DNA of 64,000 nt from Tautonia marina (GTDB lineage Bacteria; Planctomycetota; Planctomycetia; Isosphaerales; Isosphaeraceae). The notes under the pieces are model-generated. The model saw only the letters and a list, made by a program, of their open reading frames with translations, did no database searches and was not told the origin of the DNA. Shown piece after piece: positions 1-64,000 of this stretch (positions within the stretch are counted from its first letter, which is position 1; the number at the start of each line of letters is the position of its first letter). Location: assembly GCF_009177065.1 (NCBI RefSeq), contig NZ_WEZF01000012.1, positions 1 through 64,000 on the forward strand, written 5' to 3'. The position numbers and the translations under genes were made by a program.

Positions 1-603
1 CCTTCAGACGAGTTCGTTCGCCTTTTCACAAAGCAGGTATACAACGGGTCGATAACCACGAATGTCAAACAGCAATTTACTCAACTCGTTGGGGATGCCT
101 TTCGTGATTTTATCAAAGAAATGGTCCAACAACGAATCCAAACCGCTCTCGACGGAGTCGAGCCTCGTGCATCTGAAACAGTCCCGGACTCCCGCAGTCT
201 CGATTGCCAGGAGGGTGATGAAGAAATCGTAACTACTGAAGAGGAACTCGAAGGTTACCATATCGTCCGGGCAATTCTCTCAAAACACGTTAATCCTCAG
301 CGGATCGTTATTCGCGACACCAAAAGCTATTGCGGAGTCCTACTTGACGACAACAATCGCAAGCCGATTTGCCGATTAAGATTCAATTATTCACAGAAGT
401 ATATAGGTCTTTTCGATTCCCAGCGAAACGAAGAAAAGTTCCCAATCGAAACGATAACTGACATCTATAAACACGAATCAAAGCTGGTCGATACTGTTAT
501 TTTCTACACAAACCAACAAGCAAAGCCTAAACTGTCGGCTCCCCCTCCGAATAATGGCGAAGAACTCGAAGCGTTATCAAGCACCGAATTAAGCGAAACT
601 TAA
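1..603 (+). CDS. HsdR-N-type restriction endonuclease-related protein, 3' part (5' end outside window)
   Basis: The frame is open from base 1 and ends at a TAA at 601-603, so only about 200 C-terminal residues are present. The text resembles the C-terminal half of the stand-alone type I restriction enzyme HsdR N-terminal-like family (HSDR_N_2). Recognisable pieces are EEELEGYHIVRAIL, the RDTKSYCGVLLDDNNRKPIC block and QKYIGLF, followed by a low-complexity tail. These proteins are roughly 350 residues long and carry a PD-(D/E)xK-like nuclease fold in the N-terminal part, which lies outside the window, so catalysis cannot be judged. Codons here are visibly AT-richer than in the genes that follow, which fits acquired DNA. 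Family confidence is good; a real restriction role is not shown. Confidence 0.75.
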   Translation, partial: PSDEFVRLFTKQVYNGSITTNVKQQFTQLVGDAFRDFIKEMVQQRIQTALDGVEPRASETVPDSRSLDCQEGDEEIVTTEEELEGYHIVRAILSKHVNPQRIVIRDTKSYCGVLLDDNNRKPICRLRFNYSQKYIGLFDSQRNEEKFPIETITDIYKHESKLVDTVIFYTNQQAKPKLSAPPPNNGEELEALSSTELSET

Positions 604-632
604 TAAAGTTGGTTGACATAGGAATCATTCCA

Positions 633-716
633 GCCTGCAGAGAGGAATGAATAGCTCCTTGGCACCCTAAGGATGCCGAACCAAGCGTCCTTCATTCCTC
701 TCCTAAATTCGCAGGC
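633..716. terminator. Large composite stem-loop between convergent genes
   Basis: An 11-bp perfect inverted repeat (641-651 with 691-701) is flanked by an outer GCCTGC/GCAGGC pair (633-638, 711-716). It encloses a smaller GGCACC/GGATGCC hairpin and a CTTGG/CCAAG pair. It lies between the end of the restriction-related gene and the end of the convergent dioxygenase gene. A bidirectional terminator is the simplest reading; there is no strong T-run, so a structured RNA or mobile-element end remains possible. Confidence 0.5.
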
Positions 717-736
717 ACCGTACCCCAGTCGAGACG

Positions 737-1402
737 TTACCCCTCGGGGGTCATCCCCAGCACCACGTCGAACCGCGCCTCCAGTTCACCGATCCGAGAA
801 CCTTCGATCGGCTTGAAATCGACCAGAACCGCGTGGCGATCTGCCGGATCGGTGATCCGTCGCAGAATGCCGTCACGTTCATTGCCTGGGTGTCCGTTGA
901 CGTAGCACTGGGTGGTGAGCAGTGGCGTGCGGCCGTTCCAAATTTTGAAATGGATATGAGGCGTGCGGCCGGGATAGGGAACCGGCTTGATCGTTCGGAA
1001 GTAATAGGACCCGTCCGAGCCGGTCAGGAAGCGGCCGAACCCCTGGAAATGGGCGTCCCGATCGGAGCGGTTCGCGCTGCCGGTGTGCAGATAGGCTCCG
1101 TGAGCATCGACCTGCCAGATCTCGACCAGGGCATTCCGTACGGGCGATCCCGACGCATCGAGAATACGCCCCGAAAGGTGTGTGACCTCACCGACGGCCG
1201 GCGTGATCTCGTCGTTGATGATCAACAGATCGTTGTCCGTATCCAGCGGGAGCTGGTTCGGATAAAACGGCCCTTCGGTCTGCGGAGGCGTGCGGACCAG
1301 CTCCTCCGCGAAGGCCCCTCGCGTCATGAACATGGCCGCGCCGAACGAAAGCCCACCGATCATCTGCCGTCGATCGATTCGACGATTCTCCCATGATCCC
1401 AT
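737..1402 (-). CDS. Exported intradiol ring-cleavage dioxygenase (protocatechuate 3,4-dioxygenase-like)
   Basis: Intradiol dioxygenases cleave catechol-type rings between the two hydroxyls with a non-haem Fe(III). The usual ligand set is visible: Tyr104 (AYLHT), Tyr143, His149 and His151 (the latter three inside PYPGRTPHIHF), and the family's TEGPFYP motif lies near residue 42. The N-terminus has NRRIDRRQM followed by a hydrophobic stretch ending in AFA, which looks like a twin-arginine signal, so the enzyme probably acts outside the cytoplasm. The ATG at 1400-1402 is preferred over a start 12 codons upstream because AGGAGG sits six bases before it. About 221 residues fits this short secreted subgroup. 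The substrate cannot be told; no aromatic catabolism genes are nearby. Confidence 0.88.
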   Translation of the reverse strand: MGSWENRRIDRRQMIGGLSFGAAMFMTRGAFAEELVRTPPQTEGPFYPNQLPLDTDNDLLIINDEITPAVGEVTHLSGRILDASGSPVRNALVEIWQVDAHGAYLHTGSANRSDRDAHFQGFGRFLTGSDGSYYFRTIKPVPYPGRTPHIHFKIWNGRTPLLTTQCYVNGHPGNERDGILRRITDPADRHAVLVDFKPIEGSRIGELEARFDVVLGMTPEG

Positions 1403-1528
1403 CTCAGCCCTCCTGTCAGACAAAAACACGGTTCCCACGATCGGGGAATAAACGGGAAGCTCCTACCAATAGACAGCGTCAAGCAGCGGACGATCGGCTC
1501 ATCGAGCAGGCTCCAATTCGGAGAACGA

Positions 1529-2308
1529 TCAGCGATGCTCGTCGGATGACCCCGAACCAGAGGACGATCGGTTCAAGGCGAACACCGAAACCAGTTCCGG
1601 CCGAATCATTTTCTCTCCCATCGAAAATCCCGGTCGGAGCCGAGCGGCGATGCGCTTGGCTTGCTCCGGATGATCGGTTGCCACCGTCGAAACCGCCCGT
1701 TGCCGCCGAGGTTCGAACGTGTCGTCCTCGGTTCGGAATGGCTCGACCCCCTGACGATAGAGAATGTCTTCGAGCCCTTGCTGCACGTCTCGGAGCAATC
1801 GGATCTCACGCTCCTCACCAACGGCCTCGGCCATCTTCCCCAGGTCGTCATGGAGCTGAATCAGGTCGATAAAGATGGGCTTGGTGATCTTCAACAGCAG
1901 ATCGTTCTTGTACTCCTGCAACTCTCCGTGGAGCCGATCCACCACCTTTTCCCGACTCGATTCCGCCCGGAACTCCCGGTCCACCACGGCCTGGAGCTTC
2001 TCAATCCGTCCGCCGAGCTGCGCGATGGCATCGAGGACCGGAGCCATCACGTCCACCGTCGGATCCTGAGTCTCGGTCGGCTCAGGGCCAATCACGTCGT
2101 CGGTCGGTTGATCCCAGGTGTCCACCACCTGATAGGCTGAGGCCGCCACGATCACGGCAACCTCAACCGCCTCGGGCTCTCCGGACGGGGTCGGCTCGTC
2201 CTCGGTCTCGATTTCGGACTCAGGGGGACGCTCGGGATCATCGGGATGAGACGGGTCGTTCATCATCTGCTCATCAATGAAAAGGGTACGGCTCCAATAG
2301 GTCGGCAT
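1529..2308 (-). CDS. GrpE-like nucleotide exchange factor
   Basis: The protein has about 259 residues. An acidic, proline-rich N-terminal third is followed by a helical stretch (RIEKLQAVVDREFRAES) and then a GrpE-like C-terminal part with QGVEPF, ATDHPEQ, RPGFSMGEKMIRPELV and SVF, matching the helix bundle and beta-wing of GrpE. It starts three bases after the stop of the GTPase gene upstream, so the two are almost certainly co-translated. No dnaK or dnaJ is nearby, which argues for a dedicated adaptor rather than the housekeeping GrpE. A role in exchanging nucleotide on an Hsp70-like partner, or on the neighbouring GTPase, is inference. Part of the acidic N-terminus may be disordered. Confidence 0.75.
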   Translation of the reverse strand: MPTYWSRTLFIDEQMMNDPSHPDDPERPPESEIETEDEPTPSGEPEAVEVAVIVAASAYQVVDTWDQPTDDVIGPEPTETQDPTVDVMAPVLDAIAQLGGRIEKLQAVVDREFRAESSREKVVDRLHGELQEYKNDLLLKITKPIFIDLIQLHDDLGKMAEAVGEEREIRLLRDVQQGLEDILYRQGVEPFRTEDDTFEPRRQRAVSTVATDHPEQAKRIAARLRPGFSMGEKMIRPELVSVFALNRSSSGSGSSDEHR

Positions 2309-2311
2309 TGA

Positions 2312-3586
2312 TCAGCGAATCAACCCTTGTTGCCGAAGCAACCAGAGCAGCGGCCGTTCGACCAGCAACGGAGTCGGCAGTGGCTGAGCCGCGTCGTCCT
2401 CGGCTCCGGCGGCATCCCCCAGTGCGGAGCACGCAAAAAACCGATGACGGGGAAAGTCAATGCTCAAATGTTCCAAAAACGACATCTGATCCCATCGCCT
2501 CATGGCCGCCTGAACCTCGTCATGAACAAGCTGGTCACTCGGCTGGTCGGCCTTCGCTCCCGGAACCGACGCCGCCACCTCGTGCAGCGCGGTGCCAGGT
2601 GCCATCAGAGGCCCCCAGCGGTCCAGCTTGTTCAGGCAGATCGCCAGCGGTACGCGAACCGGAGTCCGTTCGAAAAAGCTGGCGAGTTTCGAAAGGTCTT
2701 CGCGATAGTCGGCCGGCGGGGCGATCGCCTCTTTCGGGGTCAGACGAAGCCGAGGATCGGACGCGACCTGCGGCAATCGCATCGGATCAATCAGCAAGAG
2801 CAGTCCCTTGGCTCGCTGAATCAGGTGACCCGCTTCGCGACGAAGGACCGAGAAGTTCATCTCCCAGTCTTCACCCGCCATGTCCGAAAACGAGAGCAAG
2901 GGCTCGGCCCCCCCCTTGCCTCGGCGTTTCACCCGATACACGAGCGGCTGCAACACGCGCCGGTTCATCTCAAGAGGGGGCGTTGGCATGTGAGCCTGCC
3001 GAGTGACCTCTCCCCACTGACCGACCCCAACCCCCTCCATCGCCGACCCGTAGGTCACGTCCTGGTACTCCTGACGATAGCGCCGCCGCACCTCCTCGTC
3101 GATTGGCTCCAGCAGCAAGCCTCGTTCGGGGCCGACATGCTGATTCAGCTCATGCAGCACGACCGTCATGAAGGTCGTTTTTCCCACCGATTGCGGCCCG
3201 AAAATCGTTAAGTGCCCTGACCTCCTGGCGATCGCCGCCTCGGGCATTCGTTGATGACATCGCGGACACAATCGGCAATCGGTCGCTCGACCACACTGGG
3301 GACAATCCAGTGATCCCGGCAAGATCATCCAGTCCATCAGGCGACGAACGCCCCGACGCTCGTCTCGCCTCGGATCGACCCACCACGGACTCCGAACCAT
3401 CGAGTCGGCGTTCGGCCCGAAGAACGTTTTCGTCAGAATCGGGTCCTCGACCTGCCGACCAAAATCGGTTTCGCAGACGGAACTCTCACATTTTAGATGC
3501 AGTTCGAAGGCCGCGAACCGCTCAAAGCAGAACGGGCACTGCACGCGCCGAAGCGGATCAAGTCGAGTCAACAGGTCCAGTGGCAT
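2312..3586 (-). CDS. Zinc-ribbon P-loop GTPase of the DO-GTPase2/TRAFAC type
   Basis: Two cysteine clusters (CPFC at 17-20 with Cys33 and Cys38; CPQC at 95-98 with CRLCPRC near 104-110) look like zinc ribbons. They precede a GTPase core with Walker A GPQSVGKT (130-137), a DxxG-type DMAGED (235-240) and the guanine-specificity motif NKLD (319-322). This order matches the double-GTPase/TRAFAC-like GTPases placed at the centre of predicted NTP-dependent conflict systems. The ATG at 3584-3586 is preferred because it gives a compact start before the first ribbon; a TTG 20 codons upstream is possible. The gene ends three bases before the GrpE-like gene. Its likely regulator, a GAP1-type protein, is encoded at 14.8-18.1 kb. 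The GTPase call is strong; the system role is inference. Confidence 0.75.
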   Translation of the reverse strand: MPLDLLTRLDPLRRVQCPFCFERFAAFELHLKCESSVCETDFGRQVEDPILTKTFFGPNADSMVRSPWWVDPRRDERRGVRRLMDWMILPGSLDCPQCGRATDCRLCPRCHQRMPEAAIARRSGHLTIFGPQSVGKTTFMTVVLHELNQHVGPERGLLLEPIDEEVRRRYRQEYQDVTYGSAMEGVGVGQWGEVTRQAHMPTPPLEMNRRVLQPLVYRVKRRGKGGAEPLLSFSDMAGEDWEMNFSVLRREAGHLIQRAKGLLLLIDPMRLPQVASDPRLRLTPKEAIAPPADYREDLSKLASFFERTPVRVPLAICLNKLDRWGPLMAPGTALHEVAASVPGAKADQPSDQLVHDEVQAAMRRWDQMSFLEHLSIDFPRHRFFACSALGDAAGAEDDAAQPLPTPLLVERPLLWLLRQQGLIR

Positions 3587-3851
3587 CGGCAGACTCGGAC
3601 GACAGAGCCAAGGGGCCTGACCGGCGACCTCGCGATCACCGGGCAATCAATCCATCGTCGCTGAATTGCCTGGTGCATTCAACGGTCCAGACCACCCCGA
3701 TGAAGATCGGTGAACCTCCCGGAATTCCCCCAGCCGTTCACGCCTCGATCGAGATCGGCTGTTCATCGAAGTCTGTCGGGACTAAGATCTGAAGGTATCC
3801 GCTCAATTCCTCTTGCTCCGGACTGGGCCTTTGAATCGCCCTTCGGTCCTC

Positions 3852-4472
3852 ATGCTGCGTCGCTTTCCCCTTGCCGCCTGGATCACCCTGAGCGTCACTT
3901 TGGTCGCGGCCGGTGCCTCGATTCGGTTCGACGGCACGTATCTGGTGTCCGATCAACTCGTATTGGGCATGCTCTTCTTTGTCTCGGCGTTCATGCTCAC
4001 CGTCGCCTTGATCTGCTGGCTCCCGCTGCTCCGACGCCTTCCCGACACCCGCTCCACCGGCCGAATCGTGATCCTCTTCGTCCTTGCTCCCGCCCTCTCG
4101 ATGGGACTCCTCGCGAGCATGGCGCTCGAAAGTGAAGAAGCCGCTGCCGCTCGCCAACGAACCCACCTGATGCGCGTGGCCCAACTGATCGTTGACGATT
4201 TCAGCGAGCGCGGCCGCATGCCCGTCCTGTTCGACGATGCCTTGCAACGCTCCGACGACCCGCTGCCCCATCGCGGCGATGCCAATGGTCGATCACTCGT
4301 CTATCGCAAGCTCGATGCCGACTCCGCCCTGCTCTGTGCCCCCGATTGCCGGGTCCACATCGAGATCGAGGGAACCACCATCCAGTACCAGACCTGGCCC
4401 AAAGGTCATCCCGACCCCTGCGGCATGCACTCCGATTCGTCCTACTGGACCAACGCCGAGCCGGCTCCCTGA
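3852..4472 (+). CDS. Membrane protein of unknown function
   Basis: I do not recognise the family. The ATG at 3852 gives about 206 residues with three hydrophobic segments (AAWITLSVTLVAAGASI, LVLGMLFFVSAFMLTVALI and IVILFVLAPALSMGLLAS). A soluble C-terminal half follows, with cysteines in a CAPDC pair and a late CGMHSD. The C-terminal half resembles a small extracytoplasmic domain, possibly disulphide-bonded. A TTG 13 codons upstream is an alternative start. The gene converges on tpx and the two share a hairpin between them. No function is proposed. Confidence 0.6.
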   Translation: MLRRFPLAAWITLSVTLVAAGASIRFDGTYLVSDQLVLGMLFFVSAFMLTVALICWLPLLRRLPDTRSTGRIVILFVLAPALSMGLLASMALESEEAAAARQRTHLMRVAQLIVDDFSERGRMPVLFDDALQRSDDPLPHRGDANGRSLVYRKLDADSALLCAPDCRVHIEIEGTTIQYQTWPKGHPDPCGMHSDSSYWTNAEPAP

Positions 4473-4506
4473 TCCCCCGACGAGCCCCGTTCGATGCGTA
4501 AGGACC

Positions 4507-4526
4507 GCCGATCCCTCACGATCGGC
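4507..4526. terminator. Hairpin between convergent genes
   Basis: GCCGATC and GATCGGC form a perfect 7-bp stem around a 6-base loop, midway between the ends of the membrane protein gene and tpx. A bidirectional terminator is likely; there is no T-tract. Confidence 0.45.
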
Positions 4527-4565
4527 AGTCCCGTTTCGCACCGTCGTCGAACCCGAGCGGTCACC

Positions 4566-5105
4566 TCAAACGCCGGCCGCCTTCTTCAGCGCCTCGATCG
4601 CAGGAGCGTAATCCGGCTCGCTGGCCACTTCCTTCACATATTCCACATGCGTGATCGTTCCGTTCGGATCGACCACAAACAACGCCCTTGCCAGCAACGG
4701 GACCGGAACTCCGGACATCAGAACGCCGTAATGCGTACCGAAGCTCTGGTTATGCAGGTCGGAAAGGTTCGTCATGTTCCCGATCTGCGCCTCATCGCAG
4801 AAGCGGGCCATGGCAAACGGCAGGTCGGTGCTGATCGTGTACGCGGCGACCTTGTCCCCCAGCTCTTTCAAGGTGCTCGACAGGGTCCGGGTTTGCGTGT
4901 TGCAAACCGGGGTGTCTAGCGACGGCACGACGCTGAACAGCCGGGCCTTGCCGCTCGTCTCCTTCAACGTCACCACTTCCAGACCCGACGCTCCCTTCGT
5001 CACGCAAGAAAACTCAGGAGCCGAGTCTCCCACGTTCAGGCGGGGCCCCACCAGGTCGATCGGGTTGCCCTTCATCGTCACTTCGCCGCTGCGCGTTGCT
5101 GCCAT
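4566..5105 (-). CDS. tpx: Thiol peroxidase (Tpx-type peroxiredoxin)
   Basis: Tpx reduces hydrogen peroxide and organic peroxides using thioredoxin. The 179-residue protein carries the signature PSLDTPVC with the peroxidatic Cys68, preceded by SVV, and the resolving cysteine Cys103 in ARFCDE, the standard atypical 2-Cys pair of this family. The N-terminal KGNPIDLVGP and DSAPEF segments also match. The ATG at 5103-5105 is supported by GGGAGA nine bases upstream. It is a cytoplasmic enzyme in Gram-negative-type bacteria. Its neighbour on the same strand is a sugar-isomerase-like gene 68 bases upstream; I see no regulatory site for an OxyR-type factor. Confidence 0.93.
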   Translation of the reverse strand: MAATRSGEVTMKGNPIDLVGPRLNVGDSAPEFSCVTKGASGLEVVTLKETSGKARLFSVVPSLDTPVCNTQTRTLSSTLKELGDKVAAYTISTDLPFAMARFCDEAQIGNMTNLSDLHNQSFGTHYGVLMSGVPVPLLARALFVVDPNGTITHVEYVKEVASEPDYAPAIEALKKAAGV

Positions 5106-5173
5106 CGGTCAATTCTCCCATCCCACGGATTCTCATCTCGATTGGGTCATGATTCCACCGAACCATGATCACG

Positions 5174-6004
5174 TCACCCCTGAGCTGCCGCCAGCGTTCG
5201 CCGGAGGCAATCGAGGCTCTGACGCGCGGTTTCCTCAGCGCCGGGGGTGAAGTCAAACACCTCAACCGAAACCCAGCGATCGTATCCCGAGTCCACCAGC
5301 GCCTTCATGATCGGGCCGAAGTCCGTTGCTCCCATGCCCGGCCCTCTCAGATTCGGGTCGTTGGCATGGAAGTGACCGGCATACGGGGCATGCTGCCGGA
5401 TCAAGTCGGGAACCGTCCCGCCCGGATCGCTCGACATCGCCTTGACGTCCAGGTGCAGCGTGACCTTCGGATGCCCCACCCGTTCGATCAACGCCCGCGT
5501 CTCGTCAATGCTCGTCAAGAAGTTCGTTTCCTCGCTCGTGAGCGGCTCCATGCACAGCTCGACGCCGTGCGCCTCCAGGTCGTCGGTCACCGCCTGAAGC
5601 ACCTCGACCGCGAATCGCTCGCCGTCTTCCCGCGAGACGTCCATCGCAATGTCTCGCTGCTTCGGCGATCCGAAGACCATCACCGAACCGCCCATGTCCT
5701 TCGTCGCTTCGATCAAGACCTTCAGATAATCGATCGTGTTGAACCGTACCGTCGGATCGGGACTGGTCAGGTGATAGCCTTCCGTCTTGGCCAGGAGCCA
5801 GTGCAGGCCGATCGTTTCGAGACCCGCATCGGCGATCGTTCGGCGAATTTCGGCGCGGCGATCCTTTCCCAACATGGTGATCAAGGGGGCCAGCGTGAAG
5901 GGGGCCAGCTCGATCCCTTCGTACCCGATCGACTTGACCTCGGCACAGGTCCGTGCCAGGTCCCATCCTTCGAACAACTCATTGCAAATGCCAAATCGAA
6001 TCAT
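5174..6004 (-). CDS. Sugar phosphate isomerase/epimerase-like TIM-barrel protein
   Basis: About 276 residues of the xylose-isomerase-like TIM-barrel superfamily (AP_endonuc_2 fold). Typical barrel pieces are GYEGIELAPF, ETIGLHWL, ELCMEPL with a metal-binding Glu, VTLHLDVKAM with Asp, GHFHANDPN with His, and WVSVEVFDF with a final Glu, so the acidic/His metal site looks intact. The start at MIRFGICNE (ATG 6002-6004) is chosen over an upstream start because AGGAC lies eight bases before it and family members begin here. Substrates in this family range from hexuloses to inosose and cannot be read from sequence. Nothing in the neighbourhood points to one sugar. Confidence 0.85.
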   Translation of the reverse strand: MIRFGICNELFEGWDLARTCAEVKSIGYEGIELAPFTLAPLITMLGKDRRAEIRRTIADAGLETIGLHWLLAKTEGYHLTSPDPTVRFNTIDYLKVLIEATKDMGGSVMVFGSPKQRDIAMDVSREDGERFAVEVLQAVTDDLEAHGVELCMEPLTSEETNFLTSIDETRALIERVGHPKVTLHLDVKAMSSDPGGTVPDLIRQHAPYAGHFHANDPNLRGPGMGATDFGPIMKALVDSGYDRWVSVEVFDFTPGAEETARQSLDCLRRTLAAAQG

Positions 6005-6140
6005 TGCGTTGTCCTGTTCCGATGAGAAAGAGAATTCGATCGAATGATGGCGTCCGATCAACAACGAAGAGTCAGTCGCGGTGAGTCGATTCCGTCACTC
6101 CGGGACGGCTCGATTCCCCCCATTGCCCGATGAGCTTGCG

Positions 6141-7025
6141 TCACACCCCCGCCGATTGCTCTGCCGAGGCAACCGTGTTGGCCAGCAGCATCGCGATGGT
6201 CATGGGGCCGACTCCTCCCGGAACCGGCGAGATCCACGAGGCCACCTCGGCGGCCTCGTCGAACACGACATCGCCGCAAAGGCTGCCGTCCTCCTTCCGG
6301 TGAATCCCCACGTCTACCACCACCGCCCCCGGCTTGATCCAGTCTCCCCGGACAAACTCGGGCCGCCCGACCGCCGCGATCAGCACGTCCGCCTCTCGAA
6401 CGATCTCCGAAATCTCCTGGCTGGCCGAGTGGCAGACCGTGACCGTCGCGTCGCCGAACGCACCCTTCTGGAGCAACAGCAGTGCCATCGGCTTGCCGAC
6501 AATGTTCGACCTTCCTAGCACCACCGCTCGTTTACCCTTCGTCTCGATTCCGTGCCGGCGCAGCAGTTCAACAACCCCCAGCGGCGTACACGACGCGAAC
6601 CTCGGCCGACCGATCGCCAGCAGGCCGACGTTTTCCGGGTGAAACCCGTCCACGTCCTTGCTCGGGCTCACCCGGTCGATCACCCGGTTCGGGTCAATCT
6701 GATTGGGCAAGGGCAACTGCACGAGAATCCCATCCACCGCCGGGTCGTCGTTCAGCCGATCGACGACCGCCAGCAGTTTCTCTTCACTCGTTGCGGACGG
6801 GAGGCGATGGACGGTCCCCTCCATTCCCACCTCTCGCGCCGCCTTCTCCTTGTTTCTGACATAGATCGCACTGGCCGGATCATCCCCGACCAGCACCGCC
6901 GTCAGGCCGGGCACCTTCCCCCGCTGTTCCCGAAGCACCGCCACCCGATCTCGAAGTTCGAGGCGAATCGCTCGGGCCGTCTCTTTCCCATCGAGGATCT
7001 GCGCCGGCACCACTCTCGCTCCCAT
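6141..7025 (-). CDS. folD: Bifunctional methylenetetrahydrofolate dehydrogenase/cyclohydrolase
   Basis: FolD interconverts 5,10-methylene-, methenyl- and 10-formyl-tetrahydrofolate in one-carbon metabolism. The 294 residues include the substrate-site YVRNKEKA with catalytic Lys59, the QLPLP motif, the KDVDGF loop, the NADP-binding GRSNIVGKP and the C-terminal PVPGGVGPMT signature. Length and motif order are standard. The ATG at 7023-7025 gives the expected N-terminus with ILDGKETA near residue 10. The gene stands alone, with the repeat-bearing gene-poor tract upstream of it. Confidence 0.95.
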   Translation of the reverse strand: MGARVVPAQILDGKETARAIRLELRDRVAVLREQRGKVPGLTAVLVGDDPASAIYVRNKEKAAREVGMEGTVHRLPSATSEEKLLAVVDRLNDDPAVDGILVQLPLPNQIDPNRVIDRVSPSKDVDGFHPENVGLLAIGRPRFASCTPLGVVELLRRHGIETKGKRAVVLGRSNIVGKPMALLLLQKGAFGDATVTVCHSASQEISEIVREADVLIAAVGRPEFVRGDWIKPGAVVVDVGIHRKEDGSLCGDVVFDEAAEVASWISPVPGGVGPMTIAMLLANTVASAEQSAGV

Positions 7026-7586
7026 CCCTTCACCCGACTCCGCCGATCGGCCCGGCTCGCCACGGTGAACTCACTCGATTGTCCTGTGGATTGTCCCCAA
7101 AAGGCCCCCGATGGGCCGAGTTCCCCTCGTCGAGCGTTCAATCGTCTGGAGGCCCCAAGAGTGACGGCTCGTCGCCGCAACTGCCAGGGTTCCTGGTCCG
7201 ACCGAGCCGACGACGCAACGCCTCTCAGCCTTGGCGAGGAATGCGCAGCGGAGTTCCTCGGAGCGCAATCCCCCTCCGCGATGCGATTGCGGAGCGATCA
7301 GGGGTCGATCTCTCGCGCTCCCCGTCCTCCCTCAGGTCAAGGGCCGAGTATATCCCCCCCTCCCCGTTCCGGCGACCCCTCGCCGAATCTCCACCGATTG
7401 GATCAACTTTTCCTGACTATTGCTCCTCATTTCCACGATGATGTGAGAGATGCGCGATTCTCCCGAGCCGCACCTTGTCCCAACACGACCCGTTCGCCCC
7501 TCCGGTTTCTCAACCTTCATCCCAGTTCAGACGCACCACGATAATCGAAACCTCACTCTCGAACACCCAACGCTTCGGAACACCAC

Positions 7587-7615
7587 CCGTTTGACGGAAC
7601 GAACCGAGATGAATC
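7587..7615. repeat. 29-bp direct repeat, copy A
   Basis: This 29-base element (starting CCGTTTGACG, ending GAATC) recurs at 7824-7852 with four substitutions, 237 bp away. Each copy lies about 55-85 bp before a GCGCACC array. A weaker relative (CCGAAACAAACGAACTCGAC) lies at about 8109-8128. Confidence 0.7.
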
Positions 7616-7669
7616 ACGCGAAGCGCTGTCTCTTGAACCACTTGGAACATCGCTCCCAGCGAGAATCGA

Positions 7670-7699
7670 GCGCACCTCGCGCGCACCGGTTGGCGCACC
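7670..7699. repeat. GCGCACC heptamer array 1
   Basis: Three exact GCGCACC words start at 7670, 7681 and 7693, that is 11 and 12 bp apart, about one DNA turn. On the other strand they read GGTGCGC. This is the first of three such arrays upstream of mnmG. Confidence 0.7.
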
Positions 7700-7823
7700 C
7701 TTGGCTCGATTCGGTGCCGCCCCCACATCCTCGTGCGACGGACTACCGCATACGGACGCTCCAGGCACTTCGCCCCGCCCTCGAGCGCGTGGGCCCGATC
7801 CCCAGCCCCCGACAACACTCCTG

Positions 7824-7852
7824 CCGTTTGACGAAACGAACCGACACGAATC
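7824..7852. repeat. 29-bp direct repeat, copy B
   Basis: Second copy of the element at 7587-7615, matching 25 of 29 bases. It precedes array 2 by about 55 bp, so the larger unit is repeat plus array, repeated at roughly 240-280 bp. Confidence 0.7.
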
Positions 7853-7906
7853 TCCACAACCTCCTTGACGACAACAGGTTGAAAGACGACGCCCAAGAAC
7901 AATCAA

Positions 7907-7958
7907 GCGCACCGGAGGCGCACCGGAGGCGCACCGACAGGCGCACAGTGAGCGCACC
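7907..7958. repeat. GCGCACC heptamer array 2
   Basis: GCGCACC starts at 7907, 7918, 7929 and 7952, with a one-base variant (GCGCACA) at 7941. The spacings are 11, 11, 12 and 11 bp. A further isolated copy lies at 7986-7992. The first three units are joined by an identical GGAG/GGAGG linker, giving a short perfect tandem repeat. Confidence 0.8.
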
Positions 7959-8186
7959 GCGGCTGATCCAAGGAAAGTCACTCCTGCGCACCAAGCCCCT
8001 CATCTTCCCCAAACAGGTTCCTCAAACGCCCCCGTCCTCAACCCTTCCGGCCTCTCAGCACCCTGGAATTCTTGCCAACAATCGATTACGCAACCCCAAG
8101 AACGTCCCCCGAAACAAACGAACTCGACTGCTCACAAATTCTTGAGAATTCATGACGTTACGCCGAATCCTGAGACGCTCACCCTG

Positions 8187-8228
8187 GCGCACCTCAAGGC
8201 GCCCCGAGGGCGCACCGGGAGGCGCACC
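8187..8228. repeat. GCGCACC heptamer array 3
   Basis: GCGCACC at 8187, 8210 and 8222, with a variant GCGCCCC at 8199; spacings are 12, 11 and 12 bp. It lies about 200 bp before the mnmG start codon. Confidence 0.75.
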
Positions 8229-8431
8229 TTGCAGCGAATCCTGGCCGAACAGTCGTCTGTTGGCACAGGAATCACCTCGCTGTCTCAATTCACGAAAACC
8301 GTTCCGCGATCCCTTGGTAAGATAAGACGGGTAGCCAGTTCCCTCGAACACTGCGGAAACCGTCTCCCCGTGTCCTGACTCAACCGTTCGGACGATTCCT
8401 CGATCCACTCCCTTGAGTCCCTGCCACTGCG

Positions 8432-10369
8432 ATGTCTGACCTCGAACGTCTCGATCCCTACCGTTACGACGTCGTCGTCATTGGGGCCGGTCATGCCGGA
8501 CTCGAAGCCGCCCTCGCCTCGGCTCGAATGGGCAGGCGAACGGTCCTCTTGACGATCAACGCCGACGGCGTCGGCCAAATGAGTTGCAATCCGGCCATCG
8601 GCGGCGTCGCCAAGGGACAGATTGCGCGCGAGGTCGATGCCCTCGGTGGGGCGATGGGGCTGCTCACCGACGCCGCGGGACTCCAGTTCCGCCTCCTCAA
8701 TCGCGGCAAGGGGCCTGCCATGCATAGCCCCCGCGCTCAGTGCGACAAAAAAGCCTATCAGATCGCCGCCAAGCTCATGGTCGAACGCCAGGCGGGCCTG
8801 ACCCTCCGGCAAGAGATGGTCGAGGGGGTCGTGGTCGAATCGGGCCGAGCCGCTGGGGTCCGGGTCCGAGGCGGAGCGATCTACCATGGTCGCGCGGTCG
8901 TCGTCACGACCGGGACTTTTCTCAAGGCGCTCATGCACACCGGCGAGCAGCAGACCGCCGGCGGCCGGGCCGGCGACGTTTCCGCCGAAGGACTCTCGGG
9001 GAACCTCCGAGAACTCGGCTTCGAACTGCAGCGGTTCAAGACCGGCACCCCTCCCCGCCTGAACGGTCGAACGATCGACTTCGCCGCGCTCGAACCCCAG
9101 CCGGGCGATCCCGAACCGATTCCCTTTTCCTTTCTCACCGATCGCATCGAGTCCCCGCAGCTCGACTGCCACCTGACCTACACCAATCCGGCCGTTCACG
9201 ACCTCATCCGGGAGAACTTGCACCGGGCTCCCATGTATTCCGGTCAGATCCAGAGTACCGGGCCGCGCTACTGCCCCTCAATCGAAGACAAGGTCGTTCG
9301 CTTCGCCGACCGCGAGCAGCACCAGATCTTTCTCGAACCCGAGGGGCGGCAAACCCTCGAATACTACTGTAACGGCATCTCGACGAGCCTCCCGAGAGAC
9401 GTTCAGGAGGCCATCATCCCGCAGATTCCCGGCCTGGAACGGGCCGAGATTATGCGGTTCGGCTACGCCGTCGAATACGACTTCGCCCCGCCGACCCAGC
9501 TTCATCCCACCCTCGAAACCAAGCGCGTTCCCGGTCTTTACTTCGCCGGGCAGATCAACGGCACGACCGGTTACGAGGAAGCCGCCGCTCAGGGGATCGT
9601 CGCCGGTATCAATGCCGCCCTGGCCTGTACCGGAGACGAACCCCTGATCCTCGACCGGACCCAGGCGTACATCGGCGTCCTCATCGACGACCTCGTGACC
9701 AAGGGGGTCGATGAGCCCTACCGCATGTTTACCAGCCGCGCCGAGTATCGCCTCCTCCTCCGACACGACAACGCCGATCTCCGCCTGACCGACCTCGCCC
9801 GTCGGCTCGGGCTCGTCGACGATGATCGCTGGTCGCGCTTTGTCCGCCGTCGGGATCGGATCGAAGCCCTTCGAGATCAACTCCGCTCGGTTCGAGTCGA
9901 TGGGGTCTCACTGGAGCAGATGCTGCGGCGCACCGACGTCTCCTGGGACGATCTGAAAACCCTTCACCCGAGCCTCTCCGCGTTCGACGCCGACGGCACC
10001 GGAGCCGTGGAACAGGCGACCATCGAGGCGAAGTACGGGGGCTACATTGCTCGACAGGCCCAGGAAATCGAGAAGGTTCGCCGCCTGGAAGACAAGGCGA
10101 TTCCCAGTGATTTCGATTACGACCGCATCCCCCAACTTCGGCACGAAGCGAGGGAAAAACTCCGACGGGTCCGCCCCCGGTCCATCGGACAAGCGTCTCG
10201 CATCAGCGGCCTGAACCCGGCCGACCTCTCGACACTTGTCGTCTTCCTGAAGCGCCGAGCCCCGTCGGACCTCGGCACCCGCCCTCACCGCCCGACCACC
10301 CCGGCCCCCGTCGACGGATCGTCCACCGCCGAGTCCCCGACCACTGATGAGCGCGTGCCCCTCCCATAG
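8432..10369 (+). CDS. mnmG: tRNA uridine-5-carboxymethylaminomethyl modification enzyme MnmG (GidA)
   Basis: With MnmE, MnmG installs the cmnm5 group on the wobble uridine of several tRNAs, using FAD, folate and glycine. The 645-residue protein has the FAD-binding [13 protein letters not shown] near residue 15, [12 protein letters not shown], the [11 protein letters not shown] block, [21 protein letters not shown] and the C-terminal YGGYIARQ region. All are canonical. A proline-rich tail of about 40 residues after the conserved end is an extra. The ATG at 8432 is consistent with the family start and no strong Shine-Dalgarno is seen. mnmE is not in the window; in many bacteria mnmG lies near oriC, which makes the repeats upstream worth attention. 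Confidence 0.95.
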
Positions 10370-10432
10370 TCCCTGCCCCCCAGGGTTGACCTGGGGCCTT
10401 CGAGTCCTCCTCTTCACGTTGTCTTCTCTGGG

Positions 10433-10460
10433 TTGACAGAACCAGGACCTATCTTATAAT
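10433..10460 (+). promoter_or_regulatory. Consensus sigma70-type promoter for the response regulator
   Basis: TTGACA (10433-10438) and TATAAT (10455-10460) are both perfect consensus hexamers, separated by 16 bp. A start near 10467 would give a leader of about 265 bases before the ATG at 10732. No riboswitch class is recognised in the leader. Confidence 0.75.
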
Positions 10461-10731
10461 TGGCGATGTCGGTAAATTCGGCAATATCGAGAGTTTTGAC
10501 CAGCTTTGCGGGATCGTTGGGTTCCGTGAAGTGAAACCCGTCGCCGCCAGTCGGGTCGGGGATCGAATCTCGGAGCCGAGGTTTCGGCGTCGTTGTTGCG
10601 GGCGAGTCCGTGATCAGGGAGGAGTCGAGGGCGCCCGGCGAGGGGACCATTGCAAACCGGACGGGAGGTCTGGTCTGTAAGGTCGAGCCGGAAAGTTGCC
10701 TGGGGCTCGTGTCAAGGGGGCGATCCCGACG
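10461..10731 (+). other. Long untranslated leader upstream of the response regulator gene
   Basis: About 270 bases lie between the consensus promoter and the chosen start codon. Short open frames here look like chance. The region is GC-rich beyond its first 50 bases and has GGGAGGAG- and GGGAGG-type purine runs. It could be a regulatory leader or a small RNA with read-through; nothing recognisable was found. Confidence 0.4.
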
Positions 10732-11313
10732 ATGAAAACCGTTTTTACCACCGGTGAGGCCGCGAAGATCTGCAAGGTGAGTCAGCAGACGATCATCCGC
10801 TGCTTCGACTCCGGTCAGCTCAAGGGCTTCCGCGTGCCCGGGTCACGATTTCGTCGCATCCCGCGCGATGCCCTGTATCGCTTCATGAAGGACAACAACA
10901 TCCCGACCGACGCCCTGGAAAGCGGCCGACGACGGATCTTGGTGGTGGATGACGAACCCGAGGTCGTCCAGATCATCAAAGATGCCTTGCTGGCCGACGG
11001 CCGCTTCGAGGTCAAGGACGTCGATAACGGCTTCGGTGCGGGGATGATGGCCAAGGAGTACCATCCCGATCTGATGGTCCTCGACATCATGCTCCCGGAC
11101 ATCAACGGCAAGGCCGTCTGCGAACTGGTGCGCCGCGACCCTTCGATGTCGGACATCAAGATTTTCTGCATCTCAGGCATGATCGAGGAAGACAAGATCG
11201 GCGAGCTGCACGAGTCTGGCGCCGACGACTTCATGTCCAAACCGCTCGACGTCGATGAGCTGCTTCGTCGCATTTGCAAGCTGCTCGACATCGAGGCGTC
11301 CCGAGAATCCTGA
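10732..11313 (+). CDS. Response regulator with N-terminal excisionase/MerR-type HTH and C-terminal receiver
   Basis: The first 60 residues (TTGEAAKICKVSQQTI, then FDSGQLKGFRVPGSRFRRI) form a helix-turn-helix of the excisionase/MerR-like HTH_17 type. They are followed by a receiver domain: ILVVDDEPE acidic pocket, phosphoacceptor Asp in MVLDIMLPD, conserved Lys in SKPLD. DNA-binding domains usually follow the receiver, so the order is reversed. The ATG at 10732 gives the natural HTH start, with AGGGGG about 11 bases upstream; a TTG at 10696 is less likely. The histidine kinase gene 130 bp downstream is a plausible partner. Targets are unknown; the protein may bend DNA or repress rather than recruit polymerase. 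Confidence 0.85.
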   Translation: MKTVFTTGEAAKICKVSQQTIIRCFDSGQLKGFRVPGSRFRRIPRDALYRFMKDNNIPTDALESGRRRILVVDDEPEVVQIIKDALLADGRFEVKDVDNGFGAGMMAKEYHPDLMVLDIMLPDINGKAVCELVRRDPSMSDIKIFCISGMIEEDKIGELHESGADDFMSKPLDVDELLRRICKLLDIEASRES

Positions 11314-11446
11314 TCGCCGAAGCGGCTCCGGCTCCGCTTGACCGGAATCGCCAAACATCCTACGCTCACTCGACAGCCGCACGACGCGGTGTCACGATCG
11401 CCGGGCCGGGCCCTCCTGCCGGCCCCTCGGGAAGGAGCCCGATCGG

Positions 11447-13099
11447 GTGCAAGGGTTTCGACCGACCTCTGATTCACTCGACTCGCTCCGGAGTCGATTG
11501 GAACGCCTCGATGGCCTTCCAATCCGCCCAACGTCACTGAAGGGCCTTACTCGCCTACGCTCCGAAAGCCAAACAGATTCACACATCTCGAAACTTGAGG
11601 CATGCGTCGATCCCGGCGATGCTCTGCTCAGATCGACTTCGGGTTCTGTGTTCTGGCGAGCACAACGGCGGGAATGGCCCTTGTGGACCGACACCGAGCC
11701 TCCTGGCTCGGAGGCTCGCGAACGCCTCTGGCGATTCTGTGTCGCCACGTCCCTGGCATCGCATCGACTGGCGGCCGAGGGTGGCGACCCCGACCCTGAG
11801 GCTGTCGGTCGGGCTGGGTTGCTTCATCCGCTGGCACTCTGGGCCCTGGCAGCCGTCGCTCCCGATCGGCTCTCGGACTGGATGGCCACCGAACACGAGG
11901 GGGACCGGAAGCAGCTGGAGACCCGCTGGTTCGGCCGTCACTCCGCCGCCTTCGGGTTCCACCTCGCAACGCGTTGGGGATGTCCTCCCGAGTTGAGCGA
12001 CGCCGTGCTGTTCGCGGGGCTGGCGACCGAGCCTCCCATCGAGGCCGCGCACGACCCGGTTCACCTGCGATGGGTGCGGCTTGGTCGAAGCTGGGCGATG
12101 CGGACCCCCTGGGCACTCCCCGGCCCTCATCTCGATCTCGATCCCACCCCCACCGACCTTCAACGGCGATGGCTCATGGCCGCAGTCCAGGCGCGATGTG
12201 CGGGAGGACTCGGTCAAGCCACCGAGCCGCTGCCCTCTCACCAGTTGCTCGGCGAGGTCCTGGATCAGCGTCTGAGGGCCGACCAACTCGACGCGGAGCT
12301 CGCCGAACTTACGGAACGCTTCCAAGCCGTCATCGCTCGTTGGGAACCTCCCGCTCCGGAACGACTTCCGCTGCACGCCTCCTCCACGCTCGACGCCATG
12401 GCCGAGTTCGCCGCCGGGGCCGCTCACGAGTTGAATAACCCACTGGCGATCATCGCGGGACGAGCTCAATTGCTCCAGGCTCGGACCTCGGATCCCGAAC
12501 ATCGGAGCGCGCTTCAGACGATCATCACGCAGGCAAGACGGGCTCATCAAATTCTCAGGGACCTGATCTACATTGCTCGACCTCCGGCCCCCAGAGAAAT
12601 TCCTTGCGTGCCGGATCAGATCCTCCGGAGCGTTGTCGAGGATCTCACCACCGAGGCGTTGACTCGGAAAATCCGTCTGTCGTGTCGGACTCCAGAACCA
12701 GGCTCCACGGTTTCGACCGATCCAGAAGCACTTCGGCATCTGGCGGAGGCCCTGATCCGGAACGCCCTGGAGGCCACTTCCGAGGGAGGGCGAGTGCTCG
12801 TGGAGTCGCTGGGCGATCATCGAACCGTCGTCTGGACCGTGAAGGACCAGGGAATCGGGCTCGATGAGGATCGATCGGTTCACGTCCTCGATCCGTTTTA
12901 CTGTGGCCGTCAGGCCGGGAGGGGACTAGGGCTTGGACTTCCTCGGGTGGCTCGTTTTCTTCAAGCGGTCGGGGGCTCTCTGTCCTGGCACGTCCCGGAC
13001 GAGGGAGGAACCTTGACCCGAATCGAACTACCGATCGATCCGGAGCATTGGGCGGAACTGCCCGCTCAGCAACGGCTCGAACGGAGGGATGCGAGCTGA
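11447..13099 (+). CDS. Sensor histidine kinase with an N-terminal HDOD-like region
   Basis: The C-terminal half is a clear HisKA/HATPase pair. The H-box AGAAHELNNPLAII has His327, the N-box is LIRNALEAT, and G-boxes are DQGIGLD and GRGLGLGLP. The N-terminal 250 residues carry no membrane segment and contain leucine/alanine-rich helices (LLHPLALWALAAV; WFGRHSAAFGFHLA) reminiscent of a degenerate HDOD domain, so this is probably a soluble kinase. Translation likely starts at GTG 11447-11449, with AAGGAG about ten bases upstream. The response regulator just upstream is the obvious partner. The stimulus is unknown, and the HDOD reading is tentative. Confidence 0.85.
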   Translation: MQGFRPTSDSLDSLRSRLERLDGLPIRPTSLKGLTRLRSESQTDSHISKLEACVDPGDALLRSTSGSVFWRAQRREWPLWTDTEPPGSEARERLWRFCVATSLASHRLAAEGGDPDPEAVGRAGLLHPLALWALAAVAPDRLSDWMATEHEGDRKQLETRWFGRHSAAFGFHLATRWGCPPELSDAVLFAGLATEPPIEAAHDPVHLRWVRLGRSWAMRTPWALPGPHLDLDPTPTDLQRRWLMAAVQARCAGGLGQATEPLPSHQLLGEVLDQRLRADQLDAELAELTERFQAVIARWEPPAPERLPLHASSTLDAMAEFAAGAAHELNNPLAIIAGRAQLLQARTSDPEHRSALQTIITQARRAHQILRDLIYIARPPAPREIPCVPDQILRSVVEDLTTEALTRKIRLSCRTPEPGSTVSTDPEALRHLAEALIRNALEATSEGGRVLVESLGDHRTVVWTVKDQGIGLDEDRSVHVLDPFYCGRQAGRGLGLGLPRVARFLQAVGGSLSWHVPDEGGTLTRIELPIDPEHWAELPAQQRLERRDAS

Positions 13100-13124
13100 G
13101 CCCACTTACCGAGACCAGGACACC

Positions 13125-13421
13125 TCAGGCGATAAGGGTGCCCCACACCATCTGATCGGCAATCTCGTGGCAGTCCGAGCAAAGGAAGGTCACGTTCAAG
13201 GGTTCCTCATAACTCCAGTGGTGGCGTTGCAACCGCTGTCGTCTCCGACACCACGTACAGACCTTCGGCCGGGTGATCAATCCCAGCTGTTCCGCCAGCG
13301 CAGCCGCATACCTCGCGGATCGCGTCCGGTGGCGTCGCGGCTTGTCTGGATGAAGGCAGATGTCGAGATGACGGCGGAGCCGTTCGAACTTGGCGCGATG
13401 CCGATTCGGGCCTCGTTTCAT
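13125..13421 (-). CDS. Small HNH-endonuclease-like zinc protein
   Basis: The protein has 98 residues from the ATG at 13419-13421 and is strongly basic. Its C-terminal half has the layout Cys55-x2-Cys58, His67-His68, PLNV, Cys81-x2-Cys84-His85, which matches small phage-type HNH proteins (CxxC, HH, PL-V-LC, CxxCH). In these the double His and the zinc cysteines build a beta-beta-alpha-metal site. The last catalytic His/Asn is not obvious, so it may bind rather than cut nucleic acid. A TTG 15 codons upstream is an alternative start. It sits alone between a kinase gene and a ROK gene with no other phage-like genes, possibly a domesticated remnant. Confidence 0.7.
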   Translation of the reverse strand: MKRGPNRHRAKFERLRRHLDICLHPDKPRRHRTRSARYAAALAEQLGLITRPKVCTWCRRRQRLQRHHWSYEEPLNVTFLCSDCHEIADQMVWGTLIA

Positions 13422-13604
13422 CGTCGCAATCTCTCGAAGGAACCAAGGGGACTGCCAGAACGGCAACTGCGGTTCCCATCCCTTCGGCGGCGCTCCGTCC
13501 GAAGGACCTCCTGCGACCGACGATCCTATCGAGTTGTCACTTCAATTCTACGGCGTGTTTCAGGACAAGACCACCTCTTTTGGAAAAATAGGCAATTTGG
13601 CGAG

Positions 13605-13639
13605 CTGGGGGATCGCGGTCTATTGACCTCATCCCCCAG
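13605..13639 (-). terminator. Hairpin downstream of the ROK kinase gene
   Basis: CTGGGGGAT (13605-13613) and ATCCCCCAG (13631-13639) form a perfect 9-bp stem with a 17-base loop. Read on the minus strand it follows the ROK gene, and a T-rich stretch (TATTTTTCC) comes about 15-20 bases later. It is probably a terminator. Confidence 0.5.
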
Positions 13640-13711
13640 GCTTCGGCGCAATCGTTTAAGCAACGTCGGAGGCCATTCATTCCATGAAGGCACCTATACG
13701 TTCTTGAGCCA

Positions 13712-14710
13712 TCATGTCAAGGTGGGGGCGGAAAGGTAGCGTTCCCGGGCGATCAACGAGGCCCCGAGGACCCCGGCGTCGTCTCCGAGTTCGGCCTGTT
13801 CGATGTGGACGCGGCGGTCGGGGTCGGCCATCGCCTGGCCTCGGGCTGCGTTACGGACCAGCTCGACGAAGGGAGAACCGAGTGCCTCAGTCACGCCGCC
13901 TCCGATGATGACGATCTCGGGACCGAGAACGTTGATCAGGCCGCCGAGGGCCAGGCCGATGAATCGCGCGGCCCGCTCGACCTCGTGTACGGCGACGGGA
14001 TCACCAGAGCGATAGGCGTTGGAGAGTTCCTTGCTCTTGAGCCGAGAGTTCTTGTTGCGGACAACGTCTCGCAGCGGGGTTGAGGCACCTTTCTTGATGG
14101 CCTTGTGGATGCGTCGGGTGATGGCGGTCCGGCTGGCGACGGCTTCGAGGCAACCGCGACGGCCGCAACCACACTTGGGACCATTCGCCTTGACGATCAG
14201 GTGGCCGATCTCGCCGGCGTTGTTCGTGACTCCGGAGACAATCGCCCCGTCTCGGATCAAGCAGCCACCGATTCCGGTCCCGATGAAGGCGGCCACGATG
14301 TCGCGATAGCCTCGCCCCGCGCCGAGCTTGAATTCGCCATAGCCGCCGACGCGGACATCGTTCTGAACCGCGACGGGAACGCCGAAGGCCTGGTGGAGGG
14401 TGTCCTTCAAGGGGAAATCGACGACATTGAGATTCGGACTGGATCGGATGACACCCGCCTCGACATCAAGGGGACCGGGCGAACCGATCCCCAGTGCAGC
14501 GATGTCGGAGGGCTCCAGACCGGCAGCGGCCAGGGCGTTGCGTCCGGCTTCGATCAGGGCGTCTTGAAGTGCGGCCCCACCTTCACGGGCGGGGGTTACT
14601 TCCTTGGCCCGCCCGAGAATCCGGTGCTCGGCGTCTACCACTCCGGCCAGGATCTTGGTTCCCCCAAGGTCGATTCCCAGGACCAGCGGCCCTTCGGTGT
14701 GCGTTGTCAT
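13712..14710 (-). CDS. ROK-family sugar kinase (glucokinase-like)
   Basis: ROK kinases phosphorylate glucose, N-acetylmannosamine or related sugars with ATP. The N-terminal LGIDLGGTKI phosphate-binding loop, GIGSPGPLD, the NDVRVGGYGEF catalytic-Asp segment and AFIGTGIGGCLI are all present. So are the EIGHLIV metal/sugar-contact His and the zinc motif CGCGRRGCLEA. The length of about 332 residues is normal. The ATG at 14708-14710 is preferred over a longer frame because GGAG precedes it by nine bases. Substrate specificity cannot be settled from sequence. The product is cytoplasmic and the gene has its own downstream hairpin. Confidence 0.9.
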   Translation of the reverse strand: MTTHTEGPLVLGIDLGGTKILAGVVDAEHRILGRAKEVTPAREGGAALQDALIEAGRNALAAAGLEPSDIAALGIGSPGPLDVEAGVIRSSPNLNVVDFPLKDTLHQAFGVPVAVQNDVRVGGYGEFKLGAGRGYRDIVAAFIGTGIGGCLIRDGAIVSGVTNNAGEIGHLIVKANGPKCGCGRRGCLEAVASRTAITRRIHKAIKKGASTPLRDVVRNKNSRLKSKELSNAYRSGDPVAVHEVERAARFIGLALGGLINVLGPEIVIIGGGVTEALGSPFVELVRNAARGQAMADPDRRVHIEQAELGDDAGVLGASLIARERYLSAPTLT

Positions 14711-14821
14711 CGTTTCCGCTCCGTGGTTGCTCGTTGGCCCCGCATCGCGACATCGCGGTGTCTTAACCTGATGAAGTACCAGGGTCGGGCACTTCGGGAA
14801 AGTGGCCACCCCGGTTCCGGT

Positions 14822-17800
14822 TCAATTGCTGAATTCATCATCGAGTTGAAACCTGATCTGATGGGCCAGGTCCTGCGCGAGTCGAACGCGATCGGCGGGA
14901 ACCACAATCCCGTGAGCGGCAATCTGGTCGAGGCACTCGACAATCCGGCCGCGTGATCGCATCCCGAGTTCCCTGGTCATCCATCGAGCCAGCGATTCCA
15001 GGGCGTAATCGTTGTCGACCGGAGGGTCAAGGGCCATGACCACCCAGGCGACGAAGGCATACCGATCGTCAAGGTTGAGCCGCGAAACGGGCGGCGCGGT
15101 ACTCGAAGGATCGGCGTTTCGCCACCGCATGAGATCCTTCCATCGCGCGTCGGACGTTTTTCCTTCCCAGTGAAATTCGGTCAGGGCAACGACACACTGC
15201 CAGCGAATGGTCGCAAGCTCGGAAAGGCCGAGCGACAGCTCACTTGGCGAAACGAGTGGGTCATCCGGGTCGGGCTCCGGGAGTAACGGGGGCAGATGCT
15301 CTTCTCGAATGGAGAGCGCCGATTCGCTCGGCTTGCGTTGAAACAACCAGGCCTCGATGTACGACCGAGTCCGGAGGTCCTTCAGCGGGGCCATCGGGAT
15401 GAGCTGGGCGAACCCTTCGCGGAGGTCAAACGCATGAGACTCGCAAGGTGGAGCAGACCACCATGCAAGAGACCTGAGCGTCCAGAGTTCGGCGGAGTAT
15501 TCCGGTACGATGACCGCGAGCCTCGGTCCATCGCAGGCGTTCAGGAGGACCTCGAAGAATCGATCCGTAAATTCTCCCTTATCCAGGGAGAGAGTCCAAC
15601 GGCGAGCGACCTCGATCGATCGGGCGGGCCGAACGGCATGGAGGTCACGACCGAGATCCTCAACGAGGGTCGATGCCAGGCGAGGATGGCGAAGCAGCGC
15701 GGCCCGGAGACTCCAGGCGGCATTCAAATCCGCCGTGATGCGGGTGGTTTCGGCAACGATCAATGACGCAAGTCCGGCATGCCGAAGGTGCTGATCAAGC
15801 CCTGGGCTCAATCCAAGCCACTCGAAAACCTGGTCTTGGGACTCGATCCAGAGCGCCGGATCGGGAAGAAACTGCAGGAGGAGATCCGCGATCGGCTTCA
15901 CGAGCAGTTCAATCCCTGCCGCGCCTGGGTCAAAGGCTCCGGGCCAGCAGCGCCCGCATCGCTCCAGAATCGGCCGAGCGGGTTGAAACTGCTCCTCGGC
16001 CAGACGATCAATCATCAGGTCGAGCAAGGGAGCTCGGTCCGTTGCGGGAAGTCGGCGAAGAAGAGACTCTTCGGGCAGGAGGTCCCCCTCGTCAAGGAAA
16101 CGGACAAGGTGCTGGGCATCGTCGCTCAAGGCGATCGAGGCCGGAGTGAAGGGAATTCGGGCACGAGCGGATGCCAGCCACGCAGAAAGGGTCATCGGCG
16201 CCTGGCGGAGGCTCAATGCGAGGTCGAGTGGCGAACCGATACGTTGAAGATAGCGCTCGGCCCAGATCGGCTCGATGGCCGCCCGGTCCGTCTCTGGAAG
16301 CCCGAGTACGAGGTGTTCGATCGCCCAGGGAAACGCGTCGGGGTTCGCGTCGTCACGGTCGGCCACTTCGAGAAGACTTTCGGCCAGAACCGGGAGCAAC
16401 CTGGGAGGGATGCGATCGCGGAGTGTTTCACCTTGGTCCCGGAGATGGTCCTCCGCAATGAGACGAATCAGGGCGGAGGCGATCCACTCCCCCTGCCCCT
16501 CGACACGTCGCTCCAGCGCCCAGGTTTCGAATCGAGCACGGGCGTCGAGGTCGGCTGGTTCCATTTGATCCGCAAGCAGCGAGGAAATGGACGCGGTTTT
16601 TCCAAGGCGCCCGGCCTCGTCGGCGATGAGGTCGAGAACGATTGGCAGGGTCTCGCCGAAGCGCATGGCCTGGTGCAGAACGTGTTCGAAGGCTTTCGTT
16701 TGGCCTCGATCCAGCACCAGTCCGACGGCGTTTCGGGCCTGGAGCGGCAGGAGGACACGAGGATCGATCGTCGATCGACGTTCCATCCAGTTGAGGGCAA
16801 ACTGACCGAAATCCGAGGGCACGGTTCGAATCAGCCCGTCCAGGAATCGAGCGAGGAGTTCCGTGGACGTGATCCGCTGGACGATTGCGTTGAGCCGCTG
16901 CTCACGATGGATCGAGGACTCGCGGACCCAGAAATACGCGGTGATCGCTCCCCAGAGGGTTGCTTCGGTTGTGGTTCTGTCGACCCAGGTTTCAGAAGAG
17001 AGGAGCAGGAGCCAGAAGGCATCGCGTGCGGAAGGGTCGCGGCTGGCGTCTCGCACCAGGGGACGCCACCAGTCGGGTTGGCGAGCTTCGGGAAATTCTG
17101 CCGAGAGGCCGACCTGCACGGTCCATGCAACCTGTCGGGCAAACGCTTGCCATTGCGCCGGCGTTGTAGGAGGTGCAACGGGTGATCGAGCAGCTTCGGC
17201 CAGCCCGATCAGGGCATCAAGCCAGGCGTCGGACCAGAGGACCGAGGGATCGTACGGGCGTTGAGCTTGTCGCGCTCGGGAATCGGTCAGGGTCCAGTTC
17301 TCGACGCTTCGCGGGTCGTGAGACAAAAACCAGGAGGCCAGAGAGCGCGCCCAGTTTGGAGGCGTGGGTGAGGTCGAGTCGTTCCGATCCGTCGTGAGAT
17401 CCACCACCGGGCCAAGGCTGGCGAGCAAGCTACGGGTGTTCTGAGTGGCGGGGACGGTTCCGTGAATCCGGAAGCCGCTGAGTTCCTCGGGTCGGTCGTG
17501 ATAGGTCGAGAAGGTCAGCTCGGTGCGGAGTACGGCAGGAAACGCAAAGGTCAGGGCGGCAATACGGGGCCCCAGGCGATGCGGGTCATCCATCAGAACG
17601 AGCGTGCGACCGGTCCGAACTGCCTCGGCCACCCGAGCGAGTAAGGCGGCCAGTGTTTCGGAATCAAGGTCGAGCAGCGGGGCAACGTGAGGCAGGTCGG
17701 GGGAAGTGATCAGATCGTCGGGACCAAGAGAGAGATCGTCGGGCCGACGGCCTCGGCTAGGTTCGGGGTCCGAGCGTCGCCAGCAGGGTTGGCCGTAGAG

Positions 17801-18139
17801 GCCGGCAGGCCAGCAGGCAATCGACTCAAATTCCGAAGGGTCCAGGCGAAGGCCATGAGCGAAGTAGCCTCCAGGGCGCCCCCACTGGCCGCGCTCCGTT
17901 TCGTATTCTCGGGAACGAGGTTCGAGCCAGGCCACTTCCGTGAGGGTCCCAACGCGACGGTAGCGAAGGGTTCCGGGGGCGAGTTGCTTCCCGTTAGAGC
18001 CGGGCAGGAAGGGCCGTAGCGCGAGGTGTCGCACATCTCCCGAGGGAGGATAGCCGGAACCGAGCCGCTTGATCTGAAAACCGTTGCTCGCGCCGAGGCC
18101 GTAACCAATCGGGCATTGTGTGTAGTAGATCTGCTCCAT
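14822..18139 (-). CDS. GTPase-associated protein of the GAP1-N2 type (very large)
   Basis: About 1105 residues. The N-terminus (IYYTQCPIGYGLG at 4-16, GFQIKRLGSG, then GGYFAHGL at 90-97) matches the GAP1 N2-type domain that partners double-GTPases in predicted bacterial conflict or signalling systems. A GAP1-M-like block follows (LVLMDDPHRLGPRIAALTFAF; ELTFSTYHDRPEE). The remaining 750 residues are tryptophan-rich and alpha-helical with no transmembrane segment and no motif I can name. Family members usually open with MEQ-YYT, so the ATG at 18137-18139 is preferred to one 17 codons upstream. A zinc-ribbon GTPase and GrpE-like protein that could be its partners lie 11 kb away on the same strand. 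Biochemical function is not established. Confidence 0.72.
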   Translation of the reverse strand: MEQIYYTQCPIGYGLGASNGFQIKRLGSGYPPSGDVRHLALRPFLPGSNGKQLAPGTLRYRRVGTLTEVAWLEPRSREYETERGQWGRPGGYFAHGLRLDPSEFESIACWPAGLYGQPCWRRSDPEPSRGRRPDDLSLGPDDLITSPDLPHVAPLLDLDSETLAALLARVAEAVRTGRTLVLMDDPHRLGPRIAALTFAFPAVLRTELTFSTYHDRPEELSGFRIHGTVPATQNTRSLLASLGPVVDLTTDRNDSTSPTPPNWARSLASWFLSHDPRSVENWTLTDSRARQAQRPYDPSVLWSDAWLDALIGLAEAARSPVAPPTTPAQWQAFARQVAWTVQVGLSAEFPEARQPDWWRPLVRDASRDPSARDAFWLLLLSSETWVDRTTTEATLWGAITAYFWVRESSIHREQRLNAIVQRITSTELLARFLDGLIRTVPSDFGQFALNWMERRSTIDPRVLLPLQARNAVGLVLDRGQTKAFEHVLHQAMRFGETLPIVLDLIADEAGRLGKTASISSLLADQMEPADLDARARFETWALERRVEGQGEWIASALIRLIAEDHLRDQGETLRDRIPPRLLPVLAESLLEVADRDDANPDAFPWAIEHLVLGLPETDRAAIEPIWAERYLQRIGSPLDLALSLRQAPMTLSAWLASARARIPFTPASIALSDDAQHLVRFLDEGDLLPEESLLRRLPATDRAPLLDLMIDRLAEEQFQPARPILERCGRCWPGAFDPGAAGIELLVKPIADLLLQFLPDPALWIESQDQVFEWLGLSPGLDQHLRHAGLASLIVAETTRITADLNAAWSLRAALLRHPRLASTLVEDLGRDLHAVRPARSIEVARRWTLSLDKGEFTDRFFEVLLNACDGPRLAVIVPEYSAELWTLRSLAWWSAPPCESHAFDLREGFAQLIPMAPLKDLRTRSYIEAWLFQRKPSESALSIREEHLPPLLPEPDPDDPLVSPSELSLGLSELATIRWQCVVALTEFHWEGKTSDARWKDLMRWRNADPSSTAPPVSRLNLDDRYAFVAWVVMALDPPVDNDYALESLARWMTRELGMRSRGRIVECLDQIAAHGIVVPADRVRLAQDLAHQIRFQLDDEFSN

Positions 18140-18285
18140 CCGGCCCCGGCCCCATCGACTCGTCTCACAGGTGAGGACACGCTCCATCATAACCGATTCG
18201 ACGCGTCCTCGTGACGAGGCTGGGTGTTCGGGAAAAGATCATCCCAGGCAAGCAACGCGGAAGGCCCCAGTGAGACCAAGTACGA

Positions 18286-20769
18286 TCACTCGAATCGGGA
18301 TTTCCCACGAGCGGAAGAGGTCCGAGCCGGTGATGCCGAAGGTGCCTCGGGGGTCTTGATGACCTGGGGAATCAACTCATCAACCGTGACATCCCAGTTC
18401 ATCTGACCAATCGCCACGACGGCCTTGTTCTTCCGGGCTTCGATCCGGACGACCCGACCGGGGCGATCGTAACCCAGCCGAGGCACGACGACGCGATCTC
18501 CCGGCTGGAGCCGGGCGCGGGCCTCGGCAAGTCGGGCATCTTGTTCGGCCTGGGACTGGAGGTCGGCGAGTTTCTGGGAGAGGGCAGCGCGGGTTCGTTC
18601 AGCCTCGGCCTGCTGAGCCATCGCCTCCTGACGGGCCTGCTCGGCCTCGAATCGGAGGCGTTGCACGACCTCCCATTCGGGGGAGCCCTGCCCTTCGTCT
18701 CGGGACCGTTCGATGTAGCGAGCGGCACGATCGACGAGATGAGCGGGCATGGCCAGGCGTCGAGCAATCTGCAAGGCGTTGGACGCGCCAATGTCGCCGA
18801 TGTGGACACGATAGCGAGGTCGAAGCGTTTCGATGTCGAACTCGACGGCGGCGTTCTCGGCGTGAGGGTTGGAGAAGGCGTAGGTCTTCAGGTCGCCGAT
18901 GTGGGTGGTCACAATCGCTCGGCAGCCGATCTGGTCGATTTCGTCGAGAATGGCACGCCCGAGGGCGGCCCCTTCGGCCGGATCGGTGCCGGCGCCCAGT
19001 TCGTCCAGCAAGATCAGTGAGCGTTCGGTGGCTCGAGAGAAAATTTCCGTGATCCGGCGGACGTGCGAGGAGAAGGTCGAGAGGGATTGCTCCAGGCTTT
19101 GCTCGTCGCCAATGTCGGCCAGTACGTCATCGAGCAGGGAAAGCTGCGAGCCCTGATTGGCCGGAATGTGCAGGCCGCACTGGGCCATGATCGCCAGCAA
19201 ACCGACGGTCTTGATCGCCACCGTCTTGCCGCCGGTGTTCGGCCCGGTGATCACGAGGATGTTGAACTGAAAGCCAAGATGGACGTCGATGGGAACGACC
19301 GATCGGGACGGGAAGTCGGGGCGGGATCGACTGGAATCGGACGGGAGGGACAACGAATCGCCCGGCTGAAGGGCTGGTGACGATTCGCTGCGTTCTCGTC
19401 TGCGTTGTTCGAGGGGACGACCGGACAAGCCGCCTCTCAGACGGGTCGCTTCGTCTTGATCTTCCGTTCGCTCGTCCGTGTCGGGAAGCTCGCCGGGTTC
19501 GACCTCCGACACCTCGGGAACCAATGTCTGACCGACGGGAGGCTGGAACAGGGATCGGTCGAACTCCTGGTTCGGATCGACCCAGGGGGCCGGCCGCGAA
19601 CCGACGGGAAGCTGGTGGAAACCGCGGAACGACGCCGGAAGCTCGGGTGGCTGGGGCCGGGAACCGACCGGCATCTGATGAAAGCCAACGGAGAAGGCTC
19701 GATCGGCCGATGGCGCATCGGGCGAGTCTGTTGCGGTTGGTTCCGGCTCGATCGAGGCGTCGATCGAGGTCTCTTGCTCGCTGAAACGACCTGCCTCGGC
19801 CTCGGCACGGAGTCGCCGGGCTTCCTCTCGAAAGAGGTGTTCGAGGATCGGATGGCGGGCCCCTCGCAAGAGAATCCGGCCCTCGGTATTCAGGTCGGGA
19901 GGGGTCATTCGGTAGTCGAGGCTGTAGCGTCCTCGGCAGAGAACGAGGTCGAGCGTCGCCATCACCTCGAAGGTGGACGTGAGCGGGTCGGCGACCTGAC
20001 CGACCTGGGCGCTGAGCCACCGGAGAATGCGACGAACCTCCTTCGTCTCCTTGGCCCGAAGATAGGAGAGCTGGGCCGATTGCTCGGCCACGGCTTGCGG
20101 CTCGATGTAGACGGTCTCGTTGCTGGCGCTGGTCCGGTGGACCGACCCCTTGAGTTCTCCTCGGAAGTCTCTGGAGACCGGGAGGACGTAGTGCTGGCCG
20201 ACGACCGTGAAATTCGGGTAGCGGAGGATGCGGCGGATCTCAGGGGATCGGAGCATCCGACGGAGCGTTTCCTGAATGCGCTCCTCGACCCCGGCAATCT
20301 CCCGACGGATCTCAGAAAGGCGACGACTTGCGGTGTCGAGTACGCGACCTCGGGCGTCGAGACAGCCGTCGATGGCGTTGGCGAGGCCGGAGAACTCGCC
20401 GATGTCTTGCTTCAAGGCGCCGAGTCTCGGGAACGAATCACCAACGCGGACGAGGTAACGATCGACCTCGGCGATGATCCGCAGCGAGGAGGCAATCTCG
20501 GCCAGTTCCTCCGCCGCCAGGGTCGCGCCGATGGCCGATCGCCGAACCGCGCTGCGAACATCGAGCAATCCGGCGAGCGGAGGGGTGAGTCCGGCCGAGA
20601 GGGCGTCGGTCATCTCGGTTGTCAGCGCCTGCTGCTGACGCACCTCGCCCAGTTCGAGACTGGGTTGGAGAGCCAGGGCGGCAGTCCGGCCGAGGGGAGA
20701 CGCCGCGTAGGAAGCGACCAGTGATCGGACGCGGTCGAATTCGAGAAGCTCCAGCGTATGCGTATCCAT
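18286..20769 (-). CDS. MutS2-family ATPase lacking the Smr domain, with a disordered insertion
   Basis: MutS2 proteins act on branched DNA or collided ribosomes. The core and lever regions (residues 1-310) and the ATPase (Walker A TGPNTGGKT near 508-516, LILLDELGAGTDP Walker B, TTHIGDLK) are intact. A coiled-coil and a KOW-like stretch follow (LQPGDRVVVPRLG). The protein then ends: the C-terminal Smr endonuclease domain usual in MutS2 is missing. A Pro/Ser/Glu-rich segment at about 313-490 interrupts the protein just before the ATPase and contains two near-copies of FHQ(M/L)PVGSRP and a third partial copy (FQPPVGQ). Length, 827, is near normal only because the insertion offsets the loss. The MutS2 call is firm; its mode of action is open. 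Confidence 0.9.
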   Translation of the reverse strand: MDTHTLELLEFDRVRSLVASYAASPLGRTAALALQPSLELGEVRQQQALTTEMTDALSAGLTPPLAGLLDVRSAVRRSAIGATLAAEELAEIASSLRIIAEVDRYLVRVGDSFPRLGALKQDIGEFSGLANAIDGCLDARGRVLDTASRRLSEIRREIAGVEERIQETLRRMLRSPEIRRILRYPNFTVVGQHYVLPVSRDFRGELKGSVHRTSASNETVYIEPQAVAEQSAQLSYLRAKETKEVRRILRWLSAQVGQVADPLTSTFEVMATLDLVLCRGRYSLDYRMTPPDLNTEGRILLRGARHPILEHLFREEARRLRAEAEAGRFSEQETSIDASIEPEPTATDSPDAPSADRAFSVGFHQMPVGSRPQPPELPASFRGFHQLPVGSRPAPWVDPNQEFDRSLFQPPVGQTLVPEVSEVEPGELPDTDERTEDQDEATRLRGGLSGRPLEQRRRERSESSPALQPGDSLSLPSDSSRSRPDFPSRSVVPIDVHLGFQFNILVITGPNTGGKTVAIKTVGLLAIMAQCGLHIPANQGSQLSLLDDVLADIGDEQSLEQSLSTFSSHVRRITEIFSRATERSLILLDELGAGTDPAEGAALGRAILDEIDQIGCRAIVTTHIGDLKTYAFSNPHAENAAVEFDIETLRPRYRVHIGDIGASNALQIARRLAMPAHLVDRAARYIERSRDEGQGSPEWEVVQRLRFEAEQARQEAMAQQAEAERTRAALSQKLADLQSQAEQDARLAEARARLQPGDRVVVPRLGYDRPGRVVRIEARKNKAVVAIGQMNWDVTVDELIPQVIKTPEAPSASPARTSSARGKSRFE

Positions 20770-20900
20770 GATCCCTCAACGACACAGCCCGATCAGAGCA
20801 GGTTCGGCTCGATTCGGGTCACCTCATCGGAGTCGGATGATGCATGACCCGGATTGATTGTCGCACGAAGCGGCAACGATCTGCCAGACGAGTCGAGGGA

Positions 20901-21584
20901 TCAGGGAGCAGTCTGAATATCGGGCGGCTGCGTTTCGTTGAGACGAGCGTGGGCGAGTTCTTCCCATCGGCTGATCTCGAAACCGAGGTCCTGCCCTGTG
21001 ATCTGCTTGAGGGTCTGGTAGCTTGCGGCCCGGATGGCGGGGTCAGGGTTGCGCATGCCTTCAACGAGTGTCAGGCCGATGCGGGGATCCTCGGGTGCCA
21101 GGTCTCCCAGGGCCTCGATCGCGGCCACGCGGCAGTCTCGGCTGACATCGGTCGTCATGACGCGAGCCAGGAGCGTGGCGTCTTCGATCGTGCCAATCTT
21201 GCCGAGCGCGCGGCAGGCTTCGGTCCGAACGATCGGATCGTCGGCCAGTGCGGTCTTGCGGAGAACCGTGAGCGCTTCGGGACGGTTCAGCGCTCCGAGG
21301 GTTCGGCAGATGGCCGCCTGGGTCGCAACCGATTCTTTCCCTCCCTCTAGCGCTGCCACGAGCACGCCGACTGCTTCGGTCTTCTGGCTCTCATCACTGT
21401 AACAACTGGGATCGGCGAGCTTCGTGAACGCAGCGTACCGCACGTTCGGATTGTCGCTTTCCTGGACATGCCGGAGGAAGCTCGATGCGGTCGTTCCGAG
21501 AAACCCGACCCCACCACACCCGGAAACCATGACGACCAGACAGACCAGCTTCGTCGCCAGGGACCGGTGGAGCGTCGGAATCAT
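20901..21584 (-). CDS. HEAT-repeat lipoprotein
   Basis: From the ATG at 21582-21584 the protein begins with a 22-residue lipoprotein signal ending in VSGC, the likely lipidated cysteine, so it is probably anchored to a membrane. The mature part is a run of HEAT-like repeats: NVRYAAFTKLAD, ATQAAICRTLGAL, IVRTEACRALGKIG, DCRVAAIEALGDLA and AIRAASYQTLKQITG. These act as protein-binding solenoids. Starts further upstream (for example 21605) would bury the signal and are less likely. The gene lies upstream of mutS2 on the same strand, separated by 131 bp. The binding partner is unknown. Confidence 0.8.
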   Translation of the reverse strand: MIPTLHRSLATKLVCLVVMVSGCGGVGFLGTTASSFLRHVQESDNPNVRYAAFTKLADPSCYSDESQKTEAVGVLVAALEGGKESVATQAAICRTLGALNRPEALTVLRKTALADDPIVRTEACRALGKIGTIEDATLLARVMTTDVSRDCRVAAIEALGDLAPEDPRIGLTLVEGMRNPDPAIRAASYQTLKQITGQDLGFEISRWEELAHARLNETQPPDIQTAP

Positions 21585-21890
21585 TGGGAGGTTCTGACCT
21601 TCCATGAACGGGGCTCCCACCGCGATTGCGGAGGATCGAGTCGGGAGGGGACCGAGAACGGTCACGAGGTGGCCATCCAAGGGTGTCCGAACCGGTCGGC
21701 CGGGATCATCGGCCCGGGATCATGATCGGGGATCGGTTCAGGGTCAAGGTCAGCTCGGGACGAGATGGGCGACTTGGCTGGTGGTTCGAGGCTGGCGGCC
21801 TCGGTATGCTCAGCCGCTCAGGCCGACCTCTCCCACGGCCAGTTCGCACTCACCCTCGTCCTTCTCGGTCCTTGGATGGAGTTCGTTCTC
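21585..21890. other. Divergent intergenic region
   Basis: Roughly 300 bp separate the divergent lipoprotein and glycosylasparaginase genes and must hold both promoters. I see no clear consensus hexamers and no repeat. Longer in-frame starts for both neighbours reach into it but lack family support. Confidence 0.4.
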
Positions 21891-22940
21891 ATGATGGAAC
21901 CGATTGATCGCCGGACCCTGCTTTCGGCTGGAGTCACTGGACTTTGCGCTGCAACCCTGGGGATCGGTGCAGCCCCACGACGCCAGGTTGGGAAGGGAAA
22001 ACCGGTCGTTGTTGCCAGCGCCAATGGCTTGCAGACGGTCACGAAAGCGATGGATTTGATCCTCGCCGGTGCGGATCCGCTCGATGCGGCGATTGAAGGG
22101 GTGGCGATCGTGGAAGCCGACCCAAACGATCGAAGCGTAGGCTATGGCGGCCTACCGAACGAGGACGGCGTGGTGGAACTTGACGCAGCCGTGATGCATG
22201 GCCCCACGGCCAACGGGGGGGCAGTGGCGTCACTTCAAAACATCATGCACCCGGCCGCCGTGGCTCGGATGGTGATGCAACGCACCGATCACTGCCTGCT
22301 GGTGGGTGAGGGAGCGCTCCGCTTTGCCCGGATGCACGGGTTCCCCGAGGTGAACCTGCTGACCGAGGAGTCTCGCAAGATCTGGCTGCACTGGAAGGAG
22401 ACGCTGAGCGATCGCGACGATCGATTTCCGCCTTCCGACGATCAGGTCGATCCCGTTGTCCGACAGTTCTTCGGGATTCGAGAGACTGGGACCATCCACT
22501 GCTCGGCGCTGGATACGCACGGCAATCTTGGTTGCGTGACAACCACGTCGGGGCTGTCTTTCAAGATTCCAGGTCGGGTGGGAGATTCACCGATTCTGGG
22601 GGCCGGGCTCTATCTGGACAACGAGTTCGGCTCGGCTGGTTCCACCGGACGAGGTGAAGCCAACCTCCTCAATTGCTCAAGCCTTCGCATTGTCGAGGCC
22701 CTGCGAGCCGGCAAGGCACCACAAGACGCCGCGCTCGAAGCGTGCAAGCAGATCGCCAGAACGAACCTCAACCCGAAACTTCGAGACGACCAGGGACGTC
22801 CAAATTTTGACGTAACGTTCTACTGTGTTCGCAAGGACGGGAGCTTCGGAGGTGCTTCGATCTGGTCGGGAGCCCGGATGGCGGTTCACGACGGTGACTC
22901 CGCCAGACTCGTCGATTGTGCCGCACTCTATGACCGGTAA
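21891..22940 (+). CDS. N4-(beta-N-acetylglucosaminyl)-L-asparaginase (Ntn hydrolase)
   Basis: Glycosylasparaginases release asparagine-linked GlcNAc; they are made as precursors that self-cleave before a threonine nucleophile. Here the cleavage site is TGTIHCSALD, with Thr201 the likely new N-terminus. The upstream GYGGLPNEDGVVELDA and downstream GDSPILGAGLYLD and GSTGRGEA blocks are family hallmarks. A DRRTLLSAG motif followed by a hydrophobic stretch is a probable twin-arginine signal, so the enzyme is likely exported. The ATG at 21891 is chosen because GGAG lies about nine bases upstream; ATGs at 21765 and 21876 are possible. It is monocistronic and ends at a composite hairpin. Confidence 0.9.
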   Translation: MMEPIDRRTLLSAGVTGLCAATLGIGAAPRRQVGKGKPVVVASANGLQTVTKAMDLILAGADPLDAAIEGVAIVEADPNDRSVGYGGLPNEDGVVELDAAVMHGPTANGGAVASLQNIMHPAAVARMVMQRTDHCLLVGEGALRFARMHGFPEVNLLTEESRKIWLHWKETLSDRDDRFPPSDDQVDPVVRQFFGIRETGTIHCSALDTHGNLGCVTTTSGLSFKIPGRVGDSPILGAGLYLDNEFGSAGSTGRGEANLLNCSSLRIVEALRAGKAPQDAALEACKQIARTNLNPKLRDDQGRPNFDVTFYCVRKDGSFGGASIWSGARMAVHDGDSARLVDCAALYDR

Positions 22941-22997
22941 GGCCAAGACGACAGGGCAGCGAAGGTTGTTCGATCAATCGGGCTGACCATCCCTTCC

Positions 22998-23050
22998 GAT
23001 TGCAAGAGAACCCACCAGTCGCCAGGAACCGGCGACGACTTCTCGCAATC
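22998..23050. terminator. Nested hairpin between convergent genes
   Basis: GATTGC/GCAATC (22998-23003, 23045-23050), GAGAA/TTCTC and an inner GTCGCC/GGCGAC (23018-23023, 23031-23036) build one nested stem-loop. It lies between the convergent asparaginase and H1-like genes. It is followed by an A-rich stretch on the plus strand, i.e. T-rich for the opposite direction. A bidirectional terminator is likely. Confidence 0.6.
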
Positions 23051-23135
23051 AATAAGATAAACAACTCGGTACTCGACCGCATGAACAGGGAGGTCGAAGG
23101 ATCCCCTGCTCATGCGGCGAAGCAGCGCTGATCAA

Positions 23136-23579
23136 TCATGCGGAGGTCGAGGCGGTGAGATGCTTCTTCCCCGCGGCAGTCGTGAGGAAGGGAGTATTGC
23201 CGGTCTCCTTGTCCTTTGCACCTCGCTTGACGAGCTTCAATTCTCGGAGCTTGTCGATCGATCTCAGCTCCGTCTTCTGGGCTGGCGTGTAGCCAGGCTC
23301 ACCAGCGGCCTCGATCTGGCGAAGGATTTTCTCCTGAGCGTCCGTGAGTTTCAAAGGCTTCTTGGTTGCTGCCTTGGGGGCAGGTTTCGTCTTCGCAGCC
23401 GTCGCCGAAGACGCTGGGGCGGCTGCCTTGGCGGGAGTCTTCGACGCCTTGGGGGCGGCCGCCTTCCGAGCCGTTGCAGGACGAGTCTTCGCAACCTTTG
23501 GTTTTGCCGGAGCCGCCGTGGTCTTCTTCTTGGTCGCGGTTGTCTTCTTCGCCGCCGTCCCGGTCTTCTTCGCCGCCAT
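23136..23579 (-). CDS. Histone H1-like Ala/Lys/Pro-rich DNA-binding protein
   Basis: 147 residues. The first half is low-complexity AKK/TKK/PAK/APK repeats like bacterial H1-type proteins and the tails of some HU proteins, which bind DNA non-specifically. The second half (LTDAQEKILRQIEAAGE ... LRSIDKLRELKLVKRG) looks like a small helical, possibly winged-helix, domain. It is strongly basic and has no signal peptide. The ATG at 23577-23579 has GAGGG upstream. It is preceded on its own strand by an AT-rich region. A role in chromosome compaction, relevant to planctomycetes with condensed nucleoids, is inference. Confidence 0.8.
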   Translation of the reverse strand: MAAKKTGTAAKKTTATKKKTTAAPAKPKVAKTRPATARKAAAPKASKTPAKAAAPASSATAAKTKPAPKAATKKPLKLTDAQEKILRQIEAAGEPGYTPAQKTELRSIDKLRELKLVKRGAKDKETGNTPFLTTAAGKKHLTASTSA

Positions 23580-24280
23580 CGTCTCACACCCTCAGTGGAA
23601 AGGAACCGACTGGCCGGAACCGGTCCACCGGCCTTTGCAGTGATTTTCTTAGCGAAATATAACACGCCTGTGAAGACAGCGAAGGAGCAAGGAAGCCGGT
23701 TTTCTCAGGTGTTCCAGCCAATCGGCAACAATTTGATCAAATCGATTCAATTTGCGATTGTTTTTGTGAATTTTGATTTCATTCAGTTGATGTTCTTTAG
23801 AATTCTGACACAGTCATTAAAATCCCTTGGTTTTTCCTGAGTATGACTCGGAATCCTGGAGGGGAACTGTCCATTGAAAAACGTCATCCTGGTTCTTCAC
23901 CGTTCGTAAAGGGTCTCAGCGATCGCACAGGAAAAAAATTTGGCTCGCCTCTCGGATTTTCCCGACCAGGAGAGCGTGGAATGATCGTCGACCATGAGGA
24001 TCAAGAGGTAAACGTCTGGGCGACTCCTGACCAAGGAGGGCATTCGGAGCGAAGGAAGTTCGTGAGGCTGAACGGTCCTTCGGTCCTCTTCCCGACGACC
24101 CCGAACGTTGCTAAGGGGGTACCGTGGACTTCACGAAGTGGAGTGAAGACGCAGGGTGTCCAGCAGGCTCCAAGGGGGACTGCCTGTTCAGAATGGACCA
24201 TCATGATCGAGGAAACGCTGGGTTTCGGAACCCATTACGCAACGTCAGTGTCGTGACGATCACCCGCCGTCCGAGAGGCT
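23580..24280. other. 700-bp intergenic region with an AT-rich island
   Basis: Bases 23640-23860 are strikingly AT-rich for this genome (many T/A runs, TTTGATCAAATCGATTCAATTTG). They lie upstream of the H1-like gene on the minus strand, where TGTTATATT could be a -10 element. The rest, 23860-24280, is GC-richer and has short open frames on both strands (for example 23843-24256 plus, 24001-24204 minus) without recognisable features. I do not call a gene there. Confidence 0.5.
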
Positions 24281-24910
24281 TTAGGCCTCGTCGCGTTGAT
24301 CGAGAAGCGTCGACCATCGAGACTCATGGGGAGGAACGGATTCATCACGATCGGTTGGAGGTGCATCCTGTCTGGCGGGAAGCCGCGCGCCGCAGTTGAT
24401 GCAAGAACGTTCTAAGCTGCTCAGGCGTGAGTTCTCGGGCTGATTCAGAGGAGTTGTGGGGTGCCCACATCGGGGGCAGCGCAGAACATCGAGCTTTCCT
24501 CGAAGGACGAGTGCCACTTCGTTGAGCGCGATCAACCCACCGACCAGAACGATCAGAAATGCGAGGAGATCGACCGGAAGACCTCGGCCGGTCGAAACGC
24601 TCGCTCCAATGTCCCAGACCGTGACCGCGGCGATCGCGAGAATGGCAACGCGACTTGCAAGGGCAGACAGCCAGAGCAGGCGCGCGACCAGCCGATCGCG
24701 GACTGTCTGTCGAGCCAGCATCACCTGAGCCACCAGCGCGAGCGCAATCGGGATCATGATAGCTTCGAGAAACAGGACCTGGACAATCCCATAGTGCGCG
24801 ACCGCATTCGAACGAACGACAGGAACGATGCACGCCAGGGCCGCCGCCGCAAAAAACGGAATGGTGAGCAGTTGACCAAGGGAGAGTCGAGGCTGGCCCC
24901 ACGACTTCAT
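24281..24910 (-). CDS. Membrane protein with C-terminal zinc ribbon
   Basis: I do not recognise the family. About 209 residues: four hydrophobic segments in the first 135 residues (LLTIPFFAAAALACIVPVV, LFLEAIMIPIALALVAQVML, LLWLSALASRVAILAIAAVTVW and LLAFLIVLVGGLIALNEVAL). A cytosolic tail follows with a four-cysteine zinc ribbon, CPRCG then CINCG about 30 residues later. The ATG at 24908-24910 overlaps the stop of a doubtful short frame upstream as TGATG. Similar layouts are common among planctomycete proteins of unknown role. Confidence 0.65.
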   Translation of the reverse strand: MKSWGQPRLSLGQLLTIPFFAAAALACIVPVVRSNAVAHYGIVQVLFLEAIMIPIALALVAQVMLARQTVRDRLVARLLWLSALASRVAILAIAAVTVWDIGASVSTGRGLPVDLLAFLIVLVGGLIALNEVALVLRGKLDVLRCPRCGHPTTPLNQPENSRLSSLERSCINCGARLPARQDAPPTDRDESVPPHESRWSTLLDQRDEA

Positions 24911-25131
24911 CACTCGTGCCCCGAAATTTCGAGATCCCCTCGGGATCGCAAACCGACGAAAATTGGTGTGATGTCATTCGCTCGACATTTGGGTTGCCAA
25001 GCCGCAAGGAAAACGTGATCTGCGTTCCGACGCATCGCAACGCCGACGAACGTCGTGAGCCACTTCAGAGCGCTTTCCAAAGAAGGGGGAAAAGCATTTG
25101 CAGGCTCCTCGACGATCCAACCCTGCCACAT
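24910..25131 (-). CDS. Possible small protein between two genes (doubtful)
   Basis: A 73-codon frame starts about ten bases after the stop of the fused sugar enzyme gene and ends overlapping the next start as TGATG, the packing of a translated operon member. Its sequence, with several tryptophans and a CRANDITPIF stretch, matches nothing I know and could be chance. No Shine-Dalgarno is evident. Confidence 0.25.
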   Translation of the reverse strand: MWQGWIVEEPANAFPPSLESALKWLTTFVGVAMRRNADHVFLAAWQPKCRANDITPIFVGLRSRGDLEISGHE

Positions 25132-25140
25132 CCGCAAGCC

Positions 25141-28100
25141 TCAGTTCGGAACTGTACCCGGTTGAAACGAACAGAGCGAGCGGACATACGACAGGCTGCC
25201 GTCATTGGCCCACCCGTCAAGCTGGGCCGGGTCTTTGAGTTGCTGACCGCGAGCACGATCGACCGCAAGAAATGAGCAGGGAAGATCAGGAAGTGCGGTC
25301 AAATCTCCCCAGAGTTTTTCAAACTGAACGACTGGGAAGACGTCTTCTTGCGCGTGTCCCCATCGCCGCTTGACGTCCTTGATGGTCACGTAGGTTGGAA
25401 CACGAGCGGCCATCGATCGGATGGCCGAGGCGACACGATCCGGGTTTTCTCTGAGGTCAGCTCGATTTAGTCCGAAGGCGGAAAGCAGACCGTCGATGTG
25501 AACCCAGGTGGTCATGGAATTGTAGTAGCGGAGCAAGAATTCGACCTCTTCACGAGGTTGGGCCAGTCCTTCCAGGAGCCGAAGCCGGCCATTGACCCGG
25601 GCCAGACCGCCGCCGCGATCGTCGAGCCGTCGGGCGATGACCTCAAAGATCAGGGTCGCTCCTGACTCTCGAACCTTGGCGAAGATTCTTGGATCAAGGT
25701 CAGCGCCGAGCGTATCGATGTTGTGAACGAGCAACCATTGAAGGTCCGGGAACTGATCGAGCAGCCCGGCGAGAGTTCCGTTGCGGAGAAGGTTCGGAAC
25801 CTCGTAGAAGTGCCCGGGGGGATTGAATCGCTGAAGCGGGACATTATCGACGTAATCAGCGCCTTCTCCCTGAGACTGAGCCCATCCAAGGATCGCGCGT
25901 CGGGACGCCTCACGAACCTTCTGCTTGTTTTCGTCAAGCGTTTCGTGAGCCTGCTCCTCCCAGAGGAACGTCAGATCGCGCGTCATTGGTACTAATCTCT
26001 GACCGATGGACTGACCACGAGACAGGACAACCGGTCCGTGGTGTCCGTAGTTCCGGGTCATCTGCAGGTGATGCTCGATGGCCGCGTGGGTCAGGTAACT
26101 GGTCGTCACCACATGAGGGATGGTGACGCCGTATCGCTGCATGGCTTGCCGCGTTTTCGCAAGGTGAATCTCGAGGAAGCTGCGGTGGGTGCCGTCGAGC
26201 ATGACGAACGGATTGACGGCCTTCACCACCCCGGCTCCCGTCGTCCACCGGCTGCCAACTCCGGCGGCAAGACTGACCACGGCGATCTCGCCCAGCTTGG
26301 CTCCGAGAGGCGATCGGTTGGGATCGTCATTCAGGGATCGGGCGTCGATCAGATCGTCGTCCTGAACATCGCGGATTTCGGTATCGACGGGCAATCGATT
26401 GCGAGCAAGACCGATCCGACCGCGTTGAAGGTCCTCTCGGAGTTGTTCGTGTTGGACAGAGTCGAAACCGTTCTCTCGACGGATACGATCGGCCTCGGCG
26501 TTCCAATCGGCTGAGGTTGGATCGAGCGCGGATCGAGGAACAGGAAAGAGGGTATTGATCGTCGTTCGGAAGAGCCGAAGCAGTTCGGTGGTGTCGGCAC
26601 TCTGAGAGGCAAATCGGTCGATATCGACCCGGCGCTGGGGATGAACCTCGGTGTGCCCCTGCGTGATCATCCGGGGAATTTGCAAGGAATAATACCGAGG
26701 GGGCATCAGCGCCGCCTCGTCCTCAAGAACTTCGGCGACCGTGCCAAGCGGGTTGATGGCGAAGTCATACACCACCGGCTCCATGGCGAACGGTAAGGCA
26801 TCGTCGAGGCGATGTTTGACCCGTTTCAGAATGGCCAGGGCTTCGGATCGAAAGGCATCGCGACGGTGGGGAGCGACGAAAAACGCCATGCCACCGCCGG
26901 ACATACCGCCGAGCATCAAGAAACCCCAGAAATCCTCGCCCAGATGGGCTTTCGCCTCCGCGATGATCGATTCGGTGAATCGGTTCGTGACCCAGGGAAT
27001 GATGCGTTTAAGAGGTCCGTCCCAGTTCTGGGTGGTCAGTTTCCCGAGTGTCTGGACATCGGCCGATTGAACGGCCGAAACGATCCCTTGGAAAATCTGG
27101 AGGGCGTCCTGACGAGCTTCCCACTCCTCCTGGCCTCGCAGGAGATATTTCTCGGTGACCATGTTGAGAATTGGCCCGACGTTCTGAGCCATTCCGCCAT
27201 GAACCAGCACCAGGCTGCGAGCCAGAGCGTCATGGAACTGTTCCCCAGCTCCCTTCTGGTCGAGCAAGGTATGCTTCGGAAGCAAGCGTCCCCGGCTGAT
27301 ACCGTGTTCGGGATCGCCCTCGCTTGCGGGAACACCTTCGATCAGCTTGATGCCGGGGAAAATGCCTCCCGAATCCTGCCACCCGCCTCCGGAACCGCCG
27401 AGCCACTCGCCGAGAATCGCTCGGGCGACAACGACTGGTGACTCTTCAGGATGCAGGGGGCCGGCCAACGCTCTCGTCTGGCAGGTCGCTCGCATCAAGA
27501 GGGAAATGAGCGAGGCCAAGAGGTTCGTCGAAACGGCGAGACGGGAACCCTTGGGAATGTCGTTGACCTTGCTGACAACCTCAAGTCCGTGACCGGGGCG
27601 GATGACACGGTCGAGAACCTGTTGCAACGTGGTCGAGGACCCTTCGAGCGACGGAGGAACCAAGCCCGAAGCAATGACCCCGGCCTTGACCAGGCCAAGA
27701 TAGTCATTTCCAAAGTTAAACAACTCTTCGAGCGAATCAATATCTTTGGCGTCGTTGAGGTCGAGGCTGGAAAGCCTGAGGATCGGCTCGGCAATCACCC
27801 GGCAGTAGGTTTCGATCGGTGGCCTGGGCTGATCATCGCGACCGAAGACGCCGAGATCGACCGAGATGTTCAAAACCCTCGCACCTTCGGGAAAATCCAT
27901 CCCCAAGAAGAAGATATCGGACCAACCGCTATGTGAGAGATCGAGCCGGACCGGCGTTCGCTCGACGAGGACCGGAAAGAGGTGGTCGTCTCCTTCCCGC
28001 TCCAGCAATTGCGAATGAAGGCGGAGCGGATGTTCGTCGGCCGAGCCGACGCGGAACATCCAGCGATTGCCCCGGCAACTCCGCACGGATCGCCGAACCT

Positions 28101-28500
28101 GATCCGCGAGTGTTTGCAGAGCGATCTCCTCATAGGCCCTGGCGAGGGCACTTGCGATCGTTCCGTTGGGGCCATCCCGGTGCATGGCGGCGCGAAAGGA
28201 TGAGATCGCTTGCTCAAAGCGACGCTGCATGAGGTCGTCAACACCCTCGACCGGGATCCATCCGGTTGAGGGGAGGTCGGGAGCTTCCTGCAAGACGTAT
28301 CGGTAGAGCGTATGAAGAAACAATGACGCACGGACACGTTCGTAGAGGTTGGTCGATCGCTTGCGAAACCGTTCCAGTTCCTCACAATGCGAGAGGATTG
28401 TGGAAGTTGGATCTCCTGCGATCAAGGACCGGAGGGAACGATCGCGAAGTTCCGGGTCGGTCGAGGTGATCGTCTCGATCAAGGATTTCGCGTCAGCCAT
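25141..28500 (-). CDS. GHMP-kinase/UDP-sugar pyrophosphorylase fusion protein
   Basis: About 1119 residues from the ATG at 28498-28500. After an N-terminal helical region there is a fucokinase-like GHMP kinase: PKGSRLAVSTNLLAS near 317-331, GGGWQDSGGIFPG near 371-383 and GGMSGGGMAFFV near 531-542. The C-terminal third is a UTP-glucose-1-phosphate uridylyltransferase-like domain (UDPGP family) with LAAGVGSRW near 744 and LVHNIDTLGADLDP. The pair could turn a free sugar into a UDP-sugar in two steps. Bifunctional Fkp of Bacteroides joins similar activities in the opposite order and makes GDP-fucose. A normal GalU-like gene follows upstream on the same strand. The sugar is unknown; the canonical GHMP glycine/serine loop is diverged (AVSTN), so kinase activity needs proof. 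Confidence 0.75.
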   Translation of the reverse strand: MADAKSLIETITSTDPELRDRSLRSLIAGDPTSTILSHCEELERFRKRSTNLYERVRASLFLHTLYRYVLQEAPDLPSTGWIPVEGVDDLMQRRFEQAISSFRAAMHRDGPNGTIASALARAYEEIALQTLADQVRRSVRSCRGNRWMFRVGSADEHPLRLHSQLLEREGDDHLFPVLVERTPVRLDLSHSGWSDIFFLGMDFPEGARVLNISVDLGVFGRDDQPRPPIETYCRVIAEPILRLSSLDLNDAKDIDSLEELFNFGNDYLGLVKAGVIASGLVPPSLEGSSTTLQQVLDRVIRPGHGLEVVSKVNDIPKGSRLAVSTNLLASLISLLMRATCQTRALAGPLHPEESPVVVARAILGEWLGGSGGGWQDSGGIFPGIKLIEGVPASEGDPEHGISRGRLLPKHTLLDQKGAGEQFHDALARSLVLVHGGMAQNVGPILNMVTEKYLLRGQEEWEARQDALQIFQGIVSAVQSADVQTLGKLTTQNWDGPLKRIIPWVTNRFTESIIAEAKAHLGEDFWGFLMLGGMSGGGMAFFVAPHRRDAFRSEALAILKRVKHRLDDALPFAMEPVVYDFAINPLGTVAEVLEDEAALMPPRYYSLQIPRMITQGHTEVHPQRRVDIDRFASQSADTTELLRLFRTTINTLFPVPRSALDPTSADWNAEADRIRRENGFDSVQHEQLREDLQRGRIGLARNRLPVDTEIRDVQDDDLIDARSLNDDPNRSPLGAKLGEIAVVSLAAGVGSRWTTGAGVVKAVNPFVMLDGTHRSFLEIHLAKTRQAMQRYGVTIPHVVTTSYLTHAAIEHHLQMTRNYGHHGPVVLSRGQSIGQRLVPMTRDLTFLWEEQAHETLDENKQKVREASRRAILGWAQSQGEGADYVDNVPLQRFNPPGHFYEVPNLLRNGTLAGLLDQFPDLQWLLVHNIDTLGADLDPRIFAKVRESGATLIFEVIARRLDDRGGGLARVNGRLRLLEGLAQPREEVEFLLRYYNSMTTWVHIDGLLSAFGLNRADLRENPDRVASAIRSMAARVPTYVTIKDVKRRWGHAQEDVFPVVQFEKLWGDLTALPDLPCSFLAVDRARGQQLKDPAQLDGWANDGSLSYVRSLCSFQPGTVPN

Positions 28501-28641
28501 GTGAGGTGGTCCGGTCCATCGTTCAAGAAAGAAAGGCCAGATGCGAGGCGAGAACAGCCGACGACCTCTCATGGAACTGGCCATTCGAGGGTCATGGGCT
28601 CAACGGGAACAAGAGGATGCCGTCGTCTCAAGAAGGGTGAT

Positions 28642-29604
28642 TCACGGAGATCGCTGATCGGTCGCCTGCTCCCGCGCAACCGATTCGACGAGCATCGTCA
28701 GCAAGCGATCCCGGTCGGCTCCACTCAGGGCCAGTGCGAGTTGAGCTTCGACATAGCCGAACTTGATTCCGAGGTTGTGCCTCGACCCGAGTGTTTCGAG
28801 CGCGAGGTATTTTTCGCGATTGGCCAGACTGTTCAAGGCCGAGGTGAGCTGGATCTGGTCCCCATCTCGTTCGTCGCGACGCACCAGGTCGTCGAGCAAT
28901 TCGAAGATGGTCGGCGTCAGCACATGCATGCCGAAAAAGCACAGGTAATACCCAGCCCGAAGCCCTGGAACCTGAAGACGAAGCTCGGCAAGGGTGGGAT
29001 TGGGCTTCTCGAGAATCTCATCAATCTGATAGGCGTCGGTTCGGTCGTGCAACCGACGGCCGGTGAGGGTGCCGTACTGATGGATCAGGTGCTCGCGCGT
29101 TGCCTGAACCGCGGACACGGCGCAGGACTCGGAGGAGGCAAGCTCGATCAGTTGACGGGCACACCTCCGGGACTCTCGGGAAATGTAGAGATGATCACCG
29201 AGCAACAAGAGGAACGGATGGGGGCCGATAAACTCTCGGGCGCACCAGACCGCGTGGCCGTATCCTTCGGGCTCTTGCTGCTCGACAAAGCGAATCCGGG
29301 AATCGAGTTCACCGACCTTTCGAATCTGTTCTTCCGCCCACGAGACGCCGCGAAAGGCCGACCGGAGATGATCGGCGATGGAACGAAATTGCGATCGGTA
29401 GCGGGCCTCGTCACCGGGAGCCGAAACGACGCAGATTTCCTCGATCCCGCTGTCGAGCGCTTCTTCGGCGATGATTTGCAGAAGCGGCTTGGTCAAACCA
29501 TCCCGATCGACCAGGGGGAGCATTGTTTTCTGGACCGTATCGGAAGCCGGATATTGCCTGGCACCTCGACCGGCCGCCGTGATTACCGCCTTACGAATCT
29601 GCAC
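28642..29604 (-). CDS. UTP-glucose-1-phosphate uridylyltransferase-like nucleotidyltransferase (GalU type)
   Basis: 320 residues with the nucleotidyltransferase N-terminus KAVITAAGRGARQYP, KTMLPLVD, GYGHAVWCA and FLLLLGDHLY (metal Asp). EILEKPNP and a late FGYVEAQLAL follow. This is the GalU/RmlA fold that makes UDP-glucose or a related UDP-sugar. The start is GTG 29602-29604 with a strong GGAGGGGG immediately upstream. It sits upstream of the kinase/pyrophosphorylase fusion on the same strand, 141 bp away, so the two likely feed nucleotide-sugar pools together. The AAGRGAR loop departs slightly from the usual GxGTR, so glucose specificity is not certain. Confidence 0.85.
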   Translation of the reverse strand: MQIRKAVITAAGRGARQYPASDTVQKTMLPLVDRDGLTKPLLQIIAEEALDSGIEEICVVSAPGDEARYRSQFRSIADHLRSAFRGVSWAEEQIRKVGELDSRIRFVEQQEPEGYGHAVWCAREFIGPHPFLLLLGDHLYISRESRRCARQLIELASSESCAVSAVQATREHLIHQYGTLTGRRLHDRTDAYQIDEILEKPNPTLAELRLQVPGLRAGYYLCFFGMHVLTPTIFELLDDLVRRDERDGDQIQLTSALNSLANREKYLALETLGSRHNLGIKFGYVEAQLALALSGADRDRLLTMLVESVAREQATDQRSP

Positions 29605-29732
29605 AACTCCCCCTCCTCGCCGACCATCTCTCTGGACCGGATTCGGGCGTTCATTTTCTCTGGCTCAATCCGATCCGGAACCGATGAGTCACCATACTCT
29701 CGACCGGTCTATCGGGACAAGGGACCAGACTC

Positions 29733-29761
29733 TTGACGACCCACGAGCCGTCCTGTAATAT
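29733..29761 (+). promoter_or_regulatory. Promoter of tRNA-Asp
   Basis: TTGACG (29733-29738) and TAATAT (29756-29761) with a 17-bp spacer sit 17 bp upstream of the tRNA gene, consistent with a strong stable-RNA promoter. Confidence 0.65.
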
Positions 29762-29778
29762 TGCGAACGTCTTGTTCA

Positions 29779-29852
29779 GGGGATGTAGCTCAATTGGTTA
29801 GAGCACCGGCCTGTCACGCCGGAGGTTGCGGGTTCGAGCCCCGTCATCCTCG
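29779..29852 (+). tRNA. tRNA-Asp (anticodon GTC)
   Basis: A 74-base cloverleaf: acceptor GGGGATG/CATCCTC (one G-U pair), D arm GCTC/GAGC, anticodon arm CCGGC/GCCGG with loop CTGTCAC (anticodon GTC), T arm GCGGG/CCCGT with TTCGAGC loop, discriminator G. CCA is not encoded. It has its own promoter and a strong terminator. Confidence 0.97.
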
Positions 29853-29866
29853 TTCGAATCGCTTAT

Positions 29867-29895
29867 GCCTCGGGTTCGCCCGGGGCTTTTTTTTT
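29867..29895 (+). terminator. Rho-independent terminator of tRNA-Asp
   Basis: GCCTCGGG and CCCGGGGC pair around a TTCG tetraloop and are followed by nine T residues, a textbook intrinsic terminator 15 bases after the tRNA. Confidence 0.92.
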
Positions 29896-30115
29896 GCGAT
29901 CATGTTGATCAACGCTGTCCGCACGGAGCGGTGCCGACACCCGTCGGATGATGGGTTTCTCCCAACTGGGAAACGTGACCTCCCCACGTCTCCTGGGGCT
30001 GCGGCATCACCAAATGACGTGCGGCTTACCGGTTAAGGCGAACGAAGGCCTGAGCCATGCGGCCCCAGGACTTGTCGTCGCATGTCCTCGATAGCTCGTT
30101 CCAGGAGTTTCCGCG

Positions 30116-30847
30116 ATGGACGCGTCATACGGCGACATCTCCAAGATGATCGACCATTCGCTGTTGAATCCCACGCTCACCCTGACCGACCTGGAACGAG
30201 GCTGCCGGCTGGCTGTCGCCTACGATGTGGCGAGCGTCTGCATCATGCCTTATGCGATGGCCCGTTGTACCGAGCTTCTCTCGGGCAGCACGGTTCAGCC
30301 CAGCACCACCATTGGTTTTCCACACGGTGGTCACACAACGACCGTTAAGGTGGCGGAAGCCGTTCAGGCCATTGCGGACGGCTGCCAGGAACTGGACATG
30401 GTCGTGAACATCTCGAAGGTCCTCAGCAATGCCTGGGATGACGTTCGGGAGGACATTCGCGCCGTGATCGACGTGGCTCACGCAGAGGGTCGCAAAGTCA
30501 AGGTGATCTTTGAGAATTGCTACCTGACTGACCAGCACAAGATTCGTCTCTGTGAACTCTGTGGTTCACTCAACGCTGACTGGGTGAAGACCTCGACCGG
30601 ATACGGTACTGGTGGGGCGACTCGGGAGGATTTGCAGCTGATGCGAGCGCATTCCCCGGCGCATGTTCAGGTCAAGGCTGCCGGAGGGGTGCGGGATCTT
30701 GACACGTTGCTCGATGTCCGGTCGCTCGGCGTGACTCGCGTGGGAGCGAGCCGAACCGCAGAGATCCTGGACGAATGCCGACAACGACTTGGGCTCCCAC
30801 CGATCTCGTCCGCTGATCTGCGAGAGGGGTCGGCAACCGGATATTGA
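30116..30847 (+). CDS. deoC: Deoxyribose-phosphate aldolase
   Basis: DeoC splits 2-deoxyribose-5-phosphate into acetaldehyde and glyceraldehyde-3-phosphate, the last step of deoxynucleoside catabolism. The 243-residue class I aldolase has Asp94 (ELDMVVN), the Schiff-base Lys158 (VKTSTGYGTGGA) and Lys187 (VQVKAAGGVRD). SD AGGAG lies nine bases before the ATG at 30116. The gene is well away from the nucleoside phosphorylase and transporter at the right end, so the pathway is split. An 8-bp inverted repeat (CCTGGGGC 29992-29999, GCCCCAGG 30062-30069) lies in the 5' region. Confidence 0.95.
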   Translation: MDASYGDISKMIDHSLLNPTLTLTDLERGCRLAVAYDVASVCIMPYAMARCTELLSGSTVQPSTTIGFPHGGHTTTVKVAEAVQAIADGCQELDMVVNISKVLSNAWDDVREDIRAVIDVAHAEGRKVKVIFENCYLTDQHKIRLCELCGSLNADWVKTSTGYGTGGATREDLQLMRAHSPAHVQVKAAGGVRDLDTLLDVRSLGVTRVGASRTAEILDECRQRLGLPPISSADLREGSATGY

Positions 30848-30890
30848 TTCCGCGACGTTCGGGAAAATCGGCAGAGATCGATTTGTTCCG

Positions 30891-31235
30891 CTAGATGATC
30901 AACGTCCGAGCCTGGGTCTGCTCTGCCGATCGAAGGACCTGCCACCAAGCGGAGGCGGGTTCATCGGCTTCGCATCGAATGCGCTCCTCTCCCCGTTCGG
31001 CGATTGCGACAACAAGTTGACCCGATCCGGTCGACGCCTGGTGAGTTGTCCAGCCTCGTCGATGCAAAAAGACTCGAGCCGCAAAGGCTGGAGGAAGCCC
31101 GACCAAATCCGAATCGAGGACTCCGAACATGCGTTGGTTGGAATGGAAATGAGGCAGCATCCGTAGTGAGGGTTTCCCCCCCTCCCTGGACCACGACTCG
31201 ACAGCCACTGGTGGAAGATGATGAACCATCCCCAT
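30891..31235 (-). CDS. Small conserved-looking protein of unknown function
   Basis: 114 residues from the ATG at 31233-31235 (an inner ATG at 31160 is possible). The central part has a patterned LVGLPPAFAARVFLHRRGW stretch, LVVAIAE and EADEPASAWWQVL segments, alternating hydrophobic and charged as in a folded alpha/beta protein. I do not recognise it. It converges on deoC with a 43-bp gap. Codon choice fits the neighbours. Confidence 0.45.
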   Translation of the reverse strand: MGMVHHLPPVAVESWSREGGKPSLRMLPHFHSNQRMFGVLDSDLVGLPPAFAARVFLHRRGWTTHQASTGSGQLVVAIAERGEERIRCEADEPASAWWQVLRSAEQTQARTLII

Positions 31236-31477
31236 CCCTTTGCCGTCGTGTCGAAGGAGCTTCCACCCAGGACCGAATGGTCACTGAACAGCCTTGAGAC
31301 GTGAGAGTCACTCGCGCAATCGAGTCGGATTCTCTCTGTTCATCGTCATTGAGCTTCGAGATCGATCAGGGAGAGTTCACAACAGGAGGAAGGATGCCCT
31401 CCGAATCGTTCCGAAACGTCCTCTTTCCAACAGGGGCAGATTCGATCTTGTAGGAAGGGTATGGCCTCTACGCAGGG
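31236..31477. other. Intergenic region, nothing recognised
   Basis: About 240 bp between two minus-strand genes of unknown function. I see no RNA, repeat or promoter motif that I would defend. Confidence 0.3.
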
Positions 31478-31852
31478 TCAACCGGTTCCGAGCGGGCTCC
31501 GGTTCTCGTGCGCCTGGACTGATTGTCGCTCAAGGAGGTACTGAGTCGCACCGAATTGGAGCCGCTGGTGCGATCGCCAGGCCGCACTGATCACCGCCCC
31601 GGCCGGGAGGAGGCTGAGAAACACTCCAAACCAGGGGGCCCCAAACAGGGTGAACACAACCAGAACGATCCCGGCACTCCCCATCGTGACGACGGAGAGG
31701 GCGATCGTCGATTGTCGGTAGCGCTCCAATTGCTCCTCGATTGGTTCCGCATCGAGCCGGAGTCTGGGAAGCCGGCGTTGCCATTCGCGTTGGCGCGAGG
31801 GCCAATCCAGGCTCGACGGCTCCGATCGGGATTCTGATGCAGGGAGAGTCAT
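31478..31852 (-). CDS. Small two-helix membrane protein
   Basis: 124 residues with a charged N-terminal half (WPSRQREWQRRLPRL, then EEQLERY). Two adjacent hydrophobic segments follow (STIALSVVTMGSAGIVLVVFTLF and FGVFLSLLPAGAVISAAW), then a short basic tail. I do not recognise the family. The layout resembles small inner-membrane regulators or holin-like proteins, but nothing nearby supports either reading. The start ATG is at 31850-31852. Confidence 0.55.
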   Translation of the reverse strand: MTLPASESRSEPSSLDWPSRQREWQRRLPRLRLDAEPIEEQLERYRQSTIALSVVTMGSAGIVLVVFTLFGAPWFGVFLSLLPAGAVISAAWRSHQRLQFGATQYLLERQSVQAHENRSPLGTG

Positions 31853-31989
31853 TGCTCAGTGAACCGAGACTTGGGGACGCGGCGGCCACTCGCTCGACTG
31901 CTGTCGTGAGACGCGGATCGCCGTTTGTTGGATCGAAGCGGAGCTTCATGGTAACCGAACCGGGAGACCGCGTTCGATGCCGCAGCGAG

Positions 31990-32847
31990 TCAATCAAACA
32001 GGGTCCACCTCGGTCGATCAGGTGGGGAGGGTTCGGGAAGCGCCAGGAGCCGCCGAAGCTGTCGGACCGTCTCCGGAGAATGCCCAGCGTAGTGATTGTT
32101 CGCGAACACGAAGACCGGCGCGTGTAGGGACAAGCTTTGGATCAGATCGGCGGTCTCGGCCAAATCGGCCGAACGATCGAGAACAATCCGGTCCCAGGTG
32201 GTGGTGACCCGTTCGATTCCCTGGCGATCGCCCAGCAAGCGGATGAAAGCGAAGGGGCCGGTCAGGGGGTCGAACTGATCGGCGACCTGTCGAGGGGTCG
32301 GCATCCAGGACTGTTCCGTGAGCGTCAAGGCCGCGCCGTGTGAGGTCAACACGCTGGCCAACTCGGAGTTGATCCATCGGGCATTGCGCACTTCAACCGC
32401 CAGGGGAGTTTGCCCCGAAGGCCAACGAGTCAGAAACGTGTCGAGTACCTTCAGGAACTCCGACTGGGTTCCGAAGGCCGACCGATTGAAGTAGCCCATT
32501 TGCAGAAGCACGCAACTGAGCTTCTCGCGGAGTCCGAGAATCGAGGAAACGAAGCCTTCGACCTCCTCCTCACAATTTTTGAGCAGCTTTTCATGCGTGA
32601 TCGAGCGAGGGGCCTTCAAAGCGAAGCGAAATGCGCTGGGGGTCCGTTCATACCAGGAGCGGACCATGCCCGGAGTTGGAGCGCGGTAAAAGGTGGAATC
32701 GACCTCGACGATTGGAAAGCGATCGGCGTAATAGGAAAGCGTCTCGCTGGTATGAAGGCCAGGGGGATAGAAGACGCCCTCCCAGTCGGGATAACTCCAT
32801 CCACTACAACCAATCAGAATGGGGTGGCTCGGGCTCGTGGTGTTCAT
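31990..32847 (-). CDS. DUF72 (YecE-like) TIM-barrel protein
   Basis: DUF72 proteins are widespread TIM-barrel proteins without an agreed function. The N-terminal ILIGCSGWSYPDWEGVFYP, the DSTFYRAPT block, RFALKAPRSITHEK, LAVEVRNARW and the C-terminal VFVFANNHYAGHSPETV are the family's recognisable landmarks. About 285 residues is typical. The ATG at 32845-32847 is chosen because GGAAG lies just upstream and seven earlier codons are not family-like. No operon partner is evident: the upstream CAP-domain gene is 108 bp away on the same strand. Confidence 0.9.
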   Translation of the reverse strand: MNTTSPSHPILIGCSGWSYPDWEGVFYPPGLHTSETLSYYADRFPIVEVDSTFYRAPTPGMVRSWYERTPSAFRFALKAPRSITHEKLLKNCEEEVEGFVSSILGLREKLSCVLLQMGYFNRSAFGTQSEFLKVLDTFLTRWPSGQTPLAVEVRNARWINSELASVLTSHGAALTLTEQSWMPTPRQVADQFDPLTGPFAFIRLLGDRQGIERVTTTWDRIVLDRSADLAETADLIQSLSLHAPVFVFANNHYAGHSPETVRQLRRLLALPEPSPPDRPRWTLFD

Positions 32848-32955
32848 ACTTCCATGATAAGCAGACACCAGTTGCCTCGAACAGTCCTCTAAAGTCAGGG
32901 AGTCTTCGAAGTCTTGGGATGCCCCTAAATCGTTCGGGGCACTTCCAATGTTCGC

Positions 32956-33990
32956 TCAGACGACAGGTCTTCCGAATACCTGAACGTAATAGGGCTGTCC
33001 GATCCCGTTTCGAGCGATCGCCACGCCGATCTCCGTGTACTCGTCTGAGAGGATGTTGTCTCGGTGTCCATCCGAGCTGAGCCATCCCTCCACCGCGAGC
33101 GAGGGTGTTGCGTAGTTGAATGCGAGATTCTCCGCCAGGGCGGCGAATTCGTACCCGACAGCACGAGCCCGATCGGCGAGTGTGGGCGTACTGGACTCGG
33201 GGAGGACGTGGGAAATTCGATTCAATTTCGCCATGTTCTCCGCTTGAATTCGACTGGCTCGTTGCAGTGATTCACTGACGACCAGTGACGGCAGTCCTAC
33301 CTTAGCTCTCTCCTGATTGGTCTGGGAGACGATGGCCCACTCATCAAGGGTCAGTGCAATCGACGACGGAGGCGAACTCGAGAGCGGCGTCGATGAGTCG
33401 CCCCCGGGGAATCCCTCGTCCGGGTCGAAGGTCGGTAAGGGATAACCTCCCAGCGAAGGCGGTTCCGCGATTCCGTTGATCACGTTCCAGCCGGGACCAC
33501 CTACGATGACATCCCCGAAGCCTCGACCCTCGATGATGTCATCCCCCGGTCCCCCCATGATCGTGTCGTTGGCCGAACTGCCGAGCAGCGTATCACTTCC
33601 CTCGCCACCGTCGATCCAGACGGACATCAAGGGGAGACCTCGGTCGTGGATCGTGACGAGGTCGTCGCCTGCGCTTGCATTCACAGCGACCAGATCAAAT
33701 CGCGTGGCCGGGAACCATCTGGGAATGCCGGCCACCCGAACCAATGGGATGGTCTGGGCCCCCAAGCGAAACGGTCGAATGGTCACGTCGATCTCGTCGT
33801 TGCCTTCGGTTCCGACCACGAACAGAACCCGATCCTGGATTGCGACGGACGGAGCCGAGGAAAGAAGAACACGATCATCGAGCAATTCCAGTCGGGGCTG
33901 CATCCTTCGGCGTCGTTCGCGATGAGACACAGGCCCCCCCTTTGATCGTGTGACGAAAGTATCCCTGAGGAACCCTGTGGGGTTCGGCAT
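32956..33990 (-). CDS. Secreted CAP/SCP-domain protein with RTX-like repeats and planctomycete LLS N-terminus
   Basis: 344 residues. Near residue 30 it carries [13 protein letters not shown], the LExRxLLS-type motif found at the N-terminus of many planctomycete extracellular proteins, in place of a classical signal peptide. A beta-rich region with calcium-binding-like nonapeptides follows ([20 protein letters not shown]), then a short proline/serine linker. Last is a CAP domain with [26 protein letters not shown] and GHRDNILS. The catalytic-like His/Glu pocket of CAP domains looks present. It probably works at the cell surface or outside the cell; the function of bacterial CAP proteins is mostly unknown. 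Confidence 0.82.
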
Positions 33991-34003
33991 CCGCTCGGAA
34001 GAA

Positions 34004-34029
34004 GGCCAAGGGAGAAATCAACCTTGGCC
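34004..34029. repeat. 8-bp inverted repeat in a divergent promoter region
   Basis: GGCCAAGG and CCTTGGCC form a perfect 8-bp stem with a 10-base loop between the divergent CAP-domain and thiS-thiG genes. It could be an operator or a leader hairpin of the CAP gene. Confidence 0.4.
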
Positions 34030-34129
34030 ACGGCGACCTCTTCCGACCGCCAGGAAGATGCGGAATCGAAGCAAGACTGTCAACTCAATCGTCATCAGAA
34101 GCGTTTGAGCCCCAGGAAACCGGGTTGGC

Positions 34130-34158
34130 TTGACCATCGCGAGCGCCTACTCTACGAT
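34130..34158 (+). promoter_or_regulatory. Possible promoter of the thiS-thiG fusion
   Basis: TTGACC (34130-34135) and TACGAT (34153-34158) are 17 bp apart. The predicted start would fall at or next to the ATG at 34165, implying a nearly leaderless mRNA. Confidence 0.35.
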
Positions 34159-34164
34159 GGACAG

Positions 34165-35262
34165 ATGTTGACGCAAACCCCGGCCAATACGGCCGATCCG
34201 ACGACCGAGCCTTTCCGAGGGTCGCCCGACGTGACCATCATCCTCAACGGCGAAGAACGCACGTTTTCCGGACCACTCAGCGTGGCCGAGGTCCTCAAGC
34301 ATCTGGAAGTCCGGCCTGAGTTTGTGGCCGTCGAGGTCAATCGCGTCCTCGTCCCTCGGGCACGCCATGCCGAGGCGGTGCTGGACGAAGGGGATGAAGT
34401 CGAGGTCGTGACGCTCGTAGGGGGGGGTGCCCCTGAGGCCGGTGCGTTCGGTCCCGACGAGTTGACGATCGGATCGCACCGATTCCGAAGCCGTCTGTTC
34501 GTCGGGACCGGCAAGTACGCAACGCTGGAACTGATGAGGGATTGCCTCAACGCAAGCGGAGCGGAAGTCGTGACCGTTGCCGTTCGTCGCGAAAGGCTTT
34601 TTGACAAAGAAGGGCGGAACCTGCTCGATTACCTCGACCCGGCTCGCTACACGATCCTTCCCAATACCGCCGGCTGCTTCAACGCCGAGGAAGCGTTGCG
34701 TACCGCGAGGCTTGGGCGTGAGTTGCTCGAAGGACTCGGGAATCCCGGGGCCGACTGGGTAAAACTCGAAGTCCTCGCCGACCCGAGAACCCTGTTGCCC
34801 GATCCCGTCGCCACACTTCAGACCACCGAGGTGCTGGTCAAGGACGGCTTCACGGTCCTCTGCTACACCAGTGACGACCCGGTGATGGCGAGGCACTTGA
34901 AGGCCGCCGGCGCGGCGTCCGTCATGCCGGCGGGAAGTCCGATCGGCAGTGGTCAGGGTGTGCTGAATCCCAACAACATCCGGATCATCCTGGAGGACCT
35001 GAAGGGAAATGATCCCGATTATCCGGTCATCATTGACGCCGGTGTCGGCACGGCAAGCGATGTGGCCATTGCGATGGAACTTGGCTGCGACGGCGTGTTG
35101 CTGAACACGGGGATCGCCTCGGCCACCGATCCCCTCCGGATGGCCCACGCCATGCGCCTGGCCTGCGAGGCCGGCCGCCTTGCAGGCGGGGCCGGTCGGA
35201 TTCCGAAGAAGCTGTATGCGACCGCATCAAGTCCGACGGAGGGGATGATTCATCGGCCTTAA
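34165..35262 (+). CDS. Fused sulfur carrier ThiS / thiazole synthase ThiG
   Basis: The product makes the thiazole moiety of thiamine. Residues 20-88 are a ThiS ubiquitin-like domain ([23 protein letters not shown]) ending in GGG at 86-88. The rest is Thi[28 protein letters not shown] with the Schiff-base Lys, [17 protein letters not shown] and [17 protein letters not shown]. Free ThiS must expose its C-terminal Gly-Gly for adenylation and thiocarboxylation. Here the glycines are internal, so processing or an altered chemistry is implied. Such fusions occur in other bacteria. No other thiamine genes and no TPP riboswitch are seen. The ATG at 34165 gives a compact ThiS start. Confidence 0.92.
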
Positions 35263-35375
35263 CTCGGACGATTCCGAATGGGGAACACGACAACGGCGGT
35301 TCGGATGGAATTGAGCGTCGCGGCCGACCTCGTGTTTCCTGATCGAGGATTTGAGGATCAAGAGAGGGGACTCGG

Positions 35376-36146
35376 GTGCTTGATGCCGAGGAATCAGCGT
35401 GGAGTCCCAGCAGTCTTGAGGAAGATGGAGTTGTCAGGAATCACCGCCGACTCCTCCTCTGGTCTGCCAGCGCCTCGATCGCCTGGATTGTCTTCGAAGT
35501 GACCGCAAATCCCGTTCACGCGGTGGCCGTCGGGAGTTTGAAGCCGACAATTAGTGCGATCGGAACTGTCGTCAGCGGTCCTCGCCAAGAAACGAACCGG
35601 GCGAAGCGAGTAGCTGAGGCATTGTTTGAGATTGCCTGGGGACTCTGGCAGTCGACAGGAATCGCGCTCGGATTGATGCTCGGAATCGTGATCGGAATCT
35701 CAATCCTCACACACCTCATGCAGCTCCCCGCTCAAGGGGAGGCTCCTGTCGAGTTCGTGACTGCGGCGCTTGTCATGCTTTTTGGGGCTGGTCTAGCGAC
35801 GATGGTGACGATGGCGGCGATCGTCGTCGCAAGACAGGGTCGGGTAAGGGCCTGGGTTGGCAGATCGCGCAACCGGGTGCCGCTGGTTGCGATGCTTGGA
35901 CTCCTCGGGGTGATCTTCTCGGTCTCGGTGGCGATCTGCTGGGTTCCTTTGGTTTCCCCTCCGAATGCGGGCTGGTGGCTGCCGGTCATGATTGCTGTTG
36001 AAGTGCTGTATTTTTGTGTCGCGCTACCGATCATCGTCCTCTGGAGCCGTGATGTGATGGTCAATCGGATCACCGCTCGCTGGCCAGAGGACTCATCCTG
36101 GGTTGATTCGCGCGATTCCGAGGCCCTGTGGAATCCCGATCCGTGA
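35376..36146 (+). CDS. Polytopic membrane protein of unknown function
   Basis: 256 residues from a GTG at 35376 with AGAGGGG about ten bases upstream. At least four hydrophobic segments are visible: TGIALGLMLGIVIGISILTHL, FVTAALVMLFGAGLATMVTMAAIVVA, LVAMLGLLGVIFSVSVAICWVPLV and LPVMIAVEVLYFCVALPIIVLW. A weaker one near residue 30 precedes them. The short C-terminal tail is acidic. I do not recognise the family. The longest helicase frame overlaps its end, but the probable helicase start lies 29 bases downstream, so co-transcription is likely. Confidence 0.6.
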   Translation: MLDAEESAWSPSSLEEDGVVRNHRRLLLWSASASIAWIVFEVTANPVHAVAVGSLKPTISAIGTVVSGPRQETNRAKRVAEALFEIAWGLWQSTGIALGLMLGIVIGISILTHLMQLPAQGEAPVEFVTAALVMLFGAGLATMVTMAAIVVARQGRVRAWVGRSRNRVPLVAMLGLLGVIFSVSVAICWVPLVSPPNAGWWLPVMIAVEVLYFCVALPIIVLWSRDVMVNRITARWPEDSSWVDSRDSEALWNPDP

Positions 36147-36174
36147 AGACGAAAGGTCGGTCGGGAGGCCGAAC

Positions 36175-38154
36175 ATGACCGAACTCAAATTCAACCCGGC
36201 CCCGATCCTTGGCCCCGGAGGAGCCGTCAACCGTCGGATGCCAGGCTACGAGGCTCGCCCCGAGCAACTGGCGATGGCCGAGGCAGTCGCCCGGGTCATC
36301 GGCGAGAGTGGCCACCTTGTCGTTGAGGCGGGCACCGGGGTGGGCAAGAGTTTCGCGTATCTTGTCCCCAGCATTCTCGCGGCGGCCGGGGGGGGGAAGA
36401 AGGTTGTCGTCTCGACCCACACGATCAGTCTCCAGGAGCAGTTACTCCAGAAAGATCTGCCCTTTCTTCGAGCGGTCATGCCGTGCGAATTCACGGCGAC
36501 CCTGGTCAAAGGACGATCGAACTACGTCAGTCTTCGTCGCCTGGAGTCGGCCGGTGGAAGGGCATTGGCGACCTTTCAGCATCCGGACGAGTTCGACCAG
36601 TTTAGCAGCCTGAAATCGTGGGCAAGGGAGACGGAGGACGGAAGCCGTTCGGATCTCAACTTTCGGCCGCTGTCGGCCGTCTGGGATGCGGTGGCGAGTG
36701 AAAACGGCAATTGCCTTGGGAAACGCTGTCCTCGATTTCAGGACTGTTACTACTTCAAGGCTCGCCGACGGATGCGAACGGCCAATATCCTGGTCGTCAA
36801 TCACGCCCTCTTCTTCAGTGACCTGGCCCTTCGGGCCGAAGGGTTCGGTCTGCTTCCGGATTACGATGTGGTTGTCTTCGATGAGGCCCACACGCTTGAG
36901 GCGATCGCGGGAGATCATCTCGGGCTCCGGATTACGTCCGGTCAGGTCGATTACCTGCTCGGCAGACTCTACAACGAGCGCACGCGAAAAGGGTTGCTCG
37001 CCCACTTCGACCTTGACGAGGCAATCGATGCGACTCGACCCGCGCGGATTGCCGCGTCGGCGTTCTTTGCCGCCATCATGCGATGGCGAGAATCCGAAGG
37101 TCAGCCGAACGGTCGACTTCGCCGTCCGATGGGCCTTCAATCGGAGCTGCCCGAAACCCTCAGACGACTGGCGAGTGCAATTTTCGAGGGGGCCAAGGAG
37201 ATCGAAGACGAAGGGCAGCGGCTGGAGCTGACTGCCGTCGGCGACCGCTGCGATCTGACGGCCATCAGCATCGATCGTTGGCTGGAGCAATCCGAGCCGG
37301 ATGGGGTGTACTGGGTTGACCTTGAGGGAAATCTCCAGAAGCGCCGGGTTTCCCTCGCGGCGGCACCGATTGAGGTTGGTCCCGTCCTGAATCGACTCCT
37401 GTTTCAGGAGGTGCCGACCTGCATCCTCACCTCAGCAACGCTCTGCTCGGGGTCGCCGCCTGACTTCCGATTCATCCGGAACCGACTGGGACTGAGCAGT
37501 GGGCAATCGCTCCAGCTGGGAAGTCCCTTCGCGTACGAGGATCAGGCCCGTCTTCATCTGGTTCGGAACATGCCCGACCCTTCCGACGACCCGGCCGGGT
37601 TCGAGCGCGCTTGCCTCCGAGCCATTCCCACGTACCTTGAGAAAACCGGGGGCCGGGCCTTTGTTCTCTTCACCTCGTATCGCTTCATGGAGTCGGCCGC
37701 GAAAGCCTTGCTTCCCTGGTTCATCGAACGGAACATTCCGCTTTATTCGCAGAGCGATGGACTGCCCCGATCGAAGATGATCGAGTCGTTCCGATCCAAC
37801 CCTGGAAGCGTTCTGTTCGGTACCGACAGCTTCTGGCAAGGGGTGGATGTCCCGGGGGAGGCCCTGGGGAACGTCATCATCACCAAGCTCCCGTTCAGCG
37901 TGCCCGAACGACCGTTGCTTGAAGCGCGTCTTGAGGCGATTCGAGCGCGAGGCGGCAACCCCTTCCTCGAACACCAAGTTCCCGAGGCCGTCTTGAAGCT
38001 GAAGCAAGGCTTTGGACGCTTGATTCGTTCAAGAACCGATCGGGGGATTGTGGTGATCCTTGACCCCCGAGTCTTGACCAAGCCCTACGGCCGAGCTTTT
38101 CTGGATGGGCTCCCGGATTGTCCTCGGATGATCGATACGCTTCGACCGAATTGA
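36175..38154 (+). CDS. DinG/XPD-type ATP-dependent DNA helicase
   Basis: A superfamily 2 helicase of about 659 residues, likely unwinding DNA 5' to 3' in repair. Motif I is EAGTGVGKS (51-59), motif II DEAH (236-239), and later motifs are LTSATL and FGTDSFWQGVDVPGE. GFGRLIRSRTDRG near the C-terminus is helicase motif VI. Three cysteines (180, 185, 191) have the same 5- and 6-residue spacing as the last three iron-sulfur ligands of E. coli DinG. The expected first ligand position, in KGRSNYVSLRRL, is Ser119. The ATG at 36175 has GGGAGG seven bases upstream and is preferred to longer starts that overlap the membrane protein gene. Confidence 0.88.
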   Translation: MTELKFNPAPILGPGGAVNRRMPGYEARPEQLAMAEAVARVIGESGHLVVEAGTGVGKSFAYLVPSILAAAGGGKKVVVSTHTISLQEQLLQKDLPFLRAVMPCEFTATLVKGRSNYVSLRRLESAGGRALATFQHPDEFDQFSSLKSWARETEDGSRSDLNFRPLSAVWDAVASENGNCLGKRCPRFQDCYYFKARRRMRTANILVVNHALFFSDLALRAEGFGLLPDYDVVVFDEAHTLEAIAGDHLGLRITSGQVDYLLGRLYNERTRKGLLAHFDLDEAIDATRPARIAASAFFAAIMRWRESEGQPNGRLRRPMGLQSELPETLRRLASAIFEGAKEIEDEGQRLELTAVGDRCDLTAISIDRWLEQSEPDGVYWVDLEGNLQKRRVSLAAAPIEVGPVLNRLLFQEVPTCILTSATLCSGSPPDFRFIRNRLGLSSGQSLQLGSPFAYEDQARLHLVRNMPDPSDDPAGFERACLRAIPTYLEKTGGRAFVLFTSYRFMESAAKALLPWFIERNIPLYSQSDGLPRSKMIESFRSNPGSVLFGTDSFWQGVDVPGEALGNVIITKLPFSVPERPLLEARLEAIRARGGNPFLEHQVPEAVLKLKQGFGRLIRSRTDRGIVVILDPRVLTKPYGRAFLDGLPDCPRMIDTLRPN

Positions 38155-38352
38155 TGACCTGCGTTGATGGCGGATGGGTTCCCGAGCGATCGAAAGGGTT
38201 GAGATCTCTCGGGGTGAGCGGTCCGGCGATCCCTAGGATGAGCTGACTTTGAGCGGTACAATTCTGCGATTCAGATACAGGGTCGATCGGTTTGCCCGTC
38301 TCACCTGACCGTCGGCCCGTTCCGTTTGCTTGCCTCATCGGATCGTCGCGCC

Positions 38353-39132
38353 ATGCTCGCCAAGCGGATTATTCCTTGCCTCGACGTCAACGCGGGCCGT
38401 GTTGTCAAGGGCACGAATTTCTTGAATCTTCGAGACGCCGGAGACCCGGTTGAGGTGGCCGCTCGCTATGATGCCGAGGGAGCGGACGAACTGGTGTTTC
38501 TCGATATCACGGCCAGTCACGAAGGCCGAGGAATCATTCTCGACGTGGTCCGTCGGACGGCGGAAGTCTGTTTCATGCCGCTGACCGTTGGTGGCGGAAT
38601 CCGGACCCTCGACGATATTCGAGCGCTTCTGAATGCCGGGGCAGACAAGGTTTCGATCAATTCGACGGCGGTTCGTGATCCTGAGTTTGTCCGTTCTGCT
38701 GCTCGGCGATTCGGAAGCCAGTGCATCGTCGTGAATATCGACCCGAAACGGGTGCAACGAGGCGATCAGGAGGTCTGGGAGGTGCATATCAACGGTGGGC
38801 GCATCCCAACCGGTCTGGAGGCGGTTTCCTGGGCTCGCGAGGTCGAGCGACTCGGGGCCGGCGAGATCGTTCTTACCAGCATGGATGCCGACGGCACGAA
38901 GAACGGGTATGATCTTCCTATGACGCGCGCGGTCAGTGATGCCGTGACGATTCCGGTGGTCGCTTCCGGCGGTGCCGGGCATCCGGAGCATCTGCGAGCC
39001 GCACTGGTTGAGGGAGGAGCCGATGCGGCCCTTGCCGCAAGCATCTTCCACTATCGAGAATTTACGATTGCCGAAACAAAAGCCTATCTCAGCCGCCATC
39101 ACGTTCCCGTCCGAGAGTTGACCGGAGTGTGA
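38353..39132 (+). CDS. hisF: Imidazole glycerol phosphate synthase cyclase subunit
   Basis: HisF uses ammonia from HisH to form imidazole glycerol phosphate and AICAR in histidine synthesis. The 259-residue beta/alpha barrel has catalytic Asp11 ([13 protein letters not shown]) and Asp130 (VVNIDPKR), both phosphate-binding loops ([15 protein letters not shown]) and [13 protein letters not shown]. The ATG at 38353 gives exactly the expected numbering; an earlier in-frame start is not needed. No other his genes are in the window, consistent with the dispersed pathways of planctomycetes. It is followed 141 bp later by the PilT-like gene. Confidence 0.95.
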
Positions 39133-39273
39133 CAGTCGCACGTCGATCGCAATGGGGTGTGCCATGTTCAGGCCCCGTTGACCTCCTCGATTCCCATGAT
39201 TCCAACTCGTTCTCACCCCATCCCACCGATCCCCTGAACGATTGCCCCGGTCTCACGTCCCAGGAGAACCTCC

Positions 39274-40437
39274 ATGGCCACCGGTATCGATGCCCAGACG
39301 ATCGAGCCTGTCAACCCGAGCGAGCCGGAAGCCAACAAGCTGTTCCGGATGGTGATGAAGCACAAAGGTTCCGATCTTCACCTGAAGGTCGGCGTCTCTC
39401 CGGCGATGCGGTTGACCGGCGTACTTCGTCAGATGCAGCTTCCGCCGCTCACCACGGCAGACATGGAACGATTGATGTTCCCGCTGCTGACAGCTCGGCA
39501 GAAAACCATCCTGGAAGAGGAAGGCGGTGTCGACTTCGCCCACATCGTGACGGATCCGGATGGGATGGAGACCCGCTTCCGCGTGAATCTCTTCCGACAA
39601 CGAGGCAAGCTCAGCCTGGTCGCCCGCCGGGTCAACAATCAGGTTCCGGACTTCGAAGGACTCGGATTGCCTCCTGTGTTGGCCGAAATCGCCAGTCACG
39701 ACCAGGGAATTGTGATCCTGGCGGGTGTCACCGGTTCCGGAAAATCGACGACGATTGCCTCAATGCTGGAGTACGTCAATTCTCGAGAACGCTGCAATAT
39801 CGTGACCATCGAGGATCCGATCGAATTCACGTTTGTCGACAAGAAATCGATCGTCCACCAGCGAGAGGTTGGTATCGATGTCATTGACTGGGATACGGCC
39901 TTGAAGCACGCTGTGCGACAGGACCCGGATATTATCCTGGTCGGTGAGATGCGTGACCGCGACACGTTCAATGCGGCCATGCACGCGGCCGAGACGGGCC
40001 ACCTGGTGTTCGGAACGATTCACGCCTCCTCGGCCCCTTCGACGATCGGCCGTATTCTGGACCTGTTCCCGAGAGACATGCACCCGGCGCTGCGGCAGTC
40101 AATGGCCTTCAACCTCCAGGCGATCATCGCACAAAAGCTCTTGCCGACGGCCAAAGACTGGGCAGAAAAGACCGGCCAGACCCGGATACCGACGTGCGAG
40201 ATCATGCGCACCAGCCCGACCGTGCGTAAGCTGATCCTCAACGAAGAAGACGGCAAGCTCGGTGACGCGATCCGGATCGGCAAGGAAGATGGGATGCAAG
40301 ACTTTACCGAAAGCCTCAAGCAACTTGTTCAGGCTGAAAAAGTCGAACGAGCGACGGCCTTCGAGGTCGCTCCCAGCCCCGAGGCGTTGAAGATGGCGTT
40401 GAAGGGGATTACCATCGCCCAGCCTGGAATTCTTTAA
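39274..40437 (+). CDS. PilT-like twitching motility ATPase
   Basis: PilT-type ATPases power retraction of type IV pili. The 387-residue protein has the PilT N-domain (SDLHLKVGVSPAMRL), Walker A GVTGSGKST (151-159), the Asp-box TIEDPIEF, Walker B DIILVGEMRD and the His-box GHLVFGTIHAS. The AIRxGxxxGM motif of PilT is represented by DAIRIGKEDGMQDF. An AGGAGA site lies seven bases before the ATG at 39274. A PilB/GspE-like ATPase follows 103 bp downstream. No pilin, platform protein or PilC is in the window, so the machine it serves is not shown. Confidence 0.88.
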   Translation: MATGIDAQTIEPVNPSEPEANKLFRMVMKHKGSDLHLKVGVSPAMRLTGVLRQMQLPPLTTADMERLMFPLLTARQKTILEEEGGVDFAHIVTDPDGMETRFRVNLFRQRGKLSLVARRVNNQVPDFEGLGLPPVLAEIASHDQGIVILAGVTGSGKSTTIASMLEYVNSRERCNIVTIEDPIEFTFVDKKSIVHQREVGIDVIDWDTALKHAVRQDPDIILVGEMRDRDTFNAAMHAAETGHLVFGTIHASSAPSTIGRILDLFPRDMHPALRQSMAFNLQAIIAQKLLPTAKDWAEKTGQTRIPTCEIMRTSPTVRKLILNEEDGKLGDAIRIGKEDGMQDFTESLKQLVQAEKVERATAFEVAPSPEALKMALKGITIAQPGIL

Positions 40438-40540
40438 CACGGAATTCGGAGGGGAACGTCATGGTCGAGGTTCCCCTTCTGCCTGCCCCGGTTACGGTTC
40501 TCGGATTCCCAATGGTTTTCGACGCTTCGGAGTTCCACTT

Positions 40541-42280
40541 ATGATCCGCCCGCGCCTGGTCCTGGCGATGATTGCCCTGGCGCTTGTTGGCCTCGTGAAC
40601 GGGGCCGAGGCAGCCGAACTGCCGGGGTTGCTTCTGGCCCAGTCCGCGGCCATCAACACCCTCCGAGGTCCTGGTCTGTACCTGAACCTGTTCAAGTTTG
40701 TTCCGGTCGTCCTGATCTATCTTGCCTGGGTCAAGACGGTGGACTGGGTGGACGACGATACCCGGGAACTGCAGAACATCCGGTTCGAAATGTGGAACTC
40801 GCTGGTCTTCTTCAGTGGGATTCTCGGATTCCTGCTCGTCTGGATCATCCCGTTCTATCCGATTGGCCTGGTTCTCCTCCTGATTGCCTATCTGGCACCT
40901 TCGTTAACGTATGCCTACTCAAGAAATCAGACTGTTCCCGATGATGAGAAGGTGCTGACGCCCTATCACTTCGGCGAGTTGATCAACGGATTACTGAAAC
41001 GTCGTATTTTTAATGTCGAGCAAGGGACGGACTATCACGGGGGGCCGCCCATCACGTTCATGGGGAAGTCGTCTACCGGCAAGGTTGACGAGGACCGAGT
41101 GGCCAAAGCCGAGGGCTCGCCTCAATTCATTGGGGCGAAGGAACTGGTCTACGACGCAATCCTCCGCCGAGCGACCGACATCCACCTGGAGCCGAGTCCC
41201 GACCAGCTTGCCGTGCGCTACCGGATCGACGGCATCATGCACGCCGCCGAACCTTTCGATCGCTCGACCGGCGACGCCGTGATCAACATTTTTAAAGTTC
41301 TCTGCGCCATGGACATCTCCGAAAAGCGCAAGCCTCAGGACGGCTCCTTCGCGGCGAAGTTTGAGGGACGCGAGATTGATTTCCGAGTCGCGACCTCCGG
41401 TTCGAAAGCCGGAGAGAAGCTGGTCATGCGAATTCTCGACAATGCCGCCTCGGTTGGCCGGCTTGAAGAAGTGGGGATGCGACCGAAGATGGTGGCGTCG
41501 ATTCGCGAGATCGTAAACCAGCCTCACGGAATGTTCCTTTGTTGTGGACCTACCGGCTCGGGCAAGAGCACCACGCTTTATGCCTGTCTTCGAGAGATTG
41601 ACCGCTTTCAGAAGAACATTATCACGGTCGAAGACCCGGTCGAGTACCACATTGACAACGTCACTCAGATCGAAATCAACACCAAGGCGGGTCAGACTTT
41701 TGCCCAGCAGTTGCGGTCGATTCTGCGCCAGGACCCCGACGTGATCATGATCGGTGAGGTCCGTGATCAGGAGACTGCGACAATCGCCTGCCAGGCAGCG
41801 ACGACCGGTCACATGGTCTTCTCGACCGTCCACGCCAACGACACGGTGACGGCCCTCTTTCGAATGCTCGACCTGGGGGTCGAGCCCTTCATGATCGCCA
41901 ACTCAATCACAGCCATCCTCGGTCAGCGGCTCGTCCGACTGCTCTGCGAAACCTGCAAGGAACCCTACAAGCCCAAGGCAGAGTTCCTGAAGAAGGCAAA
42001 CCTTCCTCCTGACAAGGTGGACGTCTTCTACCGTCCTCCCAAGGAACCCGAGCAAGTTTGCCCAATGTGCGGCGGCACAGGCTACATGGGCCGAACCGGG
42101 ATTTTCGAACTCTTGCTGATTACCGACCCCATGCGCGAGTTGATTCGAGAGAATCCCTCGGTCAAGGCGATTAAGGATGAGGCGCGCAAGAACGGGATGA
42201 TCTACCTGACCGAAGATGGCTTACGACAGGTGATCCAGGGACGCACCTCGATCGAAGAACTCATGCGGGTGGTCAAGTAA
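40541..42280 (+). CDS. Membrane-anchored PilB/GspE-family secretion ATPase
   Basis: 579 residues. Instead of the usual soluble GspE N-domain, the protein starts with a signal-like segment (residues 5-24, ending AEA) and three hydrophobic helices (about 45-63, 86-103 and 105-125). The ATPase core follows: ATDIHLEPS, Walker A CGPTGSGKST near 335, VEDPVEYH, DVIMIGEVRD and GHMVFSTVHAND. The tetracysteine zinc site CETC then CPMCGGTGYMGRTGIFE is also there. The core is typical of pilus-assembly or type II secretion motors. Fusion to membrane helices would tether the motor directly. The start ATG at 40541 is uncertain, since no strong ribosome site is seen. It lies between the PilT-like and CvpA-like genes. 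Confidence 0.85.
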   Translation: MIRPRLVLAMIALALVGLVNGAEAAELPGLLLAQSAAINTLRGPGLYLNLFKFVPVVLIYLAWVKTVDWVDDDTRELQNIRFEMWNSLVFFSGILGFLLVWIIPFYPIGLVLLLIAYLAPSLTYAYSRNQTVPDDEKVLTPYHFGELINGLLKRRIFNVEQGTDYHGGPPITFMGKSSTGKVDEDRVAKAEGSPQFIGAKELVYDAILRRATDIHLEPSPDQLAVRYRIDGIMHAAEPFDRSTGDAVINIFKVLCAMDISEKRKPQDGSFAAKFEGREIDFRVATSGSKAGEKLVMRILDNAASVGRLEEVGMRPKMVASIREIVNQPHGMFLCCGPTGSGKSTTLYACLREIDRFQKNIITVEDPVEYHIDNVTQIEINTKAGQTFAQQLRSILRQDPDVIMIGEVRDQETATIACQAATTGHMVFSTVHANDTVTALFRMLDLGVEPFMIANSITAILGQRLVRLLCETCKEPYKPKAEFLKKANLPPDKVDVFYRPPKEPEQVCPMCGGTGYMGRTGIFELLLITDPMRELIRENPSVKAIKDEARKNGMIYLTEDGLRQVIQGRTSIEELMRVVK

Positions 42281-42341
42281 CTCGGCCTCATTCTCACTCC
42301 ATTTTCCGCCTCGAAGCGAGGTCCGAAGGGGACTCAACCGA

Positions 42342-43115
42342 ATGGAAATCGTCGTTCACCTCGGCATCGTGGCCGTGCTTCTTGGACTGACCTACACGGT
42401 CATGAGCGAAGGGCTCTGGGGTGCCGCTCTCGTTTTTTTCAACGTGTTGTTTGCCAGCGTCATCGCCTTTAACTTCTATGAGCCCCTGGCGACCTTGATC
42501 ACGGAAAATGCCGGATCGTGGTCGTACGGATATGCCGATCTGGTGTGTCTGTTGGTCCTGTTCCTGGTGTCGTTCGTGGTCCTCCGTCTCACGACCGATT
42601 CTCTGGGACCGACGATGATCCGGTTCCCGATGCCGGTCTTCCACGCCGGTCGAATCGGGTTCGGGCTGGCGGCGGCCGCGGTGGCCACCTCGTTCATGAT
42701 TCTGGTCTTTCACACGGCGCCGGTCCACAAGAAGATTTTCAACGTGGTGGGTCACGAAACCCGCCCTCCGTTTGGCATGGGACTCGACCACCGCTTCCTT
42801 GCCTTCTTTCAACACACGACCGGCTATCCGTTCTCGACCTACGATGAAACGGCGATCGATCCGTTTGGCGAGTTTGAGAACAAGCGTGTCTTCGATCCCG
42901 AGGGCCGCTGGCTGATCGACCAGGAAGATGCTCGGCCGTTCGGAGAAGGCTGGCGGCAGGAAATGACCTCGCAAGGAGGCACTGACGCTGCTCCAAACGG
43001 TGCGTCACCGGGAGGAGAACTCCAGCCCGGAATGCCAGGAGGAGGCGGTCCAGGGATCCCCGGGGGCCAGGCAGGTGCCGCCGCCGGGCTCGCTCCGACG
43101 AATACAGGATTCTGA
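42342..43115 (+). CDS. CvpA-like membrane protein with Gly/Pro-rich tail
   Basis: 257 residues. Four hydrophobic segments in the first 130 residues (VVHLGIVAVLLGLTYTVM, AALVFFNVLFASVIAFNFY, LVCLLVLFLVSFVVLRL and GFGLAAAAVATSFMILVF) resemble the CvpA/colicin V production family. These are small four-helix membrane proteins linked to envelope and biofilm traits. A soluble segment then leads to a GGG/PGG/PGIPGG-rich C-terminus typical of disordered surface tails. AAGGGG lies about 12 bases before the ATG. It sits 61 bp downstream of the PilB-like gene and may belong to the same transcript. The family call is moderate. Confidence 0.6.
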   Translation: MEIVVHLGIVAVLLGLTYTVMSEGLWGAALVFFNVLFASVIAFNFYEPLATLITENAGSWSYGYADLVCLLVLFLVSFVVLRLTTDSLGPTMIRFPMPVFHAGRIGFGLAAAAVATSFMILVFHTAPVHKKIFNVVGHETRPPFGMGLDHRFLAFFQHTTGYPFSTYDETAIDPFGEFENKRVFDPEGRWLIDQEDARPFGEGWRQEMTSQGGTDAAPNGASPGGELQPGMPGGGGPGIPGGQAGAAAGLAPTNTGF

Positions 43116-43131
43116 AAGCTGGGGATCGAGG

Positions 43132-44418
43132 TCAATTCTCCGTCTCTCGATCCTCATCACGCGCTTCGGATTGTCCCTCACCCGTTCGAGCGATCGCTTG
43201 CTGGGCCTCTTTGTGGAAAGGGTCGGTCCGGATTGCATTCTGATACCAGGCCCGGGCTTGTGGCAAAAAGCCGATCGACTCACAAATCCTACCGAGTTCG
43301 AGATAACGTTCAGCATTGGGATTCCCGTCGAACGAAGGAAGCTGGCTTAACAGATTGTTGAGCTCGTTGACCTGGTTGAGTTGCTCAACCACCTCGGACG
43401 CTTCCTCTTGCCTTCCGGATTGATTCAGGGCCTGGGCCAAGCCGGAAAGTGCCTCTCGGTCATTCGGTCTGAGGTCGAGGGCTGATCGATACGACTTCAC
43501 CGCGGACTTGGGATCACGGAGCTGGAGTTGCAACTTTCCTCGAAGCAGCGCAATGCCCGCGTGATTCTCGGGAGCATCGGCCAGTAATTTTTGAAGGGCG
43601 GGGACGTCCCCTCGTTCCAGGGCAAGACGACCGAGAGCGGCTCTTGCGTCGGGATCTGAGCGATCCAGGGGAGCGAGAACCGTGGCCGCGTCCTCAAATC
43701 GCGTGAGTTCGAGGAGTGCATCGGCCAGGGCGATCCGAGAACGAAGATCTTCGGGGTCAGCCTCAACAGCCCGGGAGAGGGTCTCGACGATTTCCTCGGG
43801 GGTCCATTGCACTCCTCGAATAAATGACCAGATGAACGCCTCGTTGGCACTCAATGGCCCGAGCTGAGACAGGCGACGAAACGTTTTGTCGATCTCGTCA
43901 GATTGCGACCGAAAGCCATAGATATAGATCAGCTCACGGTAAGCTTGCGTCAGGGTCGGGTCGAGTTCGATTGCCTTGAGGAAAAAGTCCTCGGCGATTC
44001 TCATCCGGTCGCGTCGCAATTCGAGTTGTCCGGCGAGAAGCTCAGTCTGAGGGCGGAGGGGACTTGCCTCGGGAAGTTTGGCAAGGATGGCAAGCGCGTC
44101 GTCTGTTCGCTCCCGAGCAATCGCGACCTGGGCAAAAAGCATCTGATCCGAATCCGTCGGCGGGCGAAGCTGAGCAAGCCGTTTCGCGGCGAGTTCGGCA
44201 TCCTCGATACGACCGGCTTTCAGGCTTTGCTGAGCGTCTTGCCAGAGTCGGTCAGGGTCGGGGTTGGGTCTCAGGAGGAGAACGAGACCGAGGATTCCAA
44301 GAAATATCCCTCCGCCAAGAAGGAAAAGGCGTCTCTTCGACACAGGGTCATTGGACTCTTGAACGTGAGGTTCAGGAGAATCAGGAACCGTTCCGCCGGT
44401 TTGCTCGTGAACATTCAT
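43132..44418 (-). CDS. Membrane-anchored TPR-repeat protein
   Basis: About 428 residues. A short cytoplasmic N-terminus ending SKRRLF precedes one hydrophobic helix (LLGGGIFLGILGLVLLL). At least six tetratricopeptide-like repeats follow, with the usual A-x3-Y/L-x3-L-x-P spacing (AEDFFLKAIELDP, AVKSYRSALDLRPND, ARAWYQNAIRTDP). The TPR part probably faces the periplasm and acts as a scaffold. The ATG at 44416-44418 is preferred over one 16 codons upstream, which gives an unlikely preceding segment. It converges with the CvpA-like gene, 16 bp apart. Partner proteins are unknown. Confidence 0.8.
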   Translation of the reverse strand: MNVHEQTGGTVPDSPEPHVQESNDPVSKRRLFLLGGGIFLGILGLVLLLRPNPDPDRLWQDAQQSLKAGRIEDAELAAKRLAQLRPPTDSDQMLFAQVAIARERTDDALAILAKLPEASPLRPQTELLAGQLELRRDRMRIAEDFFLKAIELDPTLTQAYRELIYIYGFRSQSDEIDKTFRRLSQLGPLSANEAFIWSFIRGVQWTPEEIVETLSRAVEADPEDLRSRIALADALLELTRFEDAATVLAPLDRSDPDARAALGRLALERGDVPALQKLLADAPENHAGIALLRGKLQLQLRDPKSAVKSYRSALDLRPNDREALSGLAQALNQSGRQEEASEVVEQLNQVNELNNLLSQLPSFDGNPNAERYLELGRICESIGFLPQARAWYQNAIRTDPFHKEAQQAIARTGEGQSEARDEDRETEN

Positions 44419-44602
44419 GATGCAATCAGGGAGCGATCGGATCGGGCCGAAGTCCGGTCGAAACACCTCGGAGGATTCTCACGATCGTCGAGAAATTCGT
44501 CATCCGATCGCGCAGGTGTTGCACAACACAACGATCCGGGGGTGTCTCGTGTGCTGTCATTGTCTCTGTCATCAGATTCATGGGCAAGAGTCGGTGATCG
44601 AA

Positions 44603-45121
44603 TCAGGGAAGTTGCTTGAGTTCTAGGAGTTCAAACGTGGGAGGCTGCTCTCCCCCTGGGCGAAGTGGGCCGGGGGTCAGGCGGTAAGTTGCCACTTTCC
44701 TCGTCTGTGTCTCCAGGACAAACAGGGGCGCCCACCCCGTTCCGGTGCCCAGACCGACCTGACCGATGGTCATGGCAAATCGAGGTGTTGCCCCTCGAGG
44801 AGGCTGAAAGTCCGCGACCAGGTCTCGAACCGCGAAATCACCCAGAACCTGCGTGCCCGAAACCGTCTGTCGAAGGCTCGGTATGGTCGCCAGGAGTCTT
44901 CCACCAGAATAGTCGAGGAAATAAACCGCGTCGGTTGTGCTCAGTTGCTTTGTCACCCGATCCATCTCCACGGAGACAGGCCCCGTAGCGAGGATGGACT
45001 CACCCGAGCGATCCCCCTGACCGGCCCGGACACTCGGGGTAGAATACGATGCTGCAAGCCAGCCCATAATCAGGCCCCCCAGCATTCCCAGCACGCAAGG
45101 CACGAGGGATCGAATCGCCAT
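44603..45121 (-). CDS. Signal-anchored protein of unknown function
   Basis: 172 residues beginning with a hydrophobic anchor (VPCVLGMLGGLIMGWLAAS). A soluble domain follows with repeated beta-strand-like segments (AVYFLDYSGGRLLATIPSL, FAVRDLVADF, PLFVLETQTRKVATYRL). I do not recognise the family. The pattern of short strand pairs suggests a small beta-propeller fragment or sandwich outside the cytoplasm. Its ATG (45119-45121) shares two bases with the ATG of the divergent protease-like gene, so promoters must lie inside one or both reading frames unless the other gene starts later. Confidence 0.6.
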   Translation of the reverse strand: MAIRSLVPCVLGMLGGLIMGWLAASYSTPSVRAGQGDRSGESILATGPVSVEMDRVTKQLSTTDAVYFLDYSGGRLLATIPSLRQTVSGTQVLGDFAVRDLVADFQPPRGATPRFAMTIGQVGLGTGTGWAPLFVLETQTRKVATYRLTPGPLRPGGEQPPTFELLELKQLP

Positions 45122-46793
45122 GCTACCAACCCTTCAGCCCTCGAAGATCGTTCTGACACCTGGGGGGCATTCTGCGACCATCCGTTTCGTGGGTCCAGTG
45201 GAGAATCTGGCAATCCTTGAATGGTCCCTACGACTACTTGGTCTACTTTTGCTTGGGATTGGGTTCGTTCAGACAGACGAGGCGGCAGCGATCCCTCCCC
45301 GGGGGGACGATCGTCACGCGCTTCATGCCAAACGCCTCGAGATCCTGGCTTCCGAATCGCAGGCGCTTGAACAACTTGCGAATCGTCTGGAGGCGAGCGG
45401 GGAAGTCTTACAAGCTCAGACTGTTCGGGCTGTCATCGAACCAATTCCTCTGCCCGACGGACCAGGGCGTTTCCTCCCTTTGCTCGAAATCGTTCCTGCA
45501 TCGGACAACGAACAAGAGGATGCGAGGCATCTTCCCGAGGTCGTTGTCATTCGTGAAGAGGCTGCAAAGAAGTATGAGGAACTTGCCAACCAGGCCTTCG
45601 AGCAAGAACGTTTCGCCCTCGCCGATGCGAGTCTCCGGGAGGTCCTCCGTAGAAGCCCAGACCATTCCGAAGTACGTCGGCTTCTGGGATACGTTCCGCA
45701 CGAGGGAGGCTGGGCCACCCCGCATGCGATCCTGAGATTCAAGAACGGAGACATTCCCCATCCGACCTACGGCTGGATTCCGGCTGACTGGGTTGAGAAC
45801 CTTGAGCAAGGGTTGCTTCCCGCGCCCTCTCGCCAGGGAAGGTCCAGCTTGCGATGGGTGCCTGCCTCAGAGGCTGATGCGGCTCGGCAGGGTTCCATCA
45901 CCAGTGGTTGGCAAATCACCACCCCCCACTTCAAAATTCAGGCGAGCGTACCCCTGGACGAGGGCATCGAGTTCGGGCGCCGACTCGAAGCGTTTTACGA
46001 CCTGTTCACATCGGTGGGAGCAGATCTGATCGGCCCCGAACGGCTTCAGCTCGCCCAATTGAAGCGGTCATCCTCCGCCACGGCACCCCCGAATGCTCCT
46101 CGCCAACACCGAGTCTTTTATTTCGGAACGAAGCAACAATACGTGGACTATCTTGCCCCTCGGCTGAGGGATCCTGGGATCAAGGATACGCTCGGGATTT
46201 ATCTCGACACGCAAAAGAGCAGTTATTTTTTCAAGGACGAAGGGGGAGTCCTCCCGGTCGAGGCCACGCTCTACCACGAGGTTTCACACCAACTCCTGTT
46301 CGAATTGGCTGGTCGTTCGGATTATCTCTTGAACGCAGGCAATTTCTGGGTGTTTGAGGGTCTGGGAACCTACTTCGAAACCCTGGAACACCAGCCGGAC
46401 GGATCGATCCATTATGGTGGCCGCGTCGGCCCGCGCTTCGAGGAAGCACACCGTCGTCACGTCGAACGAGACGAGTTGATCCCGATCGACCAGTTCGTCA
46501 CCCTGGATCGAGCAACCTTCAATGGAAGCAACGGAGGGGATCCGCATCTTCACTATGCGCAGGCGATCGCCCTAACCGTGTTCTTGATGGATCACGATCA
46601 CGGCACCTACCGTGAAGCATTTCTCAACTACGCGCGCGATGCCTATCGGGGACAATTTCGAGCCGGAGCGGAGAAAGATCTCTCAACCCACCTCGATCGT
46701 TCTTACGTTCTGCTTGACCAGCTCTTTCGTCAATTTGTCGCCCAGCCGATCCGTCCCGAACGCATCGAGCAGGAATCGGTCACGATTGATTGA
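45120..46793 (+). CDS. Gluzincin-like metalloprotease (DUF1570-like), start uncertain
   Basis: The C-terminal half holds a zinc-peptidase motif: HEVSHQ (HExxH-like, with Gln in the final place) and, about 35 residues on, FEGLGTYFE, whose Glu would be the third ligand. The layout resembles the DUF1570/gluzincin proteins common in planctomycetes. HEVSHQ departs from strict HExxH, since His-Glu-x-x-His does occur as HEVSH and Gln simply follows it, so the motif is intact. Near the N-terminus WSLRLLGLLLLGIGFVQTDEAAA looks like a signal peptide starting well inside the frame. The true start may therefore be a GTG near 45189-45198 rather than the ATG at 45120. A TPR-like helical stretch precedes the catalytic part. 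Confidence 0.72.
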   Translation: MLPTLQPSKIVLTPGGHSATIRFVGPVENLAILEWSLRLLGLLLLGIGFVQTDEAAAIPPRGDDRHALHAKRLEILASESQALEQLANRLEASGEVLQAQTVRAVIEPIPLPDGPGRFLPLLEIVPASDNEQEDARHLPEVVVIREEAAKKYEELANQAFEQERFALADASLREVLRRSPDHSEVRRLLGYVPHEGGWATPHAILRFKNGDIPHPTYGWIPADWVENLEQGLLPAPSRQGRSSLRWVPASEADAARQGSITSGWQITTPHFKIQASVPLDEGIEFGRRLEAFYDLFTSVGADLIGPERLQLAQLKRSSSATAPPNAPRQHRVFYFGTKQQYVDYLAPRLRDPGIKDTLGIYLDTQKSSYFFKDEGGVLPVEATLYHEVSHQLLFELAGRSDYLLNAGNFWVFEGLGTYFETLEHQPDGSIHYGGRVGPRFEEAHRRHVERDELIPIDQFVTLDRATFNGSNGGDPHLHYAQAIALTVFLMDHDHGTYREAFLNYARDAYRGQFRAGAEKDLSTHLDRSYVLLDQLFRQFVAQPIRPERIEQESVTID

Positions 46794-46816
46794 TCGCGTC
46801 CGCTAGAAACGATCAT

Positions 46817-46859
46817 CGACGCCCTGAACCTTCTCAGGAGGAGATAGGTCAGGACGTCG
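46817..46859. terminator. Long hairpin between convergent protease and rpsR genes
   Basis: CGACG/CGTCG, CCTGA/TCAGG, CCT/AGG and CTC/GAG stack into one hairpin with single-base bulges around a short loop. It sits in the 130-bp gap between two convergent genes and is a good candidate for a shared terminator. Confidence 0.55.
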
Positions 46860-46923
46860 AACAGAAACCATTGCAAGGATGGAACGGACGGCTCGCAGGA
46901 AAATCCGAGAAGGCCGATTCGCC

Positions 46924-47166
46924 TCACTCACCAACATACGGCAGCAAGGCCATGTAGCGTGCTCGCTTGATGGCATCAGCGGTAGCGCGTTGGAACGCTG
47001 CGCAGTTGCCGCTCCGCTTGCGAGAGAACATCTTGCTCTGATTTGTGAGCATCTTCTTCAGCAGGCTCATATCTTTGTAGTCGACGTAAGCCGGCCGGGG
47101 GCATCCCTCGGGGGTGCAAAAGCGGCAACGATTCTTGCGGCTTCGTCCGAAGCGTTTACGAGGCAT
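46924..47166 (-). CDS. rpsR: 30S ribosomal protein bS18
   Basis: 80 residues matching bS18, which binds the 30S platform beside bS6: VDYKDMSLLKKML, the conserved SGNCAAFQR and the C-terminal AIKRARYMALLPY. An N-terminal pair of cysteine motifs (CRFC, then a Cys six residues on) together with the later Cys keeps the zinc-binding form of the protein. The gene normally lies with rpsF and rplI; here it stands alone between a protease-like gene and membrane proteins. AGAGGA lies about 12 bases before the ATG at 47164-47166. Confidence 0.95.
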   Translation of the reverse strand: MPRKRFGRSRKNRCRFCTPEGCPRPAYVDYKDMSLLKKMLTNQSKMFSRKRSGNCAAFQRATADAIKRARYMALLPYVGE

Positions 47167-47325
47167 TGAGGTTGCGTCCTCTGACGTCGAAACCGGGAAG
47201 TCGGTCCAAGCCCTTTATTGCAGGTGCAAGGGTAAACCACAAAGTCTATCGTCCGACGAGACCGGCTTCAAGATCAACGCTCATTCGGCAGCGCATCCCG
47301 TCGTGGAACACTCTGTCCCTGGTGG

Positions 47326-47859
47326 TCAGAAAAGGGTATTGCTGAGGAGGATCAAGGCGATCCAGGCCAGGGGCCAGGTGGCCATGAGCCCAAGGGCAAC
47401 CTGGTCGGTCCAGTTCTGAGCTCGGAGTCTCGCCTCGGAAGTCTTCGGACCAATCCCCCGCAGGAGCAAGGCGGCAAGAATTGGTAAGACGCCAAGCAAG
47501 GGATGCACTAGCATCCGGGTCGGGACGACCAGCGCGGTGAGTGCGAGCCAGTACGATCCGATCAGCAGCCAGGCCACCTGAGCCCAACTGAGCTGGCGAG
47601 TGGTATCATGCAATCCTCTCCGATCAATCAGCAGTAAAACCGGTCCCGCCATGGCGAGCCCCAGCCAGAGGTGAAGCAAACCAACGACCACCCCAACTTC
47701 GGGAGACATGGATCGGTTGGACGGCCAGAGCGATCGGATCAGGAGAGCGGCAGTTCCAAAGCCCACGATCAGGCCGATCAGATCGATCAACCGAGGCCCT
47801 CGCTGACGCCTGCTGCGATCGGGATTCCTCGGCAGGTCAGACACTCGGCCCTTCTCCAT
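47326..47859 (-). CDS. Four-helix membrane protein of unknown function
   Basis: 177 residues with a basic N-terminus and four hydrophobic segments: LIDLIGLIVGFGTAALLI, VVVGLLHLWLGLAMAGPVLLLI, WLLIGSYWLALTALVV and LGLMATWPLAWIALILLS. A fifth, LLGVLPILAALLL, is shorter. I do not recognise the family. The final segment (TDQVALGLMATWPLAWIALI) resembles the end of the next gene (ERIGLTLAVAWPLQCAFGMV), and both open with a helix after a charged start, so the two adjacent genes may be distant paralogues. They are 34 bp apart and probably co-transcribed. Confidence 0.6.
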   Translation of the reverse strand: MEKGRVSDLPRNPDRSRRQRGPRLIDLIGLIVGFGTAALLIRSLWPSNRSMSPEVGVVVGLLHLWLGLAMAGPVLLLIDRRGLHDTTRQLSWAQVAWLLIGSYWLALTALVVPTRMLVHPLLGVLPILAALLLRGIGPKTSEARLRAQNWTDQVALGLMATWPLAWIALILLSNTLF

Positions 47860-47893
47860 CTACGGTTTCAGGTGGATCCGGAGCCGAATTCCT

Positions 47894-48472
47894 TCAGGAA
47901 GGCGTACCCAGGACCACCATCCCAAAGGCACATTGTAACGGCCAGGCGACCGCCAGGGTCAGGCCAATCCGTTCGGTCCAGCTTCCCGATGTCCCCTGGC
48001 CCACGTCCGGCGGGTTGGGAGGGACAATCACCCATCGAGCCCAGACGATCACCAGGGTGACAAGGCTGGCGGCTCCGAGTCCTGAGATCAAAATCACGTC
48101 GTAAAGCTGGCGCGCAAGATCGTGCTGCTCATCGTTGCGGGCACCCGTCACAATTCGAGGGATTGCAGCGAGGGCCCAGGGTGTTCCAAGAAGGACCCAG
48201 AGCCAATCTCCCAATCGCAGACTGGTTCCCGGACGACCTGAACGGCGTCGAATCCACGCAAGAAACGGCCCGGAAGCAGTCAGTGCGACTCCGGCAAAGG
48301 TGAGCCACATCATGACCCATCCGGTTCCCGTCAAGGGATCGGGGGGAGCAGCCTGCTTGAGATGCACTGAGGCGATGGCTGCGCCGATGACCAGCGCGAT
48401 TCCATCGAGCAGTGTGAATCCTGCTGCAATCGTCCCAGACCGTTTGATCAATCCCTCCGAATTGTCATTCAT
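47894..48472 (-). CDS. Polytopic membrane protein of unknown function, possible paralogue of its neighbour
   Basis: 192 residues with five hydrophobic segments: FTLLDGIALVIGAAIASVHL, WVMMWLTFAGVALTASGPFLAWI, LGDWLWVLLGTPWALAAI, VILISGLGAASLVTLVIVWA and TLAVAWPLQCAFGMVVL. A short acidic start precedes them. I do not recognise it. It shares the DWLWVLLGTPWAL/AWLLIGSYWLAL and closing AWPL/TWPL patterns with the following gene, consistent with an old tandem duplication. The ATG is at 48470-48472 in a 196-bp region divergent from der. Confidence 0.6.
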   Translation of the reverse strand: MNDNSEGLIKRSGTIAAGFTLLDGIALVIGAAIASVHLKQAAPPDPLTGTGWVMMWLTFAGVALTASGPFLAWIRRRSGRPGTSLRLGDWLWVLLGTPWALAAIPRIVTGARNDEQHDLARQLYDVILISGLGAASLVTLVIVWARWVIVPPNPPDVGQGTSGSWTERIGLTLAVAWPLQCAFGMVVLGTPS

Positions 48473-48668
48473 GTCAGATCGAGGCCCCCGAACGTTGTCC
48501 AGTTCAAGCGAGCCGGTTTAGAATGGAACGGTCCCGGCGTTTCGTGGTTCACTACAATGAGTCTCGGCGCCCGGTCGTAGATTCCTCGTTTCTCCCCACC
48601 TCAAAAAGGATCGCCCTCCGTCCGAGGCCACGTCAAGGCGTGAGCTCGGTACTTGGGACGTCATCGCC

Positions 48669-50147
48669 ATGCCCCTGCCCCGTGTCGTCATCGTCGGTCG
48701 GCCCAATGTGGGGAAGTCGTCGCTCCTGAACTGGATCGCTGGGCGTCGGATCGCCATTGTGGACGATGTTGCCGGCGTGACACGAGACCGTGTTGCCACC
48801 CTCGCCGAGTTGCCGGACGGCCGAAACAGCCGCTTTATCGAACTAATCGACACCGGAGGCGTGGGGATCGTTGATCGCGATGATCTCAGCGAGCATGTTG
48901 AACGGCAGATTGAGACGGCGCTGGGCGAGGCAGATGTCGTCCTCTTCGTCGTCGACGTTCGAGATGGCATGATGCCGCTCGACGAGGAGGTTGCACGCCG
49001 TCTCCGATACGTACAGGCTCCGGTGATTCTGGCACTGAACAAGGCCGATGATCCAAAATTCGATGCTCAGGGCCAGGAATTCTACAAGCTCGGCCGCGGA
49101 AAGCCGATTCCGATCTCAACGCACCAGAACCGCAACAAATCCGAACTGATCTCGCTCATCCTCGACCACCTTCCACCGGAAGATGATGGGTCGAAGGTTG
49201 CTTCTGAGGCGATGAAACTGGCTGTGGTCGGCCGACCGAACACGGGAAAATCAACCTTTATCAACACGCTTGCGCACGCGGAACGCATGATTGTTTCCGA
49301 AATCCCGGGAACTACCCGCGACTCGGTCGATGTTCGTTTCGAGCTTGATGGGCTACCGTTTGTCGCAATTGACACAGCCGGGGTGCGTCGGAAGGCGAAA
49401 ATCCGTGACGATCTGGATTTTTACTCGATTCACCGCGCCGAACGCTCCATCCGTCGCGCTGATTTGGTGTTCTTGTTTATTGATCCGACCCAGGGAGTGA
49501 CCCGGCTTGACAAACAACTCGCTGATTACATCACGAAGCAGTACAAGCCCTGCGTGATCGTCATCAATAAATGGGACCTTATTCTCTCAGACCTCGCCGG
49601 ACCGGCTCGGGGAGAAACCGGCCGTTATGCGACGATGGTCCAGCATGCGTTCAAGGGAATGTCCTATGCCCCCATTGCCTTCATCACGGCACAAACCGGG
49701 AAGAACGTCAAGGCGTTGATCAACCTGGCCCAGGCCATGTACAAACGCGCCCATCGACGGATCGGAACCGGAACCTTGAATCGAATTCTTCGAGAAGCGG
49801 TGACTGCCCACGCCCCACCAGTCCGGGAAAACCGCGTTCCGAAAATTTACTTCGCCACGCAAGTGAGTGTAGCCCCACCGACGATCGTCCTCTTCGTGAA
49901 CCGACCTGGCTTGTTCGATCCAACCTATCAACGTTATCTCTTGAATGTTTTTCGGGAGCAACTCCCGTTTAACGATGTCCCGATCAAATTGTACCTCCGA
50001 GCAAGGACGCAGACTGATCCCTCCAAGCCCCGACTCGAGGAAGAAGAACCCCCGGACATCACCGCGCGTTCCTCCTCCAACGAGTTTGAGATGGACGAGT
50101 TGGACGAGGAGATCAATGACCTTCTCGGAGAATTTGAAGACGAGTAA
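48669..50147 (+). CDS. der: Ribosome-assembly GTPase Der (EngA)
   Basis: Der is an essential double-GTPase needed for 50S subunit maturation. Both G domains are complete: GRPNVGKS at 10-17, DTGGVG and NKAD in the first; GRPNTGKS near 187-194, DTAGVR and NKWD in the second. A KH-like C-terminal domain follows (PPTIVLFVNRPGLFDPTYQRYLLNVFRE, split across strands). A highly acidic tail of about 40 residues ends the 492-residue protein and is longer than usual. The ATG is at 48669. It ends before a 12-bp-stem terminator. Confidence 0.96.
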   Translation: MPLPRVVIVGRPNVGKSSLLNWIAGRRIAIVDDVAGVTRDRVATLAELPDGRNSRFIELIDTGGVGIVDRDDLSEHVERQIETALGEADVVLFVVDVRDGMMPLDEEVARRLRYVQAPVILALNKADDPKFDAQGQEFYKLGRGKPIPISTHQNRNKSELISLILDHLPPEDDGSKVASEAMKLAVVGRPNTGKSTFINTLAHAERMIVSEIPGTTRDSVDVRFELDGLPFVAIDTAGVRRKAKIRDDLDFYSIHRAERSIRRADLVFLFIDPTQGVTRLDKQLADYITKQYKPCVIVINKWDLILSDLAGPARGETGRYATMVQHAFKGMSYAPIAFITAQTGKNVKALINLAQAMYKRAHRRIGTGTLNRILREAVTAHAPPVRENRVPKIYFATQVSVAPPTIVLFVNRPGLFDPTYQRYLLNVFREQLPFNDVPIKLYLRARTQTDPSKPRLEEEEPPDITARSSSNEFEMDELDEEINDLLGEFEDE

Positions 50148-50241
50148 CCCAGGTTGGCTGCCAGGTCTAGGCGAAGATTGGATCCGAGCAGAATCAATCC
50201 CGGTACGTTCAATAAATGAATCTGGGAGACGAAGAAGGTCA

Positions 50242-50274
50242 CCCTCGGTCGTTGATTGCACGAACGACCGAGGG
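50242..50274. terminator. 12-bp-stem bidirectional terminator
   Basis: CCCTCGGTCGTT (50242-50253) and AACGACCGAGGG (50263-50274) are a perfect inverted repeat with a 9-base loop in the gap between convergent der and the sigma factor gene. It serves both directions; T-tracts are lacking. Confidence 0.7.
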
Positions 50275-50288
50275 CTCCACAAGAGGAA

Positions 50289-50945
50289 TCAGCAGGCGGC
50301 AAGAAGCGCGACGGGCTCTTCCTCCTCCTCGGGCTCGAACGCATCAGCCCATTCCTCGGGATCAACGGCAACGGCCCGAAGCTGGGCCTTCAGCCGCTTT
50401 CGAGCGGTATGCAGCCGTCGTTTGATCGTTCCGATCGGCACGCCAAGCTCCTCTGCAATCTCAATGAGCGACAGGTCCCGGATGTAGAAGGCCACAAGGG
50501 CTTCACGGTCCAGGGACTTGAGTTGATTCAAGGCGTCCCAGAGCCTTCGGGCTCGCTCCTGGGAGATGAGTTCGTCAAGCGGCTCATGACGATGAACCGC
50601 CGCGCCGTCGAGGACTTCATCTTCAATGCTCGTTGGTGGAATGCGACGGGTGGCTCGGTTGATCGCCATCCGAACGGTGACCTGACGGAGCCAGCCCGCG
50701 AACCGCTCTGGTTCGCGCAACTGATCGAGGCGTCCCATCACGTGCAGGAAGACTTCCTGAGTGAGTTCCATTGCCTCGCTGGTGTTGCCAAGCCGGCTCA
50801 GAGCCACCGCGTACACGGTGCGCTGAAACTGCTCGACCAGCTGCCCGAACGCCTCACGATCCCCGTCCCGAGCCCGAATCACCAGAGCCGCAGTGCTCGA
50901 CCAGTGGTTGGAGCGGACCTGTTCCTCAGAAATCAAAGCGATCAC
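50289..50945 (-). CDS. ECF-type RNA polymerase sigma factor
   Basis: 218 residues. Region 2 is visible as DREAFGQLVEQFQRTVYAVALSRLGNTSEAMELTQEVF (read in parts), with the core-binding and -10-recognising segments (FAGWLRQVTVRMAINR). Region 4 is LDREALVAFYIRDLSLIEIAEELGVPIGTIKRRLHTARKRL. A very acidic tail (EEEEE) follows. The start is GTG 50943-50945. No anti-sigma gene is adjacent, so it may belong to one of the ECF groups controlled by phosphorylation or its own tail. The 1.4 kb upstream is gene-poor and contains paired palindromes. Confidence 0.92.
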   Translation of the reverse strand: MIALISEEQVRSNHWSSTAALVIRARDGDREAFGQLVEQFQRTVYAVALSRLGNTSEAMELTQEVFLHVMGRLDQLREPERFAGWLRQVTVRMAINRATRRIPPTSIEDEVLDGAAVHRHEPLDELISQERARRLWDALNQLKSLDREALVAFYIRDLSLIEIAEELGVPIGTIKRRLHTARKRLKAQLRAVAVDPEEWADAFEPEEEEEPVALLAAC

Positions 50946-51429
50946 GATGGTGTCTTCCCATCCTCCGGAGTGTCACCAACTCGCCGGCCACCTCCTGATT
51001 GAATGAGGGAGAGGCGCAGAGCGAACTGGCGGCGTCAAGCGGTCCACAGGTGCGGACTGGTTCGGGCAGGCTCGTCCTCAGCGACCCCTGACCACACGAA
51101 ACGCTCAGGATCGGCGTATCAAACGCCGGTTGAGGCATGAGGTCGTGGAGCAGCGCAGACGGCCAGATCACGGAACCATCCGGACCCGACGGTGACGGCT
51201 CGGGCACGTGGCGACCCGACTCCCGATGTGCCGATGCTGGAGAAGCTCGATTGGCACAATGAGGCGGCGCCAAGTGCGGGCCAACCACCCGCTCGGCTCT
51301 CAAAGCACGTCGTGTCTTGATGGAGCTGCGGCGAGATCAGACCTCTCCCGAACATTGGAGAGAACGGATCGAGCTGCGAGCGCATCGGAACACGACGATA
51401 CGGTCAATGAGGCGGCCGGGGGTTGGCGT

Positions 51430-51918
51430 TCACCCCCCCATCAGGGCAGGCCGATACCATGCGGCCAGTGCCGAGAAGGGAGCGCGATCGTTGGCAGTCG
51501 CAAACGCGTTCGAGGCGAAAGCAGCCCGGATTGCCACAGGAATCCCTGTGAACTGTCCGGGCCTCACGACACGTCGTCTGGTCACGACACGTCGTACAGA
51601 ATCCCTGAAACGCGAGGGCAACTGGACCAGCGACCACGAACTCGACGATTCCGACTGACCGGAACCCGGCCAGCCTTCGCCAAGCGGTGAACCCGGAATG
51701 CGCTTACAGTCATGAATCCGAATGGGATCGGGGTTCATCGACCTGGACGTCATTCCGGCGGACATCAATGGCCCGACATGGAGGTGGAAGCGTTTGTGGC
51801 AGCGAGGGGCATTTGCCTGCGCCTTGTTGACATCCACCACCAGGGCGAGCGACCGCGTGCCGATGGTCAGCAGGGTCTGCGTGGCCGATTGGGTCAGGTT
51901 GGTGTGATTGGTCAACAT
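51430..51918 (-). CDS. Doubtful hypothetical protein
   Basis: 162 codons from an ATG at 51916-51918 with GAGGACTCC upstream. The N-terminal half (LTIGTRSLALVVDVNK, CHKRFHLHVGPLMSAGM) looks like real protein; the C-terminal half is arginine/serine-rich and less convincing. I recognise no family. Two palindromic repeats fall inside it, which argues against coding there. Confidence 0.25.
   Translation of the reverse strand: MLTNHTNLTQSATQTLLTIGTRSLALVVDVNKAQANAPRCHKRFHLHVGPLMSAGMTSRSMNPDPIRIHDCKRIPGSPLGEGWPGSGQSESSSSWSLVQLPSRFRDSVRRVVTRRRVVRPGQFTGIPVAIRAAFASNAFATANDRAPFSALAAWYRPALMGG
51564..51595. repeat. Tandem 14-bp operator-like repeats
   Basis: TCACGACACGTCGT occurs at 51564-51577 and again at 51582-51595, 18 bp start to start. 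Each has ACGAC and GTCGT as inverted arms around AC. The pair is flanked on both sides by AATCCCTG. This looks like a dimeric-repressor site pair. Confidence 0.5.
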
Positions 51919-52371
51919 CGCAGGAGTCCTCACAGCCACCTCAACGAGGTGGAAACGGTGGTGAGGCGACATTCAGATCGGCGGTAGCATGACCGCCGTC
52001 GGAGGACCGAACCAATCGCGGAGCGAAGGCTCGGCCGTCGCAGGAGAATACATTCCTCGAACAGAAACGGACGAAAGAAACCAACACGATCAGCCAGATG
52101 AATCGGGCCAGTGTGCGCACCAATCCATCCGAGGCTCTCTGGGTATGAGTGGCGTCTGCGGATTGCGAATCCGAGTTGCCACACGCGACCATAGACCGAT
52201 TCCGGTCTGAAGATGTTCGCGCCTCTCCGAAAAAATTTCGGAAAACAGGATCACGAGGCCTTCCTCATTCCCTTCGAGATCTTTGCGATCTCTGCGACAG
52301 ACTGTCAACACTGGCCTTTGATCACGAGATTTCGTTCCCGGTTTGACACCAGCAATGAGAACCGATACCGC

Positions 52372-53232
52372 TCAGAACTTCCCCCATCTGCTTGCGAACC
52401 CTGCGCGTCCGACTCCGACTTGACCAGGCAGGAATCGTTCGGCAATCTCAGCCATGCGATCCCGATAGGCCAGCTTCACCGACAGGGGTTGGACCTTTGC
52501 CATCGCTGCGGGCAAGGGTGTTTGTCGGGTGCGAGCCCCCTGCTCTGTCCCATCTCCTCCAATGAAATGGTCGAGAACCACCGCGTTGGCCACTTCGGCG
52601 ATCCGTTCAAAAAACTGTTCGGGTTCACGGATCGGTAATAAGGGAGCGACCGTGATCACGACATTCAGGCCCGATCGCTTCAATAGTGATGCGGCTTCAA
52701 AACGTCGATCGATCGAGCTACCATGCCCCGGAAGACCGGGGAGGCGGTCGAGGTCGCTTTCAATCGAAAGATGGACCCGCAGCACGCACCGCTCTGACAG
52801 TCGCGACAGTGCCGACACGGACTGCTGCACGAGGTGGGAATGAGTCTGGATAATGAGGAGGTCCGGTGGCTCCAATTCCATTGCGGCCAGGACCGAACCG
52901 GTGATTCCCCAATGAGCCTCCTGAGGAGGAAACGGCTCGGTCGCGCTGGAGAGAAAAATCCCGAAGCGATTGTGTTCGCGCCTCGCCCAACGACGTTCAC
53001 GATCGACCATACTCAAGTACCGCTCGGCCGCGTTGGTCCGAACTTCGAGAAATGATCCCCAACGCCTTCCCTTGTGCAAATGACGGGCATGTTGCACGTA
53101 GCATCCGACGCCACACAGGGTGGCACCGAAAGCACAGCCTCGGTAGGGCTGAAGAGAGTGTGACGCAATCCCTTCCAGGTACCCGGAGGTTCGTGTCAGG
53201 ATGGATTGGACTCGAATCGGTTCGACGATCAT
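52372..53232 (-). CDS. Radical SAM protein of the SPL-like group with unusual cysteine spacing
   Basis: 286 residues. The N-terminal SLQPYRGC and SFLEVRTNAAE match the spore-photoproduct-lyase-like branch of radical SAM enzymes (NPYRGC...KTN). The [4Fe-4S] cysteines are spaced C33-x6-C40-x3-C44 instead of C-x3-C-x2-C; Tyr45 follows the last one as the aromatic usually does. Downstream SSATEPFPPQE, a DLLIIQTHS strand and LRVHLSIESD fit the barrel. The ATG is at 53230-53232. The substrate is unknown. Whether the altered spacing still binds the cluster is uncertain, but the surrounding conservation suggests a functional subgroup. Confidence 0.8.
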   Translation of the reverse strand: MIVEPIRVQSILTRTSGYLEGIASHSLQPYRGCAFGATLCGVGCYVQHARHLHKGRRWGSFLEVRTNAAERYLSMVDRERRWARREHNRFGIFLSSATEPFPPQEAHWGITGSVLAAMELEPPDLLIIQTHSHLVQQSVSALSRLSERCVLRVHLSIESDLDRLPGLPGHGSSIDRRFEAASLLKRSGLNVVITVAPLLPIREPEQFFERIAEVANAVVLDHFIGGDGTEQGARTRQTPLPAAMAKVQPLSVKLAYRDRMAEIAERFLPGQVGVGRAGFASRWGKF

Positions 53233-53376
53233 TGGAGCTCTTGGGGTAATGGTTCGGGTCTGGGTTCCGAATCGGGGGAGACTCCTTCCCTGCGGCCAGC
53301 GGTTGCGTGATTGAGTATACTGAACGCGATCATGAACTCTGGCGCATCTTCACGGTTCTGACTGAAGGTCAACCGC

Positions 53377-54378
53377 GTGACACTCGATCAGATCACCATC
53401 CTCGGGGCCGGTGGGATGGGGACCGCAATGGGGGTCCTTCTGGATCGTTCCGGACACCGGGTTCGGCTTTGGGCTCGTCGGCCGGAATTTGTTGAAGAAC
53501 TCCAAGCGGTCGGGCAGAACGAACGCTACCTTCCCGGAATTCCCATTCCCCACTCGATCCTTCTGACAAGCGACATCGTAGAGGCCATCGACGGAACGGA
53601 CCTCCTGATCGCGGCGATCCCCTCTGCCTATCTTCGAGGCTCACTTCGATTGGCGGCCTCCGTGGTGCCCCCTGGATTGCCGGTCGTCAGTGTCATCAAG
53701 GGGATTGAGCAGCAGACCTTTGCAAGACCGAGCCAGGTCATCCGAGAGGAACTGGGAGAACGGCCCATTTCGGTTCTGAGCGGTCCGAGTCACGCGGAAG
53801 AAATTGCCAGAGGATTACCAACATCAGTGGTTGTTGCGGGCACCGATGGCCCCTTGAATCGTCTTGTCCGAGATACGTTCAACACCGATCGGTTTCGGGT
53901 CTACAGTAATTCTGATGCCATTGGAGTCGAGCTAGGCGGTGCACTAAAGAATGTGATTGGTGTCGCAGCAGGCATTTGCGATGGACTCGGATTTGGAGAT
54001 AATGCCAAAGCAGGGCTGCTCACCCGGGGTCTGGCCGAAATGACTCGCTTCGGTTCGGCCATGGGAGCTCGGCCCGCGACCTTCCTTGGACTTGCAGGGG
54101 TCGGCGACCTGATCACCACTTGCTACAGTCCATTCGGTCGCAACCGAGCCTTTGGAGAACGGATTGGGAGAGGAGAATCCTTCGCCGCAATACTGGCTTC
54201 AAGCCCCAAGGTTGCCGAGGGAGTGCCGACCTGCCAAGGCGTCTCCGAGCTGGCCCATCAGCGCAACATCGAAATGCCGATTACCACGGCACTTCGACAG
54301 GTTCTCTTCGATGGCAAATCACCGAGTGAAGCCGTCTCCGACCTCATGGATCGAGAAACCAAGGACGAGTGGCCGTGA
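53377..54378 (+). CDS. gpsA: NAD(P)-dependent glycerol-3-phosphate dehydrogenase
   Basis: GpsA reduces dihydroxyacetone phosphate to sn-glycerol-3-phosphate for phospholipid synthesis. The 333 residues have the nucleotide-binding ILGAGGMGTAMG, SVIKGIEQ, SGPSHAEEIARG, the catalytic-Lys segment LGGALKNVIGVAAGICDG and LAGVGDLITTCYSPFGRNR. The start is GTG 53377 with GAAGGT eight bases upstream. The next gene begins within its stop codon (GTGA), and the one after overlaps in turn, so gpsA, DUF1802 and rhomboid form a translationally coupled operon. Confidence 0.95.
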   Translation: MTLDQITILGAGGMGTAMGVLLDRSGHRVRLWARRPEFVEELQAVGQNERYLPGIPIPHSILLTSDIVEAIDGTDLLIAAIPSAYLRGSLRLAASVVPPGLPVVSVIKGIEQQTFARPSQVIREELGERPISVLSGPSHAEEIARGLPTSVVVAGTDGPLNRLVRDTFNTDRFRVYSNSDAIGVELGGALKNVIGVAAGICDGLGFGDNAKAGLLTRGLAEMTRFGSAMGARPATFLGLAGVGDLITTCYSPFGRNRAFGERIGRGESFAAILASSPKVAEGVPTCQGVSELAHQRNIEMPITTALRQVLFDGKSPSEAVSDLMDRETKDEWP

Positions 54379-54962
54379 TCCCTGAGTCAACTCCTCCACA
54401 TACGTGTGCCATCGCGTTCAAGGAATGGGCGGGAGTGTGTGACGCTCTGGCCGATGGTCGTCAATCGTTGATCCTCCGCAAAGGGGGCATCGCTGAGGAC
54501 GCAGGGGAGTTTCGTCCTGAGCACCCCTCGTTCTGGCTGTACCCGACGCACCTGCATGAAGCGCAGCAGGGACTCCGAGACACGCGTGCCCCAGCAGCAA
54601 AACCACTTCCGTCAGGCATGCTCGAACTGCCTGCCTTGGCCCTGGTCGAGTGCATGACCTGGGTGGATCACCCCGACATGTTAGATGCGATCAGTGATCT
54701 TCACGTCTGGACCTCCGAAACAGTCTTGAAGCGATTCGAGTATCGAAGGCCAGGGCTCTGGGTACTGGGGGTGCGAGTCCTTCGGGCCGATCCGCCCCCT
54801 CGAATCGTCATGACCCAGGAGCAAAGCGGCTGCAAGAGTTGGGTTCCGCTGGATGAACCCGTGGGGACGCACAAACTGATTCCGACTCTCGACGACACAA
54901 CACTGAACCAACGCATGGCGAGAATCCGGGCTTTGCAAGAGTCTGATGGGGGAGCGTTTTGA
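54375..54962 (+). CDS. DUF1802 family protein
   Basis: About 195 residues. The opening AIAFKEWAGVCDALADGRQSLILRKGGI (read in parts) and the FRPEHPSFWLYPTHLHE block are the landmarks of DUF1802, a family of unknown function found mainly in cyanobacteria and planctomycetes. A repeat-like W-V-D and WVLGVRVLR region follows. The GTG at 54375 overlaps the gpsA stop (GTGA) and its own stop overlaps the rhomboid ATG (TGATG), pointing to tight coupling. A GTG six bases upstream is an alternative start. Function is not known; context suggests a membrane or lipid link. Confidence 0.82.
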   Translation: MIPESTPPHTCAIAFKEWAGVCDALADGRQSLILRKGGIAEDAGEFRPEHPSFWLYPTHLHEAQQGLRDTRAPAAKPLPSGMLELPALALVECMTWVDHPDMLDAISDLHVWTSETVLKRFEYRRPGLWVLGVRVLRADPPPRIVMTQEQSGCKSWVPLDEPVGTHKLIPTLDDTTLNQRMARIRALQESDGGAF

Positions 54963-56281
54963 TGGGCGCTCCGGCAGACCCAGAATGTGAACGTCCCACT
55001 CTGCTGAGCGCTCCCGTCACGACTCTCATCGCACTGACCTGGATTCTGATCTTTGTGCTGCTCGGATTCGCTCGGGACGAGCCGATTTTTCCCAAATCGC
55101 TCATCTATGGAGGTTTCATTTCCTCACAGATCAGCCACGGTTTCGGTGACATCACACCGCAAGGGCTGTACGGTGGTCAAGTTTGGCGCACCCTCACTGC
55201 GACATTTATTCACTTCAACCTCTTACACCTGACACTCAATCTGATCGCATTCGTGCAACTAGGACGAGTGGTGGAGTCGTGGTACGGATCGTCGCAATTT
55301 CTGGCCATCTACGTCGTGCTCGGCTCGGGTGCAAATCTGATCGCAAACCTGTTACGGCCGTGGACCAGTGGGGGGTCGGCCCTGGTCTTGCACAGTGGCG
55401 GTGGATCGACCGTTGTGCTGGGTCTGATCGGGCTGGTTGCGGTGGTGGGTTGGAGGAATCCCACGGAATTTCCGCGGCGGGCACCCATCTGGATGGCTGC
55501 AATCTTGCTTGCCAATGCGCTCCTTGGATTCATCCTCCCGAACATCGACAACCTTGGCCATGCGGCGGGAGCGATCGTTGGTGGACTCGTCGGGCTTCTC
55601 GACCGCAGGATGTTGCTCTGGCGGAAGTCTCGAACGACTCGGGTTGCTGGGCTCGTCGGACTCACAATCCTGGTCAGCTCAGCCGCTGTGCAAATCCAGC
55701 ATCGACAGGTCGAGCAAGCGACCTCCGATCGCATTGCCTACTGGGGACGAATGGTTGAAGTTCTCTGGAGGCTTGATCAGGAGTATCGAGCTCTCGCGGT
55801 TCGGGGTCTGAACCCGGTCTTCGTCGTGGTTCCCAAACAACCGAACATCGCAAGACGCCCTCCTCTTATGATTCCCGGAGATCCAGCGGAGATCGAGAAT
55901 CGTCGTCTTGCGCTTCTCGCTTCACTCCGTCAGCTTGTCGGGAACCCGTCTGGATTCGATCAAGGATCGACCTCCGAGTCCTATCGCACGGTGCGGCAAC
56001 TCGCCGCTCGAGCCTTGTTCAAACCTCCCACTCGCGACGAGTTTCTCCTGTTTGAGCAAGCGCTCGCCACGCTGACTCGACCGGCGATCGACAACTGGAC
56101 TCAGGCGCAACACAACCTGAATCGCCAGACACGCCCCGATCCGCTGTTCGGCAAGCGCCTCCTCAATCGATTGGCCCGCCGAGGAGTACCGCGCCCGGTC
56201 GATGACGTGGGCGCCCCGCCTTCGCTTTCAGCGCGGCCACGAACTCCCGCATCGATCGAATCGGAACCGGAAACTCCGTGA
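54962..56281 (+). CDS. Rhomboid-family intramembrane serine protease
   Basis: About 439 residues. Six or so hydrophobic segments carry the rhomboid marks: WRTLTATFIHFNLLHLTLN with the HxxxxHxxxN pattern, the nucleophile Ser149 in HSGGGST, and His200 in NIDNLGHAAGAIVGG. The active-site GxSG is changed to GGST, so the loop is slightly atypical. After a seventh helix (VAGLVGLTILVSSAAVQI) there is a long soluble C-terminal extension of about 200 residues, rich in arginine, that most rhomboids lack. The ATG overlaps the DUF1802 stop. Its last 119 bp overlap the convergent PHP gene. Confidence 0.85.
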   Translation: MGAPADPECERPTLLSAPVTTLIALTWILIFVLLGFARDEPIFPKSLIYGGFISSQISHGFGDITPQGLYGGQVWRTLTATFIHFNLLHLTLNLIAFVQLGRVVESWYGSSQFLAIYVVLGSGANLIANLLRPWTSGGSALVLHSGGGSTVVLGLIGLVAVVGWRNPTEFPRRAPIWMAAILLANALLGFILPNIDNLGHAAGAIVGGLVGLLDRRMLLWRKSRTTRVAGLVGLTILVSSAAVQIQHRQVEQATSDRIAYWGRMVEVLWRLDQEYRALAVRGLNPVFVVVPKQPNIARRPPLMIPGDPAEIENRRLALLASLRQLVGNPSGFDQGSTSESYRTVRQLAARALFKPPTRDEFLLFEQALATLTRPAIDNWTQAQHNLNRQTRPDPLFGKRLLNRLARRGVPRPVDDVGAPPSLSARPRTPASIESEPETP

Positions 56282-56804
56282 AGTAACAGCCGACGGTCAT
56301 TGTGTCGTGCGCATCACTCGATCCTGTTGCTCCCAGGTTCGGATAACGAGCGAGCATGGCCTCGATCTGAACTCGCATCTCCGGGAAAACGTTATTACTG
56401 ACCAGTTCCAGCCCGTCGAAAACCGGGCCGTGTTCGGCAACGATGGCGTCGAAATCCTGGTCCCATCGAAACGGATGGGCCGCGACGATCGCCGCCCCCT
56501 GGGCTCTGACAATCTTCAAAAGCTCTGCCAACTCGACCCCAGGAGGGCAGTCATCCAGGTCGGTCAACCCATAGACCAGGAAGTGCCCCTCGCGGGCAGA
56601 AACCTCCACGCCTGAGAGAACCGTTATGTCATCGAACTTTGCTGAGAGTTCCGAGAGCTCCTCGGAATCCCAGAGAGCGTCGTGTTCGGTGATCACGACC
56701 CCATTCAGACCGACAATTCTGGCCTGCTCAATCAGTTCCTCCGGCTCCATATAACTGTCGGGAGAGTGCCGGGTCGTATGCAGATGATGATCGATCTTGA
56801 ACAT
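56163..56804 (-). CDS. PHP-domain phosphoesterase
   Basis: About 213 residues. PHP domains hold two or three metals for phosphoester hydrolysis. Motifs I-IV are visible: KIDHHLHTTRHSPD, VITEHDA, SGVEVSAREGHFLVYGL, AAHPFRWD and SSDAHD. The ATG at 56802-56804 starts the domain directly, with GGA upstream; longer starts add a non-family leader. The gene's 3' end overlaps the end of the rhomboid gene on the other strand by 119 bp, and both frames continue plausibly through it. The substrate is unknown; related stand-alone PHP proteins act on nucleotides or histidinol phosphate. Confidence 0.88.
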   Translation of the reverse strand: MFKIDHHLHTTRHSPDSYMEPEELIEQARIVGLNGVVITEHDALWDSEELSELSAKFDDITVLSGVEVSAREGHFLVYGLTDLDDCPPGVELAELLKIVRAQGAAIVAAHPFRWDQDFDAIVAEHGPVFDGLELVSNNVFPEMRVQIEAMLARYPNLGATGSSDAHDTMTVGCYFTEFPVPIRSMREFVAALKAKAGRPRHRPGAVLLGGPID

Positions 56805-57007
56805 GAGATTCCAACGGGTTGAGATGAGCGCAACGAGAGACGATTTCTGAATCAGAAACGGCAGTTGAACCACATCAATGTTCGAATGAGGGTTCATCTT
56901 CGCGAGAGTTCAGTGTCCACTCTCATGAGGCTGGCGACTTCCAGAATCACGCTTCGATCACTCCGAACGATGCCGAGGGTTCCGAGGATCGAGGAACTGC
57001 CACCAGA

Positions 57008-57736
57008 TCATCGGACAGCCGATTGTAAGGTCGTCGCCAAGGGTCGATCCGTGACAAAGGAGACACCCTGCTCGTCGATGCGGACGTAACTGGAACCACC
57101 GATCCAGTCTCCGAGCACGATCATTCGGCCCCCTCCAATCATTTCATCGAAAACATCGTGAACGTGGCCGAGGAGGACAAGATCCGAATGTCCGTCACTC
57201 ATCTTTGAACTGGCATGATCACGGTAGATGATTAGATGGCGATGATGCGTTTCTGCAAGTGATTGGGAATTCGAACGTTCGAGCCGATCGGCCAGTCTCC
57301 AGGCGATCGGACCCGGGAGCGCTTCAAATGCGGCGAGGAAAGTGCGACTCTCCATCATCGCTTTCCAGGGCTTGCGAGCACCGAGACGATGTCCATGAAC
57401 CGCGGAGACTCTCACGTCATGGCTGATACCTTCCCAGGCACCATCCACACACTCGGCACCAAGATTCAATTCGTAAAAGGAAGTGAGCCAGGCATCGTGG
57501 TTTCCCGGTAAGATCAAGAGTCTTCCGCCCTGGTCACGAAAATCGGCCAGGGCGTGAAGACCGGGACAACTCAGGGGCTCTTTATTCCGCTGTCGGCTCG
57601 AGAACCAAAAGTCACACAGATCGCCGACGACAGTCAAGGTGTCGCTCGGGCACAATGACTGGACAAAACTCGCAAATCGGTTCGACCGCTCGGAATGGTC
57701 GAGCCTAAGATGCACATCGCTGACGAAGTAATCGGC
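57008..57736 (-). CDS. LpxH-like metallophosphoesterase (UDP-2,3-diacylglucosamine hydrolase family)
   Basis: LpxH removes UMP in lipid A synthesis; this protein is of that calcineurin-like family. Metal motifs are SDVHLR, GDLCDFW, GNHD, and the paired histidines of VHGHRLGARK and LLGHVHD. From the GTG at 57734-57736 the product is about 242 residues and starts right at the first motif, as LpxH does. AGAGGA lies about 12 bases upstream. A longer frame to 57892 would overlap the MBL gene by 119 bp. Planctomycetes make lipid A genes, so the role is reasonable but not proven; other members hydrolyse related nucleotide lipids. Confidence 0.83.
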   Translation of the reverse strand, partial: ADYFVSDVHLRLDHSERSNRFASFVQSLCPSDTLTVVGDLCDFWFSSRQRNKEPLSCPGLHALADFRDQGGRLLILPGNHDAWLTSFYELNLGAECVDGAWEGISHDVRVSAVHGHRLGARKPWKAMMESRTFLAAFEALPGPIAWRLADRLERSNSQSLAETHHRHLIIYRDHASSKMSDGHSDLVLLGHVHDVFDEMIGGGRMIVLGDWIGGSSYVRIDEQGVSFVTDRPLATTLQSAVR

Positions 57737-57773
57737 CACGGGATCGATCGGTCCTCTCGGACGTGAGATAATG

Positions 57774-58649
57774 TTAAGATTCCCACGGGAACCCAACGGT
57801 CGATGCCACCCTCGGTCTTCGAGCGGGTTTAACCCAGAGTTTTCCAAGCGGACTTGTTTGGCTCGCCGTGTGAATTCTGGCGCGTCGGTCACGTGTTCGA
57901 AGGGCTTCGCGAGCGACCTTCACTGCCAGCTCCGGACGATTGCAATGTTCGCTCAAATGAAGCATGACGACCTGATTGACCGCTCCTGGTCCGGATCGGT
58001 CGAGGATCGCCAGGAGTAATTCAGCGGCCTGATCGTTGGAAAGATGTCCTCGATCCCCTAAATTGCGCCAGATCAATGCAGGAGACCGACCCGACTGGCG
58101 TTCCATTTCCACATCGTGGTTGAACTCGATACCTAGCAGATCGACATCTGCAAGCGCATCAACAACACGATGGTCCCAGCATCCCGTATCGGTCAGATAA
58201 CCCAGAGTCGATGGGCGGCCTCTCCGTCCGACTCTACCCTCGAAGCGAAATCCGAAGGTCGGCCCGCTGTGCTGAAGCGTGAACGATTCGACCCAAAGTC
58301 CAGGTGCGACAAGGAGCGGACGATCATCAAAAAATCGAAGTAACCCAAGTTTCGCCAGTTCTCGAAAACCAGCACGATGGCCGGCTTCCTCCCAATGCCC
58401 CGGATGGCAATAGACTGGGATCCGAAACCGAGCCATTCCGCGAAGCGTTGCGTCGTGGGCGTGGTCACCATGAGTGTGAGTAATGATGGCACCACAGATC
58501 CGATCCCAAGCGGTTCCGATGGATTCAAGACGATGAGCGAGGGCTCGGGGTCCAAGCCCCACGTCAACCAGGAAGCAAGCACCGTCGAGTTGAAGCAGCG
58601 AAGCGTTGCCTTTCGAGCCGCTGGCGAGGACCGTAAACCCGAGTGCCAT
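57774..58649 (-). CDS. MBL-fold metallohydrolase (YycJ/WalJ-like)
   Basis: About 291 residues. The N-terminal VLASGSKGNASLLQ and VDVGLGPRAL are typical of the YycJ/WalJ branch of metallo-beta-lactamase-fold proteins, which includes a double-strand DNA exonuclease in Firmicutes. The zinc motif THTHGDH, then HSGPTFGFRF, LTDTGCW (metal Asp) and the late VMLHLSEHCNRPE all fit. The ATG at 58647-58649 has GGAG eight bases upstream. It diverges from upp, with 163 bp between. A role in DNA repair or cell-wall regulation is inference from the family. Confidence 0.87.
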   Translation of the reverse strand: MALGFTVLASGSKGNASLLQLDGACFLVDVGLGPRALAHRLESIGTAWDRICGAIITHTHGDHAHDATLRGMARFRIPVYCHPGHWEEAGHRAGFRELAKLGLLRFFDDRPLLVAPGLWVESFTLQHSGPTFGFRFEGRVGRRGRPSTLGYLTDTGCWDHRVVDALADVDLLGIEFNHDVEMERQSGRSPALIWRNLGDRGHLSNDQAAELLLAILDRSGPGAVNQVVMLHLSEHCNRPELAVKVAREALRTRDRRARIHTASQTSPLGKLWVKPARRPRVASTVGFPWES

Positions 58650-58812
58650 CGGCGAACTCCGTATCCTCCCTGACTTCTCCCCCACGCAATCCGGCCCGGT
58701 TCCGAGTGTCCCGTTGCCTTCGGGGCTCCCTCATTGTATCAGTGAGACGAGACCTGTCCACCCGGCCAGGGGGGATGCGCATGGCCCGGGACTCCCGGGA
58801 AAGGAGTGCTTT

Positions 58813-59439
58813 GTGGGGTTCGTCTTTGAGTCGAAACATCCGTTGGTCCAGGAGAAGATCGCCGCGCTCCGTTCTGTCGAGACGTCCCCGCCGAATTTCC
58901 GGGCACTCGTCCGGCTGCTGGGAACCCTGCTCGGAGTGGAAGCAACCGCAAACCTTCCAACACGATCGCGGAGGGTGCGTACTCCCCTGGGAGACACCAG
59001 CGGACTGGAAGTTGATGGCCCCATTGCGATCGTCCCGATCCTTCGAGCCGGCCTGGGGATGGCGGAAGGGCTGCTCGACCTGATACCAGAAGCCCTGGTC
59101 TGGCATATTGGTCTCTATCGTGACGAACACACGCTTCAGCCCACGGAATACTACAACAGGGTTCCCGATTGCGGTGAGGCTCGGGTTGCTCTGGTCGCCG
59201 ACCCGATGCTTGCGACTGGAGGATCCGCGGTTCGGGCCTGTGAACTCCTCAGAGCGTCGGGCATCACGGACATTCGATACCTCTGCCTGATCGCAGCCCC
59301 AGAAGGAATCGAGCGCCTCAGCTCCGCAATGCCCGAAGTCCCGATTTTTGCAGGAGCGGTTGACGAGCGACTCACCGAAATCGGATTCATCTATCCGGGA
59401 CTTGGTGACGCGGGCGACCGTCAATTTGCAACCGGATAG
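58813..59439 (+). CDS. upp: Uracil phosphoribosyltransferase
   Basis: Upp converts uracil and PRPP to UMP. From the GTG at 58813 (AAGGAG seven bases upstream) the protein has 208 residues, exactly the family length. A longer open frame to 58606 adds a non-family leader that overlaps the divergent MBL gene. Markers are HPLVQEKIAALR at the start, VPILRAGLGMAEGLLD, IGLYRDEHTLQP, the PRPP loop VADPMLATGGSA and GAVDERLTEIGFIYPGLGDAGDR at the end. It opens the pyrimidine salvage group at the right end of the window. Confidence 0.95.
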   Translation: MGFVFESKHPLVQEKIAALRSVETSPPNFRALVRLLGTLLGVEATANLPTRSRRVRTPLGDTSGLEVDGPIAIVPILRAGLGMAEGLLDLIPEALVWHIGLYRDEHTLQPTEYYNRVPDCGEARVALVADPMLATGGSAVRACELLRASGITDIRYLCLIAAPEGIERLSSAMPEVPIFAGAVDERLTEIGFIYPGLGDAGDRQFATG

Positions 59440-59460
59440 CGCAGTAATCGCTTGACCGGA

Positions 59461-59730
59461 TCATCCCTGCCGGAATCGGGGAAAGGCGGCTGGACGAGTC
59501 AATGACCCTCCAATCAATTTGTCGCGCCGCACCCATCCGAGAAGCACGAGAATTGGTCCAGAGACACCTTCTGGCGCCCGGAAAGGGCATTGCATCTGCA
59601 TCGCAATCTCTCGGGTGGAGTCACTGGTGACGACTGCGAGATCGGGGGAAGTGCTGTGTTGCCAGAGATCGACACCGTGTGCCATCGTATCCGAACCCCA
59701 GGAATCAAGCTCATGGCCTTCGGGAAACAC
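59461..59730 (-). CDS. Possible small antisense-oriented protein (doubtful)
   Basis: An 89-codon frame fills the 296-bp gap between upp and the phosphorylase gene on the opposite strand. It includes a compact DLAVVTSDSTREIAMQMQ and a GPILVLLGWVRRDK segment that could be a short fold. No family is recognised and no ribosome site is seen. It might equally be a spurious frame over a promoter region. Confidence 0.2.
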   Translation of the reverse strand: MFPEGHELDSWGSDTMAHGVDLWQHSTSPDLAVVTSDSTREIAMQMQCPFRAPEGVSGPILVLLGWVRRDKLIGGSLTRPAAFPRFRQG

Positions 59731-59735
59731 CTTCC

Positions 59736-61070
59736 ATGACTCCCCGAGCCGTCGATCTCATCCGACGTAAGCGTGACGGAGGCACCCTTCATCCTTCCGA
59801 AATTCAATGGTTGGTCGAGGGGCTTGGTTCGGGAGAAGTCCCGGACTATCAGTGGACAGCGCTGCTCATGGCGATCCTCTGGCGAGGGATGACCCCGGAG
59901 GAAACCGAAGCGCTGACCGGCAGCATGATGAATTCGGGGACCATCGTCGATCTCTCGATCATCCCCGGTCGAAAAATCGACAAGCACAGCACGGGGGGGG
60001 TGGGAGACAAGACCTCACTTGTCCTGGCCCCAATCGTCGCGGCTTGTGGTGTACCGGTCCCGATGGTTTCGGGGCGCGGTCTTGGTCACACCGGTGGCAC
60101 CCTGGATAAGTTGGAAGCGATTCCCGGATTCCGAATCGATCTGGATCTTGAAGGTTACCGACGTGTCCTGAACGAGTGTGGCCTCGTCCTCATCGGGCAG
60201 ACCAAGGAAATCGCCCCGGCCGACAAACGCCTGTATGCCCTTCGCGATGCGACTGCAACCGTCGAATCGATTCCATTGATCACGGCGTCAATCCTGTCCA
60301 AAAAACTGGCCGAAGGGATTGACGGACTCGTGCTCGACGTCAAAACCGGCGACGGCGCGTTCATGCAGCGTTTTGAGGACGCGAAAGCCCTGGCCGAATC
60401 CATGTGCCGAATCGGTCGAGGTCTCGGGAAGGACATGGTCGCATTGATCACACGGATGGACCAACCGCTTGGCAAGGCCGTCGGCAACGCGGTTGAAGTT
60501 GCCGAGTGTGTCCGATGCTTGCGAGGCGAAGGCCCCTCAGATCTCCGCGACCTTTCGATTGCGCTGGCGTCCGAGATGCTGGTGCTGGGAAGGGCCGCTC
60601 GAACTCTTGAGGAAGCGAAGGCCATGTGCTTCCGAGTGATCCACGATGGCTCAGCCCTTGAACGCTTCCGACGGGTGGTTGAGGCTCAGGAGGGCGATCC
60701 GAGCGTCATCGATGATTTGACGCGATTGCCGTTGCCGAAAGTGCTTCGGGAGGTTCCTTCCCCTCGGAAGGGATTCGTGACGGCAGTTCATGCCCGCCCA
60801 ATCGGACACGCAGCCATGCTCCTCGGTGCCGGTCGAGCAAGGGCAGAGGACCACGTTGATCACGCCGTGGGAGTGTTGCTCAACAAAAAATGTGGGGACC
60901 GTGTTCAGCAGGGGGAAGCACTTTGCACGATCCTTGCCAATTCGGAAGACGCTGCATTGGAAGAGGCCAGCAAGCTCATTGCCGGAGCGTTCGAGGTCGG
61001 GGAATCGGCGGTCGAGGTACCGGACCTGATCGTCGATCGGCTCGAACATTCGTTTCAGCTCTTTGGTTGA
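59736..61070 (+). CDS. deoA: Thymidine/pyrimidine-nucleoside phosphorylase
   Basis: The enzyme splits pyrimidine (deoxy)nucleosides with phosphate into base and pentose-1-phosphate. The 444 residues contain KHSTGGVGDK (phosphate site), the family signature SGRGLGHTGGTLDKLEAIPG, KEIAPADKRLYALRDATATV with catalytic Arg/Lys, DVKTGDGAFM and a C-terminal lipoyl-like domain. Length fits both thymidine phosphorylase (deoA) and the broader Pdp enzyme; sequence by eye cannot separate them, so the symbol is a best guess. The ATG at 59736 is preferred to one 19 codons upstream. With upp and the transporter it feeds pyrimidine salvage. Confidence 0.92.
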   Translation: MTPRAVDLIRRKRDGGTLHPSEIQWLVEGLGSGEVPDYQWTALLMAILWRGMTPEETEALTGSMMNSGTIVDLSIIPGRKIDKHSTGGVGDKTSLVLAPIVAACGVPVPMVSGRGLGHTGGTLDKLEAIPGFRIDLDLEGYRRVLNECGLVLIGQTKEIAPADKRLYALRDATATVESIPLITASILSKKLAEGIDGLVLDVKTGDGAFMQRFEDAKALAESMCRIGRGLGKDMVALITRMDQPLGKAVGNAVEVAECVRCLRGEGPSDLRDLSIALASEMLVLGRAARTLEEAKAMCFRVIHDGSALERFRRVVEAQEGDPSVIDDLTRLPLPKVLREVPSPRKGFVTAVHARPIGHAAMLLGAGRARAEDHVDHAVGVLLNKKCGDRVQQGEALCTILANSEDAALEEASKLIAGAFEVGESAVEVPDLIVDRLEHSFQLFG

Positions 61071-61193
61071 TCTCCAGCCAACCTGTACCGGTCGGGCGTG
61101 GGGAGGGAACCGATTGTCGAGTAGATTGCTTGTGAGTGATTCCGAGCCGATCGCGCCTTGGATCTCTGAGTTCTCCCAACGGAGTGTCTTGCA

Positions 61194-63101
61194 ATGGCGG
61201 TGCAATCTGGGCCGTTTAATGTCTTCAACGTTCCCGAGGAACTCAAGGCGATCTTGGCGGCGTGCCCCGGCTGGCAGATTGCACATAATGTGGAGGAACT
61301 CGCCCAGCTGGCAGTCAACGACACGGTTGAAGGCTGGCATGAGGTTGCCTATAACGTTCCTGGGAAAGGGTCGATCGTCGAGGCTCGCGTGTGTCGTGTA
61401 TCGAACGGCATCGCCGCGAATTACCTCGAACCTTATATGAGGCGCCGAGACCCGGATTGCATGGTCATTGGTGACGACGAGCCCACGAACAAGCCTCGCT
61501 ACGCCGAACGGTTTGGCCAGGACTTTGAACGAACGCGACGCGAGACGTTCGACTGGTTAAAGACACAGCAACTGGTTCTGTTCCCTTTTACCTCGGGGGT
61601 CCCGGATCAAGGAATCGACGCAGTTGCCGTGGTGCCCGCCAACGCAGGGTTCTTCGGGTTCGGCCTGGCACTTTTGCAAGGGATTCTTGATCCATCGGCA
61701 CTCTCAACGGAATTCAATCCCAAAGCGGTTGTTTACGTTGCACCGCCCTTCCGGCACTCGCACTTTGATGGCAAGCAGGTCGTCGTCCATAATCGCTTGG
61801 CGAAGCTGCACGAACTGTTCAGCTACAACCTTTATCCGGGCCCCAGTGCGAAGAAAGGCATCTACGGCGTTCTTTTGGCGATTGGGGAACGGGAACAATG
61901 GGTCACAACCCATTGCTCAACCGTTCGAGTGATTACGCCTTATGGCAGTCGCTTGACCATCATGCACGAGGGGGCAAGCGGTGGCGGAAAGAGCGAAATG
62001 CTCGAAGAAATTCACCGAGAGCGTGATGGACGGCTCCTCCTCGGAAAACGCCTGCTCGACGCGGACGAGCGTCACCTGATCCTCCCTCGTGGTTGTGAAC
62101 TTCATCCCGTCACCGACGATATGGCCCTTTGCCACCCCAGCCTTCAAAATGACGACGGGCGATTGACCCTCGTCGATGCAGAGTCCGCCTGGTTCATCCG
62201 CGTCAACCACATCGATCACTATGGCGTTGACCCTCACCTTGAGGAAATTACGATCCATGCCAAGGAACCGCTCCTCTTTCTGAACATTCAAGCTGTCCCC
62301 GATGGAACGGCCCTGATCTGGCAGCATATTGAGGACGAGCCGGGGAAACCATGTCCGAACCCTCGGGTCGTTGTGCCGAGGCAGTTGATTCCCGGAATTA
62401 TCAATCAGCCCGTCCGTGTGGATGTTCGATCCTTCGGCGTCAGAACCCCGCCCTGTACCCGAGAGAAACCGAGTTTCGGAATTCTTGGGCTGTTCCACGT
62501 TCTTCCACCGGCCCTGTCCTGGCTGTGGCGTCTTGTGGCCCCTCGGGGCTACGCCAACCCGAGTATCGTCCAGACCGAAGGAATGAGTTCCGAAGGGGTC
62601 GGATCGTACTGGCCCTTCGCAACAGGACGGAAGGTCGATCAGGCCAATCTGCTGCTGAAGCAATTCCAGGAAGGGCACCGAATGAGGCACATCCTCATTC
62701 CAAACCAGCACATCGGCGCCTGGCAAGTCGGGTTCATGGGCCAATGGATCGCTCGCGACTATCTCGCCCGTCGAGGCCCCGATCCCTTCACCCCCGGGAT
62801 GGTTCAGCCTGCCCGATGCCCGTTACTCGGTTATGCCTTGAATTCGATGGTCATCGAAGGCCAAGACATTCCTCCGATCTTCCTCCAGGTCGAACGCCAA
62901 AGTGAGGTCGGGGAGCAGGGCTATGATGCTGGAGCCGAGATTCTGACCGAGTTCTTCCAGAAAGAGCTCAAGAGTTATCAAATGGCCGAGTTCGACCCAC
63001 TTGGTCGGCGGATTATCGAATGCATGCTCGACGGAGGCTCGGTCACGGATTACGACTCCCTGATCCCAGGACTTCCAATCATCCTGGACGAGGATCTTTG
63101 A
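61194..63101 (+). CDS. DUF4914 P-loop protein (PEPCK/HPr-kinase-like)
   Basis: 635 residues resembling the DUF4914 family. A P-loop GASGGGKSEM lies near residues 260-269, followed by a DADERHLILPRG strand and VTDDMALCHPS. This looks like the phosphate-binding core of the PEP-carboxykinase/HPr-kinase fold (GxSGxGKS, then an acidic metal strand). No membrane segment is seen. The biochemical function is not known to me. The ATG at 61194 has GGAG nine bases upstream. Its position between a nucleoside phosphorylase and a nucleoside transporter suggests a nucleotide- or pentose-phosphate-related kinase or regulator, which is inference. Confidence 0.8.
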   Translation: MAVQSGPFNVFNVPEELKAILAACPGWQIAHNVEELAQLAVNDTVEGWHEVAYNVPGKGSIVEARVCRVSNGIAANYLEPYMRRRDPDCMVIGDDEPTNKPRYAERFGQDFERTRRETFDWLKTQQLVLFPFTSGVPDQGIDAVAVVPANAGFFGFGLALLQGILDPSALSTEFNPKAVVYVAPPFRHSHFDGKQVVVHNRLAKLHELFSYNLYPGPSAKKGIYGVLLAIGEREQWVTTHCSTVRVITPYGSRLTIMHEGASGGGKSEMLEEIHRERDGRLLLGKRLLDADERHLILPRGCELHPVTDDMALCHPSLQNDDGRLTLVDAESAWFIRVNHIDHYGVDPHLEEITIHAKEPLLFLNIQAVPDGTALIWQHIEDEPGKPCPNPRVVVPRQLIPGIINQPVRVDVRSFGVRTPPCTREKPSFGILGLFHVLPPALSWLWRLVAPRGYANPSIVQTEGMSSEGVGSYWPFATGRKVDQANLLLKQFQEGHRMRHILIPNQHIGAWQVGFMGQWIARDYLARRGPDPFTPGMVQPARCPLLGYALNSMVIEGQDIPPIFLQVERQSEVGEQGYDAGAEILTEFFQKELKSYQMAEFDPLGRRIIECMLDGGSVTDYDSLIPGLPIILDEDL

Positions 63102-63207
63102 ACTCATTATTCCCATTTGCGGCCCAAATCATGACCCGGAAGTCTCAGACTCGGAATTGATCACTCAATCAGCGAAGTGACTCCCGACTCTGGAGAGACC
63201 CACAACC

Positions 63208-64000
63208 ATGTCCCGAGTGCTTCGGTTGTTGCCGCTTGTCTTCATCCTTTGCTCGGCAGTGGCATCGGCTCAGGGAATTGAAGCGAGCAATGGAGAGCCG
63301 CTCGCCCCGGAACCGGTTTCGCCAGCGGGAGAGTTTGTCACGATCGGCTCCGAAATCACGAGCGGGAGGGCTCAAGGGCTCCTTGGGATTGTGTTGATCG
63401 TGGGGCTTGCCGTCCTGCTTTCTGAGAATCGAAAAGCCATCTCCGTTCGAACGGTGGTCCCTGGGCTTGCAATTCAGATGGGTCTCGGGTTGCTTCTGAT
63501 TCTTGTCCCGGCGGGACAACACGTCATGGAAGCGGTCTCGAACTTCGTGGTGTTGATCCTTAACTGTGCAATCGTTGGGGCAGAGTTTGTATTCGGATCG
63601 AACCTGGTTGATCCATCGGGCCCGGCTGGTTTCGTGTTCGCGTTCCGAGTGCTTCCCACCGTGATTTTCGTGGCGGCTCTGTTTGCAGTGCTCTACCAAA
63701 TCGGGCTGATGCAGATCATTGTCCGTGCCTTTGCATGGACCATGGCCAAACTGCTGGGGTCAAGCGGAGCAGAATCCCTCAACGTTGCGGCATCTCTGTT
63801 CCTGGGTCAGACCGAAGCTCCGCTCACAATCAGACCATTTCTTGCTCAACTCACCCGATCAGAGTTGATGGTCATCATGGTCTCTGGGATGGCCCTTGTG
63901 TCTGGAGGAGTACTCGCGGCGTATATTGAGGCCGGGGCGTCTCCGGGAATTCTGCTCACTGCGATCCTTATGAATGCACCTGCTTCGATTGTCCTGGCAA
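63208..64000 (+). CDS. NupC-family concentrative nucleoside transporter (3' end outside window)
   Basis: The frame runs open to the window edge, giving the first 264 residues. A signal-like start (LLPLVFILCSAVASAQG) and a short polar stretch precede multiple hydrophobic helices with CNT landmarks: LQMG-like AIQMGLGLLLILVPAGQ, FVFGSNLVDPSG, SLFLGQTEAPLTIRPFL and TRSELMVIMVSGMALVSGGVLAAYI. CNT proteins import nucleosides with Na+ or H+. A GGAGAG site lies about ten bases before the ATG at 63208. It closes the salvage cluster, and its continuation lies beyond base 64000. Confidence 0.92.
   Translation, partial: MSRVLRLLPLVFILCSAVASAQGIEASNGEPLAPEPVSPAGEFVTIGSEITSGRAQGLLGIVLIVGLAVLLSENRKAISVRTVVPGLAIQMGLGLLLILVPAGQHVMEAVSNFVVLILNCAIVGAEFVFGSNLVDPSGPAGFVFAFRVLPTVIFVAALFAVLYQIGLMQIIVRAFAWTMAKLLGSSGAESLNVAASLFLGQTEAPLTIRPFLAQLTRSELMVIMVSGMALVSGGVLAAYIEAGASPGILLTAILMNAPASIVLA

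What the first reader, a model, noticed from the sequence alone, without database searches (positions are those of the whole stretch)
7587..8228. Three helically phased GCGCACC iteron arrays upstream of mnmG
Heptamers GCGCACC recur every 11-12 bp in three clusters (3, 5 and 4 units, counting one-base variants). A 29-bp repeat lies upstream of the first two clusters and a weaker relative precedes the third, with 240-280 bp periodicity, in a 1.4-kb non-coding tract. Helical phasing indicates a protein lining one face of DNA: origin iterons, a partition site, a nucleoid-protein nucleation site or a strongly cooperative repressor. mnmG is a frequent oriC neighbour in bacteria. A set of tandem small RNAs is an alternative.
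Basis: partly seen in the sequence, partly recalled or inferred. Interest (0 to 1): 0.65.

Follow-up and report, generated by a model that had tools for sequence, protein, structure and literature searches.

The report
Dispersed, helically phased, promoter-driven noncoding arrays
The short repeats in front of mnmG are one of about fifty copies, per genome, of an undescribed noncoding DNA element in one genus of planctomycete bacteria, each with its own promoter and a row of protein-binding-like sites spaced one DNA turn apart, which points to an unknown chromosome-wide system rather than to anything special about mnmG.

Summary
In detail: three GCGCACC clusters (3, 5 and 4 units), each preceded by a longer motif, upstream of mnmG. 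It is not specific to mnmG. The genome holds 167 GCGCACC pairs spaced 10-12 bp (control 3) at more than 40 mostly intergenic loci. All four genomes of the genus have such arrays; essentially none of the other ~390 genomes of the class does. Intergenic copies share an architecture: a promoter-like head (TGTGACT-N18-GATNNT, spacing 18 in 37 of 38 loci), an rRNA-type boxA in about 45%, then 1-4 modules of site A (CGAAACGAACC) followed by a GCGCACC array (site B), all on one strand. Sites stay on an ~11.3-bp lattice across modules and unrelated linkers, in three species; the lattice is not phased to the promoter. Between orthologues the sites are conserved while spacers are not. No RNA structure is conserved. 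The same promoter and a module also occur in genes of an unannotated multicopy protein family. Best reading: dispersed, transcribed elements whose sites bind a cooperative protein along one face of underwound DNA. Binder and purpose are unknown. Origin, partition-site and mnmG-repressor readings are not supported; a noncoding RNA role remains a serious rival.

The parts
7413..7442 (+). promoter-like head of the element: CTGACT, 18 bp, GATGAT
   Evidence: Family-wide TGTGACT-N18-GATNNT head; spacing 18 in 37 of 38 intergenic loci; only such site in the window; core 143/144 identical between orthologues
7588..7605 (+). site A of module 1 (CGTTTGACGGAACGAACC)
7670..7699 (+). site B cluster 1: GCGCACC x3, spacing 11 and 12
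7825..7842 (+). site A of module 2 (CGTTTGACGAAACGAACC)
7907..7958 (+). site B cluster 2: GCGCACC x4 plus one variant at 7941; outlier unit at 7986-7992
8108..8124 (+). site A of module 3, weaker (CCCGAAACAAACGAAC)
8187..8228 (+). site B cluster 3: GCGCACC x3 plus one variant at 8199
8318..8323 (+). likely -10 (TAAGAT) of mnmG's own promoter, behind the element
   Evidence: Sequence; a TATGAT lies at the equivalent place in relative G041; inference
8432..10369 (+). mnmG, downstream neighbour, not part of the element
   Evidence: orthologues 93% and 84% identical
6141..7025 (-). folD, upstream neighbour, not part of the element
   Evidence: position and reading frame

Best explanation
Shown: this is one copy of a family of dispersed, largely intergenic elements that are conserved in position within the genus. 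An element has a promoter-like head, in about 45% of copies an rRNA-type boxA, and then modules of co-oriented short sites (A core ACGAACC, B GCGCACC; together RCGMACC) on an ~11.3-bp lattice. Inferred: the sites act as double-stranded DNA. A cooperative, polar, oligomerising DNA-binding protein lines one face of negatively supercoiled (underwound) DNA along each array, giving a nucleoprotein segment of up to several hundred bp. The head drives a C-rich untranslated transcript through the array, and boxA where present lets polymerase cross it without Rho termination. The most likely role is a chromosome-wide set of nucleation or anchoring sites whose state is coupled to transcription, not control of the neighbouring gene. 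A candidate binder is the unannotated 'GPRT...NAxxHGL' protein family, which shares promoter and module; no test links the two physically.
For: Own genome 167 pairs vs 3 control. All 4 genomes of the genus, 0 of 41 others in the family, 1 isolated hit among the remaining ~390 of the class. B-B distances 120-400 bp apart best fit 11.35 bp (power 118, n=477; 12.6 at 10.5 bp). Linker lengths from last B to next A follow an ~11.2-bp ladder (0 of 2000 jittered sets as strong) with no decayed B units in the linkers. Replicated in G041 and G040. Lattice not phased to the promoter. Orthologues: B identity 84%, its 3-5 bp spacers 57%, other element DNA 61%, promoter core 99%. No conserved RNA fold. Head spacing constant at 18. 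boxA on the element strand in 27 of 60, on the other strand in 2 of 60, same as in the genome's rrn leader. An ~11-bp period is commonly read as the pitch of negatively supercoiled DNA (PMC4132750).
Against: A pure DNA-site model does not need a conserved promoter, a boxA, or sites always in the sense orientation behind the promoter. No binding protein is identified. boxA is absent from the window's own copy and from more than half of the others. Linkers within a locus are partly related, so phase counts are not fully independent. The 11-12 bp length changes between orthologues may partly be gain or loss of repeat units.
Confidence: 0.5

Rival explanations
1. The elements are genes for long noncoding RNAs. 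The unstructured C-rich transcript displays repeated A and B motifs to an RNA-binding protein or a complementary RNA, as a sponge or scaffold; boxA protects it from Rho.
For: Promoter-like head with fixed 18-bp spacing and 143/144 conserved core positions; boxA equal to the rrn boxA; every site on the sense strand; C/G ratio 1.56; protein-coding versions carry the module in the mRNA.
Against: A non-integer ~11.3 lattice across unrelated linkers is hard to explain for single-stranded RNA; no conserved fold; Rfam finds nothing credible; no terminator-like site on the + strand behind the array in the window; no expression data.
Confidence: 0.33
2. The intergenic elements are non-autonomous mobile repeats served by the multicopy 'NAxxHGL' protein, whose genes carry the same promoter and module, as REP elements are served by RAYT transposases.
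For: Family genes share promoter and module; near-identical gene segments exist, one pair ending at the array, and several contigs end inside such genes.
Against: 18 of 20 sampled G041 elements, plus the mnmG one, are syntenic with own-genome elements, so they look old and stable; copies share motifs, not sequence; no terminal repeats or target duplications were seen; no transposase domain; intergenic copies hold no gene remnants; the protein family occurs without GCGCACC arrays in other genera.
Confidence: 0.1
3. A cooperative repressor or activator array for mnmG itself.
For: Lies 204 bp upstream of mnmG in the same orientation; an element is also present before mnmG in G041 and G040.
Against: More than 40 further copies next to unrelated genes, about 40% facing a convergent gene; mnmG has a promoter-like site of its own behind the array.
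Confidence: 0.04
4. Replication-origin iterons or a partition site.
For: Direct repeats with helical spacing; mnmG is an origin neighbour in many bacteria (general knowledge); the window's cumulative GC skew has a minimum near 14 kb.
Against: More than 40 dispersed copies per chromosome; no DnaA-box excess, none near the array.
Confidence: 0.02

Closest known systems
Iteron arrays of plasmid origins and ParR/parC-type centromeres (from memory)
   Same: Short co-oriented direct repeats about one helical turn apart, suited to cooperative binding
   Different: More than 40 chromosomal loci per genome, own promoter, some boxA, two related site types, lattice held through unrelated linkers
REP/BIME elements with RAYT transposases (PMC2817692)
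   Same: Many intergenic copies, species- or genus-specific, and a multicopy protein gene carrying the element
   Different: No palindromes; strict single orientation; promoter head; stable syntenic positions; the protein has no transposase domain
boxA-protected long noncoding transcripts: rRNA and some CRISPR arrays (PMC5725501, PMC7862264)
   Same: Promoter, then boxA (same sequence as the rrn boxA), then a long untranslated transcript with repeats
   Different: Units of 7 bp, not CRISPR repeats; no conserved RNA fold; helical lattice; dozens of loci
~11-bp periodic signals of bacterial genomes (PMC4132750)
   Same: Period that is commonly read as the pitch of negatively supercoiled DNA
   Different: Carried by specific heptamers at discrete conserved loci, not by weak AT-tract bias

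Membership tests
Origin of replication (oriC or iteron origin) | One or few copies per replicon | tested here: not met
   More than 40 array loci in the own genome
Origin of replication (oriC or iteron origin) | DnaA-box cluster next to the iterons | tested here: not met
   TTATCCACA with up to 1 mismatch: 4 in the window, 4.3 expected, none within 7 kb of the array
Partition site (parS/parC) | Cognate parA/parB or parM/parR genes adjacent, few sites | tested here: inconclusive
   Too many dispersed loci; adjacent gene products were not all identified
REP/BIME | Palindromic units in alternating orientation | tested here: not met
   All clustered units on one strand within a locus; the repeat finder reports only one incidental inverted pair
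Non-autonomous transposable element | Insertion polymorphism, terminal repeats | tested here: inconclusive
   18 of 20 sampled G041 loci are syntenic; terminal repeats not systematically sought; no within-species comparison
CRISPR array | Repeats of 20-50 bp with unique spacers of similar length | tested here: not met
   7-bp units with 3-5 bp spacers
Structured noncoding RNA | Conserved, covarying secondary structure | tested here: not met
   RNAalifold consensus of 38 modules is empty, no covarying helix; Rfam no credible match
boxA-protected transcript | Promoter followed by boxA in the same orientation | tested here: inconclusive
   Met in 27 of 60 elements across three species, 2 of 60 on the other strand; not met in the window's own copy (best 7/11)
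boxA-protected transcript | Transcription and NusB/NusE binding | not testable with these tools
   Needs RNA-seq and ChIP
Helically phased protein-binding array | Sites in one rotational phase over long distance | tested here: met
   control: not phased to the promoter
Helically phased protein-binding array | A protein that binds the sites | not testable with these tools
   Needs pull-down or footprinting

The most novel reading that the evidence does not exclude
A new kind of bacterial chromosome element. Some fifty dispersed transcription units per genome, driven by a dedicated promoter and partly protected by rRNA-type antitermination, exist to lay down helically phased nucleoprotein arrays, and are co-regulated with a multicopy protein family that carries the same sites in its own genes. 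Related boxA-linked A motifs in other Isosphaeraceae genera suggest a family-wide system with lineage-specific recognition sites.
Probability: 0.25. Interest if true: 0.88.

Novelty: categorically new. Interest (0 to 1): 0.72.

Why it matters
No element class known to me combines a dedicated promoter, rRNA-type antitermination and a helical lattice of binding sites in dozens of chromosomal copies. If confirmed it would give a tractable in vivo marker of DNA helical phase (about 11.3 bp per turn) under natural supercoiling, and an entry into chromosome organisation in planctomycetes, whose nucleoids are unusual. It also links an abundant, unannotated protein family (up to 36 copies per genome) to a concrete DNA or RNA target that can be tested.

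Tried and rejected
Rfam: one weak hit to a human lncRNA model, below its cut-off and implausible. Sigma-70 and terminator scans of the region: no promoter; the one terminator-like site is on the minus strand inside the array, shuffle level. RNA consensus fold and covariation of modules: none. Decayed B units as the source of the linker ladder: none seen. Intergenic elements as gene remnants: no significant tblastn match. Pfam, NCBIfam, PHROGs and PDB for the multicopy protein: nothing significant; viral and plasmid collections: nothing. Phase between promoter and lattice: not significant. Paper searches found no description of such elements, but the library is incomplete.

Full report
Observation. 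Within the 64-kb window the heptamer is only mildly enriched overall (18 against 11.8 expected), but 11 of the 18 lie in this one stretch.

It is a dispersed family. A DNA search of the own genome (G000, 7.07 Mb, 80 contigs; window = contig C12) found similar arrays elsewhere. GCGCACC-N3-5-GCGCACC occurs 167 times against 3 for the reversed control, the triple pattern 78 times against 0. Forty-two further array loci, 43 with the window's own, held 84 clusters of at least two exact units; spacings are 12 (95), 11 (39), 10 (20) and 22-24 (27). All four genomes of the genus have the triple pattern and none of 41 others in the family; in a wider sample of 397 genomes of the class there is one isolated further match. 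MnmG relatives place the genome in the family Isosphaeraceae.

Anatomy. Each module has an A site (ATTCCCGAAACGAACC), a weakly conserved body (GnCGnAACtcCTT ... TTnCGtC) and then B units. The first B lies at 66, 77, 89, 100 or 112 bp from A, that is, on steps of the same lattice. The core of A (ACGAACC) and B (GCGCACC) can be written as one motif, RCGMACC; that they are one recognition family is inference. Upstream, intergenic loci share a head, TGTGACT-N18-GATNNT: a scan that allowed spacings of 15-22 chose 18 in 37 of 38 loci. The heptamer GTGACTG is on the element strand in 25 of 38 upstream regions and on the other strand in none. The genome-wide pattern count is 56, 77, 49 and 4 in the genus and 0-5 elsewhere in the family. 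In the window the head is at 7413-7442. A boxA (CTCTTTGACAA) follows in many copies: 27 of 60 elements at 9 of 11 or better, 2 of 60 on the opposite strand, about 1.3 in shuffles. The rRNA leader of this genome carries the same CTCTTTGACAATCCG. The window's own copy has no good boxA.

Lattice. Pairwise B-B distances of 120-400 bp, mostly between modules, have their best period at 11.35 bp (power 118 for 477 pairs, 12.6 at 10.5 bp); A-A distances of 130-500 bp at 11.4. Linker lengths from the last B to the next A also follow the ladder, and no jittered set of 2000 matched it. The linkers do not contain decayed B units, so the ladder is not simply a fossil of a longer repeat. The same analysis gave 11.3 and 11.35 in G041 and 11.0 and 11.2-11.25 in G040. 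Distances from the promoter to the lattice are not phased, a useful internal control. Caveats: linkers within one locus can be related, and pairs are not independent. For the window's three clusters alone the data cannot fix the period; at 11.2 bp they agree within about 2 bp, at 11.35 bp the third cluster is several bp off.

Conservation. The folD-mnmG interval carries an element in G041 and a weaker one in G040, although the sequence between motifs has diverged almost completely. Eighteen of 20 other G041 elements have a syntenic counterpart in G000. In 18 orthologous pairs the promoter core is 99% identical, B units 84%, A 79%, the spacers between B units 57%, and the rest of the element 61%. 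Distance changes between matched sites are mostly 1 bp, or near 11-12 or 22 bp, or whole modules; for the 11 small changes above 4 bp the fit to 11.35 is better than uniform (P 0.0004), though gain or loss of repeat units explains part of this.

Context. Elements lie mostly in intergenic gaps; the upstream gene is usually 300-800 bp away. The downstream neighbour is co-oriented in 25 and opposed in 16 of 41 classified cases (includes a few loci whose other neighbour is lost at a contig end), so the elements are not leaders of particular genes. At least eight array loci in the own genome sit in or beside the 3' part of genes of one paralogous protein family, where A encodes SRNEPP-like and B RTEGRTE-like residues; three more members carry A and a single B 111 bp apart. 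Several of these genes have the same promoter. The family has 23 matches in G000 and 36 in G011, a genus without GCGCACC arrays, and has no significant match in Pfam, NCBIfam, PHROGs or PDB. In G011 a boxA follows the stop codon of several members. Noncoding boxA loci in G011 and G006 are in part followed by A-like motifs (CGAACCCATT, CGAAGCCATTTCG). Part of the system may therefore be family-wide, with B as a genus-specific addition; this is a lead, tested on few loci.

Mechanism. The lattice, the lack of RNA structure, the free spacers and the shared lattice in coding and noncoding contexts favour double-stranded DNA as the target, and the period is close to the value usually read as the pitch of negatively supercoiled DNA (PMC4132750). 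The promoter, boxA and constant sense orientation suggest that transcription matters, so an RNA role remains a serious rival. The binder, and whether the purpose is chromosome organisation, is inference. Known roles of boxA outside rRNA are in PMC5725501 and PMC7862264.

Verdict. The element family appears undescribed in the papers searched, which do not cover most subscription journals.

Noticed in passing
L172, L180, L188, L195, L232-L234; G011 L253-L265: Unannotated multicopy protein family (STGPRTxEGKxxSRxNAxxHGL...), up to 36 copies per genome in several Isosphaeraceae, no significant match in Pfam, NCBIfam, PHROGs or PDB.
   Followed up: partly
G006, G011, G024, G026: rRNA-type boxA motifs are multiplied to 37-46 copies per genome in several Isosphaeraceae genera; in G006 many lie within 200 bp of a contig start, which suggests a repeated sequence just upstream.
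   Followed up: partly
L391:1608 onward (G011): A perfect 25-bp tandem repeat (ACTTCGCCGGCGCCAGAACGAAGCC, about 15 copies) directly after a boxA.
   Followed up: no
L198:1678-1804; L195:5402-5514 and 6336-6452; L180:152-277: A separate 110-127 bp repeat family near the protein genes.
   Followed up: no
L167, L177, L183, L192 linkers: Repeats like ATCCGTGTTCCATCCGTGGCTCC inside the element linkers.
   Followed up: no
window 1-30000: Cumulative GC skew has a minimum near 14 kb without a DnaA-box cluster; may reflect gene orientation.
   Followed up: partly
G000 contigs C7, C15, C21, C27, C29, C33, C40 ends: Several arrays lie within about 1 kb of contig ends, suggesting that some copies are near-identical repeats that break the assembly.
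   Followed up: partly
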